Position numbers and translations under genes: made by a program. Shown here in pieces: positions 1-64,000 of a stretch of 64,000 bases of DNA (position 1 is the stretch's first letter; each line of letters opens with the position of its first letter). Where the stretch lies: the NCBI GenBank assembly GCA_001596155.1, contig CP014771.1, positions 3,968,001 through 4,032,000 of the forward strand, written 5' to 3'. This DNA is from Hymenobacter psoromatis. GTDB lineage: Bacteria; Bacteroidota; Bacteroidia; Cytophagales; Hymenobacteraceae. The notes below the pieces were generated by a model. That model was not told the DNA's origin and made no database searches. It was given only the letters and a program-made list of their open reading frames with translations.

Positions 1-2875
1 GGTAGATGCGCACCGTTTGCAGGTAGCCGCGCTTCACCAGGTCGGCGGGCAGGTTGTAGCCCAGCGTCACGTTCTTGACGCGGAAAAACGAGCCATCCTG
101 CACAAAGCGCGACGAGTTGCCAGTGCCGTTGCCCGAGCCAAAGCTCGACTTGGGGATGTTGGTGATGTCGCCCGGCTTCTGCCAGCGGTTGAGCTGGTCA
201 ATGGTCTGGTTATCAAGGTAGTTGTTGAAGCCCGTGGACTGGTACACGCCGGCCGCGTTGTAGATGTCGTTGCCGTAGCTGAACTGCCCCAGCGCGCTCA
301 AATCGAAGCCTTTGAAGCTGGCCGTGGTGTTCACGCCGCCCGTAAACTTGGGGTTGGGGTTGCCCACTTTCATATCGGGGGCCGCGCCGTAGTTGTTGCT
401 GGCCGAGCCGTCGGCCTGGGTGTAGAGCGCGTCGCCGTTGGCGGGGTCAACGCCCGCGTAGCGCTTGGTGTAGAACACGCCCAGCGGCTCGCCCTGCTGC
501 ACGCGGCTGATGATGGCACCGCCCGGAATGATGGGGGTAGCGAGCGAGGTAATCAGGTTGCGGTTGAACGACATGTTGCCGCCCACGCTCCACTTAAAGT
601 CGCCGTCCAGGATGCGGCCGTTCAGGGCAATTTCCAGGCCCCGGTTGCGCAGCCCGCCCACGTTTTGCGTAATGGTGCTGAAGCCGTTGGTCAGGGGCAG
701 CGGGCGGCTGAGCAGCAGCTTGTCCGTTTGCTTCTGATACAGGTCCACTTCACCCGTGATGCGGTTTTGCAGAAAGCCGAACTCCACGCCCAGGTCGGTC
801 TGCTTGGTGTTTTCCCAGGTCAGGGTCGGGTCACCGAGGGCAGACCCGATAAACGTACCCGACTGGTCGGCGTAGGGTAGGGCCGAAACCAGGCTGCGCG
901 ACGAGAAGTTGCCAATCTCAGCGTTGCCGGTGAGGCCGAAGCTGGCCCGCACCTTGAGGTAGTTGATGAGGGTGTTGCCCTTCAAAAAGCTCTCCTCCGA
1001 CAGCAAATAGCCGATGGAGCCCGCCCCGAAGGTGCCGTAGCGCCGCTCCGTGCCAAAGCGCGACGAGCCATCCTCCCGCACGCTGCCGCTGAGCAGGTAC
1101 TTGTTCTGAAAAGCGTAGTTGACGCGGGCGAAGTACGACAGAATGGAATAGCCGGTGCCCGACGAGCCCGAGCCGCCCGTTTTCACGGCCGCGCTGTTGA
1201 TGCGCGTGAAGTCACTAGTGGGGAAGCCCCGGCCTTCGGCCGAAGTCACGCGCGAGTCGGAGCGCTGGTACGACTCACCCACCAGCACATCGACGTGGTG
1301 GTCGCCAAAATCGCGGGCGTAGGTGGCCGTGTTATTATTGGTGTAGTTAACTACCTGGCTTTGCGCGCTGAAGGCGTAGCCGGTGGCGGCCCCGGTCTGG
1401 GTGCCGGCGCTGCGCACCAGGTCTTCGTTCAGGTCCAGAAAGTCGCCGCCCACTTCCGTGCGCAGCGTCAGGCCCTTCATCGGCGTAAAGTTGAGGTAAG
1501 CCGAGCTGAACGAGCGGTAGGTGCCGGCGCGGTTCATACCCAGCTCCTGGTCAATCAGGGCGTTGTAGTAGATGGTCTGGGCGTTGAGCAGGCCCGTGGC
1601 CGGGTCGTATACCGGCTGGGTAGGGGCCAGGGCATTGAGCTGCAAGGGGTTAGAGAAGTCATTGTCGCCCGCCACCCGGTCGTTCACGGTCCGGGCCAGC
1701 GAGGTATTGAATCCCACCTTCAGGTTGTCCAGGATGCTGTGGTCGATGTTCAGGCGCAGGCTACCCCGCCGGAAGCGGTTGCCCACGATAATACCCTTCT
1801 GGTCGTTAAAGGTGCCGCTGAGGTAGAAGCGCGTTTTGGCATCGCCGCCGCTCACGCTAAAGTCATACTGCGCCACGTTGGCCCCGCCAAAGAGCTTGTA
1901 TTTGCCCAGGTTGCGGAAAGCCTGGTCGCTCCAGTTAGTATTGTAGGGCGAATTGTAGTCAAGCCCAAAAAATCTGGTGAACGCGCGGGGCAGGGTAGCC
2001 TGCTTGGCGTAGCCACCATTGATGAGCGCCTCGCCCAGCAGCTCATTATACTGCGAGGCATCCAGAAACTGCCGCTGGCGGGTGGGCGCGCTGATGCCGT
2101 AGTAGTAGCCGGCCGTTACCTTGGTTTTGCCCTGCTTACCCTTGCGGGTGGTAATGATGATAACCCCGTTCGAGGCCCGCGAGCCGTAGATGGCCGAGGC
2201 CGAGGCATCTTTCAGAATGCTGATGCTCTCGATGTCGTTGGGGTTGAGGTCGGCCAGTGGGTTCAGCGGCTCGGTGCTGGCCTGCGACTGGTCCTGCGAA
2301 GTCACCGGGATGCCGTCAATCACGTACAGCGGCTGGTTGGAGGCCGACACCGACGAGGTGCCGCGCACCTGAATGTTGAGGCCCTGGCCCAGCTTGCCGC
2401 TGCCCTGGTTAATTACTACCCCCGGCGTGCGGCCCTGAATGGACTGCTCGAACGACTGCACCGGCTGGTTCTGCACCACGCTGCCCGAAAGCTGCGTCAC
2501 CGCCCCGGTCAGGTCGGCCTTGCTCTGGGTGCCGTAGCCCACCACCACCGCCTCATCAAGCGAAGTAGCGCTGGCCGACAGCATAATGTTGAAGGTGGTC
2601 TGGCTGCCCACCGGCAGCGTCTGGGTCGCGTAGCCGATAGAGCTGATAATGAGCTTGGCATTGGGCTGCACAGTCAGCTGAAAGTTGCCATTGGCGCCGC
2701 TGGTGGTGCCGTTGATGGTGCCCTGCTCCACGATGGTAGCGCCCGGCAGCGAGCCCGCATCGGAACCCGCCACGTGCCCACTAATGGCGCGCGTCTGGGC
2801 CGCGACCTGCAGAGCCATCAGCCAGCCCAGCAGCAATAGCAATACCCGCACGGGAGTAAACGATTTTCTGTTCAT
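1..2875 (-). CDS. SusC/RagA-family TonB-linked outer membrane receptor, 3' end outside window
   Basis: TonB-dependent outer membrane transporter of the SusC type, which imports glycans or other large nutrients together with a SusD lipoprotein. The gene is read right to left from ATG at 2873-2875 and stays open to base 1, so about 958 codons are visible and the C-terminal barrel strands are missing. Seen in order: a signal peptide ending near VAAQ, a CarboxypepD_reg-like domain (GATIVEQGTINGTTS), the SusC signature EAVVVGYGTQSKADLTG, a plug domain with LYVIDGIPV and NPNDIESISILKDASASAIYG, then a long beta-barrel. It closely resembles the receptor at 4560-7637 and looks like a tandem paralogue. 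Its own SusD partner is probably just beyond the left edge (inference). The substrate cannot be told from the sequence. Confidence 0.93.
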   Translation of the reverse strand, partial: MNRKSFTPVRVLLLLLGWLMALQVAAQTRAISGHVAGSDAGSLPGATIVEQGTINGTTSGANGNFQLTVQPNAKLIISSIGYATQTLPVGSQTTFNIMLSASATSLDEAVVVGYGTQSKADLTGAVTQLSGSVVQNQPVQSFEQSIQGRTPGVVINQGSGKLGQGLNIQVRGTSSVSASNQPLYVIDGIPVTSQDQSQASTEPLNPLADLNPNDIESISILKDASASAIYGSRASNGVIIITTRKGKQGKTKVTAGYYYGISAPTRQRQFLDASQYNELLGEALINGGYAKQATLPRAFTRFFGLDYNSPYNTNWSDQAFRNLGKYKLFGGANVAQYDFSVSGGDAKTRFYLSGTFNDQKGIIVGNRFRRGSLRLNIDHSILDNLKVGFNTSLARTVNDRVAGDNDFSNPLQLNALAPTQPVYDPATGLLNAQTIYYNALIDQELGMNRAGTYRSFSSAYLNFTPMKGLTLRTEVGGDFLDLNEDLVRSAGTQTGAATGYAFSAQSQVVNYTNNNTATYARDFGDHHVDVLVGESYQRSDSRVTSAEGRGFPTSDFTRINSAAVKTGGSGSSGTGYSILSYFARVNYAFQNKYLLSGSVREDGSSRFGTERRYGTFGAGSIGYLLSEESFLKGNTLINYLKVRASFGLTGNAEIGNFSSRSLVSALPYADQSGTFIGSALGDPTLTWENTKQTDLGVEFGFLQNRITGEVDLYQKQTDKLLLSRPLPLTNGFSTITQNVGGLRNRGLEIALNGRILDGDFKWSVGGNMSFNRNLITSLATPIIPGGAIISRVQQGEPLGVFYTKRYAGVDPANGDALYTQADGSASNNYGAAPDMKVGNPNPKFTGGVNTTASFKGFDLSALGQFSYGNDIYNAAGVYQSTGFNNYLDNQTIDQLNRWQKPGDITNIPKSSFGSGNGTGNSSRFVQDGSFFRVKNVTLGYNLPADLVKRGYLQTVRIY

Positions 2876-3055
2876 ACAGACGGTTTGAAAGTGAGAAATA
2901 AAACCAGTAGCCAAGCTACTGTTAAGGAATTGTAAGGGACCTTGTGGGCGCAAATAAGTTTATTTTTCTGAATGCTGGGTGAGCATTTTAGTAATAATTA
3001 GTTGAAATGAATTTATAGCTCAGCACTAGCTTCACGTAACTATCGGATTATAAAT

Positions 3056-3090
3056 AAAAAAGCCCACGACTGGCTGGTCGCAGGCTTTTT
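3056..3090 (-). terminator. intrinsic terminator after the SusD gene
   Basis: Hairpin with arms AAAAAGCC and GGCTTTTT and an inner CGAC/GGTCG pairing. It lies 19 bases past the susD stop and gives a T-run in the minus direction. It separates the SusC-SusD pair at 3109-7637 from the next receptor, so the two receptors are probably separate transcription units. Confidence 0.75.
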
Positions 3091-3108
3091 GCGCGGAAAA
3101 CCTGGCGT

Positions 3109-4518
3109 TTAGTAGCCGGCGTTCTGTACCAGGTTAGGGTTGGCGTTGATTTCGCGGAAGGGGATAGGAAATACCAGGCGGTTGGCATTCCAGGTAATTG
3201 CCGCGCCGGTGAGCGGGTCGGCCGTCGATTCCATGTTACGCTTAAGGTCGCCGAGGCGGAAACCCTCGAAGGCCAGTTCAATGCGCCGCTCCTTCAGGAT
3301 GGCGGCCAGCGTCGCGGTGGGGAGGGGGGGTAGCCCAGCCCGCGCCCGAATGGCGTTGATGTCGGCCAGGGGGGTAGCGCCCGTCGTGGTGCCGGCCCGG
3401 AAGTTGGCCTCGGCGCGGGTTAGCAGCATTTCGTCCGCGCGCATGACCTTGATGTTGCCATACAGCGCGTCGTACTTGCGGGTGTAGGCCGGCGCGGTGG
3501 CCGTTGGCGTGGTGTAGAGCAGGGCGCGCGAGTCGCCGGCTTCAAAAAGGCTGAGAAACTGCGGCTGAATGGTCACGTCGGCGCGGCGATTGCGGGCGTA
3601 GAACGTATTCAGCTGATTGATACCACTTTGCGCCGTGATTTGGATGGTAAAAATGTCCTCAATGGTATTGGTGTTGGTGGTTATCGGAATGGTCGCCGTC
3701 GCCACGTTGGCCGGGTTATAGCCAAAGTTTGCTCCGTAAAAGCTATTCAGCGCAAACTGCGTAGCGCTCACCGCCCGGTTGGCGGCGGCGGCCGCGGCCG
3801 GGTAGTTGCCCTGCTGCAAATAGACCCGCGCCAGCAGCGCCGCGCAGGCGTAGCGGGTAGCCGAAAAAGAGTTGAGGCCACCGCCCGTTGTCAGCCTGGC
3901 CTCGGCCACGGTGAGGTCAGTGATAACCTGCGCGTACACCTCGGCTACCGTGTTGCGGCTCACGTTGCTTTCGGCCGTCACGGTGAGGGTAGGGGCCAGC
4001 ACCAGCGGCACGCCGGGGTTGCTGGCGGGCGAGCCGTCGTTCCAGGCTTTGCCGTAGGCGCGCACCAGGTCAAAATAAACCAGCGAGCGGATGAACTTGG
4101 CCTCGCCCTCGCCGCTGGCCTGCTGAGCCGGCGTGTCGAGCTTCCCAATGTTGGCCAGCACGTTATTGGTGCGGTTGATAACGTCGTAGGCGCTCAGCCA
4201 GGTAGCGCTTATCTGGCTGTTGGTGATGAGCAGGGTCTTGCGCTGGGCCTCCTGGGGCTGGGTATAAGTGCCCACGAAGCTCTCGTCGCCATTGTCGGCC
4301 AGCAGGTCGGTCATCAGCTGGAGGTAGCCGCCGTACAGGTTCACGCTTTGCAGGCCCGCGTAGCAGCCCACTAGCGCGGCTTGCACGTCGCTGGAATTAT
4401 TAAAAGCCTGCGTCGTGTCGATGTAGCTGACCGGCTGCACGTTGAGCTTGTTGTTGCAGCTCTCCAGGCCCCCCAGGAGCAGAACTGCCGTCAGCAGTCC
4501 GGGTACGATTTTCTTCAT
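3109..4518 (-). CDS. RagB/SusD-family nutrient uptake outer membrane lipoprotein
   Basis: Surface lipoprotein that caps the SusC channel and binds its ligand. 469 residues, at the short end for the family. The start is ATG at 4516-4518. The N-terminus is a lipoprotein signal (MKKIVPGLLTAVLLLGG) with Cys at about residue 21 (LESC), followed by SusD-like text (TTQAFNNSSDVQAALVGCY), TPR-like helices (FIRSLVYFDLVRAYG, AYACAALLARVYLQQGNY type) and the characteristic C-terminal ending with LKERRIELAFEGFRLGDLKR and PIPFREINANPNLVQN. It begins 41 bases after the SusC gene at 4560-7637 on the same strand, the usual susC-susD order, so the two are almost certainly one operon. A terminator follows. Confidence 0.95.
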   Translation of the reverse strand: MKKIVPGLLTAVLLLGGLESCNNKLNVQPVSYIDTTQAFNNSSDVQAALVGCYAGLQSVNLYGGYLQLMTDLLADNGDESFVGTYTQPQEAQRKTLLITNSQISATWLSAYDVINRTNNVLANIGKLDTPAQQASGEGEAKFIRSLVYFDLVRAYGKAWNDGSPASNPGVPLVLAPTLTVTAESNVSRNTVAEVYAQVITDLTVAEARLTTGGGLNSFSATRYACAALLARVYLQQGNYPAAAAAANRAVSATQFALNSFYGANFGYNPANVATATIPITTNTNTIEDIFTIQITAQSGINQLNTFYARNRRADVTIQPQFLSLFEAGDSRALLYTTPTATAPAYTRKYDALYGNIKVMRADEMLLTRAEANFRAGTTTGATPLADINAIRARAGLPPLPTATLAAILKERRIELAFEGFRLGDLKRNMESTADPLTGAAITWNANRLVFPIPFREINANPNLVQNAGY

Positions 4519-4559
4519 AAGATAAAAAGCTAGAGGTAAAGGAGGATAGCGGCCGGCAC

Positions 4560-7500
4560 CTAGAAACCCAGGTTGAGGCCCACGGTGTAGGTGCGCGCCT
4601 GCGGCGCGGTGTAGAAGCTGATGCCCTGGCTGATGTTGTTGGCAGTGGTGTTGCCCGTGCCCGTCACGTAGTCGGTGCTCACTTCGGGGTCCCAGCCAGT
4701 GTACTTGGTGAAGGTCAGCAGGTTGTAGCCCTGCACGAAGAGGCGGGCCGACTGCAGAAAGCCCCGCTTGGCCAGCGCGCTGGGCAGGTTGTAGCCCAAC
4801 ACCACCGAGCGCAGGCGGCCGTAGTCGCCGTTTTGCACGAAGCGCGACGACTGCCCGGTGCCGTTGCCGCCGTTGTAGATGGCTTTGGGCACGTTCGTAA
4901 TGTCGCCGGGCTTCTGCCAGCGGTTGAGCTGGTCGCGGGTCTGGTTGTCGTAGCCATTGTTAAAGCTGGCCGAAAAGAAAGGCGCGCCCCCGTCGTAAAT
5001 CTGGTTGCCAAACACGCCCACGAGCGTGGCCGTCAGGTCGAAGCCCTTGTAGGTGAAGGTGTTCGTGATGCCGCCCGTCCAGCGCGGGTTGGGGTTGCCG
5101 ATGGGCACGTTGGTCGCCAGGTTGATGTTGGTGGTGGTGCCACGGTTGAGTGTGCCGTCGGCGTTGGTCGTGTTCAGGTAGTAGAGCGCGTTGCCGTTGG
5201 CGGGGTCCACGCCCGCGTATTCAGGCCCCACGAACTCGCCCAGCGGCTGGCCCGCCTGCGCCCGGTTCAAAAAGCTGCCCAGGATGGCGGGGCCGGCCAG
5301 GTCCAGTATCTTGTTCTGGTTGACGGAGGCATTCACGCTGGTAGTCCAAGTGAAGTCACCCACGAAATTGCGCGTGGTCAGCGTCAGCTCCAGGCCCTGG
5401 TTGCGCAGGCTGCCCACGTTGGCATTGCGCACCGAGAAGCCCGAGGTGCCCGGCACCGGCTGCGACAGTAGCAGGCCGGTCGTGTTCTTGCGGTAGATAT
5501 CGACCTCGCCGCTGATGCGGTTGTTGAACAAGCCGTATTCCAGCCCAGCATCGTACTGCACCGTCGATTCCCAACCCAGCACGTCGTTGCCCAGCTGGTA
5601 GGGGCTCTGGCCGGGCGTGCCCACGTAGCCCGCGTTGCCCGCGAAGAGGCTGCGCGAGGCGAAGTTGCCGAAGTTCTGGTTGCCCGTTTTGCCCAGGCTG
5701 GCGCGCACCTTCAGCAGGCTCAAAGTAGTATTGCCCTTCAAAAAGTCTTCTTCCGAAAGCAGCCAGCCCACTGAGCCCGCTGGAAAAATGCCGTAGCGCC
5801 GCTCCGCGCCGAAGCGCGACGAGCCATCGAGGCGCGCGCTGGCCCCTACCAGATACTTGCCCTGAAAGGCGTAAGCCCCACGGGCAAAGTACGATACCAG
5901 CGCGTAGCTCGTGGTAAACGAGGTGCCGGCCGTAATCTGGGCGGCGTTGTCGAGGGTGCGGTACGAGTCGGAGGCAAACTGAGTGCCCGTCACGCTATTG
6001 CCCGTGATGCGGGAGCTCTCGTAGCTCGTGCCCAGCGTCAACTCCAGCGAGTGTTTTTCGGCGAAAATATTCTTATAGGAGAAGTAGTTGTTGACGATAA
6101 CCTTGGCGTCGGTCTGGTTGGAATTGTAGCCGAAGCCGTTGGTGTTGCCCGTGTTGCGCGAGGTAATGCGGCCCAGGTACTGCTCTTCGCTCTGATTGAG
6201 CACATCGGTGCCCAGCTCCGAGCGGAACACCAAGCCTTTGGTCAGCTTCAATTGGGCATACACGTTGCCCAGCAGCCGGTACACCGTAGTCACGTAGGAG
6301 CCGCCCTGAATGCTCAGCAGCGGGTTATAGTAAAAAGGGAAAGCATTAGTACCAGTGTTGGGCTGGCCCGTGGTGGGGTCCAGCGCCCCACTCAGCTGCC
6401 CCGAGCGCGGGTCAATGAGCGGCGTAATCGGGGCCAGGGCCACAATCTGCATGGGCGTGCTGAACGCGTTGTCGTTGGGTAGGCGGTTGTTCACCGACCG
6501 CGTGGCCGTCAGGTTCAGGCCAAACGAGAGCCGCTCCGTAGCCTGGTGGTCGAGGTTGAAGCGCGAAGCGATGCGCTCGTACTGGTTGCTGACGAGGATG
6601 CCCTTCTGCTTGCTGTACTGCCCCGAGAAGTAAAAGCGCGTTTTGTCGGTGCCGCCGCTGGCGTTCAGGTCATATTGCTGGAAAGCAGCCCGTTGCAATA
6701 CCTGGTCCTGCCAGTTGGTGTCGTAGGTGAGCGGGTCGGTAGCCCCACCCGCGTAGCCACTAAGGCGGGACGCGATGTTGGCTGGCACGGCGAAAGTGCC
6801 GCCGCGGTTCACCAGCGCCTCCGTCAGCAGCATCACGTATTCCTGGCTGTTCAGGAAGTCGCGCTTGTGCGTGGGCTCACTGAAGCCGCCCTGAATGCCC
6901 ACGTTGAAGCGTGTGGCACCCGCCTTACCGCGCTTAGTGGTAATGAGTACTACCCCGTTGGTAGCCCGCGAGCCGTAGATGGCCGAGGCCGAAGCATCCT
7001 TGAGCACCGAAATGCTCTCAATGTCATTAGGGTTGATGTCGGCAATGGGATTGGTAGCCGCCGTGGTAGAAGACAGGTTATCAGCCACTACCGGCACGCC
7101 ATCCACCACGTACAGCGGCTGCGCGCTGCCACTGATGCTCGACACGCCGCGCACCCGCACCCGAATGCCCTGGCCCAGCTTGCCACTGCTATTTTCGATA
7201 AATACGCCGGCCGCCTTGCCCTGAATCGACTGCTCGAACGACTGCACCGGCTGGTCGCCCACGTCCTTGCTCGTGAGCTGCACCACCGAGCCCGTGAGGT
7301 CGGCCTTGGTCTGGGTGCCGTAGCCCACCACCACGGCCTCGGCCAGGTCGGTGGCCGAGTTTTGCAGCACCACGTCGAAGCGGCTGCGGCCACTCACGGC
7401 AATAGTCTGCGACGCAAAGCCTACCGAGCTGATGACCAGCATAGCGCCCGGCTGCACCGCCAGCGAAAAGCTGCCTTCCGCGTTGCTGGTCACGCCGTTG

Positions 7501-7637
7501 GTGGTGCCGCGCTCCACGATGGTCGCACCCGGCACGGGGCTGCCGTCGGTGCCGGTCACGCGGCCATTCACCACCTGCGACTGGGCCAGCGCCGGCAAAG
7601 CCGCCATCATCAGTAAAGGAGTAAAAATGTTCCTCAT
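4560..7637 (-). CDS. SusC/RagA-family TonB-linked outer membrane receptor
   Basis: Full-length SusC-type receptor of 1025 residues that pairs with the downstream SusD. ATG at 7635-7637 opens a signal peptide ending in LPALAQ. Next come a CarboxypepD_reg-like domain (about residues 22-100, VPGATIVERGTTNG), the SusC motif EAVVVGYGTQTKADLTGSV, a plug with PLYVVDGVPV and DIESISVLKDASASAIYGSR (about 115-235) and a 22-strand-type barrel ending in YTVGLNLGF, with the terminal Phe usual for BAM substrates. No sigma/anti-sigma pair is adjacent and the N-terminus carries no extra STN signalling domain, so anti-sigma regulation is not indicated. Substrate unknown. Confidence 0.96.
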   Translation of the reverse strand: MRNIFTPLLMMAALPALAQSQVVNGRVTGTDGSPVPGATIVERGTTNGVTSNAEGSFSLAVQPGAMLVISSVGFASQTIAVSGRSRFDVVLQNSATDLAEAVVVGYGTQTKADLTGSVVQLTSKDVGDQPVQSFEQSIQGKAAGVFIENSSGKLGQGIRVRVRGVSSISGSAQPLYVVDGVPVVADNLSSTTAATNPIADINPNDIESISVLKDASASAIYGSRATNGVVLITTKRGKAGATRFNVGIQGGFSEPTHKRDFLNSQEYVMLLTEALVNRGGTFAVPANIASRLSGYAGGATDPLTYDTNWQDQVLQRAAFQQYDLNASGGTDKTRFYFSGQYSKQKGILVSNQYERIASRFNLDHQATERLSFGLNLTATRSVNNRLPNDNAFSTPMQIVALAPITPLIDPRSGQLSGALDPTTGQPNTGTNAFPFYYNPLLSIQGGSYVTTVYRLLGNVYAQLKLTKGLVFRSELGTDVLNQSEEQYLGRITSRNTGNTNGFGYNSNQTDAKVIVNNYFSYKNIFAEKHSLELTLGTSYESSRITGNSVTGTQFASDSYRTLDNAAQITAGTSFTTSYALVSYFARGAYAFQGKYLVGASARLDGSSRFGAERRYGIFPAGSVGWLLSEEDFLKGNTTLSLLKVRASLGKTGNQNFGNFASRSLFAGNAGYVGTPGQSPYQLGNDVLGWESTVQYDAGLEYGLFNNRISGEVDIYRKNTTGLLLSQPVPGTSGFSVRNANVGSLRNQGLELTLTTRNFVGDFTWTTSVNASVNQNKILDLAGPAILGSFLNRAQAGQPLGEFVGPEYAGVDPANGNALYYLNTTNADGTLNRGTTTNINLATNVPIGNPNPRWTGGITNTFTYKGFDLTATLVGVFGNQIYDGGAPFFSASFNNGYDNQTRDQLNRWQKPGDITNVPKAIYNGGNGTGQSSRFVQNGDYGRLRSVVLGYNLPSALAKRGFLQSARLFVQGYNLLTFTKYTGWDPEVSTDYVTGTGNTTANNISQGISFYTAPQARTYTVGLNLGF

Positions 7638-7701
7638 AAGGTAAGTTGATTAAAGGGTGTTTAAGCAATAATGAGCGTTGGGTAAACAAAATCGTCACCT
7701 G

Positions 7702-7708
7702 CAAAGTA
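7702..7708 (-). promoter_or_regulatory. candidate -7 box for the susCD operon
   Basis: On the minus strand the sequence reads TACTTTG, one base shorter than the Bacteroidota -7 consensus TAnnTTTG, about 65 bases upstream of the SusC start and within an AT-rich stretch. No well-placed -33 TTG is seen, so this is only a candidate. Confidence 0.35.
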
Positions 7709-7909
7709 AAGGGGGTAGTAAGAAAAAATTCGCAAAAAACTAAAAAATAGTCCAAAATTTGAAAGGGTAAATCTCATTCACTAAGAATAAAGTTTGGTAG
7801 TGACCCTATTTTTGAAGGGGGTATCTAGAAAAGCCAACAGTTGCTTTAGCGTATCAACGGCTGCCCTATGCCTGCGCTGCCAGCTTACCACCACAGCCGC
7901 CGCGCCCCG

Positions 7910-7917
7910 TACCTTTG
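7910..7917 (+). promoter_or_regulatory. -7 promoter box TACCTTTG upstream of RNase D
   Basis: Exact match to the Bacteroidota housekeeping -7 consensus TAnnTTTG, ending 9 bases before ATG at 7927. Transcription starting about 5-8 bases downstream would give a nearly leaderless mRNA. It also argues against the in-frame TTG at 7915, which lies inside the box. Confidence 0.6.
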
Positions 7918-7926
7918 CTGCCACGC

Positions 7927-9108
7927 ATGAAGCCAACCATTCACTACCTCACCACGGCCGCTCAGGTGGCCGAGGCCGCCGCCCATTTTGCTACCCTGCC
8001 CCGCATCGGTATCGACCTGGAATTCGATGATAACCGCTACCGCTACGGTCGTCACCTGGCCCTGATTCAGGTATTCGACGGCACTACCGTTTACCTGATT
8101 GACCCCCTACCCCTGGAGCCCGAGATGGCCGCCGGCCTGGCGCCGCTGTTCGCGGTGCTGCGCGACCCCGCCGTGGCCAAGGTCTTTCACTCCTGCAAAT
8201 CGGATATTTTGCTGCTCGACGAGCTGTTTAGCGTCACGTGCCGCACCATTGTCGATACCAGCGTGCAGTTCACGCTGCTGGCTTTGGAAGACAATAATAT
8301 TTCCCTGGGCCGCCTCATTCAGAGCGAGTTGGGCTTTGAGGTGGATAAGGGCGAGCAGAAGTCGAACTGGCTCAAGCGCCCCCTCACCGAAGCCCAAAAA
8401 GAGTACGCCGCCAACGACGTGCTCTACCTGTTCGAGCTGACCGACCGCCTCACCGTGCGCCTGCAAGAGCAGGGTAGGGCGCAGTGGGCGGCCGAAGAAA
8501 ACCAGGCCCTCGAAGCCGTGCGCTACGGCCGCGGCGAGCTGCGCCCGCACCTGCGCCTGGCCGGCAAGTTTCGCATCGGCCCGCAGGAGCTGCCGCTGTT
8601 TCGGGAACTCTACGCGCTGCGCGACCGCGTGGCACGGCTGCTCGACCGCCCTAGCTACATGGTGCTCAGCAACGACCGGCTGGCCGAAATCACGCACCAG
8701 CCCATTGCTTCGCACGGCGCGCTACGCACCGCCGGCGGCCTGCACCCCGAGCTCAAGCGCGCCCCTTACGCCGACGAGCTGGTGGCCCTCGCCACCGCCG
8801 AGCTGGCCCCCGACGGCCCCCTACCCCCCGACCAGCGCCGGCCGCAGCCGTTTCGCCGCCGCTTCGGTGGCCCGGTGGCGGCCAGGGCCGAAGCCCGCGA
8901 AGGCTTGCTCAACGCCCTCAAAAACCACCTGGCCACTGACTTCAGCCCCGTGCTGGCCAACACCGTGCTTAGCAACCGCCTCATCGGCGACGTGGTGGAG
9001 CAGGGCAGCCTGGCCGCCCTGCGCCCCTGGCAGCGCCAGCTGCTGGGCGAAACCGCCGGCCAACACGGCTTGGCTATCAGTGAGTTGGAAGAGCCGCTGC
9101 AAGCATAG
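7927..9108 (+). CDS. rnd: Ribonuclease D-like 3'-5' exonuclease with HRDC domain
   Basis: 3'-5' exoribonuclease of the DEDDy family, acting on tRNA precursors and other structured RNA in the cytoplasm. 393 residues. The DEDD residues are visible: D30 and E32 in GIDLEFDD (Exo I), the FHSCKSDILLLDEL segment (Exo II, about residues 88-100) and YAANDVLYLFEL (Exo III, YxxxD, about 161-172). An HRDC helical domain follows at about 205-290 (FRELYALRDRVARLLDRP...LAEI), then a C-terminal helical extension. ATG 7927 is preferred over TTG 7915, which falls in the promoter box. The gene stands alone between the divergent susC and the next secreted-protein gene. Confidence 0.9.
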   Translation: MKPTIHYLTTAAQVAEAAAHFATLPRIGIDLEFDDNRYRYGRHLALIQVFDGTTVYLIDPLPLEPEMAAGLAPLFAVLRDPAVAKVFHSCKSDILLLDELFSVTCRTIVDTSVQFTLLALEDNNISLGRLIQSELGFEVDKGEQKSNWLKRPLTEAQKEYAANDVLYLFELTDRLTVRLQEQGRAQWAAEENQALEAVRYGRGELRPHLRLAGKFRIGPQELPLFRELYALRDRVARLLDRPSYMVLSNDRLAEITHQPIASHGALRTAGGLHPELKRAPYADELVALATAELAPDGPLPPDQRRPQPFRRRFGGPVAARAEAREGLLNALKNHLATDFSPVLANTVLSNRLIGDVVEQGSLAALRPWQRQLLGETAGQHGLAISELEEPLQA

Positions 9109-9125
9109 TTAAAGGCTAACGTGCT

Positions 9126-9235
9126 AAAAAAGAACGTCATGCTGAACGTAGTGAAGCATCTCGCCCGATTCGTTGAACGATACTCAAACGAAGTGGTAGA
9201 GATGCTTCACTGCGTTCAGCATGACGTTCTTTTTT
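9126..9235 (+). repeat. palindromic repeat family A (long form), overlapping the next gene's start
   Basis: About 110-bp imperfect palindrome. The outer arms are AAAAAAGAACGTCATGCTGA and TCAGCATGACGTTCTTTTTT, and the inner arms contain GTGAAGCATCTC / GAGATGCTTCAC. Copies of the same arms occur at 25772-25883 and 43663-43774, and shorter relatives at 11248, 14473 and 32961. No transposase is associated. The right arm is inside the reading frame of the gene at 9202. Confidence 0.85.
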
Positions 9236-11205
9236 GGTTTGTATTCTTATTACTCTCGCTAGCCGCCCTACCCACCCTGGCGCAGGAAAGCCCGCTATTA
9301 CGCGGCCGGGTGCTCGACGCTGATACTCACCAGCCTATTCCGAATGCGCAGGTCGGTATTGGTAATAACCGCCTGGGTACCAGCACTAATCTTGATGGCC
9401 GCTTTGCGCTGCGCGTGCCCGCCGCTTACCAAAGCAGCGAGCTGGAAGTGGCCCTGCTGGGCTACCGCAACTACCACCGGCCCCTACCCCCCCTGCCGGG
9501 GCCGGAGCTGCTGATTGAGCTGCGCATCAGTCCGGCCAGCCTGGGCACGGTGAGCGTCACGGCCTCGGCCGAGGGGATAATCCGGGAGGCGGTGGCGCGC
9601 ATTCCGCGCAACTATCCGGTGCGGCCGACCCAGCTCACGGGTTTCTACCGCGAGTCGGACGAGGAGGCGGCCGGCCGGCACTACGACTACCTCGTGGAAG
9701 GCCAGCTACGAGTGTATAAGCCTGGTTATCAGCACCCGCGCGAAGCCGGCCAGACGCAGGTGCTGGAATCGCGCCGGGTGGACCTGCGCCCCGCCCGGCC
9801 CGACGGCCTGGCCCTGCCCGGCCTCAACTGGATGGCGGGCGCGCTGGTGCCGCACCGCTTCGACTTCGTGCGCAACCGGGCCGAATTCATCAATCCGGCG
9901 CATTTCCGGGACTACCAGTACCGGTTTAGTCCGCAAACCACGTTTCAGGGGCGGGCGGTGTACGTTATCACCTTCGCGCCGCGGCCGGGCACCGACCGGG
10001 CCAATTTTGCGGGCGAAGTGTACATTGACGAGCGCAATTATGCTCTGCTGGGAGCTGCCTGGCACCGCACGCCGGCCGGCATCCGGCGCGAGAATATGCT
10101 GGTGTTTGAGGCCACCGAGCGGGCGTACCGGGCCGACTACCAGCGCTATGCGGGGCGCTATTATCTGAAAAGCATCTGGTACAACACCTTGGGCCGGCCG
10201 GTGGCCGGGCGGGTGCGCCACCACCTGGCCGAGTACGTGACCACGGCCATCGACACGGCCCAGGCGCAACCGCCTACCTACCTGGAGCGCAGCCAGTACG
10301 CCGATATTTTCCTGAAAAACCCGGTGCCCTACGATTCCACGTTTTGGCAGCACTACACCACCCTGCTCCCCCCCGACGCCCTGCTCGACCAGACCCGCCA
10401 GCGCCTGGCCGATACGCTGCTGCGGCGCCCTACCCCCCCGGTCGCGGCCGAAGTGCCGGCCACCCCGGCCGCGCCAGTCGCCAGGAAGTGGCGGCTGTTC
10501 AACCACTTGCGCTACACCTATGCGGGCGGCCTGCTGCCGGTGCGGCTGCCCGCCGCCGACCTGCGCGCGGCGCTGGCGCCCGGCGGCTCCGCGTTCAGCG
10601 CCGACGTGCGGGCCAGCCCCACGCCCCAGGCCCTCACCTATCAATACAGCTTCGGGTTGCAGCTCGATTTGGTGGGCGGCCTGAGCGCCTACGCCACCGC
10701 GCGCCACGTGCTGCGCCAGCTGCGGGGCGAGGGCTGGGAGGCTGGCCTCACCTACGCCCGCAACCTGAACCCGCGCGGCCGGCCGCTGCTGGCTCGGGCC
10801 GGTATAGCCTACTTGCGCCAGAGTGTGGGCCGCGAGCTGGGCACTGTGCCCAACCCCGACGCCGGCCTGCGCCTGGGCGGCAGCCCCTTGCCCGGCGACC
10901 AGCTCACGCTCTCCCTCCAAAACGTGACCGACGCGCTGCTGCCCAAACTCGGGCTGGGCGTGGAGCTAAACCACCGCTGGGAGGCCGTGGCCGACCTCGG
11001 CTACGTGCTGCCGCTGCGCACTCGCGGGCAGCTATTAATCGAAGAAGACAAGGGCTTTTTCAATTTCAATCAGCACACGGCTGACCTCAGCCTGCCCGCC
11101 ACCGAGGCGCGGGTGCTCGTGAATGGCCAGCCCGCCACCAGCGGCCCCTGGCAGCTGGGCCGCCTGCTGCCGAGCGTGGGCGTGCTGTACCGGCTGGGGC
11201 ACTAG
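9202..11205 (+). CDS. Secreted protein with N-terminal CarboxypepD_reg-like domain (probable outer-membrane protein)
   Basis: Function unknown; probably in the cell envelope. 667 residues from ATG 9202. After a signal peptide (hydrophobic FWFVFLLLSLAALP, cleavage near TLAQ) there is a carboxypeptidase regulatory-like beta-sandwich (about residues 32-115: GRVLDADTHQPIPNAQVGIG, LDGRFALRVP). A large uncharacterised region rich in aromatic and beta-type sequence follows, and the last 200 residues look barrel-like. The in-frame stop at 9106-9108 and the absence of any start codon after the repeat mean that translation must begin in, or 5 bases before, palindrome 9126-9235. Possible starts are GTG 9121, ATG 9139 and ATG 9202; the last gives a normal-length signal peptide but lacks a clear positive n-region. 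Confidence 0.75.
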   Translation: MLHCVQHDVLFWFVFLLLSLAALPTLAQESPLLRGRVLDADTHQPIPNAQVGIGNNRLGTSTNLDGRFALRVPAAYQSSELEVALLGYRNYHRPLPPLPGPELLIELRISPASLGTVSVTASAEGIIREAVARIPRNYPVRPTQLTGFYRESDEEAAGRHYDYLVEGQLRVYKPGYQHPREAGQTQVLESRRVDLRPARPDGLALPGLNWMAGALVPHRFDFVRNRAEFINPAHFRDYQYRFSPQTTFQGRAVYVITFAPRPGTDRANFAGEVYIDERNYALLGAAWHRTPAGIRRENMLVFEATERAYRADYQRYAGRYYLKSIWYNTLGRPVAGRVRHHLAEYVTTAIDTAQAQPPTYLERSQYADIFLKNPVPYDSTFWQHYTTLLPPDALLDQTRQRLADTLLRRPTPPVAAEVPATPAAPVARKWRLFNHLRYTYAGGLLPVRLPAADLRAALAPGGSAFSADVRASPTPQALTYQYSFGLQLDLVGGLSAYATARHVLRQLRGEGWEAGLTYARNLNPRGRPLLARAGIAYLRQSVGRELGTVPNPDAGLRLGGSPLPGDQLTLSLQNVTDALLPKLGLGVELNHRWEAVADLGYVLPLRTRGQLLIEEDKGFFNFNQHTADLSLPATEARVLVNGQPATSGPWQLGRLLPSVGVLYRLGH

Positions 11206-11247
11206 GGGAGGGGTAGGGTGTGGATGAGGAAGCGTCGAACGCCGCTT

Positions 11248-11288
11248 GAACGTCATTCCTCGGCAAGCTCGGAAGGACGTTCTTTTTT
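11248..11288 (+). repeat. palindromic repeat family A (short form)
   Basis: Hairpin with arms GAACGTCATTCC and GGAAGGACGTTC, followed by TTTTTT. Short version of family A (shares the GAACGTC outer arm and the CGGCAAGCTCGG core). It lies downstream of the gene ending at 11205 and may serve as its terminator. Confidence 0.65.
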
Positions 11289-11304
11289 AATCAACTCCAA
11301 TTTT

Positions 11305-11420
11305 ATACTCCTCGCGAAGTAGGGTGCGGGGCTTGTCCCCGCCCGTCGTTGAACACCTCGCGCTGGATTCGTTCAACGACGGGCGGGGACAAGCCCCGCA
11401 CCCTACTTCGCGAGGAGTAT
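11305..11420 (+). repeat. palindromic repeat family C (long form)
   Basis: Near-perfect palindrome with arms of about 50 bases. The outer ends are ATACTCCTCGCGAAG / CTTCGCGAGGAGTAT, and the inner arms contain GTAGGGTGCGGGGCTTG and CCCGCCCGTCGTTGAAC. The inner part recurs at 40716-40803. Together with the short repeat at 11248 it fills most of the 321-base gap before mltG. Confidence 0.85.
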
Positions 11421-11481
11421 AACTCCAAAAAAGTGTGCTGACCTAGAAGCTGCTGGCAGGGGGGTAGGCGGCCAAGCGGTG

Positions 11482-11489
11482 TAATTTTG
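11482..11489 (+). promoter_or_regulatory. -7 promoter box TAATTTTG upstream of mltG
   Basis: Matches TAnnTTTG and ends 37 bases before ATG 11527. No strong -33 element is seen in the GC-rich upstream sequence. Confidence 0.5.
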
Positions 11490-11526
11490 AGCTGGCCCGC
11501 CCGTGGTCCGCCCGTTTTTTATCCGA

Positions 11527-12627
11527 ATGACCGAACCAACCGCGCCACTTTCTACGCCCCTGCCACGGACTCAGCCCCGGCCGCGCCGCTGGGGCTGGCC
11601 CCTGGCGGTGCTGCTGCTGAGTGCGTTGGCCGGGGCGGGCGCGCTGGCCTACCGCCTGCTGTACGCGCCCAACGTGCCGGCCGCCGTGGACGGTGCGGCG
11701 TACCTGTACATTCGGAGGGGGGTAGGGCTGAACGCGGTGCTCGACTCGCTGCGGCAGCCCGGCATGCTGGACCGCCCCGCCGATTTTGCGCGGGTGGCGC
11801 GCTGGCGGGGCTTCGGCACGGCGGCCCATCTGGTGCGGCCGGGCCGCTACACGCTGCCGGCGGGCGCGGGCAACCTCGACCTGCTGCGCCTGCTCGAAAG
11901 CGGCCGGCAGGATACGCTGGCCTTCACCCTCAAGCCGTTTAACTACCTGCCGCAGTTGCCGCGCCAGGCTGGTCGCCAGCTTAGCATAGATACTACCCAG
12001 CTGCATAAGTTATTGACTGATAATGCGTATTTGACTCGCCGCTACGGCCTCGATACGGCCACCATACGTACGCTCTTCATTCCCGGCACGCTGCGGCTGT
12101 TCTGGCCCACGCCGGCGGTGGCCTTCCTCGATTCGGTAGCGATGCGGCACCGGCGCTTCTGGAACGGCCGGCGGCTGGCCGAGGCTGACTCCCTTCACCT
12201 GAGTCCCGTGCAGGTGGCGGTGCTGGCCAGCATCGTGCAGCGCGAAACGGCCCAGCCCCTCGACCGGCCCGTCATCGCGGGCGTGTATCTCAACCGTCTG
12301 CGCCGCGGCCAGCCCCTGCAGGCCGACCCTACCCTGCTCTGGCCGCTGCACGGCCTCGGCACCCGCAAGCGCGTGCTCAACGTGGATAAAAAAGTTGATT
12401 CGCCCTACAACACTTACCGCCACAAGGGCTTGCCGCCCGGCCCCATCACCACGCCCTACCCCCAGGCCCTGGACGCGGTGCTGCGCCCGGCGCACCACAA
12501 CTTCGTCTTCTTCTGCGCCCGCCCCGATGGCAGCGGCTTTTCCGATTTCAGCGAAACCTTTGCCCAACACAAGGCCTTCGCCCGCCGCTTTCAGCATCAT
12601 TTAGATAGCTTGAAAATCAAGCGATAG
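11527..12627 (+). CDS. mltG: Endolytic murein transglycosylase MltG (YceG-like)
   Basis: Inner-membrane lytic transglycosylase that cuts nascent glycan strands and sets their length during cell-wall synthesis. 366 residues from ATG 11527. A proline/arginine-rich cytoplasmic tail is followed by one transmembrane helix (about residues 23-43, WPLAVLLLSALAGAGALAY), then the YceG fold. The family signature is clear: catalytic Glu at about residue 240 in LASIVQRETAQ, then IAGVYLNRLRRGQPLQADPT, DSPYNTYRHKGLPPGPI and a C-terminal FFCARPDGSGFSDFSETF. An upstream in-frame GTG at 11503 would add eight residues but is not needed. Downstream, a family B palindrome starts at the last base of the stop codon. 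Confidence 0.93.
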   Translation: MTEPTAPLSTPLPRTQPRPRRWGWPLAVLLLSALAGAGALAYRLLYAPNVPAAVDGAAYLYIRRGVGLNAVLDSLRQPGMLDRPADFARVARWRGFGTAAHLVRPGRYTLPAGAGNLDLLRLLESGRQDTLAFTLKPFNYLPQLPRQAGRQLSIDTTQLHKLLTDNAYLTRRYGLDTATIRTLFIPGTLRLFWPTPAVAFLDSVAMRHRRFWNGRRLAEADSLHLSPVQVAVLASIVQRETAQPLDRPVIAGVYLNRLRRGQPLQADPTLLWPLHGLGTRKRVLNVDKKVDSPYNTYRHKGLPPGPITTPYPQALDAVLRPAHHNFVFFCARPDGSGFSDFSETFAQHKAFARRFQHHLDSLKIKR

Positions 12628-12763
12628 TCGTCTGTCATTGCGAGCGCAACGAAGTGGAGCGCGGCAATCTTTCCTGGCCGGCCGCATACATTGAATTTAC
12701 TAACCCAGATGTGAAGGAAAGATTGCCGCGCTCCACTTCGTTGCGCTCGCAATGACAGACGAC
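12627..12763 (+). repeat. palindromic repeat family B
   Basis: 137-bp palindrome with arms GTCGTCTGTCATTGCGAGCG / CGCTCGCAATGACAGACGAC, extended inward by CAACGAAGTGGAGCGCGGCA and its complement. A second copy is at 35995-36126. It fills the gap between mltG and dtd and starts on the final G of the mltG stop codon. Confidence 0.85.
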
Positions 12764-12785
12764 ATTAATCTTTAATCACTGAAAA

Positions 12786-13232
12786 ATGCGTCTCGTAATT
12801 CAGCGCGTCCGCGAAGCCTCCGTCACCGTGGAGGACACCATTACCGGCCAGATTGGCCCCGGCCTGCTGGTGCTGGTCGGCTGCGCGCCCACCGACGACG
12901 AGGCCGCCCTGGCCTGGATGGCCCGCAAGCTCGTCGGCCTGCGCATCTTCAACGACGACCACGGCCAGATGAACCGTAGCGTGCGCGACGTGGGCGGCCA
13001 GGTGCTGGTAGTGAGCCAGTTTACGCTGCTGGCCGATGCGCGCAAGGGCAACCGCCCCAGCTACAGCGGGGCCGCGCCGCCCGCCGTGGCCGCGCCGCTC
13101 TACGAGCGCTTCGTGGCCCTCACGGCGCGGGAGCTGGGCCAGCCGGTGCCCACCGGCATCTTCGGGGCCGACATGCAGGTGCGCCTCCTCAACGATGGCC
13201 CGGTGACGATTGTGCTGGATTCACCCGCCTGA
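12786..13232 (+). CDS. dtd: D-aminoacyl-tRNA deacylase
   Basis: Cytoplasmic proofreading enzyme that hydrolyses D-aminoacyl-tRNA (and Gly-tRNAAla), releasing the free tRNA. 148 residues, the usual DTD length. The start [15 protein letters not shown] is typical. Both family motifs are present: SQFTL at about residues 79-83, and the C-terminal cross-subunit motif, here NDGPVT at about 137-142 within [16 protein letters not shown]. The enzyme acts as a homodimer. It follows mltG on the same strand but is separated by a 137-bp palindrome, so co-transcription is uncertain. Confidence 0.96.
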
Positions 13233-13240
13233 TTTCTGCG

Positions 13241-13247
13241 TACTTTG
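13241..13247 (+). promoter_or_regulatory. candidate -7 box upstream of the DUF433/DUF5615 pair
   Basis: Reads TACTTTG, a one-base-short variant of TAnnTTTG, ending 4 bases before ATG 13252. It points to a promoter of its own for the toxin-antitoxin pair and a leaderless or near-leaderless transcript. Confidence 0.4.
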
Positions 13248-13251
13248 CAGC

Positions 13252-13485
13252 ATGACTACCTACCTCACCGAGCGCATCACCGTGGACCCGGAACGGTGTT
13301 TTGGCAAGCCTACCGTTCGGGGTACCCGCTTGCAAGTTGATACCGTGTTAGGCTACCTGGCGGCCGGTGACACGCTGGCCGATATTCTGGAATCCTTCCC
13401 GACGCTGGAGCCGGCTGACATTCCAGCGTGCCTGGAATTTGCGCAGCAGATTATTCAGCAGCAGTTTGCGCAACAGGCCGCGTAG
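13252..13485 (+). CDS. DUF433 (VapB45-like) antitoxin
   Basis: Probable antitoxin of a type II toxin-antitoxin pair: a small winged-helix DNA-binding protein expected to neutralise the PIN-like partner and repress the operon. 77 residues. The DUF433 signature is present: ERITVDPERCFGKPTVRGTR near the N-terminus, then a helix-turn-helix-like stretch (VDTVLGYLAAGDTLADILES) and PTLEPADIPACLEFA. The start is ATG 13252; an upstream in-frame start at 13210 lies inside dtd and before the candidate promoter. The toxin gene begins 3 bases after this stop. Function is assigned from family and pairing. Confidence 0.88.
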   Translation: MTTYLTERITVDPERCFGKPTVRGTRLQVDTVLGYLAAGDTLADILESFPTLEPADIPACLEFAQQIIQQQFAQQAA

Positions 13486-13488
13486 TGC

Positions 13489-13794
13489 ATGGTGCGATTT
13501 CTAGTTGATATTAATCTGCCTTACCGATTTGCTTATTGGCGGGGTGAGGAGTTTTTACATCAGCGCGACCTGAACGAGCGCTGGCCAAATGTATCAATCC
13601 GGAAATATGCGGCTGACCACAACCTAACTATCATCACGAAGGATAAGGATTTCGCGCAGCTCATACGCCAGCAGGAGCCCCCACCGCGGGTTCTTTGGCT
13701 GCGAAGCGGCAGTTGTAGCTTGCGGCAGCTTCACCATTTTTTAGCGCCGCACTGGGAGCAGGCCCTAAGTTTACTTTTCAAGCACGCTAGTTAA
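13489..13794 (+). CDS. DUF5615 PIN-like toxin
   Basis: Putative ribonuclease toxin of the PIN-like DUF5615/Mut7-C-type family, partner of the DUF433 protein just upstream. 101 residues. Acidic residues expected in the active site are visible: D7 in FLVDINLPYR and the later TIITKDKDFAQL (about residues 47-57), followed by RVLWLRSG. The start is ATG 13489. The pair is compact, and base composition is somewhat more AT-rich than neighbouring dtd, compatible with horizontal acquisition (inference). Confidence 0.85.
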   Translation: MVRFLVDINLPYRFAYWRGEEFLHQRDLNERWPNVSIRKYAADHNLTIITKDKDFAQLIRQQEPPPRVLWLRSGSCSLRQLHHFLAPHWEQALSLLFKHAS

Positions 13795-14100
13795 AGCTAT
13801 GCCCTTTAGGGCAAGACTTTAGTTGCTACTCCCTTTCGCCGGCCTTGCTTATGCAAGAACGGTCAATTTTTGATTGTCAGTTAGTTATTGCTCTTTGCCC
13901 AACGACTGACGCTAGCGTTTCGCCAGCAGAATTTCATTCTAGAGCGGCCCACTTTCAGTGGCTTCTTTCAGCCGGCTTTAGCCGAAACCGCCGAATTCCA
14001 TTCGCTTTCAAACCTATGGACTTACAGTCCATAGTCGTTTAGTGCCAATCAGTAAGCTGGTTGCCATTGAACAGGCGGGCTTGGTAAGCAGCTGATTTTT
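13795..14100 (+). other. 306-bp gap with a cluster of short hairpins, no credible gene
   Basis: No convincing gene; a 65-codon open frame at 13845 has no family resemblance. Several small hairpins with 4-base loops occur in a row: GCCCTTTAGGGC, CCACTTTCAGTGG, GCCGGCTTTAGCCG and CTATGGACTTACAGTCCATAG. The repeated stem-TTTA/TTTC/TTAC-stem layout looks like remnants of one small repeat family. Confidence 0.45.
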
Positions 14101-14442
14101 ATGACAATTGAACAAGCCCAAGCCACTGTCGATGAGTGGATAACCACCACCGGCGTGCGCTATTTCAGCGAGCTAACCAACCTGGCCATTCTCACCGAAG
14201 AGGTGGGCGAGGTGGCGCGCCTCATCGCCCGGCAATACGGTGAGCAGTCGTTCAAGGACTCGGACCGGGGTAGGGAGTTGGGCGACGAGTTGGCCGATGT
14301 GTTGTTCGTGGTCATTTGCCTGGCCAACCAAACCGGCGTGAACCTCACTGACGCGCTGGCCCGCAACCTGGCCAAGAAAACCCAGCGCGACGCCACCCGC
14401 CACCGCGACAACCCAAAATTGGGGGCGAAGAAGGAAGAATGA
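14101..14442 (+). CDS. MazG-like nucleotide pyrophosphohydrolase
   Basis: Small all-alpha NTP pyrophosphohydrolase of the MazG/dUTPase superfamily, which hydrolyses (d)NTPs to monophosphate and pyrophosphate using Mg2+. 113 residues, a single-domain form. The metal-binding motif is clear: LTEEVGEVARLI (ExxE, about residues 36-47) and ELGDELADVLFVVICLAN (DELAD, about 61-78). The C-terminus is a basic tail. It could act in housekeeping nucleotide clean-up; the specific substrate cannot be assigned. A short family A hairpin follows the stop. Confidence 0.88.
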   Translation: MTIEQAQATVDEWITTTGVRYFSELTNLAILTEEVGEVARLIARQYGEQSFKDSDRGRELGDELADVLFVVICLANQTGVNLTDALARNLAKKTQRDATRHRDNPKLGAKKEE

Positions 14443-14472
14443 GGAATCATATTGTTTTCGGAGTATGCTGCG

Positions 14473-14519
14473 AAAAAAGAACGTCATTCCGAGCTTGTCG
14501 AGGAATGACGTTCTTTTTT
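14473..14519 (+). repeat. palindromic repeat family A (short form)
   Basis: 47-bp palindrome: AAAAAAGAACGTCATTCC and GGAATGACGTTCTTTTTT around a GAGCTTGTCGA core. With its T-run it would function as a bidirectional terminator between the MazG-like gene and anmK. Confidence 0.75.
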
Positions 14520-14565
14520 AATCAACTTGCTCAACGAGTATAATTTCTCCTTCCCAATTAACTCC

Positions 14566-15726
14566 ATGAACCCGCACCTAAGCCGCCTGCTGGCCGTGGC
14601 ACAGCAGCCCAGTCGCCGCATCATCGGCCTCATGTCGGGCACCTCGCTCGATGGCCTCGACGTGGCGCTGTGCCGCTGCACCGGCCACGACGCTGCGCTG
14701 CAAGTAACGATGGAACAGTTTGTTACGGTGCCGTATGAGGCGGCGTTTCAGGCGCGGCTGCGGGCCGTTAGTCAGCCGCGGGTTGACCTGGAAGAGGTGG
14801 TGCTGCTCAATGCGGAGGTGGCGCGCCGCCACGCGGCCACGGTGCTGGCTTGCCTGGCCGGGTGGGGGGTAGGGCCGGCCGAGGTCGATGTGTTGGCCAG
14901 CCACGGGCAGACCATCTGGCACGCGCCGCGCCACCAGCACGGCCGGGCCGACTTTCCGCACCACGCCACGCTGCAAATCGGCGACGGCGACCACCTGGCC
15001 GTGGGCACGGGCATTATCACGCTCTCCGATTTTCGGCAAAAGCACGTGGCCGCCGGCTTCGAGGGCGCGCCGCTGGCCCCGTTTGCCGACAAATTATTAT
15101 TCCGCCAGCCAGGAGTTAATCGCCTGCTGCTCAACTTGGGCGGCATCGCCAACTTCACGCTCTTGCCCGCCGACGGCGGCCCCGCCCAGGCCACCGACAC
15201 CGGCCCCGGCAACACGCTGCTCGACGCCGTGGTGCGCCAGCGCTACCCCGGCCAAGCCTACGACGAAGGCGGCCGCCTGGCCGCGCGGGGCCAGCCGCAC
15301 GCCGGGCTGCTGGCGGCCTTGCGCAGCCATTCGTTTTTCAGCGAGCCCTTCCCCAAAACCACTGGGCCGGAGCTTTTTTCACCGAATTATCTGGCTGAAA
15401 ACCAGCGCTGTACGGGCACAAAAAATTTATCGGTATCCGACCTGCTGGCCACGCTTATCGAGCTGAGCGCCGGGGCCGTGGCGCAGGGCGTGCGGCACTA
15501 CCTGGGCCCTGCGCCCGCCGCCGACGCGCTGGTGAGCGGTGGCGGCGCCCACAACGCCACGCTGCTGGCCGCCCTGGCCCGCCACCTGCCGGCCACCCGC
15601 CTGCGCAGCACCGCCGAGGCCGGCGTGCCGCCCGATGCCAAAGAAGCCGTGCTTTTCGCGGTGCTAGCCAATGAAGCGCTGGCGGGCAACGGCCTGAGCC
15701 TGGGCAAAATCTCCCTGCCCGGCTAA
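14566..15726 (+). CDS. anmK: Anhydro-N-acetylmuramic acid kinase
   Basis: Cytoplasmic kinase of peptidoglycan recycling: opens the 1,6-anhydro ring of anhMurNAc and phosphorylates it to MurNAc-6-phosphate. 386 residues, normal for the family. The ATP-binding P-loop of the ASKHA fold is clear (IIGLMSGTSLDGLDVAL, about residues 19-35), followed by VLASHGQTIWHAP, LNLGGIANFTLLP, ATDTGPGNTLLDAVV and the C-terminal DALVSGGGAHNATLL. ATG 14566 is chosen; the 13 upstream in-frame codons are non-conserved. Its 3' end overlaps the convergent gene at 15723 by 4 bases. MltG, encoded 2 kb upstream, makes the anhydro ends that feed this pathway. Confidence 0.95.
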   Translation: MNPHLSRLLAVAQQPSRRIIGLMSGTSLDGLDVALCRCTGHDAALQVTMEQFVTVPYEAAFQARLRAVSQPRVDLEEVVLLNAEVARRHAATVLACLAGWGVGPAEVDVLASHGQTIWHAPRHQHGRADFPHHATLQIGDGDHLAVGTGIITLSDFRQKHVAAGFEGAPLAPFADKLLFRQPGVNRLLLNLGGIANFTLLPADGGPAQATDTGPGNTLLDAVVRQRYPGQAYDEGGRLAARGQPHAGLLAALRSHSFFSEPFPKTTGPELFSPNYLAENQRCTGTKNLSVSDLLATLIELSAGAVAQGVRHYLGPAPAADALVSGGGAHNATLLAALARHLPATRLRSTAEAGVPPDAKEAVLFAVLANEALAGNGLSLGKISLPG

Positions 15727-16175
15727 CGCTGACGCCGCAGCCCGAAGCCTAGCACCGCCCGCGCCGTCGTGTCGCGAAACGTGACCTCCAGCAGCACCGG
15801 CGGCGGCCGGCGCGCCGAGTCGCTGGCAAACGTGAAGCGGCAAAACCACTGGCTGCTCACCCGCCCGGTCCCGAGCCGCACGCCCACCTGGTAGAGTTCG
15901 ATGGCTGGGCCGCGCGCCTGCCCCTGCTGCCACAGCGGCCGGGCGGCCGCCCCAAACGCCGCCAGCGGCACGCCCACCCGCACCTCGGGTGCCAGGCGGC
16001 GGTAGGCCGCCGGGTAGTCGGCCCGCAGCACTTCGCCCAAAAACCGCCGGGCCACCTGCGCCTGCGTCGGTGCGGGGGGGTAGGGCCGCGCCGCCGCCAG
16101 CAGCCCGGCGGCCAGCAGAACCAACGCAATGCCGCCCCAGGCACGCACTCTGCCGCCCGGAAAATAGTTGACCAT
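15723..16175 (-). CDS. Membrane-anchored or secreted hypothetical protein
   Basis: Unrecognised protein of 150 residues. An N-terminal hydrophobic segment (about residues 15-29, GGIALVLLAAGLLAA) gives a signal peptide or anchor. The rest looks like a small alpha/beta domain (QVARRFLGEVLRADYPAAYR...) of the kind seen in DUF3887/DUF4019-like proteins, but I cannot assign it. Convergent with anmK, overlapping by 4 bases. The ATG at 16173-16175 falls in the 5-bp direct repeat (CATAC) at the left edge of the 16178-20707 element, so the native upstream region has apparently been displaced. An in-frame GTG at 16185-16187 lies inside the element. Confidence 0.6.
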   Translation of the reverse strand: MVNYFPGGRVRAWGGIALVLLAAGLLAAARPYPPAPTQAQVARRFLGEVLRADYPAAYRRLAPEVRVGVPLAAFGAAARPLWQQGQARGPAIELYQVGVRLGTGRVSSQWFCRFTFASDSARRPPPVLLEVTFRDTTARAVLGFGLRRQR

Positions 16176-16177
16176 AC

Positions 16178-16220
16178 GGGGAAGCACCAGAGTTGGAACA
16201 GAAATTCCCGCTAAGATTAT
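16178..16220 (+). repeat. left terminal inverted repeat of the 16-20.7 kb element
   Basis: 43 bases matching 20460-20502 directly and the complement of 20665-20707, with mismatches only at positions 11, 15, 17 and 21. The block CAGAAATTCCCGCTAAGATT is identical in all copies. Confidence 0.8.
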
Positions 16221-17224
16221 AGGGAATGGTTGCTTTTCTAATACTTTCCAGTTGGTAAAGTAAGGTTAAGCGTCTTCAACTAGCATTAGCCGCTGCTTTA
16301 GCTAAGTTCCTGTACCTATTTGGTTGCCTGAAGCGGGCACTTCCAGGCAATGCCAGTTGAATTTCTCTGCTGCTACCACTACCGAAAATGAAAAAACACC
16401 TGGTGGCAGCCAAACCCTCGCCGGCCCGCTGAGCGTGCCCTACTGGCGTTTCCAGGCCCCTTAATCTTAGCCCTAGAGTGACCTACCCTACTAGCATTTC
16501 TCCGCCCGAAATTATTTTTTGGTTACGAAGGACTACCAGCCGAAATTGTTGCTATATTTGGGCCGTCTCCGCTCTCTGCCACGTCCGCCTAACTACCCGC
16601 GCCTCCGGGCCTCGTTTTGCCCCATGTACCCTACCCCTCCGTAGGGTTTCGTCTGACTTCGACTAGCCTAGCCCTAGCAGACTCGTGCCAGTACGTTTTC
16701 CGTAGCTTTCCCCTGCCGTCTTGTTGGCAGTGCCCATCTTCGCCCATGCTTCGCCGCGAGGAGCGTTCTCGGGGCCTCTATTAGCACTTTTCCGCTAACC
16801 GAAGTGTTCTGTTCTTTCCCTTTAGTTCTGGGAAAAGTTCCTTAACATAACAAGGGTTATAACCTCGACCTTGGAATAGTGGTTGGTTTTGGTTCACGTA
16901 GTCGCAGTTGCCGGCGTGGTACTTTGCTAGGGTTATCGCAACTCTTTTGAGCGATTTGTTGCCAGTCTTTGTTCTAGGCGAAGAAAGTTCACGAAAATAT
17001 CATCTCTGGCGAATCGGCCTGCAAAAGGCCACAGTAACAGCTTAACGCTGGCTTAGTGGGTTATTAAGTACTTATTGTATAAATATGTAGATTTCTATCC
17101 CGTGTGACGAGAAGTTTTACACTGTATATTAGGTACTTGCAACCAAAATCTGGCGGCGATGCTCTTTATACAAGGCCGCTGTGGCTCCTAGTCCCATTTC
17201 TTTTTCTCAAACGCTCCTCAGTTT
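16221..17224. other. about 1 kb with no recognisable gene
   Basis: Mixed-composition DNA inside the TIR-bounded element. Both strands are interrupted by frequent stops. The longest open frame (62 codons at 16478) has no family resemblance. Reading both strands, I see no transposase motif, tRNA or clear hairpin. It may hold a decayed gene or be untranslated. Confidence 0.5.
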
Positions 17225-17635
17225 ATGAAAGCTAACCAAATCCTTGCCCTGGCTGGCATTAGTATGCTAGCCATGAGTAACAGTTGCCACAAAGAAGATG
17301 CCTCTCCTGACCTCGGTTTAACAACTGGACGGCTGGTGAAGCTGGAAAACACAATTGATGGGGCTGGACAAAATCCGCGTCAGCGCTGGATTATAGACCT
17401 GGCCCCGTTATCTCTTCCTGGCTATCAGGGAACCCTTTACCAACAGGCTAAAGTGTTTAATCTGCCCACGAATACTACTTACCAGGCAGGGCAGAGTCTT
17501 TCGTTTCACTACCAGCTGGTACCCTTTGCGCAACAGACACCGTGGCGCACTACCTATGAATGGGGTAATGCTCACCCGACACCAGTGGGAGCAGATTCCT
17601 TACCCGAAATTACTGTTTCCGATGCCGCTAATTAA
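17225..17635 (+). CDS. Putative lipoprotein of unknown function
   Basis: 136 residues. The N-terminus MKANQILALAGISMLAMSNS is followed by Cys21, giving a Bacteroidota-like lipoprotein signal (SNSC, then HKED, the acidic residues at +2 to +4 often linked to surface export). The mature part is a short hydrophilic domain with beta-type sequence (QGTLYQQAKVFNLP, SLSFHYQLVPF); no family recognised. It lies 122 bases upstream of the large BNR-repeat protein on the same strand, so the two may form an operon. Its AT-rich codon use matches the rest of the element and differs from the flanking genes. Confidence 0.7.
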   Translation: MKANQILALAGISMLAMSNSCHKEDASPDLGLTTGRLVKLENTIDGAGQNPRQRWIIDLAPLSLPGYQGTLYQQAKVFNLPTNTTYQAGQSLSFHYQLVPFAQQTPWRTTYEWGNAHPTPVGADSLPEITVSDAAN

Positions 17636-17757
17636 GCATACAAACTCTAAGATAATGATTTAGTGGTAACCGAAGCGGCACGAGGATTTTATTCGTGCTA
17701 CCTAGCTAGTTCGCCTGCCTTTTATTATGTTTTTTCCCACCTTTACCCTCCTTTTCC

Positions 17758-20094
17758 ATGAAAAATGTCTACCAAACATTGGTTCACCGCCTAGGCACTG
17801 GTCGAGAAATCAAACTGCTATTAGGTTTCTTAGCCAGCGCTTCCGTTAGTCACGCGCAATCACTCGCTCCGCCCCATCCATATTTTGGATTTAAGGCTAT
17901 GCAGAGCCCTGGTACGACTCAAGTGGTTGTACCGCCAATTCAACCAGCTGCGCCAATGGTTAAGCAGTTCTCTGTTAATAAAGGATTCACAACCAACTCC
18001 TTGACTAACGGGCAGAATGATGACGTTCAGCTATTTCCGTCGAATAACTCTCAGTCGGAAGTGCATATTTCCATTGACAAGACAAATCCCAATAATTTAA
18101 TTGCCAGTTCAAATGTGTTCCTTAGTAATGGCGGTTTTTCTGTAGGCTATTATTACAGCACGAACGGGGCGCAAAGTTGGGCTGGTGGCGATAACCTTCC
18201 TAACAGTGGACAGACCACTGGTGACCCAGCCACAGCATACGATGCCGGTGGGCGGGCGTACCTAGTTAATATGGCTTCTAGTAGTGACGCGTACCGAGTG
18301 CAATCCTCTGGGGACAAAGGGAGTACTTGGACCAACCAAGTAGCGGGGTGCCCTGCCGAATACGAGTTTGACAAAGAAATGATTGCGGCCGATGATGTGC
18401 CCACCAGTCCATATAGCAACACGCTCTATACAGCTTGGACAATTTTTGCGGCAGATGGCGCTTCGACGATTAAAGTCAATCATTCTACTGACCGATTACA
18501 AGCAGTTCGAGGCCAGAACTTTTCGGCTCCTGTAACCTTGGTAAATCCTACAGCAGGCTACGATTCAGGTACGAATGTGCAAACCGGACCGAATGGCGAA
18601 GTTTATGTGTGCTGGGCTGATTATCCCACCCGTTCTGGCGCGTCCACAGGTGTTGGATTTACCCGCTCGACTGACGGCGGCAATAACTTTACAAGTCAAT
18701 CTATTGCATTTGCTAGAACTGGCATTGAAATAAACAGCATATTCCCAGACCCTTTGTTCAACAACACGCGAGTCAATGATTTTCCTGCGATGGCGGTGGA
18801 TAAGAGTAGTACCGCCCACCGGGGCCGTATTTACATTGTGTATCCAGCAAAGAATAATGGATTAAGTACAGGTAAAGCCGTTATTCAACTCCGCTATTCG
18901 GATAACCAAGGCAGCTCGTGGTCCGCTCCCGTTACGGTAAGTATTTCAAATGGTCAGCAGAATTGGTTTCCGTGGATAGCAGTAGATGACACGAACGGTG
19001 ATGTGAGTATTGCGTACTATAGCATGGATGGACCATCGGGGAGCTTCACCACCAACACTTATGTGGCTTACTCAGGTGACGGAGGAAGCTCCTTCTGTAA
19101 TTTGAAAGTGAGCGACGCCTCACATATTCCGGTAACTTCAGCCGGTCAACGCGTCGCCTCCGGTTACATGGGCGACTACATTGGCATTACGGCTTATGGA
19201 GGGAAAGCATATCCAACTTGGGCTGATAACCGCACTGGCACTAGTACTTATCAAGTGTACACCTCGCCGGTATCGTATGCAACTATTACCGGCCCTACCC
19301 AGATATGCATTAATAATACTGCAACTTACAGCGCTGCTCTTGTGACTGGTGCAAGTGTTAGTTGGTCTTCTTCCGATACGGGCATTGCCACCATTAATTC
19401 ATCTACGGGAACGGCGACAGGTGTCGCACAGGGAAGCGTTACGTTCACTGCCACGGTTACGACTAGCTGTGGAACAACGTTAACCCGCACCAAAACTGTC
19501 CAAATCGGTGCTACCACAGCCACTGGCACGTATTCTAACGGTCCCTATGGTACCCGCACTCCCTTGGCCGGGTCCTATCAGTTCGTTCCCGCTAACCAGA
19601 CATATTATATCTGGATGGACCAGCCCTACAACTTTACTTTTTCTCTTGTCGGCCCTAATGGAACGAATACAAATATAAATATAAATATAACTGGTCCCCA
19701 GACTTGTAATTTTACCTTTCCGGGGTCCAGTGTCCAACTCAATGCCACTGCTACTTCTGGCAGTGCTTGTGGCTCTACCTTATCGTCCGTATTCGTAGCT
19801 CCTTACGGCAGCTATGCGATGACGCCAAATCCGGCAAGCTCGGAACTCACGGTGACGAACACTGCGCCGGACTTGGCAGCTCAGTATCAGCTCAAAGACG
19901 CTGATAAAGCGCACATACCTGATATGCCGTTCGATGCAGACTTGTATGACATGTACGGCAAGAAAGTTAAGTCACTGACCAACGTGCAAGGAAAGGGTAT
20001 ATTTGATGTGAGCAGCTTGCCCGCTGGCCTTTACAATCTGCGAGTGGGTAAGGGCAAAGACATGCACATGGAACACGTTCAGATTGTGCATTAG
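17758..20094 (+). CDS. Secreted sialidase-like BNR-repeat protein with Ig-like domain and T9SS sorting domain
   Basis: Extracellular protein of 778 residues. Signal peptide (cleavage near SHAQ, residue about 34), then a region to about residue 510 with sialidase/BNR-type repeats: SxDxGxxW-like motifs YYSTNGAQSWAGG, QSSGDKGSTWTNQ, TRSTDGGNNFTSQ, RYSDNQGSSWSAP and YSGDGGSSFCN. Next come a bacterial Ig-like (Big_2) domain (about 515-585, VSWSSSDTGIATINSSTGTA) and a C-terminal T9SS type A sorting domain (about 690-778: NPASSELTVTN ... LYDMYGKKVKSL ... LPAGLYNLRVGKG). Catalytic sialidase residues are not obvious, so it could be a binding protein. Codon use is AT-rich compared with neighbours outside the element. 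Confidence 0.85.
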   Translation: MKNVYQTLVHRLGTGREIKLLLGFLASASVSHAQSLAPPHPYFGFKAMQSPGTTQVVVPPIQPAAPMVKQFSVNKGFTTNSLTNGQNDDVQLFPSNNSQSEVHISIDKTNPNNLIASSNVFLSNGGFSVGYYYSTNGAQSWAGGDNLPNSGQTTGDPATAYDAGGRAYLVNMASSSDAYRVQSSGDKGSTWTNQVAGCPAEYEFDKEMIAADDVPTSPYSNTLYTAWTIFAADGASTIKVNHSTDRLQAVRGQNFSAPVTLVNPTAGYDSGTNVQTGPNGEVYVCWADYPTRSGASTGVGFTRSTDGGNNFTSQSIAFARTGIEINSIFPDPLFNNTRVNDFPAMAVDKSSTAHRGRIYIVYPAKNNGLSTGKAVIQLRYSDNQGSSWSAPVTVSISNGQQNWFPWIAVDDTNGDVSIAYYSMDGPSGSFTTNTYVAYSGDGGSSFCNLKVSDASHIPVTSAGQRVASGYMGDYIGITAYGGKAYPTWADNRTGTSTYQVYTSPVSYATITGPTQICINNTATYSAALVTGASVSWSSSDTGIATINSSTGTATGVAQGSVTFTATVTTSCGTTLTRTKTVQIGATTATGTYSNGPYGTRTPLAGSYQFVPANQTYYIWMDQPYNFTFSLVGPNGTNTNININITGPQTCNFTFPGSSVQLNATATSGSACGSTLSSVFVAPYGSYAMTPNPASSELTVTNTAPDLAAQYQLKDADKAHIPDMPFDADLYDMYGKKVKSLTNVQGKGIFDVSSLPAGLYNLRVGKGKDMHMEHVQIVH

Positions 20095-20157
20095 GATGCT
20101 GCGAAGGCTAGCTGCTCTAGCTCCAACCCGCAGCTAGTTTCGCGCCACCAGCTTTAT

Positions 20158-20191
20158 AAAAAGGCCCTGCTAGTGAAGCAGGGCCTTTTTT
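20158..20191 (+). terminator. intrinsic terminator after the BNR-repeat gene
   Basis: Hairpin with arms AAAAAGGCCCTGC and GCAGGGCCTTTTTT, 64 bases past the stop at 20094. Confidence 0.85.
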
Positions 20192-20459
20192 GTTTCCGTC
20201 CAGCAGGCCCACAAGCCCATATGGGGTGCTTTTAGTAGGCGAACATAATCCTACGCTAAACAGTAAAGGCCGTCTCAAAAAGTCAATCACCGAGGTCAAA
20301 CCAAACCATTGATTCATGAGATGGCCAAAAAACACATTCTTAGAAGGTTATAAACGGCTAATTTGAGAGCCCTTCTTGCGTTCTGTTAAACGCCCATTTT
20401 CTGAGATGCCAGCTTAAAAAGTGCATCCACTTCATCTAATGGGCGTTTTACTAGCTTAG
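20192..20459. other. non-coding DNA with nested short inverted repeats
   Basis: No gene seen. Two imperfect palindromes are visible: GGCCGTCTCA ... TGAGATGGCC (about 20269-20325) and AAACGCCCATT ... AATGGGCGTTT (about 20389-20449). They may be remnants of small elements stacked at the right end of the insertion. Confidence 0.45.
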
Positions 20460-20707
20460 GGGGAAGCACAAGACTAGGAGCAGAAATTCCCGCTAAGATT
20501 ATGCGCTATGTTCAATAGGTGCCTTACAGGTGTTCAGATGGCTGTTAACACTTTTAAAACCACCGTTTAGAAAATGTTAGCACACCCACTATCCCCTATG
20601 TCAGGTCCATTTTTAGCCTAGCTGGCCAATCAAGTTCCTGCGAGCATTATATTGAACATAGCGCATAATCTTAGCGGGAATTTCTGCTCCTAGTCTTGTG
20701 CTTCCCC
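20460..20707. repeat. 248-bp MITE-like element with 58-bp perfect terminal inverted repeats
   Basis: Bases 20460-20517 are the exact reverse complement of 20650-20707 (58 of 58). The ends are GGGGAAGCAC / GTGCTTCCCC. The interior of about 130 bases codes for nothing recognisable. No direct repeat flanks this inner copy (CTTAG on the left, CATAC on the right). Its right end doubles as the right end of the larger 16178-20707 element. Confidence 0.85.
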
Positions 20708-20723
20708 CATACCCAAAAATAGA

Positions 20724-20755
20724 GCGGGGCGGCTACCCAAGGGTAGCCGCCCCGC
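20724..20755 (-). terminator. intrinsic terminator for the CARDB-protein gene
   Basis: Perfect 15-base arms GCGGGGCGGCTACCC / GGGTAGCCGCCCCGC with a two-base gap, followed in the minus direction by TCTATTTTTGGG. It lies 25 bases past the stop of the gene at 20780-21652. Confidence 0.85.
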
Positions 20756-20779
20756 CTGGGTCCGCCAGCAAACGGGGGC

Positions 20780-21652
20780 TTACTCTACTACTACTACCCG
20801 ACGCACGGCGTGCAAGCCGGAGCCGCTCAGGTACAGCACGTACACCCCGGCCGCCAGGCCCGCGGTCGAAAACTCGGCCTGACCCGGCTGGCCGGGCACC
20901 AGCGCCAGGCTCTGGGTGGCAATGCGCTGGCCTTGAGCGGTGTACAGGGTTAACGCGACAGCCAGTTGCGGGCCGGCGGTGCTTAGCCGCACGCGCAGGG
21001 GGGTAGCGTGGGGCACGGGGTTGGGAGCAAGGCTGAAGTCAGCGCCAAGCAGCTCCTCGTTAGCCTCCAGGCTGGGCGTGAAGCTGTTAGCCAGCTGGCT
21101 GCGCTGGGCAGCGCGGGCGCTGGGCAGCGCCACGGTCAGTTGGTGCACCCACACGTTGTTGCCGTCGTTGCTTTCCCGCACTAGGTTGAGGTAGTCGGCC
21201 ACCCCCAGCAGGTAATAGGTGCCCGCGGCAGTGCCGGTGGGCACGACCACGCTGGCAGGAAGGAGTAATAGATTATCCGGCGATATGGCCGTGGTGATGG
21301 CTTCGCCCAGCAGCACGTCGTCGCTGCTAAGCGTGGCATCGACCGAGAGGTAGTAGCCCAGCACCGAGAAGCCCGCGCGCCGGGTGCCAATATTTCGGAT
21401 GGTCGTCGGCACCACGGTCGGGCTGCCCACCGTTAGCAGGGTAGGGGCCGGCTGCGGAGAAGCCACGATAACGAGGTCGGGTGCCGGGGGCGGTTCCGGC
21501 CAGCTCTGGGTAGCAAAGATTTCGCCCCGCCCGGCATTGCTGGCGGCAGGCAGCTTATTTTCCTGGGCGCGCAGAGGAGCTGCGGAGAAGCTGAATAGGA
21601 CCACGCCCAGAAATAAGTGTGATAACTTGTAGGAAGTAGCGAGTTTTTTCAT
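20780..21652 (-). CDS. Secreted CARDB-domain protein with T9SS sorting domain
   Basis: Extracellular protein of 290 residues; specific function unknown. ATG at 21650-21652, signal peptide ending near PLRAQ (about residue 30). A CARDB (cell-adhesion-related) beta-sandwich occupies about residues 58-175: PDLVIVASPQPAPTLLTVGS, TIRNIGTRRAGFSVLGYYLS, YYLLGVADYLNLVRESNDGN. The last 80 residues form a type A T9SS sorting domain (FSLAPNPVPHATPLRVRLS ... LYTAQGQRIATQSL ... GLAAGVYVLYLSG). It would be exported by T9SS and processed by PorU, encoded 8 kb away. Single-gene unit with its own terminator. Confidence 0.85.
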   Translation of the reverse strand: MKKLATSYKLSHLFLGVVLFSFSAAPLRAQENKLPAASNAGRGEIFATQSWPEPPPAPDLVIVASPQPAPTLLTVGSPTVVPTTIRNIGTRRAGFSVLGYYLSVDATLSSDDVLLGEAITTAISPDNLLLLPASVVVPTGTAAGTYYLLGVADYLNLVRESNDGNNVWVHQLTVALPSARAAQRSQLANSFTPSLEANEELLGADFSLAPNPVPHATPLRVRLSTAGPQLAVALTLYTAQGQRIATQSLALVPGQPGQAEFSTAGLAAGVYVLYLSGSGLHAVRRVVVVE

Positions 21653-21713
21653 ATAATAGTTCTAATTTTCAAGCAGTTGTAGGTACTATAAAACGAAGAT
21701 AATGGGTCATAAT

Positions 21714-21752
21714 ACAAAATGCCCACTATTTTCAAAATAGTGGGCATTTTGT
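21714..21752 (-). terminator. intrinsic terminator downstream of ftsB
   Basis: Perfect 19-base arms (ACAAAATGCCCACTATTTT and its complement) with a single-base gap, 30 bases past the stop of the gene at 21782. Flanking A/T runs allow it to work in both directions. Confidence 0.85.
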
Positions 21753-21781
21753 ATAAATAACAGGCGCAGCCTGCATTGGCT

Positions 21782-22087
21782 TTAGTCGGCCTGCTTAGGC
21801 ACCAGCACAAATACGTCCTCGCCGGGACGCTTCATGAGGTACTTCTCACGGGCAAACTTTTCGAGAAGGGCCGGTGAGCTGAGCAGCTCGGCGCGGTCTT
21901 GCTGCACCAGCTTGATGTTGGCTTCGTAATAGCCTTTTTCGGCTTGCAGCTCGCGCCACTTATGGTACATGTCGTACTGCTTGCCCAGGTCGTTGGAGTC
22001 GAACACGGTCATCCACACCACAAAGCCGACGGCCGTGAGGAAGTAGAAGTTGCGCAGCACGCGCAGGGTGGGGGCGAGGAAGTTCAT
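21782..22087 (-). CDS. Septum formation initiator (FtsB/DivIC family)
   Basis: Small bitopic cell-division protein that links FtsL-type partners to the divisome. 101 residues: short cytoplasmic N-terminus, one transmembrane helix (about residues 13-29, NFYFLTAVGFVVWMTVF), then a coiled coil (about 35-75, QYDMYHKWRELQAEKGYYEA) and the conserved ending FAREKYLMKRPGEDVFVLV. The start is ATG at 22085-22087. It lies directly downstream of eno on the same strand, an arrangement common in bacteria, and is probably co-transcribed with it. The gap between them holds a short inverted repeat. Confidence 0.9.
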   Translation of the reverse strand: MNFLAPTLRVLRNFYFLTAVGFVVWMTVFDSNDLGKQYDMYHKWRELQAEKGYYEANIKLVQQDRAELLSSPALLEKFAREKYLMKRPGEDVFVLVPKQAD

Positions 22088-22089
22088 CG

Positions 22090-22152
22090 GTTTCTGGTTC
22101 CTGGTTCCTTATTTCTAGTTTGAACAATAACTAGGAACCAGAAACAAGGAAC
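22090..22152. repeat. short inverted repeat of GGTTCCT-type units
   Basis: TTTCTGGTTCCTGGTTCCT on the left and CTAGGAACCAGAAAC on the right, between eno and ftsB. The same GTTCCT/AGGAAC units recur at 55228-55300. Confidence 0.55.
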
Positions 22153-22157
22153 TCAAA

Positions 22158-24642
<2,485 letters not shown>

Positions 24643-24655
24643 GAGTATGCTGAAT

Positions 24656-24709
24656 AAAATCGTTTGTCCTTGCTTGATACGCAACATGCTCGCAAGGACA
24701 AACGATTTT
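24656..24709. repeat. short hairpin with AAAATCGTTTGTC ends in a divergent promoter region
   Basis: Perfect 18-base arms (AAAATCGTTTGTCCTTGC and complement). The outer AATCGTTTGTC also ends the family B copy at 35995-36126, so this may be a deleted relative. It sits between the divergent genes at 24642 and 24822. Confidence 0.7.
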
Positions 24710-24821
24710 TTACTGCACCAGTAGCTTGTTAATATTGCCCCTACCCCCTACTTGCGGGCTTCCGGGGCTTGGCCCGGTTTTCGTACTGCGGGGCGATAGT
24801 TCGTCTTTTATTTCTGCACAC

Positions 24822-25748
24822 ATGCGTATTTCTGCTGCTTTTGTCGGGCTGGGTTTGGCCCTCGTAGCCTCGGCCTGCACCGCGCCGCGCGGCATCACCA
24901 CCTCGGGCAAGGTGACGCCCCAGGGCGAATTCCGACTCGCTTACAACCAAGGCTTTAACGTGGGCTCGGCCCCGCTCAGCAAGGCCGGCACGGCCGTGCG
25001 CGATGCCGCCAGCCAGCTCGGCAGCCAGGCCGCCCGCGGCGACACCGTGCGCTACTCGGGCTCGGTGAGCAACGTGCAGGCCGCCGCCCTCGCCTACCTC
25101 CTCGACCCGGTGCAAACCACCGCCGACCTCAGCATTCGCTACGGCGTGGTGCCGCGCCTCGACGTGGGCTATAAGTACGCCTTCGGCTCGCACGTTTTTG
25201 ATACGCAGTACCAATTGCTGGGCCCCACCGGCTCGGTCGAAAACCCTGAGCGGGGTGCGGCCGGCGGCACTACCTACGCCAGCATCGGGCTGCAATACGC
25301 CATTCAGCGGGCGGCGCTGCCCAGCCTGCCGTTTCTCAACAACCTCAATAACCTGCTGGGCCTCTCGGCCTCGCGCCACGACATTCTCATTCCGCTCACC
25401 GTCAGCCAGTCGTTTGGGCCCGAGGAAAGCATTGGGGCCATCAGCTACGGCGCGGTGTACGCGCACTCGTGGGTAAATTACGGCTTCACGCCCAGTAACT
25501 TATATAACCGCGCCGGCAGCTCCCGGTTGCCTGACCTACCCCGCCAAAGCCGCAATTTCTCGTCCTACGGCTTGTTTCTGAACCTCAAGCTGGGCTACAA
25601 ATACGTGTACGTGGTGCCCGCCCTCAGCCTCTACTATCAGAACTACGGCAACTACATTCTGCTCGACGGCAGCACGACTTCGCTGAGCGGCGTCACGTTC
25701 ATCCCGTCGCTGGGCGTGCAGTTCCGCATCCCGAATATGAGCAGGTAA
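24822..25748 (+). CDS. Putative outer-membrane lipoprotein, beta-barrel-like
   Basis: Unknown function. 308 residues from ATG 24822. Lipoprotein signal MRISAAFVGLGLALVASA then Cys19 (SAC), so lipid-anchored. The mature protein has repeated amphipathic beta-strand text (FRLAYNQGFNVG, LSIRYGVVPRLDVGYKYAFG, YASIGLQYAIQ, LFLNLKLGYKYVYVVPALSLYYQNYG) and ends VTFIPSLGVQFRIPNMSR, resembling a small barrel of the outer-membrane porin-like type. A longer frame opens at 24726, but ATG 24822 is the first start that leads directly into a signal peptide. The gene is followed by the family A palindrome at 25772. Confidence 0.72.
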   Translation: MRISAAFVGLGLALVASACTAPRGITTSGKVTPQGEFRLAYNQGFNVGSAPLSKAGTAVRDAASQLGSQAARGDTVRYSGSVSNVQAAALAYLLDPVQTTADLSIRYGVVPRLDVGYKYAFGSHVFDTQYQLLGPTGSVENPERGAAGGTTYASIGLQYAIQRAALPSLPFLNNLNNLLGLSASRHDILIPLTVSQSFGPEESIGAISYGAVYAHSWVNYGFTPSNLYNRAGSSRLPDLPRQSRNFSSYGLFLNLKLGYKYVYVVPALSLYYQNYGNYILLDGSTTSLSGVTFIPSLGVQFRIPNMSR

Positions 25749-25771
25749 GAGGGGGGTAGGGGTAGGAGGGT

Positions 25772-25883
25772 AAAAAAGAACGTCATGCTGAGCTTGTCGA
25801 AGCATCTCGCTCGCATCGTTGGGTTACTACATCCAACGGCGCGAGCGAGATGCTTCGACAAGCTCAGCATGACGTTCTTTTTT
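25772..25883. repeat. palindromic repeat family A (long form)
   Basis: 112-bp palindrome with AAAAAAGAACGTCATGCTGA / TCAGCATGACGTTCTTTTTT ends and GCTTGTCGAAGCATCTCGC inner arms. The flanks also mirror each other as GGGGTAGGGGTAGGAGGG / CCCTCCTATCCCTACCCC, extending the symmetry to about 160 bases. It lies between convergent genes and could terminate both. Confidence 0.85.
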
Positions 25884-25911
25884 ACCCCCTTACCCTCCTA
25901 TCCCTACCCCC

Positions 25912-27198
25912 TTACCCCGCCCCGCCGGCCACCACTGTCAGCATATCGGCGGGGCTGAGGTAGGTGCGAGCCAGCTCGCGCAGCTCGGTGGCCGTGGCGG
26001 TCTGGGTTTGGTGCACCAGCTGGGGGTAGTAATCGGGGCGCAGGCCTTGCAGCACTACGTAGCGGTGGCGGTCGGCCTGCTCAAACACGGTGGCCGACTC
26101 GCCCAGCAGCTTGCCGAGGGTGTAGTTTTTCACGGTTTCCAGCTCGTCGTCGTCCAGCAGCTCGGTTTGCAGGCGGGTCAGCTCGGCGGCGATTTCGACG
26201 CGGGTGGCCTCGGCGCTCTCGCCGTTCACATCGGTGCCGATGACCAGCGCGGCGGCCTGCTGGCGGGCCTGCACGCTGGCATGAATGCCGTAGGTAAGGC
26301 CCTTGTCTTCCCGAATATTGCGCATCAGGCGCGAGCCGAAGTAGCCGCCCAGCACCTTCACCAGCAGCAGCAGCTCGGGCGTTTGCTCCTCGGTGAGGGC
26401 CGGCCAGCGCCGTCCCACCCGCAGCGACGCCTGAATGCTGCCTTCAACCGGCACCACGGCCAGGCCGGTGGGGGCGGTGGGCATGGCGCAGGGGGGTAGG
26501 GCGGGCACCACGGGCGCGGCGGCGGCCGGCTGCCACTGGCCCAGCTGCGTGGCCACCTCCTCGGCGTAGGCGTCAATGTCGCCGCACAGGAAAATTTCGG
26601 CGCCGGCCGGCGCGTAGGCCGCCGCGTGAAAGTCGCGCAGCTGCTCCCTGGTGAGTGCGTTAAAAGAGGCTTCGTCGAAGGGTCGGCCGTAGGCCGAGTC
26701 TTCCCCAAACAGCTGGCGGTTAAATTCTTCGCTGGCGCGGAAGCTGGTTTTTTGGTGCTCCACGCGCATATTCTGGCTAATGCGGGTTTGCAGCTGGCGC
26801 AGCTCGTCGGCCGGGAAGGTGGGCGCGGTCAGCACCTCCTGCACCAGCGGCAGCAGGGTAGGCAGGTAGCGCGCCAGGCAGTAGAGCGTGAGCGTGGTGC
26901 GGTCGGGCCCGGCCTCACAATCGAGCGAAGCCCCATAAAAAGCCACTTCATCGGCAATTTGGCGGGCCGAGCGCGTGGCCGTGCCTTCGGTGAGCATGCG
27001 GGCCGCGAGCTGCGCCAGGCCGGGCAGGGGCTCGTGGCATTTGCCGGCGGGCAGCACCACTTGCAGGCGCAGCACGGGCTGGGCCGCATTGGTCAGCAGG
27101 TGCAGGCGCGCGCCGTTGGGCAGCGTGCTCACCTGCAGGGCAGGCAGGATAAGCTGGGTGAGCGGGTGGGTAGGGGGGGGTAGGAGACGGTTGAGCAT
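25912..27198 (-). CDS. M16 peptidase-family protein lacking the zinc-binding motif
   Basis: Homologue of processing-peptidase/pitrilysin (M16) subunits. 428 residues, two M16 halves: N-terminal (TLPNGARLHLL ... VVLPAGKCHEPLPGLAQ) and C-terminal (GLAVVPVEGSIQASLRVGR, LLLVKVLGGYFGSRLMRNIR, EDKGLTYGIHASVQ). Active members carry HxxEH; here that position reads GLAQLAARMLTEGT, so no His-x-x-Glu-His site exists and the protein is predicted to be non-catalytic, like the partner subunit of heterodimeric M16 enzymes. Active partners are usually adjacent; none is in this window. Starting at ATG 27196-27198 avoids an upstream frame that runs into the MITE at 27225. Confidence 0.85.
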   Translation of the reverse strand: MLNRLLPPPTHPLTQLILPALQVSTLPNGARLHLLTNAAQPVLRLQVVLPAGKCHEPLPGLAQLAARMLTEGTATRSARQIADEVAFYGASLDCEAGPDRTTLTLYCLARYLPTLLPLVQEVLTAPTFPADELRQLQTRISQNMRVEHQKTSFRASEEFNRQLFGEDSAYGRPFDEASFNALTREQLRDFHAAAYAPAGAEIFLCGDIDAYAEEVATQLGQWQPAAAAPVVPALPPCAMPTAPTGLAVVPVEGSIQASLRVGRRWPALTEEQTPELLLLVKVLGGYFGSRLMRNIREDKGLTYGIHASVQARQQAAALVIGTDVNGESAEATRVEIAAELTRLQTELLDDDELETVKNYTLGKLLGESATVFEQADRHRYVVLQGLRPDYYPQLVHQTQTATATELRELARTYLSPADMLTVVAGGAG

Positions 27199-27224
27199 TT
27201 GGGTCGAGTTAAAAGTTAAGAGTT

Positions 27225-27326
27225 TAGGGCTTACGCAAATCACTAGTCGCGCTCTGCGCACCTCCGCGTTTTCCGCTGCGCACCTCTACGGAAACCTGAC
27301 GTTGAAGGCAATTTGCGTAAGTCCTA
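27225..27326. mobile_element. 102-bp MITE with 16-bp terminal inverted repeats and 5-bp direct repeat
   Basis: Ends TAGGGCTTACGCAAAT and ATTTGCGTAAGTCCTA (15 of 16 complementary). GAGTT occurs immediately on both sides (27220-27224 and 27327-27331), consistent with a target duplication. No coding capacity. It inserted within a heptamer-like AGAGTT tract just upstream of the M16 gene. Confidence 0.75.
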
Positions 27327-27372
27327 GAGTTATTTCTTTGCAGAGGAAAACGTTGGAACCGGGAATAAAGAC

Positions 27373-27430
27373 AAAAATTAGGGCTGAAAGACAGTTGCCG
27401 CTAAGCCGCTATCTTTCAGCCCTGATTTTT
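27373..27430 (-). terminator. intrinsic terminator downstream of porV
   Basis: Long hairpin with arms AGGGCTGAAAGA and TCTTTCAGCCCT flanked by AAAAA and TTTTT, 39 bases past the porV stop. Confidence 0.75.
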
Positions 27431-27474
27431 AACTCTTAATCCTCAACTCTCAACTCTTAACTCTTAACTCAATT
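27430..27474. repeat. heptamer repeat array (TTAACTC/TCAACTC units) at the porV stop
   Basis: Degenerate tandem units AACTCTT, AATCCTC, AACTCTC, AACTCTT, AACTCTT, AACTCAA. The porV stop codon (TCA on the plus strand, 27469-27471) lies inside the last unit. The same unit type occurs at 35149, 42239 and 55685. Confidence 0.7.
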
Positions 27475-28710
27475 AGGCAGCGTGCCTTGGGTGCCGCCCG
27501 CGCCCTTCTCGTCGAAGGCGTCGGCCAGCTTGTTCAGGTTAAAGTGCAGCGACACCCGGATGGTCTGGGCCAGCGGATTAGCCTGCGAGTTGGGCACCAG
27601 GTAAGTGCCATCGACGCCAAACACCGACAGGCGCGCGCCCAGGCCAAAACTCAAATACTGGCGGGCACCCACGTGAGGATTCTCGTAGAAGTAGCCCACC
27701 CGCGCCGCGATGGTATTGTTGTACCAATATTCCGCCCCGGCGTGCAGGTTAATCTCCTGCAATTCTCCGTGAAAGCCGCCCGGCGCGTCGCTGAACGAAC
27801 TGAAGATGGCTCCAATTGGACCCTGCTGCTGGCGTTCCTGGTTGGTTTGCTTCACCCGGTTATACTGCGCCGTCACCTGAGCTGGCGTAGCCGTAGGCGG
27901 CAGCGGGTCTTCGTAGTAGGGCGAAGGCACCAGCAGCTTGGTGGCGTCGATGGCCAGCGTAATCTTGTTATACGAGTCAATTTCGCGGGTGATGGCCGTG
28001 CCCAGGCGCAGCGTGGTGGGTAGGAAGCTCGACGTAGTTATATCCTGGTACACCATCTTGTTGCCCAGGTTCGTAATCGCCAGGCCGTAGGCAAAGTTGT
28101 AGATGCCCGCGCCGATGGTCGCGTCCTTGGTGTAGTAAGCGCCCAGGTCGGCGGCAAAGGAATTGCCCGCCTGCGCGTCGTTGCCCGAATAGTTACCGAT
28201 AAGGTCCGAGCGCACGTAGCGGGCCGAGATGCCCACGCCGAAATTCTCGCCCAGCTTTTGGCCGTACGATACCGTAACGGCGTATTCCTTGGGGTTGAAA
28301 GAGCCGTTGGGCAGGTTGTTGCCGGTGCGGTAGTCAATCTGGCCCAGGTTAAAATACAGCAGCGAAGCCGCGAACGCGCCGCGCGTGCCCACCTTCCCAT
28401 AGCCCGAGAGGTAGCTCAGGCTCATGTCGTCCGTAATCTGGCGCAGCCAGGGCGAATACGACGGCGAGAAGGCGTACTTATAATCCACGAAGCCCAGCTT
28501 GCCGGGGTTGTAGAAGGCGGCGTTGGCGTCGGGCGAGGTCGCCACGCCCGCGTCGCCGAGGGCCGCGCCCCGCGCATCGGGGCTCAACGTGAGAATGGGC
28601 ACCGCCGTGGTGATGGTGTGCAGGTCGGCGCTGGCTATTTGGGCCAGCGCGGCCGGCGCGGCGAGCAGCAACAGCGCTGGCGCGAAGCCTAGCGTACGAA
28701 AAAAGGTCAT
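27469..28710 (-). CDS. porV: Type IX secretion system outer membrane protein PorV
   Basis: FadL-like outer-membrane barrel (PorV/LptO) that collects T9SS cargo from the translocon and delivers it to the PorU sortase at the cell surface. 413 residues. Signal peptide MTFFRTLGFAPALLLLAAP..ALAQ. Family features follow: AVPILTLSPDARGAALGDAG and SPDANAAFYNPGKLGFVDYK near the N-terminus, YAFSPSYSPWLR, then repeated strand text (ISARYVRSDLIGNY, DLGAYYTKD) and a C-terminal strand GVDGTYLVPNSQ...RVSLHFNLNKL. It lies 92 bases downstream of porU on the same strand, the conserved porU-porV order. A terminator and heptamer array follow. Confidence 0.95.
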   Translation of the reverse strand: MTFFRTLGFAPALLLLAAPAALAQIASADLHTITTAVPILTLSPDARGAALGDAGVATSPDANAAFYNPGKLGFVDYKYAFSPSYSPWLRQITDDMSLSYLSGYGKVGTRGAFAASLLYFNLGQIDYRTGNNLPNGSFNPKEYAVTVSYGQKLGENFGVGISARYVRSDLIGNYSGNDAQAGNSFAADLGAYYTKDATIGAGIYNFAYGLAITNLGNKMVYQDITTSSFLPTTLRLGTAITREIDSYNKITLAIDATKLLVPSPYYEDPLPPTATPAQVTAQYNRVKQTNQERQQQGPIGAIFSSFSDAPGGFHGELQEINLHAGAEYWYNNTIAARVGYFYENPHVGARQYLSFGLGARLSVFGVDGTYLVPNSQANPLAQTIRVSLHFNLNKLADAFDEKGAGGTQGTLPN

Positions 28711-28802
28711 AAAATGAAGTAAAGAACTGCTACCAGGATAACTGATGAAAGGTAAAACGTTGCAATGGAAACCGGACTATCTGCCGGGGGGTAGGGCGGC
28801 GG

Positions 28803-31800
28803 TTAATTTAACAAAACTAGCTTCTCAAACTTGGTGGCGGTCTGGCCGCCGGGAATGCGCACGCTCACGCGGTACACGTACACGCCCCGCGCCAGCTGGT
28901 CGTTGTAGTCGTCGCGGCCGTTCCAGGTCAGCGCAGGGTCTTGCAAGGTGCTGGGTATGTGGGCAGTACTAGCGGGATAGTTGGCGCGCAGCGTTTTCAC
29001 GAGGCGGCCGGCAATAGTAAAAATCTGCACCTGCACATCGAGCTCCTGGCCGGCGCTGGTCTGGTCGAAGTGAAAAGTGGTAATGTTGCTGAACGGGTTG
29101 GGGTAGTTGAGCACGTGCGTGAGCGCCAGCTGCGCCGACTGCGCCACGAGGAAATCAACCGTGGCCTCGGCCGAATTATTGTGCGTGTCCCAGGCTTTGA
29201 GGCGAATTGTGTGCGGGCCGGGCGCGAGGTCTTTGTAGAGGTAGCGCACCAGGCCGGTGCGGAAGTTATCAACGTCGGTGGTGTAGGCGCTGTTCACCAC
29301 CACCAGCTTGGTGGGGTCGTTGTCGAGCGTGGCCGTAATGTCGTGCCCAATGCCCGCGCTGGACGTGTTGATGCCCGACTCGTCCTTGAGGCGCGCCAGC
29401 AGGTAGGGGGTAGGGCTGGTGGTGCCGCCCGACACGAACGAGCTGTCGTTGGGCGTTTCGGTGGTGTTCAGCCACAGGTGCACGAGGGGCGGCCGGGTGT
29501 CGATGGCGGCCTTGCGCGAGACGCCGCCCACCAGCGCCAGCTGGTAGCCCTGGGCATCCACCTTGTTCACCAGGTCCTGGGCATAGAGGCTGATTTTGCC
29601 CTGGCCCACGTTGTAGGCAATATCTTTCGGCACCACGAACCGCACCATAAAGCGGCCGGCTTTCACCGTGGCCTGCCCGCCGTAAATGATGTTTTCCTGG
29701 GTCAGGACCGGCTCCGGCGCGCTCTGGTCGCCGAGGGTTTGCACGGTCACCGGCTTGTCAAAAATCGTGATGTCGGCCGTGCCGCCGAAGGTGGTGTTCA
29801 GCACGCCGCCCTTCTCCACGTGGCCGCTCAGCCGCATCTGGCCCAGCGCCTGCAAGGTGTCGAGGCTGACCGTGACGGACTGCACGTGCCGGCCGTTGAT
29901 GGAGTCGAGCACCACGCGCTGGCTGGGGTAGGCGAGGCGGGTGGTGGGGTCGGCCAGCAAGGTATAGTTGCGGTTGTTGAGGTCGCCGCCCACCGCCAGG
30001 TTCTTGGCCGTGCCGGTGGCGAAGCCCAGGTAGGGCAGCGTGCCGGTGGCGTCGCGCTTCAATATCTGGTTGTAAAACCCATCCACCAGCTGGGTGTTGA
30101 AATTGGAATAAACCACCCGCGTGGTCGTGAACAGGCCCACCGCGCCGCCGGTTACGTTGTCGGTCAGCACCTGCTCGCCGGCCGAGATAAAGTCGGGATT
30201 GTCATAGGTGCTCAGGTCGCAGGTGCCCGTGACGAAGAAGGTGAGGCGGTGCTGATTTTGCAGCGCCAGCAGCGAGGCGACGGTCACAATCTTCTCATCG
30301 GCCAGCGCCTGCGGGCCGCCGTGGCCGGTGTAGCCAATCAGCAGCGAGCCCTGCTCCAACGACTCATCAATGGCCGCCATCGCCGCCGGCGAGCGCTGCC
30401 CGGCCGCCGTGCTGATTTGCGGAAACAGGTCGAGATAGTCCTTGCGCAGGTTGTAGGCCGGCTCGGCTTGGCTAATGGTCAGCGCGAATATATTTTCTGA
30501 CTCGTTAACGAAGTCGGGGTTGTCGCCGTCGTCGGCGGTGAGCGTGATGCGGTTGCGCCACTTGCCAAAGCTGGTGGGCGTGTCGTAATCGATAAGCTTA
30601 TCGACCACCTGCTGGGCCTGGGTGGCATCGGTGGGCTTGCCCACCGGCGGGCGCACCGGCAGCCGGCCAATGCCAATGTCAGTGGCCTCAAACGTAGCTC
30701 CCGTCGATTCTATCCAGTCGCCCTCCGTGTCGTCGAGCAGGCCGTAGTAGTCTTCGGAAGAGTAGCTGTTTTCGCCCTCCTCGTTGGCGCGGCTGCCGCT
30801 CACCGGCAAAAATGACTCGCGCGATTCGTACGTCGGCACCAAGTTCTGGTTGGCCGCGTCGAAGTTGGCGGTGGTGGTGAAGGGCGCGCGGTTGGTCCAC
30901 CACGCTGGCTCCTGGCTCTTGTCGTTGAAAGGCGACGACTTGTAATCGAACGACGCATCGCCGAACAAGAGCAAATAATTGCGCCGGCTGCTGGGGTCGG
31001 GGTTGCGGTCATACACCTGCTTCATCAGGTCGCGGATGGCCGTGGCATCCTGCCCGCCCGAGCTGTATTCGTTGAATACTTCTTTGGTCGTGACCACCGC
31101 CACGTTCAGGCCGTTGTAGTCGCGGCGGTGGTTGGCCAGCCGCTGCGCCTGCTCCCGGAAGGGGGGGTAGGCCACAATCACCATATCCAGCTTGCCATCG
31201 GCGTTGAGGGCGTGCAGGTTCTGGTTCGCGATTTTGCCAAACAGCCGGGGCGTGTCGAACGTGCCGCCGGGCTGCACGGCCACAAACTCGCGCAGCGAGT
31301 CGGTGTAGGCCGCGAAGCTGCCGCCAGCGTCGAGCGCCTGGGCCTGGGGCCGGCGCGGGTTGGTCACTTCCCACACCTGCGCGCCGCCGGCATTGGCCAC
31401 CGTGAAGGTGCCCACCGTGCCCGCCCCGCGCTTGTAGTTCAGAGAGTTAAATTCCAGGTAAGAAGCGCTCAGGCGCAACTGGCGCTTCACCACCAGCTCC
31501 AGGTAGTCGAGGTAGCCGGCACCGTTCGCGTCAAACGAGCTGAAGGTGAGCGTCACCCTGGGGTCGGTGAGGCCGGCCGGCGTGAGTGTCGTGAAGGTGC
31601 GAAAATCGTTAGTCGCCACCGTCGTAAACGAGCCGTTCGGGATGCCGTTCAGCTGCGACGTGCCCAGCGCGCTACCCCCCAGCGCCACCGCGAAGCTGCT
31701 GCTTTGCGCGGCCGTGGTGGCCGTGGCGACGGTCAGGCGCAGCGTGTCGCCGGCCACCAGGTCGGCCAGTGGCTGGTTGCCATCGCCGCTGAAAACGAAG

Positions 31801-32903
31801 TCCGTGGCCGTGCCCGCCTTAAACGACTCGCCTAGCCAGCGCCGGCCCGAGTGCAACACGTTCACCAGGTCGTGCTCGTAGTAGCGGCGGTCCAGAAACG
31901 TGGTGATGGCCGCGCCCTGCGGCGCTCTGGCCGGGGCCGCCACCGTCGGAATGCGCCTTCCGTCGCTGCTCCCCACCCGAATGAAGTAGTAGGCCGTGTC
32001 CGAAAAAAAGTTGTTGATGTGCTTGAAGCGCCCGCCCTCGCCCAGCAGCCCATACAGGCCCGGCTGCGGCAATTGCGCCGCCCGGCCCGGCTGGCTGGCC
32101 CGCCAGGTGTGCGGCCCCCTGGCATAAAACAGCAAGTACTCGTCGCTGCCAAACACGTTGTCGGTGTTGCCCTGAAAATACAGGTTGTTCTCCACCAGGT
32201 CGTCGGGGCGCGGGGTAGCGTTGGCCTGCGGCAAAAGGCCCGTGGCGTTGCCATACAGCTGCACCTTATTGGGATTAATCGACGCGGGCAGGCCCAGCTT
32301 TTGCAACGTCGCCAGGTCGAGCTTATACACGCCATTGCGCGGCACCCCGATTTTATACCAGTCGCCGCTATTCAGCACCGAGGTCTGCCCAAAGTTGTGC
32401 GTGGCCGTGGTGCGGCTCGTGGCCGCGCCGCCATTCGCCGTCTGGTAAGCGTAGGTGAACGAGATAAGGCGCTCGGCCTGGCCGGTCTGGGGGTTGCGGC
32501 GCACCGGCTTCAGCAGCACGTAGCTGTAGGGGCGGCGCGCCTCGGTGCCCGTGCGCAGCGTCAGGGCCGGGGCGGGGGGTAGGGCGATGTTGCCGAGCAG
32601 CTTCACGTCGGCGGCCGGGAAGGCCTCGTACACGGCGTCGCGCAGTTCGCCGGCGCTCACGGTGCCGGGCACGCGCAGGGTGTAGGTGCCCACCACGTCG
32701 GTGGGCCCGTGGTAAGCACCCACGAAGCTGGGCACCCGGCGGGGCTCGGTGTCGGGGCTGGCGCTGGGGCTGCGCAGGCTCGCATACACGGTCCAGCGCA
32801 GCGCAACCGGCCCCGTGAGGGCGGTGCCGCCAACCTGGGCGCGGACCGGTAGCACCAAGCCCGCCAACAGCCCCAGCAACACCATCGAGAAGAAGTTTCG
32901 CAT
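28803..32903 (-). CDS. porU: Type IX secretion system sortase PorU
   Basis: Surface C25 (gingipain-like) cysteine protease that removes the C-terminal sorting domain of T9SS cargo and attaches the cargo to the cell surface. 1366 residues, somewhat longer than well-known PorU proteins. Signal peptide to about residue 23 (LVLPVRAQ). The peptidase C25 domain lies at about residues 560-920 (DMVIVAYPPFREQAQRLANH; NYLLLFGDASFDYKS). Catalytic His is near residue 860 (LIGYTGHGGPQAL) and catalytic Cys near 895 (FFVTGTCDLSTYDNPDF). The C-terminus carries its own sorting-type beta domain (YPNPFSNITTFHFDQ ... QIFTIAGRLVKTLR ... GVYVYRVSVR). Followed by porV. Confidence 0.96.
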   Translation of the reverse strand: MRNFFSMVLLGLLAGLVLPVRAQVGGTALTGPVALRWTVYASLRSPSASPDTEPRRVPSFVGAYHGPTDVVGTYTLRVPGTVSAGELRDAVYEAFPAADVKLLGNIALPPAPALTLRTGTEARRPYSYVLLKPVRRNPQTGQAERLISFTYAYQTANGGAATSRTTATHNFGQTSVLNSGDWYKIGVPRNGVYKLDLATLQKLGLPASINPNKVQLYGNATGLLPQANATPRPDDLVENNLYFQGNTDNVFGSDEYLLFYARGPHTWRASQPGRAAQLPQPGLYGLLGEGGRFKHINNFFSDTAYYFIRVGSSDGRRIPTVAAPARAPQGAAITTFLDRRYYEHDLVNVLHSGRRWLGESFKAGTATDFVFSGDGNQPLADLVAGDTLRLTVATATTAAQSSSFAVALGGSALGTSQLNGIPNGSFTTVATNDFRTFTTLTPAGLTDPRVTLTFSSFDANGAGYLDYLELVVKRQLRLSASYLEFNSLNYKRGAGTVGTFTVANAGGAQVWEVTNPRRPQAQALDAGGSFAAYTDSLREFVAVQPGGTFDTPRLFGKIANQNLHALNADGKLDMVIVAYPPFREQAQRLANHRRDYNGLNVAVVTTKEVFNEYSSGGQDATAIRDLMKQVYDRNPDPSSRRNYLLLFGDASFDYKSSPFNDKSQEPAWWTNRAPFTTTANFDAANQNLVPTYESRESFLPVSGSRANEEGENSYSSEDYYGLLDDTEGDWIESTGATFEATDIGIGRLPVRPPVGKPTDATQAQQVVDKLIDYDTPTSFGKWRNRITLTADDGDNPDFVNESENIFALTISQAEPAYNLRKDYLDLFPQISTAAGQRSPAAMAAIDESLEQGSLLIGYTGHGGPQALADEKIVTVASLLALQNQHRLTFFVTGTCDLSTYDNPDFISAGEQVLTDNVTGGAVGLFTTTRVVYSNFNTQLVDGFYNQILKRDATGTLPYLGFATGTAKNLAVGGDLNNRNYTLLADPTTRLAYPSQRVVLDSINGRHVQSVTVSLDTLQALGQMRLSGHVEKGGVLNTTFGGTADITIFDKPVTVQTLGDQSAPEPVLTQENIIYGGQATVKAGRFMVRFVVPKDIAYNVGQGKISLYAQDLVNKVDAQGYQLALVGGVSRKAAIDTRPPLVHLWLNTTETPNDSSFVSGGTTSPTPYLLARLKDESGINTSSAGIGHDITATLDNDPTKLVVVNSAYTTDVDNFRTGLVRYLYKDLAPGPHTIRLKAWDTHNNSAEATVDFLVAQSAQLALTHVLNYPNPFSNITTFHFDQTSAGQELDVQVQIFTIAGRLVKTLRANYPASTAHIPSTLQDPALTWNGRDDYNDQLARGVYVYRVSVRIPGGQTATKFEKLVLLN

Positions 32904-32960
32904 AAATAAACCTGCTAAGGCACTGGGGAAATTAAGAAAGCTAACTAGGAAGTTGTCAGC

Positions 32961-33053
32961 ACGTCAGTCCGAGCTGGCCGAGGAATCTCGCCCGCGCCGT
33001 TTGGGTGTCGGTCAACGATGCGGGCGAGATTCCTCGGCAAGCTCGGAATGACG
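32961..33053. repeat. palindromic repeat related to family A
   Basis: 93-bp palindrome: ACGTCAGTCCGAGC.GGCCGAG on the left and CTCGGCAAGCTCGGAATGAC on the right, inner arms GGAATCTCGCCCGC / GCGGGCGAGATTCC. It shares the CTCGGCAAGCTCGG core with the short repeat at 11248. It lies upstream of porU and downstream of pssA. Confidence 0.75.
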
Positions 33054-33168
33054 AGCTACTAATTTTATCTGCTTCTTAAAATAGCTCTAAGAATTAAAAA
33101 TGATAAAACTGCCATCTTTAAACCATCATTTTCTGCTTCTTAACAGCCGAACAGCGGAGCCCGCCAAC

Positions 33169-33924
33169 TTATTGCGGCCCGGCGGCACTGGTTTCGGCGG
33201 CGTCGCGGCTGCGCACCCGGCCGGGCACCGACAGCAGTACATACAGCAGCACCGCCAGCGGAATTCCTGCCGCCCGCAACGTCGCTACTAACACCAAAGC
33301 CAGACCTACAAAAATAAACCGCCGCCGGTTTCCCAGCCACCGCAAATTCTTGAATTTCAGGGCGAAAAGTGGCAATTCGGCCACCAGCAAGCCCGACAGC
33401 ACTACCGTGAGCCCCAGCAGCAGCCAGGGAGTCAGAATAAGGCGGTCCAGCCCAAACTCATTGCGGGCCAGAATGAGCGGCAGCGAAGCCACTACCAGCG
33501 TGCAGGCGGGGGTAGGGAGCCCGATGAAAGAGGTCGTCTGCCGCGTGTCGTTGTTGAATTTAGCCAGGCGCAGGGCCGAGAAAATAGTGACCGTAAAGCC
33601 TAGGAATGGTAGCACACGCCAAATGCCTGAAGGAGTGGCGTAATCTGTGAACCATAAATGAGCAGTTTTATTCAGAAGTTGGAATATTATCGCCCCCGGC
33701 ACCACCCCAAACGTTACCATGTCAGCCAGCGAATCGAGGTCTTTGCCGATGGGCGACGACACGCGCAGCGCCCGCGCCAGCAGCCCATCGAAGAAGTCGG
33801 CCACCGCGCCCGCGCCCACCAGATAAGCGCCCAGCACCAGCTCACCCTGGAAGATGAACGTGAGCGCCAGGCACCCACACAGCAGGTTGAGGCAGGTAAC
33901 GGCATTGGGAAGGTGTCGTTTCAA
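33169..33924 (-). CDS. pssA: CDP-diacylglycerol-serine O-phosphatidyltransferase
   Basis: Membrane enzyme that makes phosphatidylserine from CDP-diacylglycerol and serine, the first step towards phosphatidylethanolamine. About 251 residues. The CDP-alcohol phosphatidyltransferase motif D-x2-D-G-x2-A-R-x8-G-x3-D-x3-D is intact in ADFFDGLLARALRVSSPIGK continuing DLDSLAD (about residues 42-68). Six to eight hydrophobic helices are visible. There is no ATG. TTG at 33922-33924 gives a conserved-looking start, LKRHLPNAVTCLNLLCG, 19 bases after the upstream gene's stop; TTG at 33982-33984 would add 20 residues and overlap that gene. The gene upstream (33944) may share its transcript. Confidence 0.88.
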   Translation of the reverse strand: MKRHLPNAVTCLNLLCGCLALTFIFQGELVLGAYLVGAGAVADFFDGLLARALRVSSPIGKDLDSLADMVTFGVVPGAIIFQLLNKTAHLWFTDYATPSGIWRVLPFLGFTVTIFSALRLAKFNNDTRQTTSFIGLPTPACTLVVASLPLILARNEFGLDRLILTPWLLLGLTVVLSGLLVAELPLFALKFKNLRWLGNRRRFIFVGLALVLVATLRAAGIPLAVLLYVLLSVPGRVRSRDAAETSAAGPQ

Positions 33925-33943
33925 AACGTTGAAAAGCAGCTTA

Positions 33944-35134
33944 TTACTTGGTAAGGATAGTGCCGAAAGACTTGTTCTGCTCAAAAGCCTTAATGATTTC
34001 TTCCTCCAGTGGCGTGCGCTTCACCACCGGGTTGTCGCGCCAGAAGGCGGGGTCATAGGGCTTTTGCTTGATGGCGGCCAGGTCGCTGAGCGGCCCTACG
34101 GGGCCGGCGTAGGGCAGGCCGGTGGGCACCGGTTGCTGGTCGTAGAAATAAGTTAGTGCCTCAGCCGTTAACGGCGTGTCGGGCTTGCGGGGCTGGCTGA
34201 TAAGGAGGGCGGCGCTGACTTTTACGTAGTTGAGCAGCACACCGCTCGCCAGGGGCCGGAAGTCAATCTCTTCGGTTAGCTGGTCGTTTTTCGCACTATA
34301 GCCTTTCTTGGAAATGGTTACCTGCATGGGCCGGGTGGCGCGGGCGTGCAGCACCTGGTAGGTGGCCGGGTCGATGAAGATGCTGCCGCTCACGGCCGTA
34401 ATACCCGGCCGGCTGGTAAACGCTATTTCAGCCACCGCCCGCCCACTGGCTTGGGTTAAGCCCTTGTATTGCAAGGTAAAAAGCCGGCCTGCATCGGCAC
34501 TTACCACCGCGTGCGAGTCGGCTGTATCGGCCGCCGCGATGGCGCAGAACCCGCTAGCGGCCTTGGCATACAACGAGAAATTAGTGAAATTCATCAGGGT
34601 TGGCCGGCTGGCGTAGCGGCCCTGCGCCAGCCGGCTACCATCGAGGCCGGCGCTATTGGTTTTGACGTCCCATATCGCCTCCTGCACTTCGGTAGGCTCG
34701 CCGCCATTGCGTGTTACCTGCCGGTAAAACGCCTGGCTGTATTGGGCCTGCCCCCGCGTGCGTTGCAGCACGCGGTAGGCCCGCGCCAGCAGCTCGGCCG
34801 CGTAGCTGGCCGGCTCTACGGCCGGCAGCGCCACGGGCGCGGCTTCCAGCGCCAGCGGGGGGGTAGGGCCGGCCGCCGTCACCGTCACCGAGTCGCGCCC
34901 GTAGCCCAGGCTGAACGCCAGCACTTTGGCCGGCAGCCGGGCCACGCGTAGCCCAAATTCTCCCTCCGCGTTGCTGGTCGTGCCCTGGGTGGTGCCCGCC
35001 ACCACCACGCTGGCGTAGGGCACGGGCTGGCGCGTTTGCTTGTCCAGCACCTTGCCCGTCACCAGGCCCTGCGCAGCAGCCAGGTGGCTCAGCAGTGCGG
35101 CGGCGGCCAGCAAAAGGTAGCGGGTTGAAGTCAT
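33944..35134 (-). CDS. Secreted protein with CarboxypepD_reg-like domain
   Basis: Envelope protein of unknown function, 396 residues. Signal peptide (MTSTRYLLLAAAALLSHLA, cleavage near AAAQ). A carboxypeptidase regulatory-like domain spans about residues 22-95 (GLVTGKVLDKQTRQPVPYAS, TTSNAEGEFGLRV), as in SusC N-termini and many Bacteroidota surface proteins. A longer domain follows with AYRVLQRTRGQAQYSQAFYR, ISGSIFIDPATYQVLHARAT-like text and EEIDFRPLASGVLLNYVKV, similar in layout to the gene at 9202 but without the barrel-like C-terminus. It is followed closely by pssA. The 5' flank is the heptamer array at 35149. Confidence 0.75.
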   Translation of the reverse strand: MTSTRYLLLAAAALLSHLAAAQGLVTGKVLDKQTRQPVPYASVVVAGTTQGTTSNAEGEFGLRVARLPAKVLAFSLGYGRDSVTVTAAGPTPPLALEAAPVALPAVEPASYAAELLARAYRVLQRTRGQAQYSQAFYRQVTRNGGEPTEVQEAIWDVKTNSAGLDGSRLAQGRYASRPTLMNFTNFSLYAKAASGFCAIAAADTADSHAVVSADAGRLFTLQYKGLTQASGRAVAEIAFTSRPGITAVSGSIFIDPATYQVLHARATRPMQVTISKKGYSAKNDQLTEEIDFRPLASGVLLNYVKVSAALLISQPRKPDTPLTAEALTYFYDQQPVPTGLPYAGPVGPLSDLAAIKQKPYDPAFWRDNPVVKRTPLEEEIIKAFEQNKSFGTILTK

Positions 35135-35148
35135 AGAAGGGGGGTAGG

Positions 35149-35297
35149 GGAGAGTTAAGAGGTAAGAGGTAAGAGTTGAGAGGTAAGAGGTAAGAGGTAA
35201 GAGTTAAGAGTTAAGAGGTAAGAGGTAAGAGTTAAGAGTTAATGGGATTTGAAGATATATTTTAACTCTTAACTCTTAACTATTAACTCTCAACTGA
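35149..35297. repeat. heptamer repeat array (GTTAAGA/GGTAAGA units) with an inverted partner
   Basis: About 14 tandem 7-base units (AGTTAAG, AGGTAAG, AGTTGAG) run from 35149 to about 35240. After about 20 unrelated bases they are mirrored by TTAACTCTTAACTCTTAAC and TCTCAACT units to 35297, so the transcript could form a long hairpin. It lies between two minus-strand genes. Confidence 0.8.
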
Positions 35298-35308
35298 GCA
35301 CACCTGCG

Positions 35309-35953
35309 CTACGTCAGAAACGGGTTGCTGCGCCGCTCCGCGCCGATGGTCGTGGTGGGGCCGTGGCCGGGAAACACTACCGTCTCATCGGGTAGCGTCA
35401 ATAGCTCGGTTTCGATGCTTTGGAGCAGGGTAGTGTGGTTGCCGCCCGGCAGGTCGGTGCGCCCGACGCTGCCCTTAAACAGCACGTCGCCGCCGATGAG
35501 CTGCCCGCCCGCCGCGTCATAGAGCACCACGTGGCCGGGCGCGTGGCCCGGCGCGAAGCGCACTTGCAGCTCGCTCGCGCCCAGCTCCACTACCTGGCCG
35601 GCCGCCAGCTCGCCGGTGGGCTCGGCCGGCTCGTAGGCCTCGAAGCCGTAGGGCCCGGCATAGGTCTGCACGGCGCGCAGAGTGGGCAGGTCGTCGGTGT
35701 GCAGCAAAAACGGGATGCCGGGATACTGCCGCAGCACAAACGCATTGCCGAGCACGTGGTCGATGTGGGCGTGGGTATTGAGCAAAAACTGCACATCGAG
35801 CTTTTCAGCCCCGATATAATTGCTCAAGGTCTGCTGCTCGGCCTTCGAGTAGGTGCCGGGGTCCACGATGGCCGTGGCGCGCGTGGCCTCGTCAATGAGC
35901 AGGTAAGTATTTTCGCTGAAAGCGTTGAACGTGAAGCAGACAATTCGAAGCAT
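35309..35953 (-). CDS. MBL-fold metallo-hydrolase (glyoxalase II-like)
   Basis: Metallo-beta-lactamase-fold hydrolase of 214 residues, likely cytoplasmic. The metal-binding motif HxHxDH is intact (NTHAHIDHVLGNA, about residues 59-71), with further ligands in FAPGHAPGHVVLYD (about 131-144), the Asp of LIGGDVLFKGSVGRTDLPGG (about 151-170) and the C-terminal FPGHGPTTTIGAERRSNPFL. This pattern fits the small glyoxalase II/YcbL-like group, which hydrolyses thioesters; the substrate is not determined. The start is ATG at 35951-35953, five bases after a clear -7 box. Confidence 0.9.
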   Translation of the reverse strand: MLRIVCFTFNAFSENTYLLIDEATRATAIVDPGTYSKAEQQTLSNYIGAEKLDVQFLLNTHAHIDHVLGNAFVLRQYPGIPFLLHTDDLPTLRAVQTYAGPYGFEAYEPAEPTGELAAGQVVELGASELQVRFAPGHAPGHVVLYDAAGGQLIGGDVLFKGSVGRTDLPGGNHTTLLQSIETELLTLPDETVVFPGHGPTTTIGAERRSNPFLT

Positions 35954-35957
35954 CCGG

Positions 35958-35965
35958 CAAAGATA
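35958..35965 (-). promoter_or_regulatory. -7 promoter box TATCTTTG upstream of the MBL hydrolase
   Basis: On the minus strand, TATCTTTG matches TAnnTTTG and ends 4 bases before the start codon, implying a leaderless or nearly leaderless mRNA. Confidence 0.6.
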
Positions 35966-35994
35966 GGTTTTGGTGCTTGGTGCTTGGGGTAAGG

Positions 35995-36126
35995 AAATCG
36001 TTTGTCATTGCGAGCGCAACGAAGTGGAGTGCGGCAATCCTTCCTTCACGTTAGGATTACTAACCCCTACGTAAAGGACAGTTTGCCGCGCTCCACTTCG
36101 TTGCGCTCGCAATGACAAACGATTTT
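35995..36126. repeat. palindromic repeat family B
   Basis: 132-bp palindrome: AAATCGTTTGTCATTGCGAG / CTCGCAATGACAAACGATTT, inner arms with CAACGAAGTGGAGTGCGGCA. Second copy of the element at 12627-12763. It lies between divergent genes, 13 bases before the ATG at 36140. Confidence 0.85.
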
Positions 36127-36139
36127 TTGTCCTAAATCA

Positions 36140-37216
36140 ATGACCGAATACGACTACCTGCTCATTGGCCACGGCATTGCCGGGGCGGTGCTGGCCCGCG
36201 AGCTGCGCGGGCGCGGCCACCGCGTGCTCGTCTATGACGAGCCGCGGCCCGACGCCGCCTCCCGCGTGGCCGCCGGCCTTATGAACCCGGTGGCCGGCAA
36301 GCGCTTCGCCCTCACCTGGCGCGCCCTCGAAACCCTACCCCCCGCCGTGGCCTACTACCAAGCCCTGAGCCAGGAATTGGGCGAAAAATTTTTCCAGAAC
36401 GCGCCCATCCTCAAGGTCTTCGGCTCGGCGCAGGAGCAGCAGCAACTGCTGGCCCGCGCCGCCGACGACCCCTGGCAGGGCTTTGTGGAGAAGATAGAAA
36501 CCGCGCCCATCGAGCGGCCGGGGCTGCTGGCCCCGCACGGCGGCGCGTGGCTGCGCGGCGGCGGCCACCTGCGGGTCGAAGCCCTGCTCGCCGCGCTGGC
36601 CGAGGGGGGTAGGGCGGAAGGCTGGCTGCGCGAAGAAACTTTTAGTTGGGAGCACCTCGTTAGCGACGGCACGGGCGTGCGCTACGCCCCTGGGCAGGTG
36701 CGCGCCCGGCACGTAGTATGCTGCCAGGGCGCGGCCGCGCTGGCCGGCCCGCACTTCGGCTGGCTGCCGCTCACCCCCAACCAGGGCGCGGTGCTCGACG
36801 TGGCGGTGCCCGGCCTCAGCGCGGCGCAGGTTCTCAATCGGGGAGCCTACGTGGTGCCGGGGATGGTGGCCGGGCAGTTTCGGGTGGGCGCGACGTATCG
36901 CTGGCCGCCCTTTGCGGCAGTGCCTGACGATGGCGACCAGCGCGAGCTGGCCGGCCGGCTCGCGGCGCTCACCGACCTGCCCTTCGTGGTGGTGGGCGAG
37001 CGGCGCGGGGTGCGGCCTGCCGTGCGCGACCGCCGCCCGCTGCTGGGCCGCCATCCCGCCCTGCCGTGGCTGAGCCTCTTCGGGGGCTTTGGCTCGAAGG
37101 GTGTGAGCCTGGCCCCGCGCCTGGCCGCGCAGCTCGCCGATTACTTCGACGGTAGCGGCGAGCTGTGGCCCGATGTTAACTTAGCCCGCTACTACGCGCT
37201 TTACCCGGCGGCGTAA
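36140..37216 (+). CDS. FAD-dependent oxidoreductase (DAO family)
   Basis: Flavoprotein of the glycine/D-amino-acid oxidase type, 358 residues. The dinucleotide-binding motif begins at residue 5 (YLLIGHGIAGAVLAREL, GxGxxG as GHGIAG) and ends with an acidic residue after the second strand (HRVLVYDEPRPDAAS). Later come the FAD-domain segments VVCCQGAAALAGPHFGW, LTPNQGAVLDVAVPG, GATYRWPP and the C-terminal LGRHPALPWLSLFGGFGSKG, typical of DAO proteins that close the FAD site. Substrate unknown; the absence of partner genes gives no clue. The start is ATG 36140 right after palindrome B, whose arms occupy the region where a promoter would be expected. Confidence 0.88.
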   Translation: MTEYDYLLIGHGIAGAVLARELRGRGHRVLVYDEPRPDAASRVAAGLMNPVAGKRFALTWRALETLPPAVAYYQALSQELGEKFFQNAPILKVFGSAQEQQQLLARAADDPWQGFVEKIETAPIERPGLLAPHGGAWLRGGGHLRVEALLAALAEGGRAEGWLREETFSWEHLVSDGTGVRYAPGQVRARHVVCCQGAAALAGPHFGWLPLTPNQGAVLDVAVPGLSAAQVLNRGAYVVPGMVAGQFRVGATYRWPPFAAVPDDGDQRELAGRLAALTDLPFVVVGERRGVRPAVRDRRPLLGRHPALPWLSLFGGFGSKGVSLAPRLAAQLADYFDGSGELWPDVNLARYYALYPAA

Positions 37217-37350
37217 GTAAAGGGTGCCCGCCAGGGCACCAGACCCGCCCCGCGCGGCGTTAGCCTGAAAAACTGCCTTGCCGGCCCGCCGGTTGGGTTT
37301 CCGATTGCCCCGCTTCGTCCTTCCCGCTCGTAATTCTGACCCCGTTTGCT

Positions 37351-40300
37351 GTGAATCTTTCCCATCTTTTCCGCCGGGGTGTTGCCGGCCTGGCCCAGGT
37401 CCGGTGGGCCGTGGTAGTGCCGTTGCTCGTGTTGGTGGGGGTAGGGGCCGTGCCCGCCCAGGCCCAAACCGCCCAGGAGCCCTTCGGCCGGGTGCGTATT
37501 CAGTATAAAAAGCTGAACTGGGAAGAATTTACGACCCAGAATTTCAACGTCTTTTTTTACCAGGGCGGCGAGGCCAGCGCCCGCCGCACGGCCGAGTATG
37601 CCGAGCAGGAATTGCAGCGCATCACGGCGCTGGTGGGGTATTTCCCTTATAGCAAAACCACGCTCATGGTGTATAATTCGGTGGGCGACCTGCGGCAGAG
37701 CAACATCGGCCTGCCGGTGGCCAACGCCGTGAACGGTGGCGAGGCCCAGCTCACGCGCCAAACCAAGGTGGAAGTTGCCTTCACGGGCCGCCAAACCGAC
37801 TTCAAGCGCGAGCTTAGCTACCAGATAACCCAGGTGCTGCTCAACGACATGATGTACGGCGGCTCGCTGCGCGAAGTGCTGCAGAGCAACTACCTGCTGC
37901 AACTGCCCGACTGGTTTATCAGCGGCGCGTCGTCATACGCGGCCGAGGGCTGGAGCGTCGATATGGACGCCTACATGCGCGACATGGTGCGCCAGTACCC
38001 GACCGGCAACCGCACGGCCCCGTTTTTCGTGCGCAACCAGCGCCTGGCGGGCCACAGCATCTGGAACTACATTGCCGAGCGCTACGGCTATGGCACGGTG
38101 CAGAACGTGCTGAACCTCACCCGCATTACCCGCGACGTGGAAGTAGGCATCTCGTCGTCGCTGAACGTGCCGTACAAGGTGTTTCTGCGCAACTGGATTG
38201 GCTATTACCGCGACATCAACCGGGGCGAAACGATGTCGGCGCTGGTGGTGCCCACCGAGGCCAACCGCCTCAGCACCCGCAACAAGCGCGGCCTCGACGT
38301 GTTCTCGCAGCCCGTGTTCAGCCCCGACGGCCAGCACCTGGCCTACGCCGCCAATGAGCAGGGCCGCTACCACGTGGTGGTGACTGACCGCAACGGCGGC
38401 CACCGCCGCACCATCCTCAGCGGCGGCTACCGCACCCCCGACCAGCAGGTGGAAACCCGCCTGCCGGTGCTGGCCTGGCGCGGCAATTCGCAGCTGGCCG
38501 TGGCCGAGATGAAGCACGGCCGCATGGCCCTGCACGTGCACAATGCCACCGGCCTGGCCGTGCTCGACCGCCTGCGCGGGGCCATTCAGCTGCGCCAGCC
38601 GACCACCATTTTCGCACCCTACGACCAGGTGCTCGATATGAACTATTCGATCGATGGCAAGGCGCTGGTATTCACGGCGGTGAAGAATGGCCAGAATGAT
38701 ATCTACCTGCTGCGCGCCGGCAGCCGCCAGCCCGAAAAGCTCACCGACGACCTGTTCGACGACCAGCAGGCGGTGTTCATGCCCAGCGGCCAGGAAATCG
38801 TTTTCAGCTCGAACCGCTACCTCGACTCGACGGGGCGCGCCCGGCCGGCCACGTTTCCCAACGTGGTGAATAACTACGACCTCTTTATCTGCCACCTCGA
38901 CGGCCGCGCCATCCCGATTGAGCCGCTGGTGAGCACTATTTCGAACGAAACCCGGCCCCGGCCAATTTCCGACGACGAGATTCTGTACCTGGGGGAGGAA
39001 AACGGCATCCGGGGCCTGTATCGCTTCTCGCGCAAAACCGGCCAGCACCAGCCGGTGAGTAGCTTTGCCATTAACATTCAGGATTTTGACTACAGCCTGC
39101 CGCAGGGCACGCTGGCCTTCGTGGCGCAGGTGCAGGCCCGCGACCTGCTCTATCTCTACCCCCATTTTGAGCTGCCCGCCAGCCTGAAGCTAGGCAAAAC
39201 TGCCCGCCAGCAGATTCTGGAGTCGCGCTCGCGGCCCGCGCCCGCCCCGGTGCGGCCCGCCGCGCCGGCCCCTACCCCCCTCACGCCGGCCATCGCGGCC
39301 ACGACCCCCGAATCCGCGCCCGCCGGAACGGCACCCGCCACAACAACGCCCGCGACCACTACCCCCGCCACGGCGGCCGGCGCGCCCAAGCGCAGCAGCA
39401 CCGCCCCGCTCAACCCCAACAATTACCAGTTTGAGGAAGATGAGGACATAACGCCCGTGCGGCCCCGGCGCAATGCCAAGCCTACGGTTGCGAATGCCCC
39501 GCGCATCGTGACGCCCACCATCATGGGGCCGTATCGCTACGATACGCGCTTCATGGCCGACAACCTGATAACGGGCATCGCCATCGACCCGCTGCTGGGC
39601 TTCGGGGTGTCGCTGCAAGCCAACTTGTCGGATGCGTTTGAGAATCATCGCTTTCAGGCGGGTATTTTTGGAAAGCTCGACCTGCGCACCAGCAATATCA
39701 ACATGTCGTACACCAACGTGACCCACCGTGTTGACTGGACCATTGCTTACCAGAAGCAGGCGTACTTTTTTGACCCCAACGGCACGGGCCAGCTGCTGCG
39801 CTACGGCCGCCACTCCATCGCGCCCACCCTTTCCTACCCCCTCACGCACAGCCTGAGCCTGCGCGGCGGCCCACGCTACGACAACATTTCGCGCTCGCTC
39901 ACGGGCACGGCCTCGACGGAATACGACGAAACGCGCAACTACGGGGGCTATAATGCTGAACTGGTATTCGACAACTCGCGGGTGACGGGCGTGAACATGC
40001 TGGTGGGCACGCGCCTAAAGGCTGGCGTGCTCCAGATGAACGATGTGAGCAGCAAGGCCAATAGCTTCGGCAAGTTTTACATCGACCTGCGCCACTACCA
40101 GAAAGTGCACCGCCAGATAATCTGGGCCAACCGCGCCAGCTACGGGCAGTTTTTTGGCAATGCGCAGTCAGGTGCCAACCCGCAGGTTTTCCGCCTCGGC
40201 GGCATGGACAACTGGATAAACCAGAACTACGCCGACCAGCAGCTGCTGACGCCGGCCGGCCAGAGCGTGCCCGACCCCACCACCATGTTCTACCAGCAAT

Positions 40301-40710
40301 TCGTGACCAACCTGCGTGGTTTCGACCTGAGCAAGCGCACGGGCTCGCGCTACGTGCTGTTTAATAGCGAGCTGCGGGTTCCGATTGTGCAGTATTTCGC
40401 CAACCGGCCCATCTACTCGGGCTTCTTGCGCAACCTGCAGGTCATCGGCTTCTTCGACGCGGGCACGGCCTACAACGGCACCAACCCTTTTGGCGAAGAC
40501 AACTCCAACAACACCATCAAGTTTGGGGGCAATGGCAACATCTTCTCCGGCACGGTTACCAACTTCAACAACCCCTTCCTAATGGGCTACGGCGTGGGCA
40601 TACGCAGCACGGTGCTGGGCTTCTACACCAAGTTTGACCTGGCCTGGGCCCGCGAAAACTACATCACTTCCAGCCCCAAGCCGTATTTCACGCTGGGCCA
40701 CGACTTTTAA
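37351..40710 (+). CDS. Outer-membrane protein with PD40 beta-propeller and C-terminal barrel
   Basis: Large envelope protein, 1119 residues, GTG start at 37351. Signal peptide ends near AQAQ (about residue 39). An N-terminal domain (about 45-290) resembles peptidase-MA-like modules seen in such proteins, but where a zinc protease has HExxH this reads RELSYQITQ, so it is probably inactive. A TolB-like PD40 propeller follows (about 310-620: PVFSPDGQHLAYAANEQGRY, YSIDGKALVFTAVKNGQNDI, FMPSGQEIVFSSNRY), then a Pro/Ala/Thr linker (about 630-690) and a BamA/surface-antigen-like barrel ending PYFTLGHDF with terminal Phe. The role is unknown. A TAATTCTG box lies at 37331. Confidence 0.8.
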   Translation: MNLSHLFRRGVAGLAQVRWAVVVPLLVLVGVGAVPAQAQTAQEPFGRVRIQYKKLNWEEFTTQNFNVFFYQGGEASARRTAEYAEQELQRITALVGYFPYSKTTLMVYNSVGDLRQSNIGLPVANAVNGGEAQLTRQTKVEVAFTGRQTDFKRELSYQITQVLLNDMMYGGSLREVLQSNYLLQLPDWFISGASSYAAEGWSVDMDAYMRDMVRQYPTGNRTAPFFVRNQRLAGHSIWNYIAERYGYGTVQNVLNLTRITRDVEVGISSSLNVPYKVFLRNWIGYYRDINRGETMSALVVPTEANRLSTRNKRGLDVFSQPVFSPDGQHLAYAANEQGRYHVVVTDRNGGHRRTILSGGYRTPDQQVETRLPVLAWRGNSQLAVAEMKHGRMALHVHNATGLAVLDRLRGAIQLRQPTTIFAPYDQVLDMNYSIDGKALVFTAVKNGQNDIYLLRAGSRQPEKLTDDLFDDQQAVFMPSGQEIVFSSNRYLDSTGRARPATFPNVVNNYDLFICHLDGRAIPIEPLVSTISNETRPRPISDDEILYLGEENGIRGLYRFSRKTGQHQPVSSFAINIQDFDYSLPQGTLAFVAQVQARDLLYLYPHFELPASLKLGKTARQQILESRSRPAPAPVRPAAPAPTPLTPAIAATTPESAPAGTAPATTTPATTTPATAAGAPKRSSTAPLNPNNYQFEEDEDITPVRPRRNAKPTVANAPRIVTPTIMGPYRYDTRFMADNLITGIAIDPLLGFGVSLQANLSDAFENHRFQAGIFGKLDLRTSNINMSYTNVTHRVDWTIAYQKQAYFFDPNGTGQLLRYGRHSIAPTLSYPLTHSLSLRGGPRYDNISRSLTGTASTEYDETRNYGGYNAELVFDNSRVTGVNMLVGTRLKAGVLQMNDVSSKANSFGKFYIDLRHYQKVHRQIIWANRASYGQFFGNAQSGANPQVFRLGGMDNWINQNYADQQLLTPAGQSVPDPTTMFYQQFVTNLRGFDLSKRTGSRYVLFNSELRVPIVQYFANRPIYSGFLRNLQVIGFFDAGTAYNGTNPFGEDNSNNTIKFGGNGNIFSGTVTNFNNPFLMGYGVGIRSTVLGFYTKFDLAWARENYITSSPKPYFTLGHDF

Positions 40711-40715
40711 GGGGG

Positions 40716-40803
40716 GTAGGGTGCGGGGCTTGCCCCCGCCCGTCGTTGAACAAATCTAACGCGAGTTGTTCAATGACGGGCGGGGGCAAGCCCCGCACCC
40801 TAC
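40716..40803. repeat. palindromic repeat family C (short form)
   Basis: 88-bp palindrome: GTAGGGTGCGGGGCTTGCCC and its complement, inner arms CCCGCCCGTCGTTGAAC. Its inner part is the same as 11319-11405. It follows the stop at 40710 by 5 bases and precedes the ccmB promoter. Confidence 0.85.
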
Positions 40804-40812
40804 TGTGCTTTG

Positions 40813-40820
40813 TACCTTTG
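40813..40820 (+). promoter_or_regulatory. -7 promoter box TACCTTTG for the ccm genes
   Basis: Exact TAnnTTTG match ending 4 bases before GTG 40825. It makes the upstream TTG at 40810 an unlikely start. Confidence 0.6.
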
Positions 40821-40824
40821 CCCT

Positions 40825-41502
40825 GTGTCGCTACCCGCTGAAATCTGGCTGTTGCTGCTGAAAGACCTGCGCCTGGAGTGGCGGCAGCGCAGCGCGCTGG
40901 GCGGCCTGCTGCTCTACATGGGCGGCACGGTGTTCGTGAGCTACCTCAGCTTCAGCTTTCGCGGGGGCGCGCCGCCGGCCCCGGCCTGGAACGCGTTGTT
41001 CTGGATAATTCTACTGTTTGCGGCGCTGGGCGCGGCCGGGCGCGGGCTGGCCCAGGAGTCGGCTGGCCTGCGGCTTTATTACTACACCGTGGCGCGGCCC
41101 GAAGCCGTGGTGCTGGCCAAGATTATCTATAACGCCCTGCTGCTGTTGGCATTGGCCATTCCGGGGCTGCTACTCTACACGCTGCTGCTCGGCAACCCCG
41201 TGCAGGACTGGCCCACCTACGCGCTCAGCATTGCGCTGGGGGCCGTGAGCCTGGCCTCGTCCTTGACGCTGGTGGCGGGCATTGCGGCGCGGGCGGGGCA
41301 AGGCGGGGGCGGCACACTGCTGGCCGTGCTGGGCCTGCCGGTGCTGGTGCCCGTGCTGCTATTGCTGGTGAAGGTGAGCAAAAATGCCCTCGACGGTCTG
41401 CCCTGGGACGTCAGCCAAAGCGCCGTGATTACGCTGGTCGCGCTGAACTTTATCCTGGGCGCGGTGTCTTATCTGTTGTTTCCGTTCCTGTGGCGCAGCT
41501 AG
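40825..41502 (+). CDS. ccmB: Heme exporter / cytochrome c maturation protein CcmB
   Basis: Membrane subunit of the CcmABCD complex, which releases holo-CcmE in system I cytochrome c maturation. 225 residues with six hydrophobic helices. The family signature is visible in LLLLKDLRLEWRQRSALGGL at the N-terminus, FWIILLFAALGAAGRGLAQE (about residues 51-70), YYYTVARPEAVVLAKIIYN and the last helix ALNFILGAVSYLLFPFLW. The start is GTG 40825, immediately after the promoter box. The ATPase gene ccmA is not adjacent and not in this window. It heads the run ccmB - methyltransferase - ccmC - ccmD - ccmE. Confidence 0.92.
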   Translation: MSLPAEIWLLLLKDLRLEWRQRSALGGLLLYMGGTVFVSYLSFSFRGGAPPAPAWNALFWIILLFAALGAAGRGLAQESAGLRLYYYTVARPEAVVLAKIIYNALLLLALAIPGLLLYTLLLGNPVQDWPTYALSIALGAVSLASSLTLVAGIAARAGQGGGGTLLAVLGLPVLVPVLLLLVKVSKNALDGLPWDVSQSAVITLVALNFILGAVSYLLFPFLWRS

Positions 41503-41509
41503 TTTTTCA

Positions 41510-41607
41510 GTTATCAGTGAGCAATTATCAATTAGCAGCTTTTCAAAAGCTATTGATTGCCTAAGTGCTGACTGAGAAATTGTTAAATGATGATTGATAA
41601 CTGTTAA
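41510..41607. repeat. AT-rich direct/inverted repeat tract (GATAATTG-type units)
   Basis: Between ccmB and the methyltransferase gene. Contains TTATCAGTGAGCAATTATCA followed by related units GATGATTGATAACTG and AATGATAATTG, plus AGCTTTTCAAAAGCT. No coding content. It resembles in style the other short-unit tracts at gene borders. Confidence 0.45.
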
Positions 41608-42255
41608 ATGATAATTGACCTCCCGCCTCAGGCGTTTGCCCGCCACGACGAAGCGCCCGATGGGGAGTTTTACCGTTTCGAGCGCCTCGTCACGCACATT
41701 GACCCCGGTGCCGTGGCGGCCGTGACGCAGCTGTACCGGCAGTTTTTGCCGGCCGGCGGCGATATTCTGGATTTAATGAGCAGTTGGATTAGCCACCTGC
41801 CCGCCGAGGTTTCCTACGGTCGCGTGGCCGGCCTGGGCATGAATAGGACTGAGCTGGCCCACAACCCGCGCCTCACAGAGCGCTTGGTGCAGGACCTCAA
41901 CGAGCAACCTACCCTGCCCTACGGCAACCACAATTTTGACGGCGCGGGCATCTGCGTATCAGTGCAATACCTGACGCGACCAGTCGAGGTTTTCGCCGAA
42001 TTGGCGCGAGTGCTGCGGCCGGGCGCGCCGCTGGTCGTCACGTTTTCCAACCGCTGCTTCCCCGACAAGGCCGTGTATGCCTGGCAGGCTCTCGACGACG
42101 CCGGCCACGCCGGACTGGTCAAGCATTATTTTGAGGCCGCCGGCTTCGGCCCCGCCGAAGTGTATGCCCACCGCCCCACGCACGGCGACCCGCTCTACGG
42201 CGTGGTAGCCCGCGCCGACAAACAGTTGTTGCGCTCATCAACTCCTCACTCTTAA
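41608..42255 (+). CDS. SAM-dependent methyltransferase-like protein
   Basis: Class I methyltransferase fold, 215 residues, substrate unknown. The methyltransferase-11-type layout is visible: ILDLMSSWISHLP (about residues 51-63) at motif I, VAGLGMNRTELAHN, ICVSVQYLTRPVEVFAELAR at the post-motif II/III area, and VLRPGAPLVVTFSNRCFP. The usual glycine-rich motif I (DxGxGxG) is replaced by DLMSSW, so SAM binding must differ or be lost. Embedded between ccmB and ccmC on the same strand, 13 bases before ccmC, so co-transcribed. The last six residues (SSTPHS) and the TAA stop are encoded by heptamer-repeat sequence. Confidence 0.78.
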   Translation: MIIDLPPQAFARHDEAPDGEFYRFERLVTHIDPGAVAAVTQLYRQFLPAGGDILDLMSSWISHLPAEVSYGRVAGLGMNRTELAHNPRLTERLVQDLNEQPTLPYGNHNFDGAGICVSVQYLTRPVEVFAELARVLRPGAPLVVTFSNRCFPDKAVYAWQALDDAGHAGLVKHYFEAAGFGPAEVYAHRPTHGDPLYGVVARADKQLLRSSTPHS

Positions 42256-42266
42256 CTCTTAACTCC
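42239..42266. repeat. short heptamer repeat tract before ccmC
   Basis: Units CAACTCC, TCACTCT, TAACTCT, TAACTCC. It contains the stop codon of the methyltransferase gene and ends just before the ccmC ATG at 42269. Confidence 0.6.
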
Positions 42267-42268
42267 CT

Positions 42269-42952
42269 ATGAAGTGGTGGAAATACCTGACTATTGGGCT
42301 GCTACTCTACACGGTTGTCATGGGCTTGCTGGGCCATGTGCCGCGCCTGGCCATCCTCAACGAAACGGAGCGCAACCTGTACTTCCACGTGCCGATGTGG
42401 TTCGGCATGACCATCATTCTGCTGGCCTCGGTGGTCAATTCCATTCGCTACTTGCGTAATCCGAGCCCGCGCCTTGATATCCTGGCCCACGAGTCGGCCA
42501 AGACGGGTATCCTGCTGGGCGTCTTGGGGTTAATGACCGGCAGCCTGTGGGCGCGCTACACCTGGGGCACCTGGTGGACCACCGATGTGAAGCTCAACGG
42601 CGCGGCCGTGACCATGCTCATCTATCTGGCTTACTTAGTGTTGCGCGGCGCGGTGAACGACGAGCAGCAGCGGGCGCGGCTTTCCGCGATTTACAATATT
42701 TTTGCGTTCGCGGCGCTCATTCCGCTCTTGTTTATTATGCCCCGGATGGCGTCGGCGTCGCTGCACCCCGGCATGGGCGGCAACCCTGGCTTCTCAAAAT
42801 ACGACCTTGACAGCGCCATGCGAATGGTGTTCTACCCCGCCGTGATTGGCTGGACGCTGCTCGGCGTCTGGATTACGGAAGTGGCTTGCCGCCTGGCCTT
42901 TGTGGAAGAAAAGCTTTATGAAAATCAGCCCGATGAAAAACAACTTGCTTAG
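42269..42952 (+). CDS. ccmC: Cytochrome c maturation protein CcmC
   Basis: Heme-handling membrane protein that loads heme onto CcmE at the outer face of the inner membrane. 227 residues, six helices. The tryptophan-rich WWD motif is present as LWARYTWGTWWTTDVKLNGA (about residues 92-111), and the heme-ligand His candidates are in NLYFHVPMWFG (about 37-47) and the later periplasmic loop with MASASLHPGMGG. The start is ATG 42269. The 3' end overlaps ccmD. Confidence 0.94.
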   Translation: MKWWKYLTIGLLLYTVVMGLLGHVPRLAILNETERNLYFHVPMWFGMTIILLASVVNSIRYLRNPSPRLDILAHESAKTGILLGVLGLMTGSLWARYTWGTWWTTDVKLNGAAVTMLIYLAYLVLRGAVNDEQQRARLSAIYNIFAFAALIPLLFIMPRMASASLHPGMGGNPGFSKYDLDSAMRMVFYPAVIGWTLLGVWITEVACRLAFVEEKLYENQPDEKQLA

Positions 42953-43181
42953 TCGCGCCGGTGCCTTGCTGCTACCCCTGCTGCTGCTGGCGGGCGCGGC
43001 CCTGGCCCAGACCAACGCCGTGGCCGCCGACCAGCCCGAAATGGCCGACGCCCTGCGCGCCAGCGGTAAAATCTATGTGGTAGTGCTAGTTATCGTCATC
43101 ATCCTCAGCGGGTTGCTGGCTTATCTGGTGCGCCTCGACGGCAAAGTGAGCCGTCTGGAGCGCGAGTTGCAGGAACGGTAG
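42933..43181 (+). CDS. ccmD: CcmD-like small membrane protein
   Basis: 82 residues from ATG 42933 (ATG 42918 would add five), overlapping the end of ccmC. Two hydrophobic stretches: a signal-like one (LLSRAGALLLPLLLLAGA, possibly cleaved at ALAQ) and a second (about residues 50-66, IYVVVLVIVIILSGLLAY), followed by the coiled, charged ending RLDGKVSRLERELQER. CcmD is normally a single-span protein next to CcmC that helps release CcmE. The position between ccmC and ccmE supports the assignment more than the sequence itself. The extra N-terminal signal is unusual for Proteobacteria but plausible here. Confidence 0.72.
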   Translation: MKNNLLSRAGALLLPLLLLAGAALAQTNAVAADQPEMADALRASGKIYVVVLVIVIILSGLLAYLVRLDGKVSRLERELQER

Positions 43182-43200
43182 GTAACTTTATAGAAGCGTT

Positions 43201-43641
43201 ATGAAAAAGTCACACATTTTTATCCTGGTGATAATTGCGGCCGCGGTCGGCATCATCATCAGCACCATGTCGGATGCCAGCACGTATTCGACCTTCGCCG
43301 TTGCCCGGCAGCAGGCGGCGGCCGGCAACCCAGCCAAAGTGCACGTAGTAGGCACCCTGCCCCGCGACGCCGACAAGCGCCCCGTGGGCCTGGAATACGA
43401 CCCGATGGTGAATCCTAATTACTTCGCCTTCACCATGATGGATACCCTGCACGTGGCCCAGCGCGTAGTATATCGCAACCCCAAGCCCCAGGACCTCGAC
43501 AAGTCGGAGCAGGTAGTAATCGTGGGTGCCATGAAAAACGGCGTCTTTGAAGCCGACCAGATTCTGACCAAGTGCCCCAGCAAGTACGTGGAGAAAGACC
43601 TCGGCAAAACCGGCCCGCCCGCCACGGCCATGAATAATTAG
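43201..43641 (+). CDS. ccmE: Cytochrome c maturation heme chaperone CcmE, cysteine-type
   Basis: Membrane-anchored OB-fold chaperone that carries heme from CcmC to CcmF. 146 residues. An N-terminal anchor (about residues 5-21, HIFILVIIAAAVGIIIS) is followed by beta-type domain text (KVHVVGTLPRD, YFAFTMMDTLHVAQRVVYR, SEQVVIVGAMKNGVFEADQI). The heme attachment site, HxxxY in classical CcmE, reads C125-P-S-K-Y129 (ILTKCPSKYVEKD), the CxxxY form known from archaea and Desulfovibrio. The start is ATG 43201, 19 bases after ccmD. Confidence 0.92.
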   Translation: MKKSHIFILVIIAAAVGIIISTMSDASTYSTFAVARQQAAAGNPAKVHVVGTLPRDADKRPVGLEYDPMVNPNYFAFTMMDTLHVAQRVVYRNPKPQDLDKSEQVVIVGAMKNGVFEADQILTKCPSKYVEKDLGKTGPPATAMNN

Positions 43642-43662
43642 CCGCCTGGCTTTTCAGCAAAG

Positions 43663-43774
43663 AAAAAAGAACGTCATGCTGAGCTTGCCGAAGCATCTCG
43701 CTCGCATCGTTGGATTTAGTAACCTAACGGTGCGAGCGAGATGCTTCGGCAAGCTCAGCATGACGTTCTTTTTT
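43663..43774. repeat. palindromic repeat family A (long form), supplying the next gene's start
   Basis: 112-bp palindrome: AAAAAAGAACGTCATGCTGA / TCAGCATGACGTTCTTTTTT with GCTTGCCGAAGCATCTCGC inner arms. It begins 21 bases after the ccmE stop, and its right arm contains ATG 43760, the most likely start of the following gene. Confidence 0.85.
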
Positions 43775-44836
43775 GCTTTGCTGCTGTTCAAGAGCCACGC
43801 CCAGGCGGCCAACGACAACATTGAAAACCGCCGGGTGCTGCGCGCCGAGGAAACCATCACCTCCAGCACCGTGGGCTGCACCGTGCAGCGCGCCTGCGTA
43901 GATGAGCGCCTCACCGGCAAGTGCATTGAGTACCACAACGACCAGTGGTTTGAGTTTCGGCCATTGGTTTCGGGCACTTACTACGTGAATATTGGCGGGC
44001 AGCGCTGCCGCGACGTGCGCGGCGTGCAACTGGTGGTACTCACCGGCACGCCGTGCCAGCCAGCCACGTACCGCATTCTGTCGTGCAATTCGCTCGGCAC
44101 GCAGGACGACCTGTTCGTGGCGCTGCCCAACCTGCAAGCCGGTCAGCCCTACCTGCTCGATGTCGATGGCTACCTCAAAGACTACTGCACTTTTACGCTG
44201 CAAGTGAGTGGGCAGGCGCGTGGGCTGCCGGTGGTGCCCGCGCCCGCCGTGCCGCCGGGCCTACCCCCCATGAGCCGGGTAATAACGCTGAGTTGGCAGG
44301 TACCTGACTCGCTGGCTTCGGCGCGCTACTGCCGGGTACTGCGCCGCGAGGCGCACGAGTTCCGGAGCCGCGAAATCCGGCGCGAGCCGCTGACTATCAA
44401 TACCTACGGCCGGCGTCGCGCCGCCTACACCCTCACCGATACCCTGCCCGGCCCCGGCCAATACCTCTACCAGATAGTGGCCGAGGGCGAACCCGCCGAC
44501 GGCCCGCCCACGCTGTTGCGGCAGCAGTGGCTGGCCTATAGCCAGCTGCGGCCCATCATGCCGGGGGCGGTGGCCGCGGGGAGTGCGTTTCTGACCTTGC
44601 CGCTGGCGCGCTACCCCCGCCGGGCGCAGCTGGCCATTATTATCAGCAATGCCGAAACCGGGCAGGTGCTGCGCCGGCTGCCGCTGACCGTGACTACCCC
44701 CGGCCAGGGGCGGCTGTATGCCCAGCCCTGGCTTGACGCGGGCCTGCGGCAAGTAGCGGTGGCCATTACCTGCTACCCGCCGCGCGGGGCCACCTACACG
44801 GAGCACCTGCTGCTGCCCTTGGTGGCTGGGCAGTGA
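43760..44836 (+). CDS. Secreted protein of unknown function, signal peptide derived from a repeat
   Basis: 358 residues from ATG 43760. The first codons, reading MTFFF, come from the end of palindrome A; with ALLLFKSHAQA they form a short signal peptide. An alternative in-frame ATG at 43676, in the left arm, would give 28 more residues translated entirely from the repeat. The mature part starts with a Cys-rich domain (VGCTVQRACVDERLTGKCIE, GGQRCRDVRG, GTPCQPATYRILSC, about residues 30-130), which has the layout of a pre-peptidase C-terminal-like beta domain. FN3-like text follows (VITLSWQVPDSLASARYCRV). No known function. It is the first of three genes separating ccmE from ccmF. Confidence 0.7.
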   Translation: MTFFFALLLFKSHAQAANDNIENRRVLRAEETITSSTVGCTVQRACVDERLTGKCIEYHNDQWFEFRPLVSGTYYVNIGGQRCRDVRGVQLVVLTGTPCQPATYRILSCNSLGTQDDLFVALPNLQAGQPYLLDVDGYLKDYCTFTLQVSGQARGLPVVPAPAVPPGLPPMSRVITLSWQVPDSLASARYCRVLRREAHEFRSREIRREPLTINTYGRRRAAYTLTDTLPGPGQYLYQIVAEGEPADGPPTLLRQQWLAYSQLRPIMPGAVAAGSAFLTLPLARYPRRAQLAIIISNAETGQVLRRLPLTVTTPGQGRLYAQPWLDAGLRQVAVAITCYPPRGATYTEHLLLPLVAGQ

Positions 44837-44882
44837 GCAGGGGGTAGGAACTTCAGGAGTCCTGCATAATTTATCTGGCCCA

Positions 44883-44890
44883 TAACTTTG
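44883..44890 (+). promoter_or_regulatory. -7 promoter box TAACTTTG upstream of the LytTR regulator
   Basis: Exact TAnnTTTG match, 164 bases before ATG 45055, so a long leader would result. Another promoter nearer the gene is possible but not evident. Confidence 0.4.
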
Positions 44891-45054
44891 GGCCGTTGGA
44901 GTTGGTAATAAGGGTGTTGAGCGAAAAGTGAAATTCACTTGCTGGCGTGGTTATAGCTTGCGGGCTCTAGGCAAGCTGTAGCAGTACTGCGAGTCTAGCG
45001 GCTATCTTTCAAGTCGTTTCGAGTGCTCACCATCTTTATCTCTTCTATTCTTCT

Positions 45055-45819
45055 ATGAACACTGCTTCTCCAACCTCTGAAATCCCGCTGCCTTCGCTGG
45101 CCTGCGTGGTGGTGGATGACAATGAGATGAGCCGGTTGATGCTGGAACATTATGTGGATATCACCGAAGGGCTGACGCTGGCCGGGGCCTTTGCCGACGG
45201 GGTTGCCTGCCTGAACTACTTCCGCACCGGCGGCACCGCCGACGTGCTGCTGCTCGATATCAACATGCCCAAGCTCACGGGTCTGGAGCTGGTGCGCATC
45301 TTGCCCAAGCCCCTGCCCGAGGTGGTGCTCGTGACATCGCACCGCGACTACGCCGTTGATGCCTTTGAGCTGCAAGTGGCTGATTACCTGGTGAAGCCGC
45401 TCGACTACGCCCGCTTTATTCGCAATGTTGACCGCATTCGGAGCAAGCGGGCGGCCCTACCCCCCCCCGCGACCCCCAACGCCGCGCCCATGTTCAACGC
45501 GGAGGGCAACAGCCTGTTTTTGAAGATAAACAACCGCCTCACCCGCGTCAACTTCGATGAGGTGCTCTATATCGAGGCCATGTCGATGTACTCGGTGCTG
45601 GTAACTGCCAAGCACAAGCACATTCTCTACGCTACCCTCAAAACGCTGGAAGAGAAGCTGCCCTTCGCGCACTTCATGCGGGTACACCGCTCCTACATGG
45701 TGAATACGCAGTGCATTGAGGCCGTGGAAGACAACCAGCTGCAATTGCCTGGCGGCCACACTATTCCGGTGGCCAAAGCCTACCAGGAATCCTTTTTTCG
45801 CCGGCTGCGGGGCATCTAG
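45055..45819 (+). CDS. LytTR-family response regulator
   Basis: Two-component response regulator, 254 residues. Receiver domain (about residues 14-130) with acidic pair DD at 21-22 (VVVDDNEMS), phosphoacceptor Asp68 in LLLDINMPKLTG, Thr/Ser in VVLVTSHRDYA and Lys in DYLVKPLDYARF. The C-terminal LytTR DNA-binding domain (about 150-254) has INNRLTRVNFDEVLYIEAMS, KTLEEKLPFAHFMRVHRSYM and PGGHTIPVAKAYQESFFRRL. The cognate kinase may be the hybrid kinase converging on it (4-base gap), although LytTR regulators usually pair with LytS/His_kinase-type sensors, so the pairing is uncertain. Confidence 0.93.
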   Translation: MNTASPTSEIPLPSLACVVVDDNEMSRLMLEHYVDITEGLTLAGAFADGVACLNYFRTGGTADVLLLDINMPKLTGLELVRILPKPLPEVVLVTSHRDYAVDAFELQVADYLVKPLDYARFIRNVDRIRSKRAALPPPATPNAAPMFNAEGNSLFLKINNRLTRVNFDEVLYIEAMSMYSVLVTAKHKHILYATLKTLEEKLPFAHFMRVHRSYMVNTQCIEAVEDNQLQLPGGHTIPVAKAYQESFFRRLRGI

Positions 45820-45823
45820 CGCG

Positions 45824-48571
45824 CTACTTGGCCAGCTCGGCGGGCAGCTCACGCAGGGTAGCCTCCACGGCGGCCAGCAGCTGGGCCACGGCCGCTTGGC
45901 GCAGGGCCTCGTCGGGGGCAGGCAGTTGCACGGGGGCTTTCTCCAGGGTGTGCACCGGGGCTAGGGCTCCCGCTATGTTGAGGGTGATGAGGTTGGGCTT
46001 GATGTGGTGGACCAACTCGGCCACGGTGGCCCAGTCGTGGGCGGCGGCGGCACCCCGCAGGCGCTCCAGATTGGGGGGAGTGTGCTTCAAAAACGACTCC
46101 ACCATGCCCGCCACGAAGGCCCGGTTGCCGCGCGCCTCCTGCCGCAGCTGGCTGAGGCTGTAGGGGGGGGCGGGCCGGCGCAGCAGCGCTACCAGCTTGG
46201 CATACAGCTGCTCTTCGGCAAAAGGCTTGGCCAGGTAGTCGTCGAGGCCCGCGGCCAGGTACTGCTCATTTTCCTGCCGAAACGCGTTGGCCGTGAGGGC
46301 CAGAATGGGCGTGGCGGCCCGCCCGGAGTCGGGGTTCTGGCGTAGGTGCTGGGTCACTTCCAGGCCGCTCATACCGGGCATCTGAATGTCCATGAGCACG
46401 ATGTCGTAGGCATTTTGCTCCAGCAGGTGCCGGGCCGTGGGGCCATCCTCGGCTTCGTCCACCAGCACGCCCCATTGCAGCAGGTGCAGGCGGGCCACGG
46501 TGCGGTTCACGGGGTTGTCTTCGGCCAGCAATGCCCGGCAGCCCGCCAGCAGCCCGCTATTGGTGGCCGGCGGGGGGGTAGGCGGGGGCGCGGTGGTGCG
46601 GGTGAGCGGCAGCATAAACGAGAATGTGCTGCCCTGCCCCAAGGTGCTGCTGACCACCAGCTCGCCGCCCAGCTGCGCCACCAGCGCCCGGCTGATGCTC
46701 AGGCCCAGGCCCGTGCCGCCGTAGCGCCGGCTGGTGTCGGCGTGGGCCTGGGTAAAGCTTTCGAAGATGCGCCCCAGCGCCTCGGCCTCGATGCCTACCC
46801 CCGAGTCTTCTATCTCAAAGCGCACGTGCAATTCGTCGTCAGTGCTGGCTACCAGGTAGCTGCGCAGGCACACGCGCCCGCTGCTGGTAAACTTGATGGC
46901 ATTGCTGAGCAGGTTGAGCAGCACTTGGTTAAGCCGAAACGGGTCACTGAGGACCCACGGCTCAGCGGGGCTGGTGAAGGGCTCGATGACGAACGCCAGA
47001 CCCTTGGCCTGCGCCTCCAGCGCCAGCGGGGCCACGGCCTGCCGCACGGCTTCGTGCAGGTGAAAGATGGTGCGCTCCAGGGCCAGCTTGCCCGCCTGAA
47101 TTTTCGACACGTCGAGCACGTCGTTCAGCACGCCCAGCAGGTGGGTGCCCGAGCTGCGAATGGAGCGCAAAAAATCCTGCTGCTGCGTGCTCAGGGCCGT
47201 TTTGGCCAGCAAGGCCGCCATGCCCAGCACGCCACTCATGGGGGTGCGAATTTCGTGGCTCATCATGGCCAGGAAGTTTTCGCGGGTCCGCACGGCTTCT
47301 TCGGCCGCCAGCCGGGCCGCCTTCAGGGCCGTGATGTCGGTGCTCACGCTCAGCACCTGCACCGCGCCACCGGGCCGCACCAGGGGGCGCTTCACGCTGT
47401 AAAACCAGCGCTGCTCTCCCGTGAGCAGGGTGCTCGATTCTTCGGCCTGTACTTCCTGGTGCGTGGCCAGCACCTGCGCATTCACGGCGGCTTGCTTGGC
47501 GGCCTCGCACTTTCTGGCTTGCCGCAGGGCCTCGCTGGCTGGCAGGTGGCCGGCTTCTTCTTCCAGCTGCAGCTGCGCCTGGTTGCCAAAGATGAGGCCA
47601 CCGGCCGCATCGCGCACATACACCGGGTTGGGACCAGTGTTGAGGATATGACGCATAAATTCCTGCTGCTCGCGCCGGGCCAGTTCGCTGCGCTGGCTGC
47701 GCTCCTCGGCCCGCACGCGAGCCGTCACGTCGAGGCCGCAGCCCAGCATGTAGGGCAAGCCCGGCGCTGCCCCCGAAAGCAGGGTGAAGTGTCGCTGGTG
47801 ATATACCGGCCCATCGGCCGTGGGCGTGCGGTCATCCCAAAAAACGGGCTCGGTGCTCGCTTCCACCTGCTCAAACATGCGGTTGCGCTGCTCGGCCAGG
47901 GCTATCGGGAAGGCATAGCGCGCGCAATATTCGTCAATGGTGCGGCCCAGCAGCCAGGCGCGGTGGGCCGGGTCGGGCACGGCCCGAGGGTTGGCGTAGA
48001 GGTAGCGGCGCTGCTCATCGAGCACCACAATTTCCACCGGCACTTCGTCGAGCAGCGTTTCGTAGAACGTGCGCTGGGCATCGCGCTGGGTCAGGGCCTG
48101 GTGCTGCGCCGTCAGGTCGCGGTAACTGAGCAGCCAGCCGGCTTCGTCCCCTAGCCGCACGGCGCGCACGTCGCGTTCCAGCAGGCGGCCGTCGGCCAGC
48201 CGCAGCAGCTGCTTGCCGACGCCGCAGGTCAGGGCCTGGGTAGTCTCGGCATCATAGGCCGCGGGGTCGGCCATGCACGCGCGGGCGCGGGCCATTATCT
48301 CGGCCAGTGGCTGGCTCACCCACTGGCTGGCGGGCAGCGGCAGGCTAAAAACCTGGCAAACCTGGTCGTTAATCAACACCACCTGGTAGTCGGCCCCAAC
48401 CAGTATCATGCCCTCGTTCAGGTTGCCCGTGAGGGCCGCGAGGTGCTGGCGGGCCAGGTCTGCCTCGGCGCGGGCCTGGTGCAGCGCCTGCTCCAGCTCG
48501 GCCAGGCGGCCGGGGGCAGGGGCCAGCGGAGCCACGGTGGCAGCGAGGGGTAGGGAACCGGAAGAGGGCAT
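45824..48571 (-). CDS. Hybrid sensor histidine kinase with PAS, receiver and HPt domains
   Basis: Cytoplasmic multi-domain phosphorelay kinase, 915 residues, with no transmembrane segment seen. Order: short coiled coil (about 20-45), PAS domains at about 45-150, 165-290 and 300-420 (FYETLLDEVPVEIVVLDEQR; MRHILNTGPNPVYVRDAAGG), HisKA with His439 (FLAMMSHEIRTPMSGVLG), HATPase_c with N box LLNLLSNAIKFTSSG, IEDSGVGI and YGGTGLGLSISRAL, a receiver with Asp728 (DIVLMDIQMPGMSG) and a C-terminal HPt domain with His855 (ELVHHIKPN). All phosphorelay residues are present. The gene is divergent from ccmF (125-base gap) and convergent with the LytTR gene. A soluble PAS sensor suggests an intracellular or redox signal (inference). 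Confidence 0.94.
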   Translation of the reverse strand: MPSSGSLPLAATVAPLAPAPGRLAELEQALHQARAEADLARQHLAALTGNLNEGMILVGADYQVVLINDQVCQVFSLPLPASQWVSQPLAEIMARARACMADPAAYDAETTQALTCGVGKQLLRLADGRLLERDVRAVRLGDEAGWLLSYRDLTAQHQALTQRDAQRTFYETLLDEVPVEIVVLDEQRRYLYANPRAVPDPAHRAWLLGRTIDEYCARYAFPIALAEQRNRMFEQVEASTEPVFWDDRTPTADGPVYHQRHFTLLSGAAPGLPYMLGCGLDVTARVRAEERSQRSELARREQQEFMRHILNTGPNPVYVRDAAGGLIFGNQAQLQLEEEAGHLPASEALRQARKCEAAKQAAVNAQVLATHQEVQAEESSTLLTGEQRWFYSVKRPLVRPGGAVQVLSVSTDITALKAARLAAEEAVRTRENFLAMMSHEIRTPMSGVLGMAALLAKTALSTQQQDFLRSIRSSGTHLLGVLNDVLDVSKIQAGKLALERTIFHLHEAVRQAVAPLALEAQAKGLAFVIEPFTSPAEPWVLSDPFRLNQVLLNLLSNAIKFTSSGRVCLRSYLVASTDDELHVRFEIEDSGVGIEAEALGRIFESFTQAHADTSRRYGGTGLGLSISRALVAQLGGELVVSSTLGQGSTFSFMLPLTRTTAPPPTPPPATNSGLLAGCRALLAEDNPVNRTVARLHLLQWGVLVDEAEDGPTARHLLEQNAYDIVLMDIQMPGMSGLEVTQHLRQNPDSGRAATPILALTANAFRQENEQYLAAGLDDYLAKPFAEEQLYAKLVALLRRPAPPYSLSQLRQEARGNRAFVAGMVESFLKHTPPNLERLRGAAAAHDWATVAELVHHIKPNLITLNIAGALAPVHTLEKAPVQLPAPDEALRQAAVAQLLAAVEATLRELPAELAK

Positions 48572-48669
48572 AAGATGTAGAAGCTAACCGGCTTTGAAGG
48601 TAAACAAAAAGCCAGCCACCTGGTCGTAAGCGGTTGCCCGTTGGCTGCCCCCGCCCGCCCGCCAGGCGG

Positions 48670-48677
48670 TACCTTTG
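48670..48677 (+). promoter_or_regulatory. -7 promoter box TACCTTTG upstream of ccmF
   Basis: Exact TAnnTTTG match ending 19 bases before GTG 48697. It shows that ccmF has its own promoter, independent of ccmB-E, and excludes the longer upstream frame. Confidence 0.6.
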
Positions 48678-48696
48678 CCAAAAAAACAGTTTGCTC

Positions 48697-51291
48697 GTGA
48701 ATTTATTTATCGGAAACCTCGGTCAGGCCAGCGTCATCGTGGCCTTCGTGGCGGCGGCGGTGGCGGCCTACGGCTATTTTCAGGCGGCGCGGGGCCGGGC
48801 GCTGGGCCAGGCCGATGCCAGCTGGCTGCGGCTGGCGCGGGGCGCGTTTTTCACGCACGGCGCGGCGGTGCTGGTCGTGGTGGGCTGCTTGTTTAATATT
48901 ATTGCCCACCACCGCTACGAGTACTACTACGCCTGGGCGCACTCCAGCAACCACCTGCCGGTGCAGTACATCATTTCCTGCTTCTGGGAAGCCCAGGAGG
49001 GTAGCTTTCTGCTCTGGATATTCTGGCACGTGGTTATTGGCCTGGGCATTATGAGGTTCAACAAGCAGTGGGAAGCGCCGGTGCTGGCCATTTTTGCCAC
49101 GGTGCAAACCTTCCTGGTGAGCATGATTCTGGGCGTGGTGGTGGCCGGCGTGAAGGTCGGCTCGTCGCCGTTTATGCTGCTGCGCAACTTCCTGGTGGAC
49201 CTGCCGGTGTGGAAAACCCAGCCCGATTTCGTGCCCAAAGACGGCATGGGCCTCAACGCCCTGCTCCAGAATTACTGGATGGTGATTCACCCGCCTACGC
49301 TCTTCCTGGGCTTTGCCCTCACGCTGGTGCCGTTCGCGTTCGCTATGGCGGGCCTCTGGAAAAAAGAGCTGACCACTTGGGTCAAGCCCGCCCTGCCCTG
49401 GACCGCCCTCGGCGGTGCGGTGCTGGGCGTCGGCATCATGATGGGGGCCTACTGGGCCTACGAAACCCTCAACTTCGGCGGCTTCTGGAACTGGGACCCC
49501 GTGGAAAATGCCGTATTTATTCCCTGGCTGGTGCTCATCGCGGCCCTGCACGGCATGGTGCTGTGGCAGCGGCGGCGCACGGGCCTGCGCACGGCCTACG
49601 CCCTGGTGGTGGCCACGTTCGTACTCATTCTCTACGCTACGTTCCTGACGCGCAGCGGCGTGCTGGGCAACGCCTCGGTGCATTCGTTTACCGACCTGGG
49701 CCTGTCCGGCCAGCTCATTATCTACCTGGCGTTCTTCACCGTGGGGGCCGTCGCGCTGCTGGCCTACCGCTGGAAATCCATCCCGGTTTCGGAGAAAGAG
49801 CTGACCGCCTACAGCCCTGAATTGTGGGTATTCGTGGGCGCTACGGTGCTGTGCCTGGCAGCGTTCCAGGTAGTAGCCACCACCAGCATTCCGGTGTATA
49901 ATGCTTTTTTGGGCTTCATCGGTATTAAATCGAACCTGGCCTTGCCGGCCGACCAGATTCAGCACTACACCCGCATTCAGCTGTGGACGGGCGTGCTCAT
50001 CGGCTTCCTCTCGGGCATCGGGCAGGTGATGTGGTGGCAGCGCAACGACAAGCACACCGTCATCAACGCGCTTGCTACCCCCACCATGCTGGCCCTGCTG
50101 GGCACGGCGCTGGTAGTGCTGCTCACGCGCTATTTTGGCCACTCCATGTCGGGGCCTTACGTGATGCTGCTGCTGGCCGGCTTGTTCGGCATTATGACCA
50201 ATGCCAGCACCTTGTTTGGGCTGTGGCGCCGCAAGGTGACGCTCTCGGGCGGGGCGGTGGCCCACCTGGGCATTGCGCTGATGCTGCTCGGCATCCTGGG
50301 CTCGGCGGGCTACTCCAACACCATCTCGCGCAACATCAGCGGCAAGCTCATTTCGCGCGAGATGAACGACAAGGACAACGAGGAAAACGTGCTGCTGTGG
50401 CGCAACGAAACCGGCGATATGAACGGCTACGACGTGACCTACACCGGCCAGTACCTCGAAGCGCCCGGCGTGCCCGACTACATCAACACTACCCTGCTCT
50501 ACCGCACCGACGACGAGTACAAGGCCGTGGCCCGCGCCGACATCAAGAGCCAGGGCCAGACCCTGTACCACACCGGCGACACGCTCACCATCCGACCCGA
50601 AAACACGTATTATCGCGTCGAGTACAAGGATAAAAAGACGGGCCAGCAATTCACGCTCTACCCCCGCGCCCAGGTCAATGAGGAGATGGGCGGCCTGCTG
50701 GCTTCGCCGGCCTTGCAGCGCTTCTGGGACCACGATATTTACTCGCACATTTCGTCGGTGCCCGACCCGCGCAAAGAGATTCCGTGGTCGCCCGCCATTC
50801 CGCACGAGCTGAGCGTGGGCGATACGCTTTTTTTGAACGACTATTTCGCCGTGTTCCGGGCCATTGAGCAGGCGCATGAGGTGCCCGGCATCAAGCTGCT
50901 GCCCGGCGACATTGCCTTGCAGGCCGACATGATTATCACCGGCGAGAAGGGCCGCCAGTACCACGCGCACCCCGTGTTTCTGTTGCGCGACCGCGAGGTG
51001 GGCCATGTGCCCGAAATCATCGAAGACCTGGGCCTCAAGATTACCCTCGACCAGATTGACCCCGTGAAAGGCAAGTTTACTTTCGCCATCAGCACCACCG
51101 GCAAGGACTATATCATCCTCAAAGCCACCGAAAAGCCCTTCATCAACCTGCTGTGGGGCGGTACGCTGCTCATGGGCTTTGGCCTGGTGCTGAGCATGCG
51201 GCAGCGCCGCGCCGCCCGCGCCGAAGCCCCCGCGCCTACCCCCCGCAACACCGGCCGCGCTGGCGCTGCCCGCCCTCAGGCCGTGGCGTAG
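48697..51291 (+). CDS. ccmF: Cytochrome c heme lyase subunit CcmF
   Basis: Large membrane protein that takes heme from CcmE and attaches it to apocytochrome c. 864 residues from GTG 48697, longer than the typical enzyme of about 650. It begins with GNLGQASVIVAFVAA; the heme-handling WWD motif is AYETLNFGGFWNWDPVENAV (about residues 251-270), and further conserved blocks are NYWMVIHPPTLFLGFA, YATFLTRSGVLGNASVHSF and AVAHLGIALMLLGI. About 14 helices are seen plus a long periplasmic domain (about 550-830) before the final helix. The TAG stop is part of palindrome D at 51287. Its own promoter and the 5-kb separation from ccmE are unusual. Confidence 0.94.
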   Translation: MNLFIGNLGQASVIVAFVAAAVAAYGYFQAARGRALGQADASWLRLARGAFFTHGAAVLVVVGCLFNIIAHHRYEYYYAWAHSSNHLPVQYIISCFWEAQEGSFLLWIFWHVVIGLGIMRFNKQWEAPVLAIFATVQTFLVSMILGVVVAGVKVGSSPFMLLRNFLVDLPVWKTQPDFVPKDGMGLNALLQNYWMVIHPPTLFLGFALTLVPFAFAMAGLWKKELTTWVKPALPWTALGGAVLGVGIMMGAYWAYETLNFGGFWNWDPVENAVFIPWLVLIAALHGMVLWQRRRTGLRTAYALVVATFVLILYATFLTRSGVLGNASVHSFTDLGLSGQLIIYLAFFTVGAVALLAYRWKSIPVSEKELTAYSPELWVFVGATVLCLAAFQVVATTSIPVYNAFLGFIGIKSNLALPADQIQHYTRIQLWTGVLIGFLSGIGQVMWWQRNDKHTVINALATPTMLALLGTALVVLLTRYFGHSMSGPYVMLLLAGLFGIMTNASTLFGLWRRKVTLSGGAVAHLGIALMLLGILGSAGYSNTISRNISGKLISREMNDKDNEENVLLWRNETGDMNGYDVTYTGQYLEAPGVPDYINTTLLYRTDDEYKAVARADIKSQGQTLYHTGDTLTIRPENTYYRVEYKDKKTGQQFTLYPRAQVNEEMGGLLASPALQRFWDHDIYSHISSVPDPRKEIPWSPAIPHELSVGDTLFLNDYFAVFRAIEQAHEVPGIKLLPGDIALQADMIITGEKGRQYHAHPVFLLRDREVGHVPEIIEDLGLKITLDQIDPVKGKFTFAISTTGKDYIILKATEKPFINLLWGGTLLMGFGLVLSMRQRRAARAEAPAPTPRNTGRAGAARPQAVA

Positions 51292-51397
51292 CGCGAAGTT
51301 TCCACTTCGTGCGCGAGCGCAGCGAGCATCGTCGTTCGCGCCGTGCGGTGCCGTCTGCTCGCTCTGCTCGCGCACGAAGTGGAAACTTTGCGCTACG
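51287..51397. repeat. palindromic repeat family D, providing the ccmF stop codon
   Basis: 111-bp palindrome: CGTAGCGCGAAGTTTCCACT / AGTGGAAACTTTGCGCTACG, inner arms TCGTGCGCGAGCGCAGCGAG. Second copy of 23475-23585. The TAG at 51289-51291 within the outer arm terminates ccmF. Confidence 0.85.
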
Positions 51398-51427
51398 AAA
51401 AAGGCCACCCAATCGGGCGGCCTTTTT
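51398..51427. terminator. bidirectional terminator between ccmF and the T9SS cargo gene
   Basis: AAAAAGGCC / GGCCTTTTT arms with inner CCC/GGG pairing. It immediately follows palindrome D and lies between two convergent genes. Confidence 0.75.
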
Positions 51428-51446
51428 CGTGTCAGTTCAGCGGCGC

Positions 51447-54203
51447 TTACTTCATGATGGCCAGCTGGCGGGTCATGGTTTCTTCGCCGTTGCGCACTTG
51501 CAGGTGGTAGAGGCCGGGGGCCAGGCCGCTCAGGTTGAGCGGGTTGGTGAAGTTGTCGCGGGCCGTGCCCGTGTACACTACCTGGCCCAGCATGTTGGTT
51601 ACCTGCACGCCCAGCGCGCCTTTGGCATTGGCCCCGTGAATTTCGAGGTCAAAGGTGCCCGTGGTGGAAGGGTTGGGGAAGACCGTCACGGCCTGGAGCA
51701 GCGCCGCCGAGGTGGTGGCCGTCACGGTGGTGGCCGAAATGGTTAGGTCGTCGATATACAGGTTGCCCTGGCCAGCTGCGCTAATGGCGTGGAAACCCAC
51801 ATACTGCGTGCCGCCGCCGGTCAGCACCGCCACGGCGGGGGTAGCGGCCCCGTCGGCCAGCGCGTAGGCCGTGTTGGTGATGCTGTTGTTGGTGTAAAGG
51901 GTAATAGTCTGGCCGGCCGGGGTAGCCGCGGCGCCCGCCTTCACTTCCAGCTTTTCGGTATAGCTGGAAACACTGCCCGCAATGCCTTCGCCCCGGTAGC
52001 GGAAGGCCACCTGGTAGCGCGTGTTGGCCGAGGTAACCAACGCCGGCGTGAAAAACCAGTCATCGGCCGCCTGGCTGTTGGCCAGGGCGCTGGTGTAGCG
52101 CAGGGCGTTGGGGCTGGAGTTGGGGGTAGTCTTGGTGATGGCCCAGGTAGCGCCATCGTTATTGGCATCGAGAATAGTAATGCCGCAGGGCAGCGCCTGG
52201 CCCGAGGGCAGAGTATCAAAATTCTGGCTGTAGGGGAAGGCCGTAACAGGCGCCGTGGCATCGCAGCCCGTGATGAACGTAGCCACCGCCGTAAACAGGC
52301 TGTTGCCCCCGGCAGTGCAGTTGCTGCGCACATACACGTTATACGTGGTGGCCGGGCTGAGGCCCGTGAGCGTCACCGGCGAAGTGGTCGTCGTCACGGT
52401 CGTGCCGGCCGCGCTGGGGTTGAAGCCCGCTGGCCCGTACACTACCTGGTAGCCGCCGTTGCCGGCCGCCGCCGTAAAGCTGACGGTAGCCGTAGTGGTG
52501 CCCGTGCTGGTGGCGATTACGGCCGTGGGCGGGTCGCAGGCCGGCGCGGCCCCCAGCTGCACCTCAATGGCGTAGCGGAAGGGCACGTCATAATCGCTCA
52601 GGTCTAGCCAAGGCGCGGTGCCCGCGAGCGAGAAAAAATAGGTGCCGGGCCGCAAGGGTTCTTCTTCCTGAAGCAGCAGACCGGCACCAGTGGCAGTGGT
52701 TGCCTGCACTCCTATGTAGAAGGAGCCCGCCGGTATCTGCAGGCCGCCCAGGCTCACCGAAACGGCGCCTTGCGTGGCCGGCCGCGTTTGGTTGGGCGAG
52801 GTGTAGAGCACGTTGCCGGGCGCGCCGCTCGTGCCGCTGGCATCGTACACAATCACCTCGTAGGTAACAGGCTGCGTTATGTTGTTGGCCAGGCTATTCA
52901 GCCGCAGCACCGCATTGGTGAGCGTAGTGGGCTTGGGCAGCGTAAACTTAACGGCCTGCACGCTGCCCACCCTGGCGCTATCCAGACTTGAGTAATAAAA
53001 CTGGTTGTTGCTGGGGTCGATATACGATATTAGATTGGTCGTCACCAGCTGGCCGTAGGTGGCCGTGTTGTTGGCCGCGTTGCCATCGCCCGCCACTGTG
53101 GCCGTGGCGGTGAGGCTGTTCGTGCCCGTGTTCAGCGTGGCGGGGTAGGCCGCAAACGTCACCGTGGTCGAAGCGCCCGGTGCCAGCGAGGCCACGGTTT
53201 GGTTGTCGCTGAAAGTGTTAGCGCCGGTCACGCGCAGGGCCACCGCCACGTTAGTGAGCGTCTGGTAACCCTTGTTGGTCACCACCGCCTGCACCGAGTG
53301 GGGTAGGGCCGTGGGGGTAGCAATCTCGCCCAGCGTGTAAAGGGCGCTAAGCGCCACATCGGTAGGCAGCGCCGGCGTGAAATGATAGGTGCGCCCGGCA
53401 TCGGGCAGCACGCCGTTAGTGATGTCGTGGGCGTTGGTGGTGTAGTTGGTATTCTGAAAAGTAGTAGTGCTCCAGGGGGCATTATAGGTTTTCAGCCCCA
53501 GCAGCAGTTGCCCATCGGCCAGCCCCGAGCCTTTGAGGCCCACGTTGGGGAAGCGTATACCGGCCGTGCCGCTGCTTGCCGTGGCCGTGCCATACATAAA
53601 CTCGATAGTATTAGTCGTTTCGTATAGCTTGAGCTGAAAGCTGAAGTTGGCGTACTGCGTGGGGTTTTTAGCGTCCTGGCCTGCGCCAGCTTTGTCGGCC
53701 ACATTGCGCCATTGGATGGTGCACACCCGGTTGGGGGCGGTGCCGCTGGTCAGCAACCGGTAGTCAACGGCTCCGGTGCCCGGCACCAAATCGAAGTTGA
53801 AGGGCATTACCAGGTTCACATCGGCGGCGCTCGTGCTCGCCAGCGGGTCCACTCCGCTCAGGCCCGCGTTATCGTAGTACATGGCCGCCGACGAGGGTGC
53901 CGCGCCTCCCAGGCGAATCAGGCCGTTGGTGTTAAAGACAAACTGCGTGAAGCTGCTGCCGTTGAACGAGAACGTAAAGCCGATATTCTGCGCCGCCGAG
54001 TTGGCATCGTCCGTATTGGCCGTAGCGATGGCCGCGCCCGAAGTGCCCAGGTCAGTGTAGGTGCCCGCCACATTGGTAGCCGAGGTGGTCGTGTAGTTCA
54101 GGTTCTGGGCTTGCGCTACGGTAGCACCGCCCAGCAGCAGCGCCAGGCCCAGCCGGCCCAGCCGCTGGCCCCAGGCGCGGGCCCGAGAGTAAGAATTGGT
54201 CAT
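51447..54203 (-). CDS. Large secreted T9SS cargo protein with CARDB, FN3 and jelly-roll-type domains
   Basis: Extracellular protein of 918 residues; no enzymatic motif seen. ATG at 54201-54203 gives a signal peptide ending near VAQAQ. Domains in order: an N-terminal beta domain (IGFTFSFNGSSFTQFVFNTN ... FQLKLYETTNTIEFMYG, about 30-260), a CARDB-type repeat (about 270-400, VQAVVTNKGYQTLTNVAVAL), a carbohydrate-binding-like beta domain (about 410-540), one fibronectin type III domain (about 545-640, GYQVVYGPAGFNP), a choice-of-anchor J-like domain (about 650-830, AADDWFFTPALVTSANTRYQ) and a type A T9SS sorting domain (VFPNPSTTGTFDLEI ... GLAPGLYHLQVRNG). Likely an adhesin or surface protein exported by T9SS. 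Confidence 0.85.
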   Translation of the reverse strand: MTNSYSRARAWGQRLGRLGLALLLGGATVAQAQNLNYTTTSATNVAGTYTDLGTSGAAIATANTDDANSAAQNIGFTFSFNGSSFTQFVFNTNGLIRLGGAAPSSAAMYYDNAGLSGVDPLASTSAADVNLVMPFNFDLVPGTGAVDYRLLTSGTAPNRVCTIQWRNVADKAGAGQDAKNPTQYANFSFQLKLYETTNTIEFMYGTATASSGTAGIRFPNVGLKGSGLADGQLLLGLKTYNAPWSTTTFQNTNYTTNAHDITNGVLPDAGRTYHFTPALPTDVALSALYTLGEIATPTALPHSVQAVVTNKGYQTLTNVAVALRVTGANTFSDNQTVASLAPGASTTVTFAAYPATLNTGTNSLTATATVAGDGNAANNTATYGQLVTTNLISYIDPSNNQFYYSSLDSARVGSVQAVKFTLPKPTTLTNAVLRLNSLANNITQPVTYEVIVYDASGTSGAPGNVLYTSPNQTRPATQGAVSVSLGGLQIPAGSFYIGVQATTATGAGLLLQEEEPLRPGTYFFSLAGTAPWLDLSDYDVPFRYAIEVQLGAAPACDPPTAVIATSTGTTTATVSFTAAAGNGGYQVVYGPAGFNPSAAGTTVTTTTSPVTLTGLSPATTYNVYVRSNCTAGGNSLFTAVATFITGCDATAPVTAFPYSQNFDTLPSGQALPCGITILDANNDGATWAITKTTPNSSPNALRYTSALANSQAADDWFFTPALVTSANTRYQVAFRYRGEGIAGSVSSYTEKLEVKAGAAATPAGQTITLYTNNSITNTAYALADGAATPAVAVLTGGGTQYVGFHAISAAGQGNLYIDDLTISATTVTATTSAALLQAVTVFPNPSTTGTFDLEIHGANAKGALGVQVTNMLGQVVYTGTARDNFTNPLNLSGLAPGLYHLQVRNGEETMTRQLAIMK

Positions 54204-54421
54204 TACCAAAGAGGGAAAAGGTGAAACAGATAAGTTAGAAAGCTAAAAGGCGAATGATAACCACTTGGCCGTGGCTTTTCTATGAAAATAACCGGGCGAG
54301 TTTGGTTTATGCTACAATATGCCGTCTTTTTGGCCTGCCTGGCTCAACTTCTCGACCATTGCGGCACTTTATCGGCTAGAAAGACACTCTTGACGGCACC
54401 GCTTATACTTTACGGCGTTTT

Positions 54422-55228
54422 ATGAAAGAAGGTAGTAACTCAACGCTGCGCGTCGGTTTGTTTGGGGCTGGGCGGGTAGCCGCCGCGCTGGCCCCGGCGC
54501 TGGTGGCCGCTGGCTGCCCGGTAGTGTTCGTGGCCAGCCGCGCGCCCGGCCCGGCCCAGGCGCTGGCCGCCACGCTGCCCAGCTGCCCGGCCCTACCCCT
54601 CGCCCAAGCCCTGGCCGCCCCGCCCCCCGCCGACGTTTACCTACTGGCCGTGCCCGATGCGGCGGTGCCGGCCCTGGCCGCCGCCGGGGCCTGGCCGGCC
54701 GGGGCCGTGGTGGTGCACGTGGCCGGCGCGTTGCCCCTGGCCAGCCTGGAGGGGGTAGGGGCCGGGGCCGGCGTGCTGTACCCGCTCCAGACCTTCAGTC
54801 CCGGCCGCGCCATCGACTGGGCCGCCGTGCCGCTGTTTGTGGAAGCCACCGACCCGGCCGCCGAGGCCACACTGCTGGTGCTGGCCCACCGTCTCAGCCG
54901 GCGCGTGGCGCTGCTTGACTCGGCCCAGCGGCTGCGGCTGCACCTGGGGGCCGTGTGGGCCAGCAACTTCACCAACCACCTGCTGGGCATTTCCCAAGCC
55001 GTGCTGGCCGAAGCCGGCTTGCCCTTCGAGCTGCTGCACCCGCTGGTGCACGAAACCGTGGCCAAGGCCCTGGCCGCCCAGCCCTCGGCTTTTGGCGTGC
55101 AAACCGGGCCCGCCGTGCGCCACGATGCGCCCACGCTGGCGGCCCACGCGGCGGCCCTGGCGGCGCACCCAACCTGGCAGGCGCTCTATACCGGGCTCAC
55201 GGCCAGCATTCAGGCGGCGGATTCTTAG
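54422..55228 (+). CDS. Rossmann-like / DUF2520 domain protein (NADP-binding)
   Basis: 268 residues; probable NAD(P)-binding oxidoreductase of the F420-oxidoreductase/ketopantoate reductase-like group, reaction unknown. The N-terminal Rossmann motif is VGLFGAGRVAAALAPALVAA (GxGxxA as GAGRVA), followed by VVFVASRAPGPAQALA and DVYLLAVPDAAVPAL. The C-terminal helical DUF2520 domain contains LHLGAVWASNFTNHLLGISQ and LLHPLVHETVAKAL, ending near HPTWQALYTGLTASI. It resembles proteins often found beside panC/panB or maf-like genes in other Bacteroidota, but no such neighbours are seen here. The start is ATG 54422. Confidence 0.88.
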   Translation: MKEGSNSTLRVGLFGAGRVAAALAPALVAAGCPVVFVASRAPGPAQALAATLPSCPALPLAQALAAPPPADVYLLAVPDAAVPALAAAGAWPAGAVVVHVAGALPLASLEGVGAGAGVLYPLQTFSPGRAIDWAAVPLFVEATDPAAEATLLVLAHRLSRRVALLDSAQRLRLHLGAVWASNFTNHLLGISQAVLAEAGLPFELLHPLVHETVAKALAAQPSAFGVQTGPAVRHDAPTLAAHAAALAAHPTWQALYTGLTASIQAADS

Positions 55229-55300
55229 TTCCTGTTTCCTAACATTCATATGCTTATAATAGATGGCTTCACAGCCAGGAACTAGAAACTAGGAACCCGC
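55228..55300. repeat. short inverted repeat of GTTCCT-type units
   Basis: AGTTCCTGTTTCCTAA on the left and AGGAACTAGAAACTAGGAAC on the right, related to the units at 22090-22152. It begins right at the stop codon of the DUF2520 gene. Confidence 0.5.
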
Positions 55301-55310
55301 AACGGGGCCT

Positions 55311-55318
55311 TAACTTTG
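55311..55318 (+). promoter_or_regulatory. -7 promoter box TAACTTTG upstream of the ferredoxin
   Basis: Exact TAnnTTTG match ending 33 bases before TTG 55352. It overlaps the alternative TTG at 55316, which is therefore not a start. Confidence 0.55.
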
Positions 55319-55351
55319 CGCTTTGCATTACGCCCGCCGGGCATTCCTATT

Positions 55352-55684
55352 TTGACTCCCTCCACTATTATTTTTCAGTTTCAGGACGGCCAGCCCGCCC
55401 AAACGCACGTGGCCGCCAGTGGCGAGTCGGTGCTTGACGTGGCGCTCAACAACGGCATTCAGCTGCAGCACAACTGCGGCGGCGTGTGCGGGTGCAGCAC
55501 CTGCCACGTGTACATTGACCAGGGGGGCGACGAGCTGCCCGAGATTTCCGAAAAAGAAGAAGATTTTATTGACCGGGCCATCAACCCGCGCATCAGCTCG
55601 CGCCTGGCCTGCCAGTGCGTGCTGCCCAACGAGGCGCTGAAGGTGGTGGTCACCCTACCCCCCCAACATTTTCTGGGCCACTAG
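55352..55684 (+). CDS. [2Fe-2S] ferredoxin, adrenodoxin/ISC-type
   Basis: Electron carrier, 110 residues, likely supplying electrons for Fe-S cluster assembly. The cluster motif is C42-x5-C48-x2-C51 in NCGGVCGCSTCHVYI, with the fourth ligand among C87/C89 (RLACQCVLP). An additional Cys46 lies inside the loop. Also visible: EEDFIDRAINPRISSRLACQ, typical of ISC-type ferredoxins. TTG 55352 is chosen because TTG 55316 is inside the promoter box and the sequence TPSTIIFQFQDGQP starts the beta-grasp fold. It precedes iscX on the same strand; the two are commonly linked. Confidence 0.9.
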   Translation: MTPSTIIFQFQDGQPAQTHVAASGESVLDVALNNGIQLQHNCGGVCGCSTCHVYIDQGGDELPEISEKEEDFIDRAINPRISSRLACQCVLPNEALKVVVTLPPQHFLGH

Positions 55685-55801
55685 CAAGGAGTTAGGAGTT
55701 AAGAGTTAAGAGTTATGAGCTATGAGTCGGGTGTTGTCCCCTTCATTTTTCGTGACTGCCAACTCTTAACTCTTAATTCTCAACTCTTAACTCTTAACTC
55801 A
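55685..55801. repeat. heptamer repeat array with an inverted partner, between ferredoxin and iscX
   Basis: GGAGTTA, GGAGTTA, AGAGTTA, AGAGTTA on the left, then after about 50 bases CAACTCT, TAACTCT, TAATTCT, CAACTCT, TAACTCT, TAACTCA on the right. It could fold into a hairpin in the mRNA and ends 7 bases before the iscX GTG. Confidence 0.75.
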
Positions 55802-55807
55802 AAAAAA

Positions 55808-56044
55808 GTGACCCATTACGAGCCGCCCATTCAGTGGGCCGACCACGAAGACGTAGCCATCGCGCTGTACGAAAAATTTGGCGACGATTTTACGGAAGCT
55901 AAAATCTACCGCATTCGGTTTACCGAATTGATTGAATGGGTGCTGGAATTGCCTAACTTTGCCGGCACCCGCGAGCAAGCCAATGAAGGCCACCTCGAAC
56001 AGATTCAAGCCAAGTGGGTATATGAGTGGCGCGACCACCAGTAG
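55808..56044 (+). CDS. iscX: Fe-S cluster assembly protein IscX
   Basis: Small acidic protein of the ISC system that binds IscS and iron and modulates cluster assembly. 78 residues. Family features: IQWADHEDVAIALYEKFGDD near the N-terminus, the helix-turn RIRFTELIEWVLELPNF, and the C-terminal ANEGHLEQIQAKWVYEW. The start is GTG 55808. A longer frame opens at 55715 but is translated from the heptamer array, so it is rejected. Adjacent to the ferredoxin; IscS, IscU and the other ISC genes are not in this window. Confidence 0.9.
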   Translation: MTHYEPPIQWADHEDVAIALYEKFGDDFTEAKIYRIRFTELIEWVLELPNFAGTREQANEGHLEQIQAKWVYEWRDHQ

Positions 56045-56151
56045 CCAACCCCACTTGTCCAGTTTGCGTACAACCAACTCACTGGCATTAAAGGCACCAG
56101 TTCTTTTTGCCACGTGAGTGGCAGCCTCTTTTTTTTTCTTTGCCAACCACC

Positions 56152-56346
56152 ATGAAAACTGGGACAGTAAAATTTTTCAATGAAGCCAAAGGTTTTGGCT
56201 TCATTACCGATGACAATACGAAAGAGGATTTCTTCGTACACATCACGGGCCTCAACGGCGGCCAGATTCAGCAAAACGACCGCGTGGAGTTCGAGACGCA
56301 GGAAGGCCGCAAGGGCGTGAATGCCGTGAACGTAAGGCGCGTATGA
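56152..56346 (+). CDS. Cold shock protein (CspA family)
   Basis: Single OB-fold RNA chaperone, 64 residues. RNP1 reads KGFGFITDD and RNP2 reads DFFVHITGL, both intact; the start MKTGTVKFFNEAKGFGFI is typical. ATG 56152 is preceded by a T-rich tract (TTTTTTTTTCTTTG), which may act as promoter or as leader element; cold-shock mRNA leaders are often regulatory, but this one is short and none is obvious. A strong terminator follows. Confidence 0.96.
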   Translation: MKTGTVKFFNEAKGFGFITDDNTKEDFFVHITGLNGGQIQQNDRVEFETQEGRKGVNAVNVRRV

Positions 56347-56378
56347 GCCAACTGAGTAGCTAAACTCTGCTTTTGGTC

Positions 56379-56412
56379 AAAAGCCCCTGCCGGTTGCCGG
56401 TGGGGGCTTTTT
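56379..56412 (+). terminator. intrinsic terminator after the cold shock gene
   Basis: Arms AAAAGCCCC / GGGGGCTTTTT with inner CCGG/CCGG pairing, 33 bases past the stop. Confidence 0.85.
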
Positions 56413-56467
56413 GCTGGGGTAGGGCCGGGCCGGCGCGCCGTATCTTCGGCCTTTCGTGCCCTTGCCC

Positions 56468-57424
56468 ATGCCTGCTGCCCCACTGCCTGCGCCCACCACC
56501 GGGCCGCCCGCCGGCGACGCCGATGCGCTGCCGCCCGCCGGCCCTGGTCAGGCCGGCCGCCTGGCCAGGGCCCTGCCGGGACTGGTGCGCTGGCCCAACC
56601 TAGCCATTATGCTGCTGAGCCTGGTGCTGGTGCGAGTGCTGCTGCTGCCGGGGCAGCCGCTGGGCGCGGTGCTGCTGGCCCCGCGGTTTGGGCTGCTGGT
56701 GCTGGCGGCGCTGCTGGTAGCGGCGGCCGGCTACATCATCAACGACTATTACGACGTCAAGATTGACGCCATCAACCGGCCCGACCGGCTGGTGGTGGGG
56801 CGGCTGCTACGCCGCCGCCACGCCATGCTGGCCCACGTGGTGCTGAGTGGGGTAGGGGTGGGGCTGGCCGCGGCCCTGTCGTGGCGCCTGGGGGCCGTCA
56901 CGCTGGGCGCGGCGCTGCTGCTGTGGGGCTACTCGGCGCGCTTCAAGCGCCTGCCGCTGGTGGGCAACGTCAGCATTGCTACCCTCACGGCGGCGCTCAT
57001 TCTGCTGCCCGCCTTACTGCCGCTGGCCACCTTAGAGGGCCGGCTCAAAGCCGTGTGGCTCTACGCCTTAGCGGCTTTTTTGCTCACGGTGGTGCGCGAA
57101 ATAGTGAAAGACCTGGAGGACATGCGCGGCGATGCCCAGCACGGCTGCCGCACGCTGCCGCTGGTGTGGGGGGTAGTGCGCAGCAAATGGGTAGCCGGGT
57201 TCTTTTTGATATGCCTGGGCGTGCTGGTGCTGGGCGTGGCCGGGCAGCTGCTGGCCTGGGGCCGCTGGCCGCTGGCCGCCTGGCTGCTGGGGCTGGTGCT
57301 GCTGCCGCTGGGCTGGCTGGCCCGCCTGCTGGGGCGCGCCGACCGCCGCCGCCATTTTCGCCAGCTCAGTGCCTGGTGCAAGGGCATTATGCTGGCCGGG
57401 GTGCTGAGTATGCTGCTGGTGTAG
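56468..57424 (+). CDS. UbiA-family prenyltransferase
   Basis: Integral membrane prenyltransferase, 318 residues, transferring a polyprenyl group to an acceptor. Motif 1 is YIINDYYDVKIDAINRPDR (NDxxDxxxD, about residues 94-112) and motif 2 is KDLEDMRGDAQHGCRTLP (DxxxD, about 214-231); both bind Mg-diphosphate. About eight hydrophobic helices are visible. The geranylgeranylglycerol-phosphate-type subfamily is common in Bacteroidota, but quinone-type substrates cannot be excluded. The first 30 residues are Pro/Ala-rich and poorly conserved. ATG 56468 is used; GTG 56456 would add four residues. Single-gene unit. Confidence 0.87.
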   Translation: MPAAPLPAPTTGPPAGDADALPPAGPGQAGRLARALPGLVRWPNLAIMLLSLVLVRVLLLPGQPLGAVLLAPRFGLLVLAALLVAAAGYIINDYYDVKIDAINRPDRLVVGRLLRRRHAMLAHVVLSGVGVGLAAALSWRLGAVTLGAALLLWGYSARFKRLPLVGNVSIATLTAALILLPALLPLATLEGRLKAVWLYALAAFLLTVVREIVKDLEDMRGDAQHGCRTLPLVWGVVRSKWVAGFFLICLGVLVLGVAGQLLAWGRWPLAAWLLGLVLLPLGWLARLLGRADRRRHFRQLSAWCKGIMLAGVLSMLLV

Positions 57425-57638
57425 CGCCGGCAGCCGGGCCCTATTCTACGAAAAATGCTAGTGGCTTGACCTGGCATCGGGCACAAAACAGGGGGTAGGG
57501 CTCGCTGACGTTTGGTTTATTGAAACCCACGCCGCACCTTTACACTTTAACAAAAGGACTATACTAATTACTTAGGTGAAAGTAATAGACTCCCTTTGAT
57601 TACAGTGCTTACTACAAGTTGATTTCTAGTTGTTTTAT

Positions 57639-60098
57639 ATGCCTGGTTTTGTTCGGGTGCGGTTGAATGGGAGCGTGAATTGGTTGTTGTTGCTAAGCGT
57701 CTGGCTGCTGGGCGCGCCGCTGGCCGGCCGGGCCCAGCGCGCGCCCGTGAGCGGCCACGTGGCGGGGCCGGCCGGCGCGGCCGTAGAACTGGCCACCGTG
57801 ACGCTGCACCGCGCTGCCGACTCGGTAGTGGTGAAAACGGAGTTCAGCGACGCGGCCGGCGGCTTTCGGCTGGAGGCCCCGGCCGGGCAGGGCTATCTGG
57901 TGTCGGTGGCGCAGGTGGGCTACCAGCGCTACTGGAGCCCGGCTTTCGTGCTGCCGGTGGCCGGGCAGGCGCTGGGCGCGGTGCAGCTGGTGGCCCACCA
58001 GGCCACCGCGCTCCGGGAGGTGACCGTGACCGGCCGCAAGCCGCTATTTGAGCACCGGGCCGACCGCACGGTGGTGAACGTGGCCGACAGCCCGCTCTCG
58101 GCCGGGGCCACTACTTTTGACGTGCTGGGCCGCTCGCCGGGCGTGACCACCGATGGGGCCAGCAACCTGGCCCTGCGCGGTCGTCAGGGCCTGTTGGTGG
58201 TGATTGACGGCAAGCGCGTGCCGCTGACGGGGACCGAGCTGGCCGACTACCTACGCGCGCTGCCCGCCGAGCAGGTGCAGCGCATCGAGCTCATTACCAA
58301 CCCGCCCGCCAGCTACGATGCCCAGGGCGGGGCCGGCGTGATTGCCATCACGCTCAAGAAAGACCAGCGCCTGGGCACCAACGGCAGCGCCAACGCCAGC
58401 TACGGCCGGGGCCAGTACGGCAAGTTCGTCGGGGGCCTGGCGCTGAACTACCGCCGCAAAAACCTCAATATCTACGGCAACTACGCCTACGCCGACCGCC
58501 GGGGCTACCTGCGCATTGACTTCGACCGGCAGTACGCGGCCGCGCCGCCGCTGCCCGCCGCCAGCAGCCTCATAGCCACCGAGCGCCTCACCTGGCTGCG
58601 CTCGCACAGCGGCAAGGTGGGCCTTGACCTCACGCTGAACAAGCGCACGCTGCTGGGCGTGTCGGCCACCGGCCTGGCCAGCCAGACCACCACCGCCACC
58701 AGCTCAAACATTCAGTTTTTTGACGAAAACCGCCAGCCGGCCAATCACTATACGTCGCTGGCCGACCAGGACATCAAGCGGCCCAATGGCAGCCTTAACC
58801 TGAACCTGCGCCACGCCTTTGCCGACTCGGCCAATGCCAGCTCGCTGGCCTTCGATGCCGACTACGCACGCTACAACACCACCCGCCTGCTGGGGCTCTA
58901 CACGTATTACGACGCGCCTACCCCCACCACTCTGCTCAGCGGCGACCAGCGCAGCAGCCTCGATATTGGCGCGGTGAAGGCCGACTACAGCCAGCCCCTA
59001 CCCCACCGCGCGCGGCTTGACGCCGGGGTGAAGGCCACGCGCATCGCCTCGGACAACAACGTGGTGTTCGTGAACACGGTCAACGGCGTGAGCACGATTA
59101 ACCCCGACATTTCCAGCCAGTTTCAGTACCACGAAAATGTGAACGCCGCCTACGCCAGCGTGTCGGGGGCGCGGGCGGGCACCACGCTGCAGGCCGGCCT
59201 GCGTGCCGAGCAGACCAACACCCTGGCCGAAACGCCGGGGGGTAGCAGCCGCGAGCGGCACTACATCCAGCTGTTTCCCAGCTTGTTGGTGCAACATACT
59301 ATCAATGAGCAGCACGCGCTGGTCTTAGCCGTGGGGCGCCGCATCGACCGGCCCAGCTACAACCAGCTCAACCCCCTGCGCACCTACCTCGATGCTACCT
59401 CGTACATCTCTGGCAACCCCAACCTGGTAGCCAGCACCAGCTACAATTTCGAGCTGACGCATACCTACAAGCAAAAATTCAGCACGGCCCTGGCGTATTC
59501 GCGCACCGACCAGCCCGTTGTGCCCGCCGTGCTGCTCTCGCCCGATGGCAACCGGATAGTGGTAAACCAGGATGTGAACCTGACCACCCGCCATTTTTAC
59601 ACCCTCACCCTCACGGCCCCGGTGCAACTAGCCAAGTGGTGGACGCTGTACGCCAATGGGTTACTCTACTACAACCGCTACGTGGGCAACCTGGAAAACA
59701 CCTTCCTCGACCGGGGCCAGGTTGCCGGCAACCTCACGCTCAACAACAGTTTTGCCCTACCCCACGGCTGGTCGGCCGACGTGAACGGGACGTATGAGTC
59801 GCGGCAGGTGGGCGGCTTTCAGCTGCTGCGGGCGCAGGGCCAGGTGGCGGCGGGCCTCCAGAAAAGCCTCTGGCACAAGCAAGGCACTCTGCGCCTGAAC
59901 GTGAGCGATATTTTTTACACCACGCCCCAGCGCGTCACGTCTAACTACGTCAATTTCAGCGAGTACTTTCGTTCGCGCACGGACTCGCGGGTAGGCACCG
60001 TGGCCTTCACCTATCGCTTTGGCAACACCAAAGTGGCCGCCGCCCGCAAGCGCGCCGCCGGTGCCGATGAAGAGCTGCGCCGCGCCGCCGGCCAGTAG
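57639..60098 (+). CDS. TonB-dependent-receptor-type outer membrane beta-barrel protein
   Basis: Outer-membrane receptor-like protein of 819 residues (OMP_b-brl_3 type). Signal peptide ends near AGRAQ (about residue 31). A CarboxypepD_reg-like domain occupies about 34-120, then a TonB plug with ALREVTVTGRKPLFEHRADR, TVVNVADSPLSAGATTFDVL and the VQRIELITNPPASYDAQGGA signature (about 205-224), then a long barrel with repeated strand text (NLNIYGNYAYADRRGYLRID). It lacks the EAVVVGYGTQ motif and the SusD partner, so it is not a SusC. Substrate unknown. ATG 57639 is preferred to the TTG three codons upstream. The gene at 60225 is on the same strand, 126 bases on. Confidence 0.87.
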   Translation: MPGFVRVRLNGSVNWLLLLSVWLLGAPLAGRAQRAPVSGHVAGPAGAAVELATVTLHRAADSVVVKTEFSDAAGGFRLEAPAGQGYLVSVAQVGYQRYWSPAFVLPVAGQALGAVQLVAHQATALREVTVTGRKPLFEHRADRTVVNVADSPLSAGATTFDVLGRSPGVTTDGASNLALRGRQGLLVVIDGKRVPLTGTELADYLRALPAEQVQRIELITNPPASYDAQGGAGVIAITLKKDQRLGTNGSANASYGRGQYGKFVGGLALNYRRKNLNIYGNYAYADRRGYLRIDFDRQYAAAPPLPAASSLIATERLTWLRSHSGKVGLDLTLNKRTLLGVSATGLASQTTTATSSNIQFFDENRQPANHYTSLADQDIKRPNGSLNLNLRHAFADSANASSLAFDADYARYNTTRLLGLYTYYDAPTPTTLLSGDQRSSLDIGAVKADYSQPLPHRARLDAGVKATRIASDNNVVFVNTVNGVSTINPDISSQFQYHENVNAAYASVSGARAGTTLQAGLRAEQTNTLAETPGGSSRERHYIQLFPSLLVQHTINEQHALVLAVGRRIDRPSYNQLNPLRTYLDATSYISGNPNLVASTSYNFELTHTYKQKFSTALAYSRTDQPVVPAVLLSPDGNRIVVNQDVNLTTRHFYTLTLTAPVQLAKWWTLYANGLLYYNRYVGNLENTFLDRGQVAGNLTLNNSFALPHGWSADVNGTYESRQVGGFQLLRAQGQVAAGLQKSLWHKQGTLRLNVSDIFYTTPQRVTSNYVNFSEYFRSRTDSRVGTVAFTYRFGNTKVAAARKRAAGADEELRRAAGQ

Positions 60099-60224
60099 AT
60101 GAATGCCATGTGTAGGTGGTATCTTGTTGAAAAATAATAGTTTGTGGGTACTAAGGCGTTGCTCGGTCAACCGCCTACCCCTGTTTTCCGTTGAGGTCCC
60201 CACACGCCTCCACTTTATTGTTTT

Positions 60225-61439
60225 ATGCGCATTTTTCCGCTGTTATTAGTTGGGTTGCTTACCATTGCCTTTGGCGCTTCGGCCCAAACCCCGGCCGGCG
60301 ACCCGCCCGTGCCGGTAAAGCCTGCTAAGCCACTCAAAAAAATTACCATTTTGCCCGTGCCCGTGCTGTTTTACCAGCAGGAGACCGGCGCTGGCTACGG
60401 CCTGGGCGGCTTGCTGAGCGGCCGGCTGGGCACCGACACGCTCACGCGCGCTTCCAACGCCCGCGTCCAGTTCTGGACCACCCAGAAAAGCCAGTCGCTC
60501 GTGCAGTTCGTGCATACTATTTACTCGCCCGGCGAAAAGTATTATCTGAACGGCGAAATCAGCTCCTATAAAAACCGGCTCTACTTTTTTGGGGTCGGCA
60601 ATGAAGCGCCGGCTACGCAGACCAGCAACCGCTCGTTCGTAGATTTTCAGCTGTTCATCATCAACCAGCGCATCCAGAAAAGCATTGCTCATAATCAGTT
60701 CCTGGGCCTGCAATACCGCTTGTCACGCGTGTTTAACATCGACGAGGAAAAGGGCCGGGTCGATGATAATGGCGATGCCATCGCGGTAGTGGACCCCACT
60801 AATGCGGCGCAGCGCAACTACCTGCTGGTTGACCCGCGCGTTGACCTGCGCCAGACGCGCAATTTCAGCCTCTCCGGCATTGGCCCGGTCTATACCCTCG
60901 ATAGCCGCGATGTGGCCCTGGCTGCTTCGCGCGGCAACCTGCTCGATTTGCAGGTGATGTTTAACGGCGGCTTTGTGGGCTCCGACTACAACTTCGTGCG
61001 CTACCAGATTGACGCGCGCCACTACCAGCGCATTTTTAGCGATAAAACCATTCTGGCGCTCCAGTTTCTGGGGCAGTTTCACTCGGGCAACGTGCCGTGG
61101 TACGGGCTGGCCGGCATCGGGGCCAACCTGGGCGGCACGCTCTACGACAACGCCAACCTGATGCGCGGCATCTATGAGCAACGCTTCCGCGACCGGCAGC
61201 TGATGAGTGCCCAGGCCGAACTGCGCCAGCACTTGTTCTGGCGCATCGACGGGGCAGCTTTCGTGGGCGCGGGCCAAGTGGGCTACAACCTCAACGACTA
61301 TACTTTGGGGGGCATTCATGCGGCCGGCGGCGCGGGCTTCCGCTTCAACTTCATTCGCCGCGACCGGGTAAATCTGCGTTTCGACTACGCGTTCGGCACC
61401 GACCCTGGCTTTTATTTCGCCATCGGCGAGGCGTTTTAA
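60225..61439 (+). CDS. BamA/TamA-family surface-antigen outer membrane protein
   Basis: Outer-membrane protein, 404 residues, with signal peptide (MRIFPLLLVGLLTIAFG, cleavage near SAQ). The barrel is of the Omp85/bacterial-surface-antigen type: FYQQETGAGYGLGGLLSGRL at the start, GPVYTLDSRDVALAASRGN, LGGTLYDNANLMRGIYEQRF and the conserved C-terminal RVNLRFDYAFGTDPGFYFAI ending in GEAF. No POTRA domains precede it (only about 45 residues do), so it is not a full BamA. Role unknown; such POTRA-less members are sometimes linked to lipid or phosphate-stress functions. A terminator follows. Confidence 0.85.
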   Translation: MRIFPLLLVGLLTIAFGASAQTPAGDPPVPVKPAKPLKKITILPVPVLFYQQETGAGYGLGGLLSGRLGTDTLTRASNARVQFWTTQKSQSLVQFVHTIYSPGEKYYLNGEISSYKNRLYFFGVGNEAPATQTSNRSFVDFQLFIINQRIQKSIAHNQFLGLQYRLSRVFNIDEEKGRVDDNGDAIAVVDPTNAAQRNYLLVDPRVDLRQTRNFSLSGIGPVYTLDSRDVALAASRGNLLDLQVMFNGGFVGSDYNFVRYQIDARHYQRIFSDKTILALQFLGQFHSGNVPWYGLAGIGANLGGTLYDNANLMRGIYEQRFRDRQLMSAQAELRQHLFWRIDGAAFVGAGQVGYNLNDYTLGGIHAAGGAGFRFNFIRRDRVNLRFDYAFGTDPGFYFAIGEAF

Positions 61440-61458
61440 GCGGGTTGAATCTTCTTTC

Positions 61459-61495
61459 AAAAGCCGCGCTACCCTGGCTGGGTAGCGTGGCTTTT
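61459..61495 (+). terminator. intrinsic terminator after the surface-antigen gene
   Basis: Arms AAAAGCCGCGCTACCC / GGGTAGCGTGGCTTTT with a 5-base loop (one G.T pair), 19 bases past the stop. Confidence 0.85.
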
Positions 61496-61664
61496 GCTTT
61501 TTGGCTAACAATATTAGCTAAACATTTAGTTAGACTAAAATATTGATAAAAAACGGTTTATGCTGAAATAAAGCTTAAATAATTTCTGGATTAATCGAGA
61601 AATAATAAAAATTGTCACGCTATTACTCATCCTTGCGCGGGTGCGGGCGTACAAAGCTTTCATT

Positions 61665-62903
61665 ATGGACCAACTTGCCTCGCCAGCCCGCTTTCACGCC
61701 ACGCGTGAAGCGATGGCCACCGCTCCGCCGGCCCTGCTGCCTCAGCCTCTCACCGAAGAGCAGCTCCTACGCCAGATTGAGCGGACCCTCCACCGCCAGC
61801 TACCCCCGCCCAGCGCGGCGCTGCAAGCCTGCGTTATTATTCCGGCCAAGGATGAGGCCGCCAACCTGCCGGCCACGCTGGCCGCGCTGGCCGCTCAGAC
61901 TACCCTCTGCGGCCAGGCCCTGCCCAGTGGCATGATAGAAGTGCTGGTGCTGGCCAACAATTGCCTCGACCGCACGGCGGCCACCGTGCGCCAGGCTGCC
62001 CGCCGCCACCCCAACCTGGTGTTGCACGTGGCCGAAGTGCAGCTGCCCCACCCGCAGGCCCACGTGGGCCGGGCGCGCCGCCTGCTGCTCGACGAAGCCG
62101 CCCAACGCCTGGAAAGCACCATTGGGCCCACCGGCGTGTTGCTGAGCACCGATGCCGACACGCTGGTGGCCTCAACCTGGCTGGCCGCCACGCTGCGCGA
62201 AATCGAGTTGGGCGCCGAAGCCGTGGGGGGGCGCATCCTCACCCAAATCGCCACCACCACCGAGCGCTGCCCCGTGCGGCGCACGCAGCTCCGCGACGCG
62301 GCTTACCGGGTGCTCTCGCGCCAGCTCGAAGACCGGCTGGACCCCTGCGCGGCCGACCGCTGGCCCTGTCACCACCAGCACTACGGGGCCAGCCTGGCCC
62401 TCACCGTGCGGGCCTACCGCCGGGTGGGCGGCCTGCCGGTAGTGCCGTTTCTGGAAGATGAGGCGCTGTGGCAGCTGCTGCTGCGGCAAGACTTGCCGGT
62501 GCGCCACAGCCCGCACGTGCAAGTGTACACGTCGGCCCGCCGCTGCGGGCGCGTGGCGGTAGGGCTGTCGTGGCAGCTGCGCGAATGGGAAGCCCTGAGC
62601 GCCCAGCACCAGGAACCCCTGGTGCCCTGCCCCCACGAGCTGGTGCGGGTGTGGCGCGCCCGCCGCGCGTTGCGCGCCTGGTGGCAGGCCGGCGCGGGCC
62701 AGCCCGGCCCCGAGCTGGCCCGCCTGGCCCGCGCCGTCGAAGTGCCCCTGGCCGAGCTGCTGCTCCAGGCGCGCCAGTCCGCTACGTTCGGCCAGCTCTG
62801 GCAATGGATTGAGGCTGCTCGCGGGGCTGTTATGCCCGTGCCGCTCAGCGGCGCTTTGCGTGACCTGCGCACCTACCTGCGCGAGGGCGTTGCGGGCGCT
62901 TAA
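61665..62903 (+). CDS. Glycosyltransferase family 2
   Basis: GT-A fold glycosyltransferase, 412 residues from ATG 61665. After a helical N-terminal 50 residues comes the GT2 start ACVIIPAKDEAANLPATLAA, then VLVLANNCLDRTAATVRQAA, a DxD-like metal motif in LLSTDADTLVASTWLAATLR and acceptor-side residues GGLPVVPFLEDEALWQLLLR (ED). The C-terminal 130 residues are helical and Arg-rich without transmembrane helices. It converges with a NodS-like methyltransferase and a PIG-L deacetylase 88 bases away, a set suggesting an N-acetylated sugar product. Substrate not determined. Confidence 0.87.
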   Translation: MDQLASPARFHATREAMATAPPALLPQPLTEEQLLRQIERTLHRQLPPPSAALQACVIIPAKDEAANLPATLAALAAQTTLCGQALPSGMIEVLVLANNCLDRTAATVRQAARRHPNLVLHVAEVQLPHPQAHVGRARRLLLDEAAQRLESTIGPTGVLLSTDADTLVASTWLAATLREIELGAEAVGGRILTQIATTTERCPVRRTQLRDAAYRVLSRQLEDRLDPCAADRWPCHHQHYGASLALTVRAYRRVGGLPVVPFLEDEALWQLLLRQDLPVRHSPHVQVYTSARRCGRVAVGLSWQLREWEALSAQHQEPLVPCPHELVRVWRARRALRAWWQAGAGQPGPELARLARAVEVPLAELLLQARQSATFGQLWQWIEAARGAVMPVPLSGALRDLRTYLREGVAGA

Positions 62904-62991
62904 CACGGCTTCAAGCCGGCGCGAGGGGGTAGGCGGTAGCGCAGATTATTCGCACGAACGCGAATAATATAGACTTTGGCCTAAAATCGGA

Positions 62992-63582
62992 TTAAGCAGT
63001 TTTCTCAAATAAATCGAGCCGGTATTTGTCGGCGCGGTGGCCGTGCAGGTGCTGGAGCTTGTCGGTTTTATGCAGGAAAAAATCGTGCACCTCGTCGCCG
63101 GTCTGGGGGTAGTCGGGCACCACGGGCGTCCAATGCACCAGCAGCAGCTGCGCGCCGGGGGGCAGGGCGGCCAGCAGCAGGTCGGCGGCGCGGGCCAGGT
63201 CGGCGGGCGACCAGTAGTAGCCCACTTCCGACAGCATAATCAGGTCAAACTGGCCCTCGGGAAACTCCTTTGGCACTTGCAGCCGCCGCAGCATTACCTG
63301 CGGCAGGCGCGCGCACCGCTGGCGGGCCTGCGCCAGGGCAGCCTCGCTCACGTCCACGCTCAGCAGCTGGCCGCAGCGCGGGGCCAGTTGCGCCGTGAGC
63401 ACGCCAATGGAGCAGCCAATCTCGAAGGCCCGCTCGTAGTGCGGCCGGGACAGGGCGGCCAGCGTATCGGCATATTTCGTGCGCTCGTAGGGGCTGCTGG
63501 CGAAGGCCCAGGGGTCCTCATTGGCCCGGTACACGTCGTCGAAGTAGTTGGGGTCAAGCGTATTGGGCTGGTCTGAATTCAT
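62992..63582 (-). CDS. Class I SAM-dependent methyltransferase, NodS-like
   Basis: 196 residues. Opens with DPNYFDDVYRANEDPWAFAS, the helical N-terminus typical of NodS-like methyltransferases. SAM motif I is ERAFEIGCSIGVLTAQLA (about residues 50-67), followed by LLSVDVSEAALAQARQR and the motif at FDLIMLSEVGYYWSPADLAR. NodS itself N-methylates deacetylated chitooligosaccharide backbones in rhizobia; this protein's substrate is unknown. The ATG at 63580-63582 overlaps the stop of the upstream PIG-L gene (ATGA), a sign of translational coupling. Confidence 0.9.
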   Translation of the reverse strand: MNSDQPNTLDPNYFDDVYRANEDPWAFASSPYERTKYADTLAALSRPHYERAFEIGCSIGVLTAQLAPRCGQLLSVDVSEAALAQARQRCARLPQVMLRRLQVPKEFPEGQFDLIMLSEVGYYWSPADLARAADLLLAALPPGAQLLLVHWTPVVPDYPQTGDEVHDFFLHKTDKLQHLHGHRADKYRLDLFEKTA

Positions 63583-64000
63583 AGGGGTAGGGCGGCTTCG
63601 ATAAACACTTCGGTGGGTTGGGCAAAATGCGCCAGCATGGCTTCCGACAGCAAAAAGCCGCTGGGGTCGTCGGTGATGGTGCCGGGTGCCAGCTGCGAGC
63701 GGTGCGCCGCGATGGCGCGCTGCTTGCGGGCCAGCACGCTGCTGATATCGAGTTGGAAACCAGTGCCCTCGCCCGGCTGGGGCAGGTCGGCGGGGGCGGC
63801 GCGCTCCCAGGCCCACACCACGTATTCGAGGCGGCGCGGGGGGGTAGGGAGCCGGGCCAAAGCGGCGCTGGTCAGCAGGCTGCTGGCGCGGTGGTCGGGG
63901 TGCGGGTCGCGCCGCCAGGGCACCAGCACCGTGTCGGCTTGCTGCTGGATAATAAAATCAGCCAGCTTCGCGGCGGCAGCTTCAAAAGCCGGGCCGGCGC
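63579..64000 (-). CDS. PIG-L family deacetylase, 5' end outside window
   Basis: C-terminal 140 residues of a PIG-L/LmbE-like zinc deacetylase, which removes acetyl groups from N-acetylglucosamine-type sugars. The catalytic motif PHPDHRASS (RDPHPDHR, in the visible N-terminal part) is intact; the first metal motif (usually PxxDD) lies beyond the right edge. The end FLLSEAMLAHFAQPTEVFIE is followed by TGA overlapping the methyltransferase start. The frame is open to base 64000, so the true start is not in the window. Confidence 0.9.
   Translation of the reverse strand, partial: AGPAFEAAAAKLADFIIQQQADTVLVPWRRDPHPDHRASSLLTSAALARLPTPPRRLEYVVWAWERAAPADLPQPGEGTGFQLDISSVLARKQRAIAAHRSQLAPGTITDDPSGFLLSEAMLAHFAQPTEVFIEAALPL

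Follow-up and report, generated by a model that had tools for sequence, protein, structure and literature searches.

A probable non-autonomous composite Tn3-family transposon carrying genes for probable exported proteins in Hymenobacter psoromatis

How does a block of two genes that differs strongly in composition from its surroundings, and that holds no transposase gene, come to stand next to anmK on the chromosome of Hymenobacter psoromatis? A first-pass annotation of the window (the whole 64,000-nucleotide stretch that was analysed) had proposed a non-autonomous element with secreted-protein cargo, bounded by terminal repeats, with CATAC on each side and without a transposase. We examined the borders of the block, its site in relatives, its arms and cargo, and the elements elsewhere that have the same ends.

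Borders, composition and empty site

Read directly, the left border consists of CATAC from 16173 followed by GGGGAAGCAC, which starts at 16178; on the right GTGCTTCCCC runs up to 20707 and is followed by CATAC at 20708–20712. The transposed unit is 16178–20707, about 4.5 kb, and its borders comprise:

16173–16177 (no strand): left copy of the target duplication, CATAC, from the sequence and from the single CATGC at the empty site in genome G034
20708–20712 (no strand): right copy of the target duplication, CATAC, from the sequence directly
16178–16215 (+ strand): left 38-bp Tn3-family terminal repeat, 34/38 identical to the right end
20670–20707 (− strand): right (outer) 38-bp Tn3-family terminal repeat, from comparison of the ends

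The repeats and the paired CATAC are thus present as first described, and no TnpA match was found inside the block at E 0.001. Both 38-bp ends have the form GGGG...CGCTAAG, and the end pattern GGGG...TAAG is a hallmark of Tn3. The outer repeats are 91% identical over 43 bp, or 34/38 over the Tn3-length end, Tn3-type ends being 38 bp long according to the available part of PMC4133298. A third copy of the end lies inside the block at 20459–20517; it is a perfect 59-bp inverted match to 20650–20708, with 132 bp between. There are three copies of the inner 23-mer (up to three mismatches) in the window; 100 shuffles gave a mean of 0.00. The first-pass annotation had given 43–58 bp as the length of a repeat recognised by a transposase. 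Its outer 43 bp stand. The 58-bp figure goes with a separate unit at the right end, a Tn3-derived miniature element (TIME) of 250 bp, and what is common to the transposons of relatives is an end of 38 bp.

By its 38-bp terminal inverted repeats beginning with GGGG and its 5-bp target duplication (CATAC/CATAC, in single copy at the empty site) the block belongs with the Tn3 family. A TnpA with a Tn3 DDE domain is linked to these ends in the elements of relatives, not inside the block. An autonomous Tn3 transposon encodes its own tnpA; the block has a six-codon stub only.

Is the block also set apart by composition? Its G+C content is 0.483, whereas the remainder of the window has 0.630; 1008 equally long stretches were sampled outside the block, and the lowest of them had 0.598. 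The GC3 of the two cargo genes is 0.46–0.47, that of nine flanking genes 0.73–0.87. Both the block and its codon use are AT-richer than the flanks, as had been claimed.

What did the site look like before the insertion? G034, probably Hymenobacter sp. UV11, is the closest relative at the locus by identity (87–89%). The joined flanks of the window align to it at 82%, straight across the junction, and G034 has one CATGC in place of the window's CATAC–block–CATAC. The insertion lies at the start codon of a small gene on the other strand (15723–16175), which adjoins anmK and whose ATG falls within the left CATAC. Of 29 loci examined in relatives, 13 show this small leftward gene, the 16 without it being left uncounted, and one of the 13 (L048) ends too soon to show the neighbour. 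In all 12 loci so counted the cargo is absent from the site, the gap to the neighbour is at most about 250 bp, and the neighbour is ftsB, a CARDB gene or a 37–44% relative of the latter. Neither cargo gene was matched in any of the 29 loci. The empty site that the first-pass annotation had proposed to look for therefore exists, and the block was inserted as one unit. No relative was found with the same block at another site, its movement being seen only as presence or absence.

Two further observations concern the neighbourhood. G034 has about 0.85 kb extra between anmK and the small leftward gene (L083 1549–2394), absent from the window; this extra sequence sits away from the junction. The 6.4-kb contig G000:C2:1–6421 (L085) is a palindrome of window positions 12627–15928 at more than 99% identity, probably an assembly artefact.

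Left arm, cargo and right end

From what kind of element does each end derive? The part of the block upstream of the cargo contains:

16178–16366 (+ strand): left arm, the tnpA-side end of a Tn3-family transposon, aligned over 189 bp without gaps at 76% to the G034 transposon
16350–16367 (+ strand): tnpA stub, a start codon and codons MPVEFL as in the G034 TnpA, after which homology ends
16815–16925 (+ strand): intergenic sequence of about 110 bp, repeated across the genus, upstream of the cargo, in 28/120 genus genomes (alignment of 21 copies)

The G034 counterpart of the left arm is L065 16595–16407. Beyond codon 6, tblastn found no trace of tnpA in the block. That the 0.85 kb of non-coding sequence in the left arm might be a decayed tnpA was rejected, since tblastn gave only the six-codon stub there. 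The left end was also considered as a second, degenerate TIME; the sole hint of this, a 20-bp, 80% inverted match between 16210–16229 and 16452–16471, is too weak.

The sequence of about 110 bp follows the pattern CTTAACATAA...GTTATAA...CCT(T/C)GGAAT...GCCGGCGTGGTACTTT. It is not specific to the block, and the count of 28 genomes includes its own; further copies lie at L116 3412–3516, at L117 3698–3818 and in L118–L135. A same-strand frame begins 129–311 bp after its start in 10 of the 22 contexts listed. It could be a regulatory or repeat element. A structured RNA was rejected, the consensus fold of the 21 copies being nearly structureless and Rfam giving nothing at the position.

The cargo consists of:

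17225–17635 (+ strand): cargo gene 1, for a 136-aa probable lipoprotein with no Pfam family (list of open reading frames, Pfam search)
17758–20094 (+ strand): cargo gene 2, for a 778-aa protein with the T9SS sorting tail PF18962, above the Pfam cut-off
20158–20190 (no strand): inverted repeat ending in a T-run, a probable cargo-gene terminator (sequence and self-match)

These two genes are the only frames of at least 100 aa lying within the block, and both products are probably exported. The smaller has a signal-like start with a Cys, which we take to be a lipoprotein motif. The larger had been called a T9SS-exported BNR/Ig-like protein, alongside a lipoprotein. The T9SS tail bears this out and the lipoprotein is probable; the matches to BNR-like repeats (PF13088) and to an Ig-like domain (PF02368) both fall below the Pfam cut-off. 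Four Asp-box-like motifs are present in the larger protein. Some match to it occurs in 32/120 genus genomes (its own included), mostly to the C-terminal part among the matches listed. Homologues of the cargo number at least 416 proteins among 7997 scored candidates. The best relative among the matches listed is 76% identical over 76%, and the few listed homologues that bear an organism name are all from Bacteroidota. One of the 120, G052, has a like gene pair, 59% and 52% identical, without such an end within about 1.5 kb.

The one Rfam match, a weak one to OrzO-P at 20159–20226, scores 29.7 bits where the threshold is 60, and it coincides in part with the probable terminator. Between cargo and TIME, at 20269–20325, we noted by eye an imperfect inverted repeat, GGCCGTCTCA...TGAGATGGCC, perhaps the relic of another insertion sequence.

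The right end is occupied by:

20459–20708 (no strand): TIME, 250 bp, with two 59-bp perfect inverted arms (self-comparison)
20544–20581 (no strand): 38-bp dyad inside the TIME, a probable resolution site, matching the G034 resolvase-gene site

Under strict 38-bp ends the TIME is 20460–20707. It is a short element with Tn3 ends and has no frame of 100 aa or more. The exact direct repeat stands at the outer pair of ends only; the TIME's own pair is flanked by CTTAG and CATAC, as expected of a TIME that is now part of a larger unit. Direct repeats are reported for only four database TIMEs in the available part of PMC4133298.

What might the dyad do? In the G034 transposon its counterpart (L065 1875–1912) overlaps the longest resolvase frame at the 5' end; the resolvase domain of that frame begins at residue 27. 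With up to three mismatches the dyad occurs at only two places in 120 genus genomes including its own: in the block and at the G034 resolvase gene. A gapped version is present in the TIME of a second element in the same genome, and a partial one in a G109 locus. On our reading, the dyad in the TIME would be a working resolution site.

Short inverted pairs of such ends, 248–315 bp long, numbered 10 in 56 scanned sequences, the pairs of the block and of the second element included; 121 kb of shuffled sequence held no end-like site. Exact repeats, TATCA and CTATT, flank two of the ten, both 271 bp and from Hymenobacter sp. ISL-91, and matching flanks are missing in eight. TIME-like inverted pairs without matching flanks were seen, for instance, at L002 5933–6205 (273 bp) and L082 3214–3528 (315 bp).

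Elements with the same ends

If the block lacks a transposase, where are its ends found together with one? Ends of the same type bound Tn3-family transposons of 7.4 to 29.4 kb in 12 other Hymenobacter genomes (12 inward-facing pairs, one per genome, picked by eye from the list of end matches). The first-pass annotation had suggested a search for a transposase with such ends; it is a Tn3-family TnpA, and it lies in transposons that have the same 38-bp repeats as borders. Left and right ends of the 12 elements are identical at 35–38 of 38 positions, and only the two outermost end copies were found in each. Exact 5-bp duplications flank nine of them; matching flanks are missing in the other three (G089, G079 and G031), and the G031 element fills its contig to the borders.

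Searched with the G034 TnpA, six of the 12 (G034, G102, G067, G021, G031 and G097) proved to have a TnpA that is open and near full length. That of G089 is full length with two stops, that of G073 split and that of G093 partial; the G079 element gave no match to this query, and those of G027 and G016 were matched over the first 71 residues only. The last two, equal in length and with the same duplication, probably share one insertion. The four TnpAs tested all have PF01526 and PF13700 and are mutually 73–92% alike; all three resolvases or recombinases tested have PF00239. Among plasmids, the G034 TnpA is matched best in Hymenobacter (70–75%) and Deinococcus (up to 63%). The TIME end is matched in 37/198 genomes, its own among them, and these all belong to a single genus out of 56 searched; at most four candidates were scored in most genomes, so that end counts per genome are lower bounds. 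A degenerate end pattern run across the genome collection hit 50 stretches (the own genome may be left out), all 50 titled Hymenobacter.

Two of these elements may be compared directly with the block. The autonomous G034 transposon (15.5 kb) has ends, left arm and resolution dyad as in the block; it also has a full tnpA and a resolvase gene, whereas the block has neither. The 12.5-kb element of G016 and of G027, the latter probably Hymenobacter sp. ISL-91 (G027:C13:24840–37360; L072), has ends like the block's, the exact duplication CACTA and a cargo. It is like the block in keeping the start only of tnpA; in contrast, it has no TIME at its right end, and its cargo is for metal efflux (ZIP, cation efflux, P-type ATPase, RND efflux).

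Does the own genome hold anything similar? A second element, G000:C3:1819598–1825426 (5829 bp), carries different cargo frames (510 and 182 aa) and no tnpA. Its flanks, AAGCA and AAACA, are a duplication with one mismatch, and G034 has the empty site, in which AAGCA leads directly to the downstream bases. The two flanking genes are adjacent in 10 of 16 relatives (in L147 only partly); in the other six the left flanking gene does not appear in the stretch examined. A TIME forms its right side; on the left stand 104 bp of TIME (L001 4599–4702), cut at, or within 1–2 bases of, the dyad centre. A recombinase-made junction would fit this cut.

By eye, further frames of the second element resemble pieces of another transposase. 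A left arm common to both elements was rejected: the strongest stretch (window 16780–16858) overlaps the genus-wide repeat and so gives no evidence of common descent, and a further match (53 bp, 72%, E 0.004) is weak. A self-complementary repeat of about 160 bp, about 80% alike between copies, lies at L001 5128–5288 and L116 3146–3305, both in the own genome.

The own genome yielded no related TnpA; its single PF01526 match is on contig C1. As a source acting in trans this C1 TnpA was rejected: it is 28–33% identical to the related TnpAs, and its 632-aa frame is without PF13700, so that no enzyme of the related type is now found in the genome. In the surrounding 10 kb, 10 inverted pairs were found, all without a Tn3 end of the GGGG type.

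Origin of the block and its place among known elements

How, then, was the block put together and moved? The borders, the 5-bp duplication, the empty site, the homology of the ends to TnpA-bearing transposons and the tnpA stub are established, and the block is part TIME composite, part beheaded Tn3 transposon. We give a probability of about 0.72 to its being a non-autonomous composite Tn3-family transposon that was moved by TnpA in trans. The left end would derive from the tnpA side of an autonomous Tn3-family transposon, with tnpA cut after six codons, and the right end would be the outer end of the 250-bp TIME. A Tn3-type TnpA acting in trans would have recognised two ends, the left one of 38 bp and the outer one of the TIME, skipping the inner TIME end, and everything between, the two AT-rich cargo genes included, would have moved into CATAC next to anmK. 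The presumed source of this TnpA is an element of, for example, the G034 type that has since been lost or was only passing through, and the insertion would have been replicative, with a cointegrate. The loss of tnpA may, on the other hand, have occurred only after insertion. Empty site, ends and composition all support the earlier proposal of a non-autonomous element with secreted-protein cargo; the Tn3 family, the tnpA stub, the TIME with its res-like dyad and the second element are additions to it.

Could the block have arrived with a transposase of its own? A full autonomous transposon, with cargo and a TIME-type right end, would then have inserted by its own enzyme and not in trans, and tnpA (and the resolvase gene) would have been deleted later. 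The left arm does keep the start of tnpA, autonomous relatives hold tnpA and other genes between the same ends, and broken or partial tnpA genes exist elsewhere (G089, G073, G093). However, tblastn finds no trace of tnpA past codon 6; the TIME at the right end is complete, inner end included, whereas the 12 elements of relatives show outermost ends only; and a second element of like build without tnpA is present in the same genome. The G027/G016 element with its tnpA stub shows only that such elements persist. We regard decay in place as unlikely, though it deserves to be taken seriously.

Far less probable are the two accounts in which the block never moved as a unit. A decayed transposon end on the left and a TIME on the right might be unrelated insertions sharing five flanking bases by chance, given that the TIME is complete in itself and that free TIME-like pairs occur in the genus. 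But five bases agree exactly by chance about once in 1000 (4 to the 5th), the flanks of the TIME's own pair do not match, and the empty site, joined exactly at the outer ends with one target copy, contradicts this account, to which we give very little credence. The genes might otherwise be ancestral and native, lost in relatives, with incidental repeats, and the like pair in G052 with no such end nearby would agree with this. The absence of the cargo at the locus in 12/12 relatives and the empty site of G034 contradict it, the composition is strongly different, and precise losses at transposon ends that leave one target copy are implausible; we hold such an origin to be extremely improbable.

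Where does the non-autonomous composite, our preferred reading, stand among known elements? TIMEs and TIME composites are already described in the available parts of PMC4133298 (2014) and PMC13367494 (2026). The latter takes 5- or 6-bp repeats at the outermost ends as a sign of past movement, and the block, with its outermost 5-bp repeats, bears this sign. Like the TIME-COMPs of these two papers, as far as their available text goes, the block has Tn3-type outer ends, a 5-bp duplication and a cargo core without transposase, and its TIME is about 250 bp long with a putative res site inside, as in TIME244 and IS101. A TIME-COMP is bounded by two TIME copies; the block has a TIME at the right and a transposon end at the left, and by definition it is therefore not a TIME-COMP. 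The hosts described in that text are Pseudomonas and Enterobacteriaceae, whereas the block is in Hymenobacter (Bacteroidota). TIME-RES, in the available part of PMC4133298, is likewise a hybrid of TIME and Tn3-transposon sequence without tnpA, but it carries a resolvase gene; the block, by contrast, has genes for exported proteins and no more than a res-like dyad.

In the available text of the open-licence literature we found no earlier report of a TIME for Bacteroidota, the term match being a mine-plasmid survey. That literature also yielded no Hymenobacter report of a Tn3-family transposon or MITE and no report of Tn3-family miniature inverted-repeat elements in Bacteroidetes. The kind of the block is known and the variant uncommon; neither its hybrid ends nor its host phylum was found there.

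Is the block part of a wider pattern? Tentatively, and with more doubt than confidence, we suggest that in Hymenobacter the loss of tnpA from Tn3-family transposons may be a recurrent event, the remainders living on as carriers of cargo with a tnpA-stub arm or a TIME arm, and that one mobile TnpA family may serve a standing, trans-dependent set that shuffles surface, exported and metal-efflux genes within the genus. The block itself provides a precise case, empty site included, of exported-protein genes on a transposase-less Tn3-type unit in Bacteroidota, and the putative resolution site that its TIME has in common with the G034 transposon links a TIME to a probable parent. Units of this sort, having no transposase gene, easily escape annotation, a point that the available part of PMC13367494 makes for MITEs and TIMEs. 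The share of accessory secreted proteins moved in this way in Bacteroidota may therefore be underestimated.
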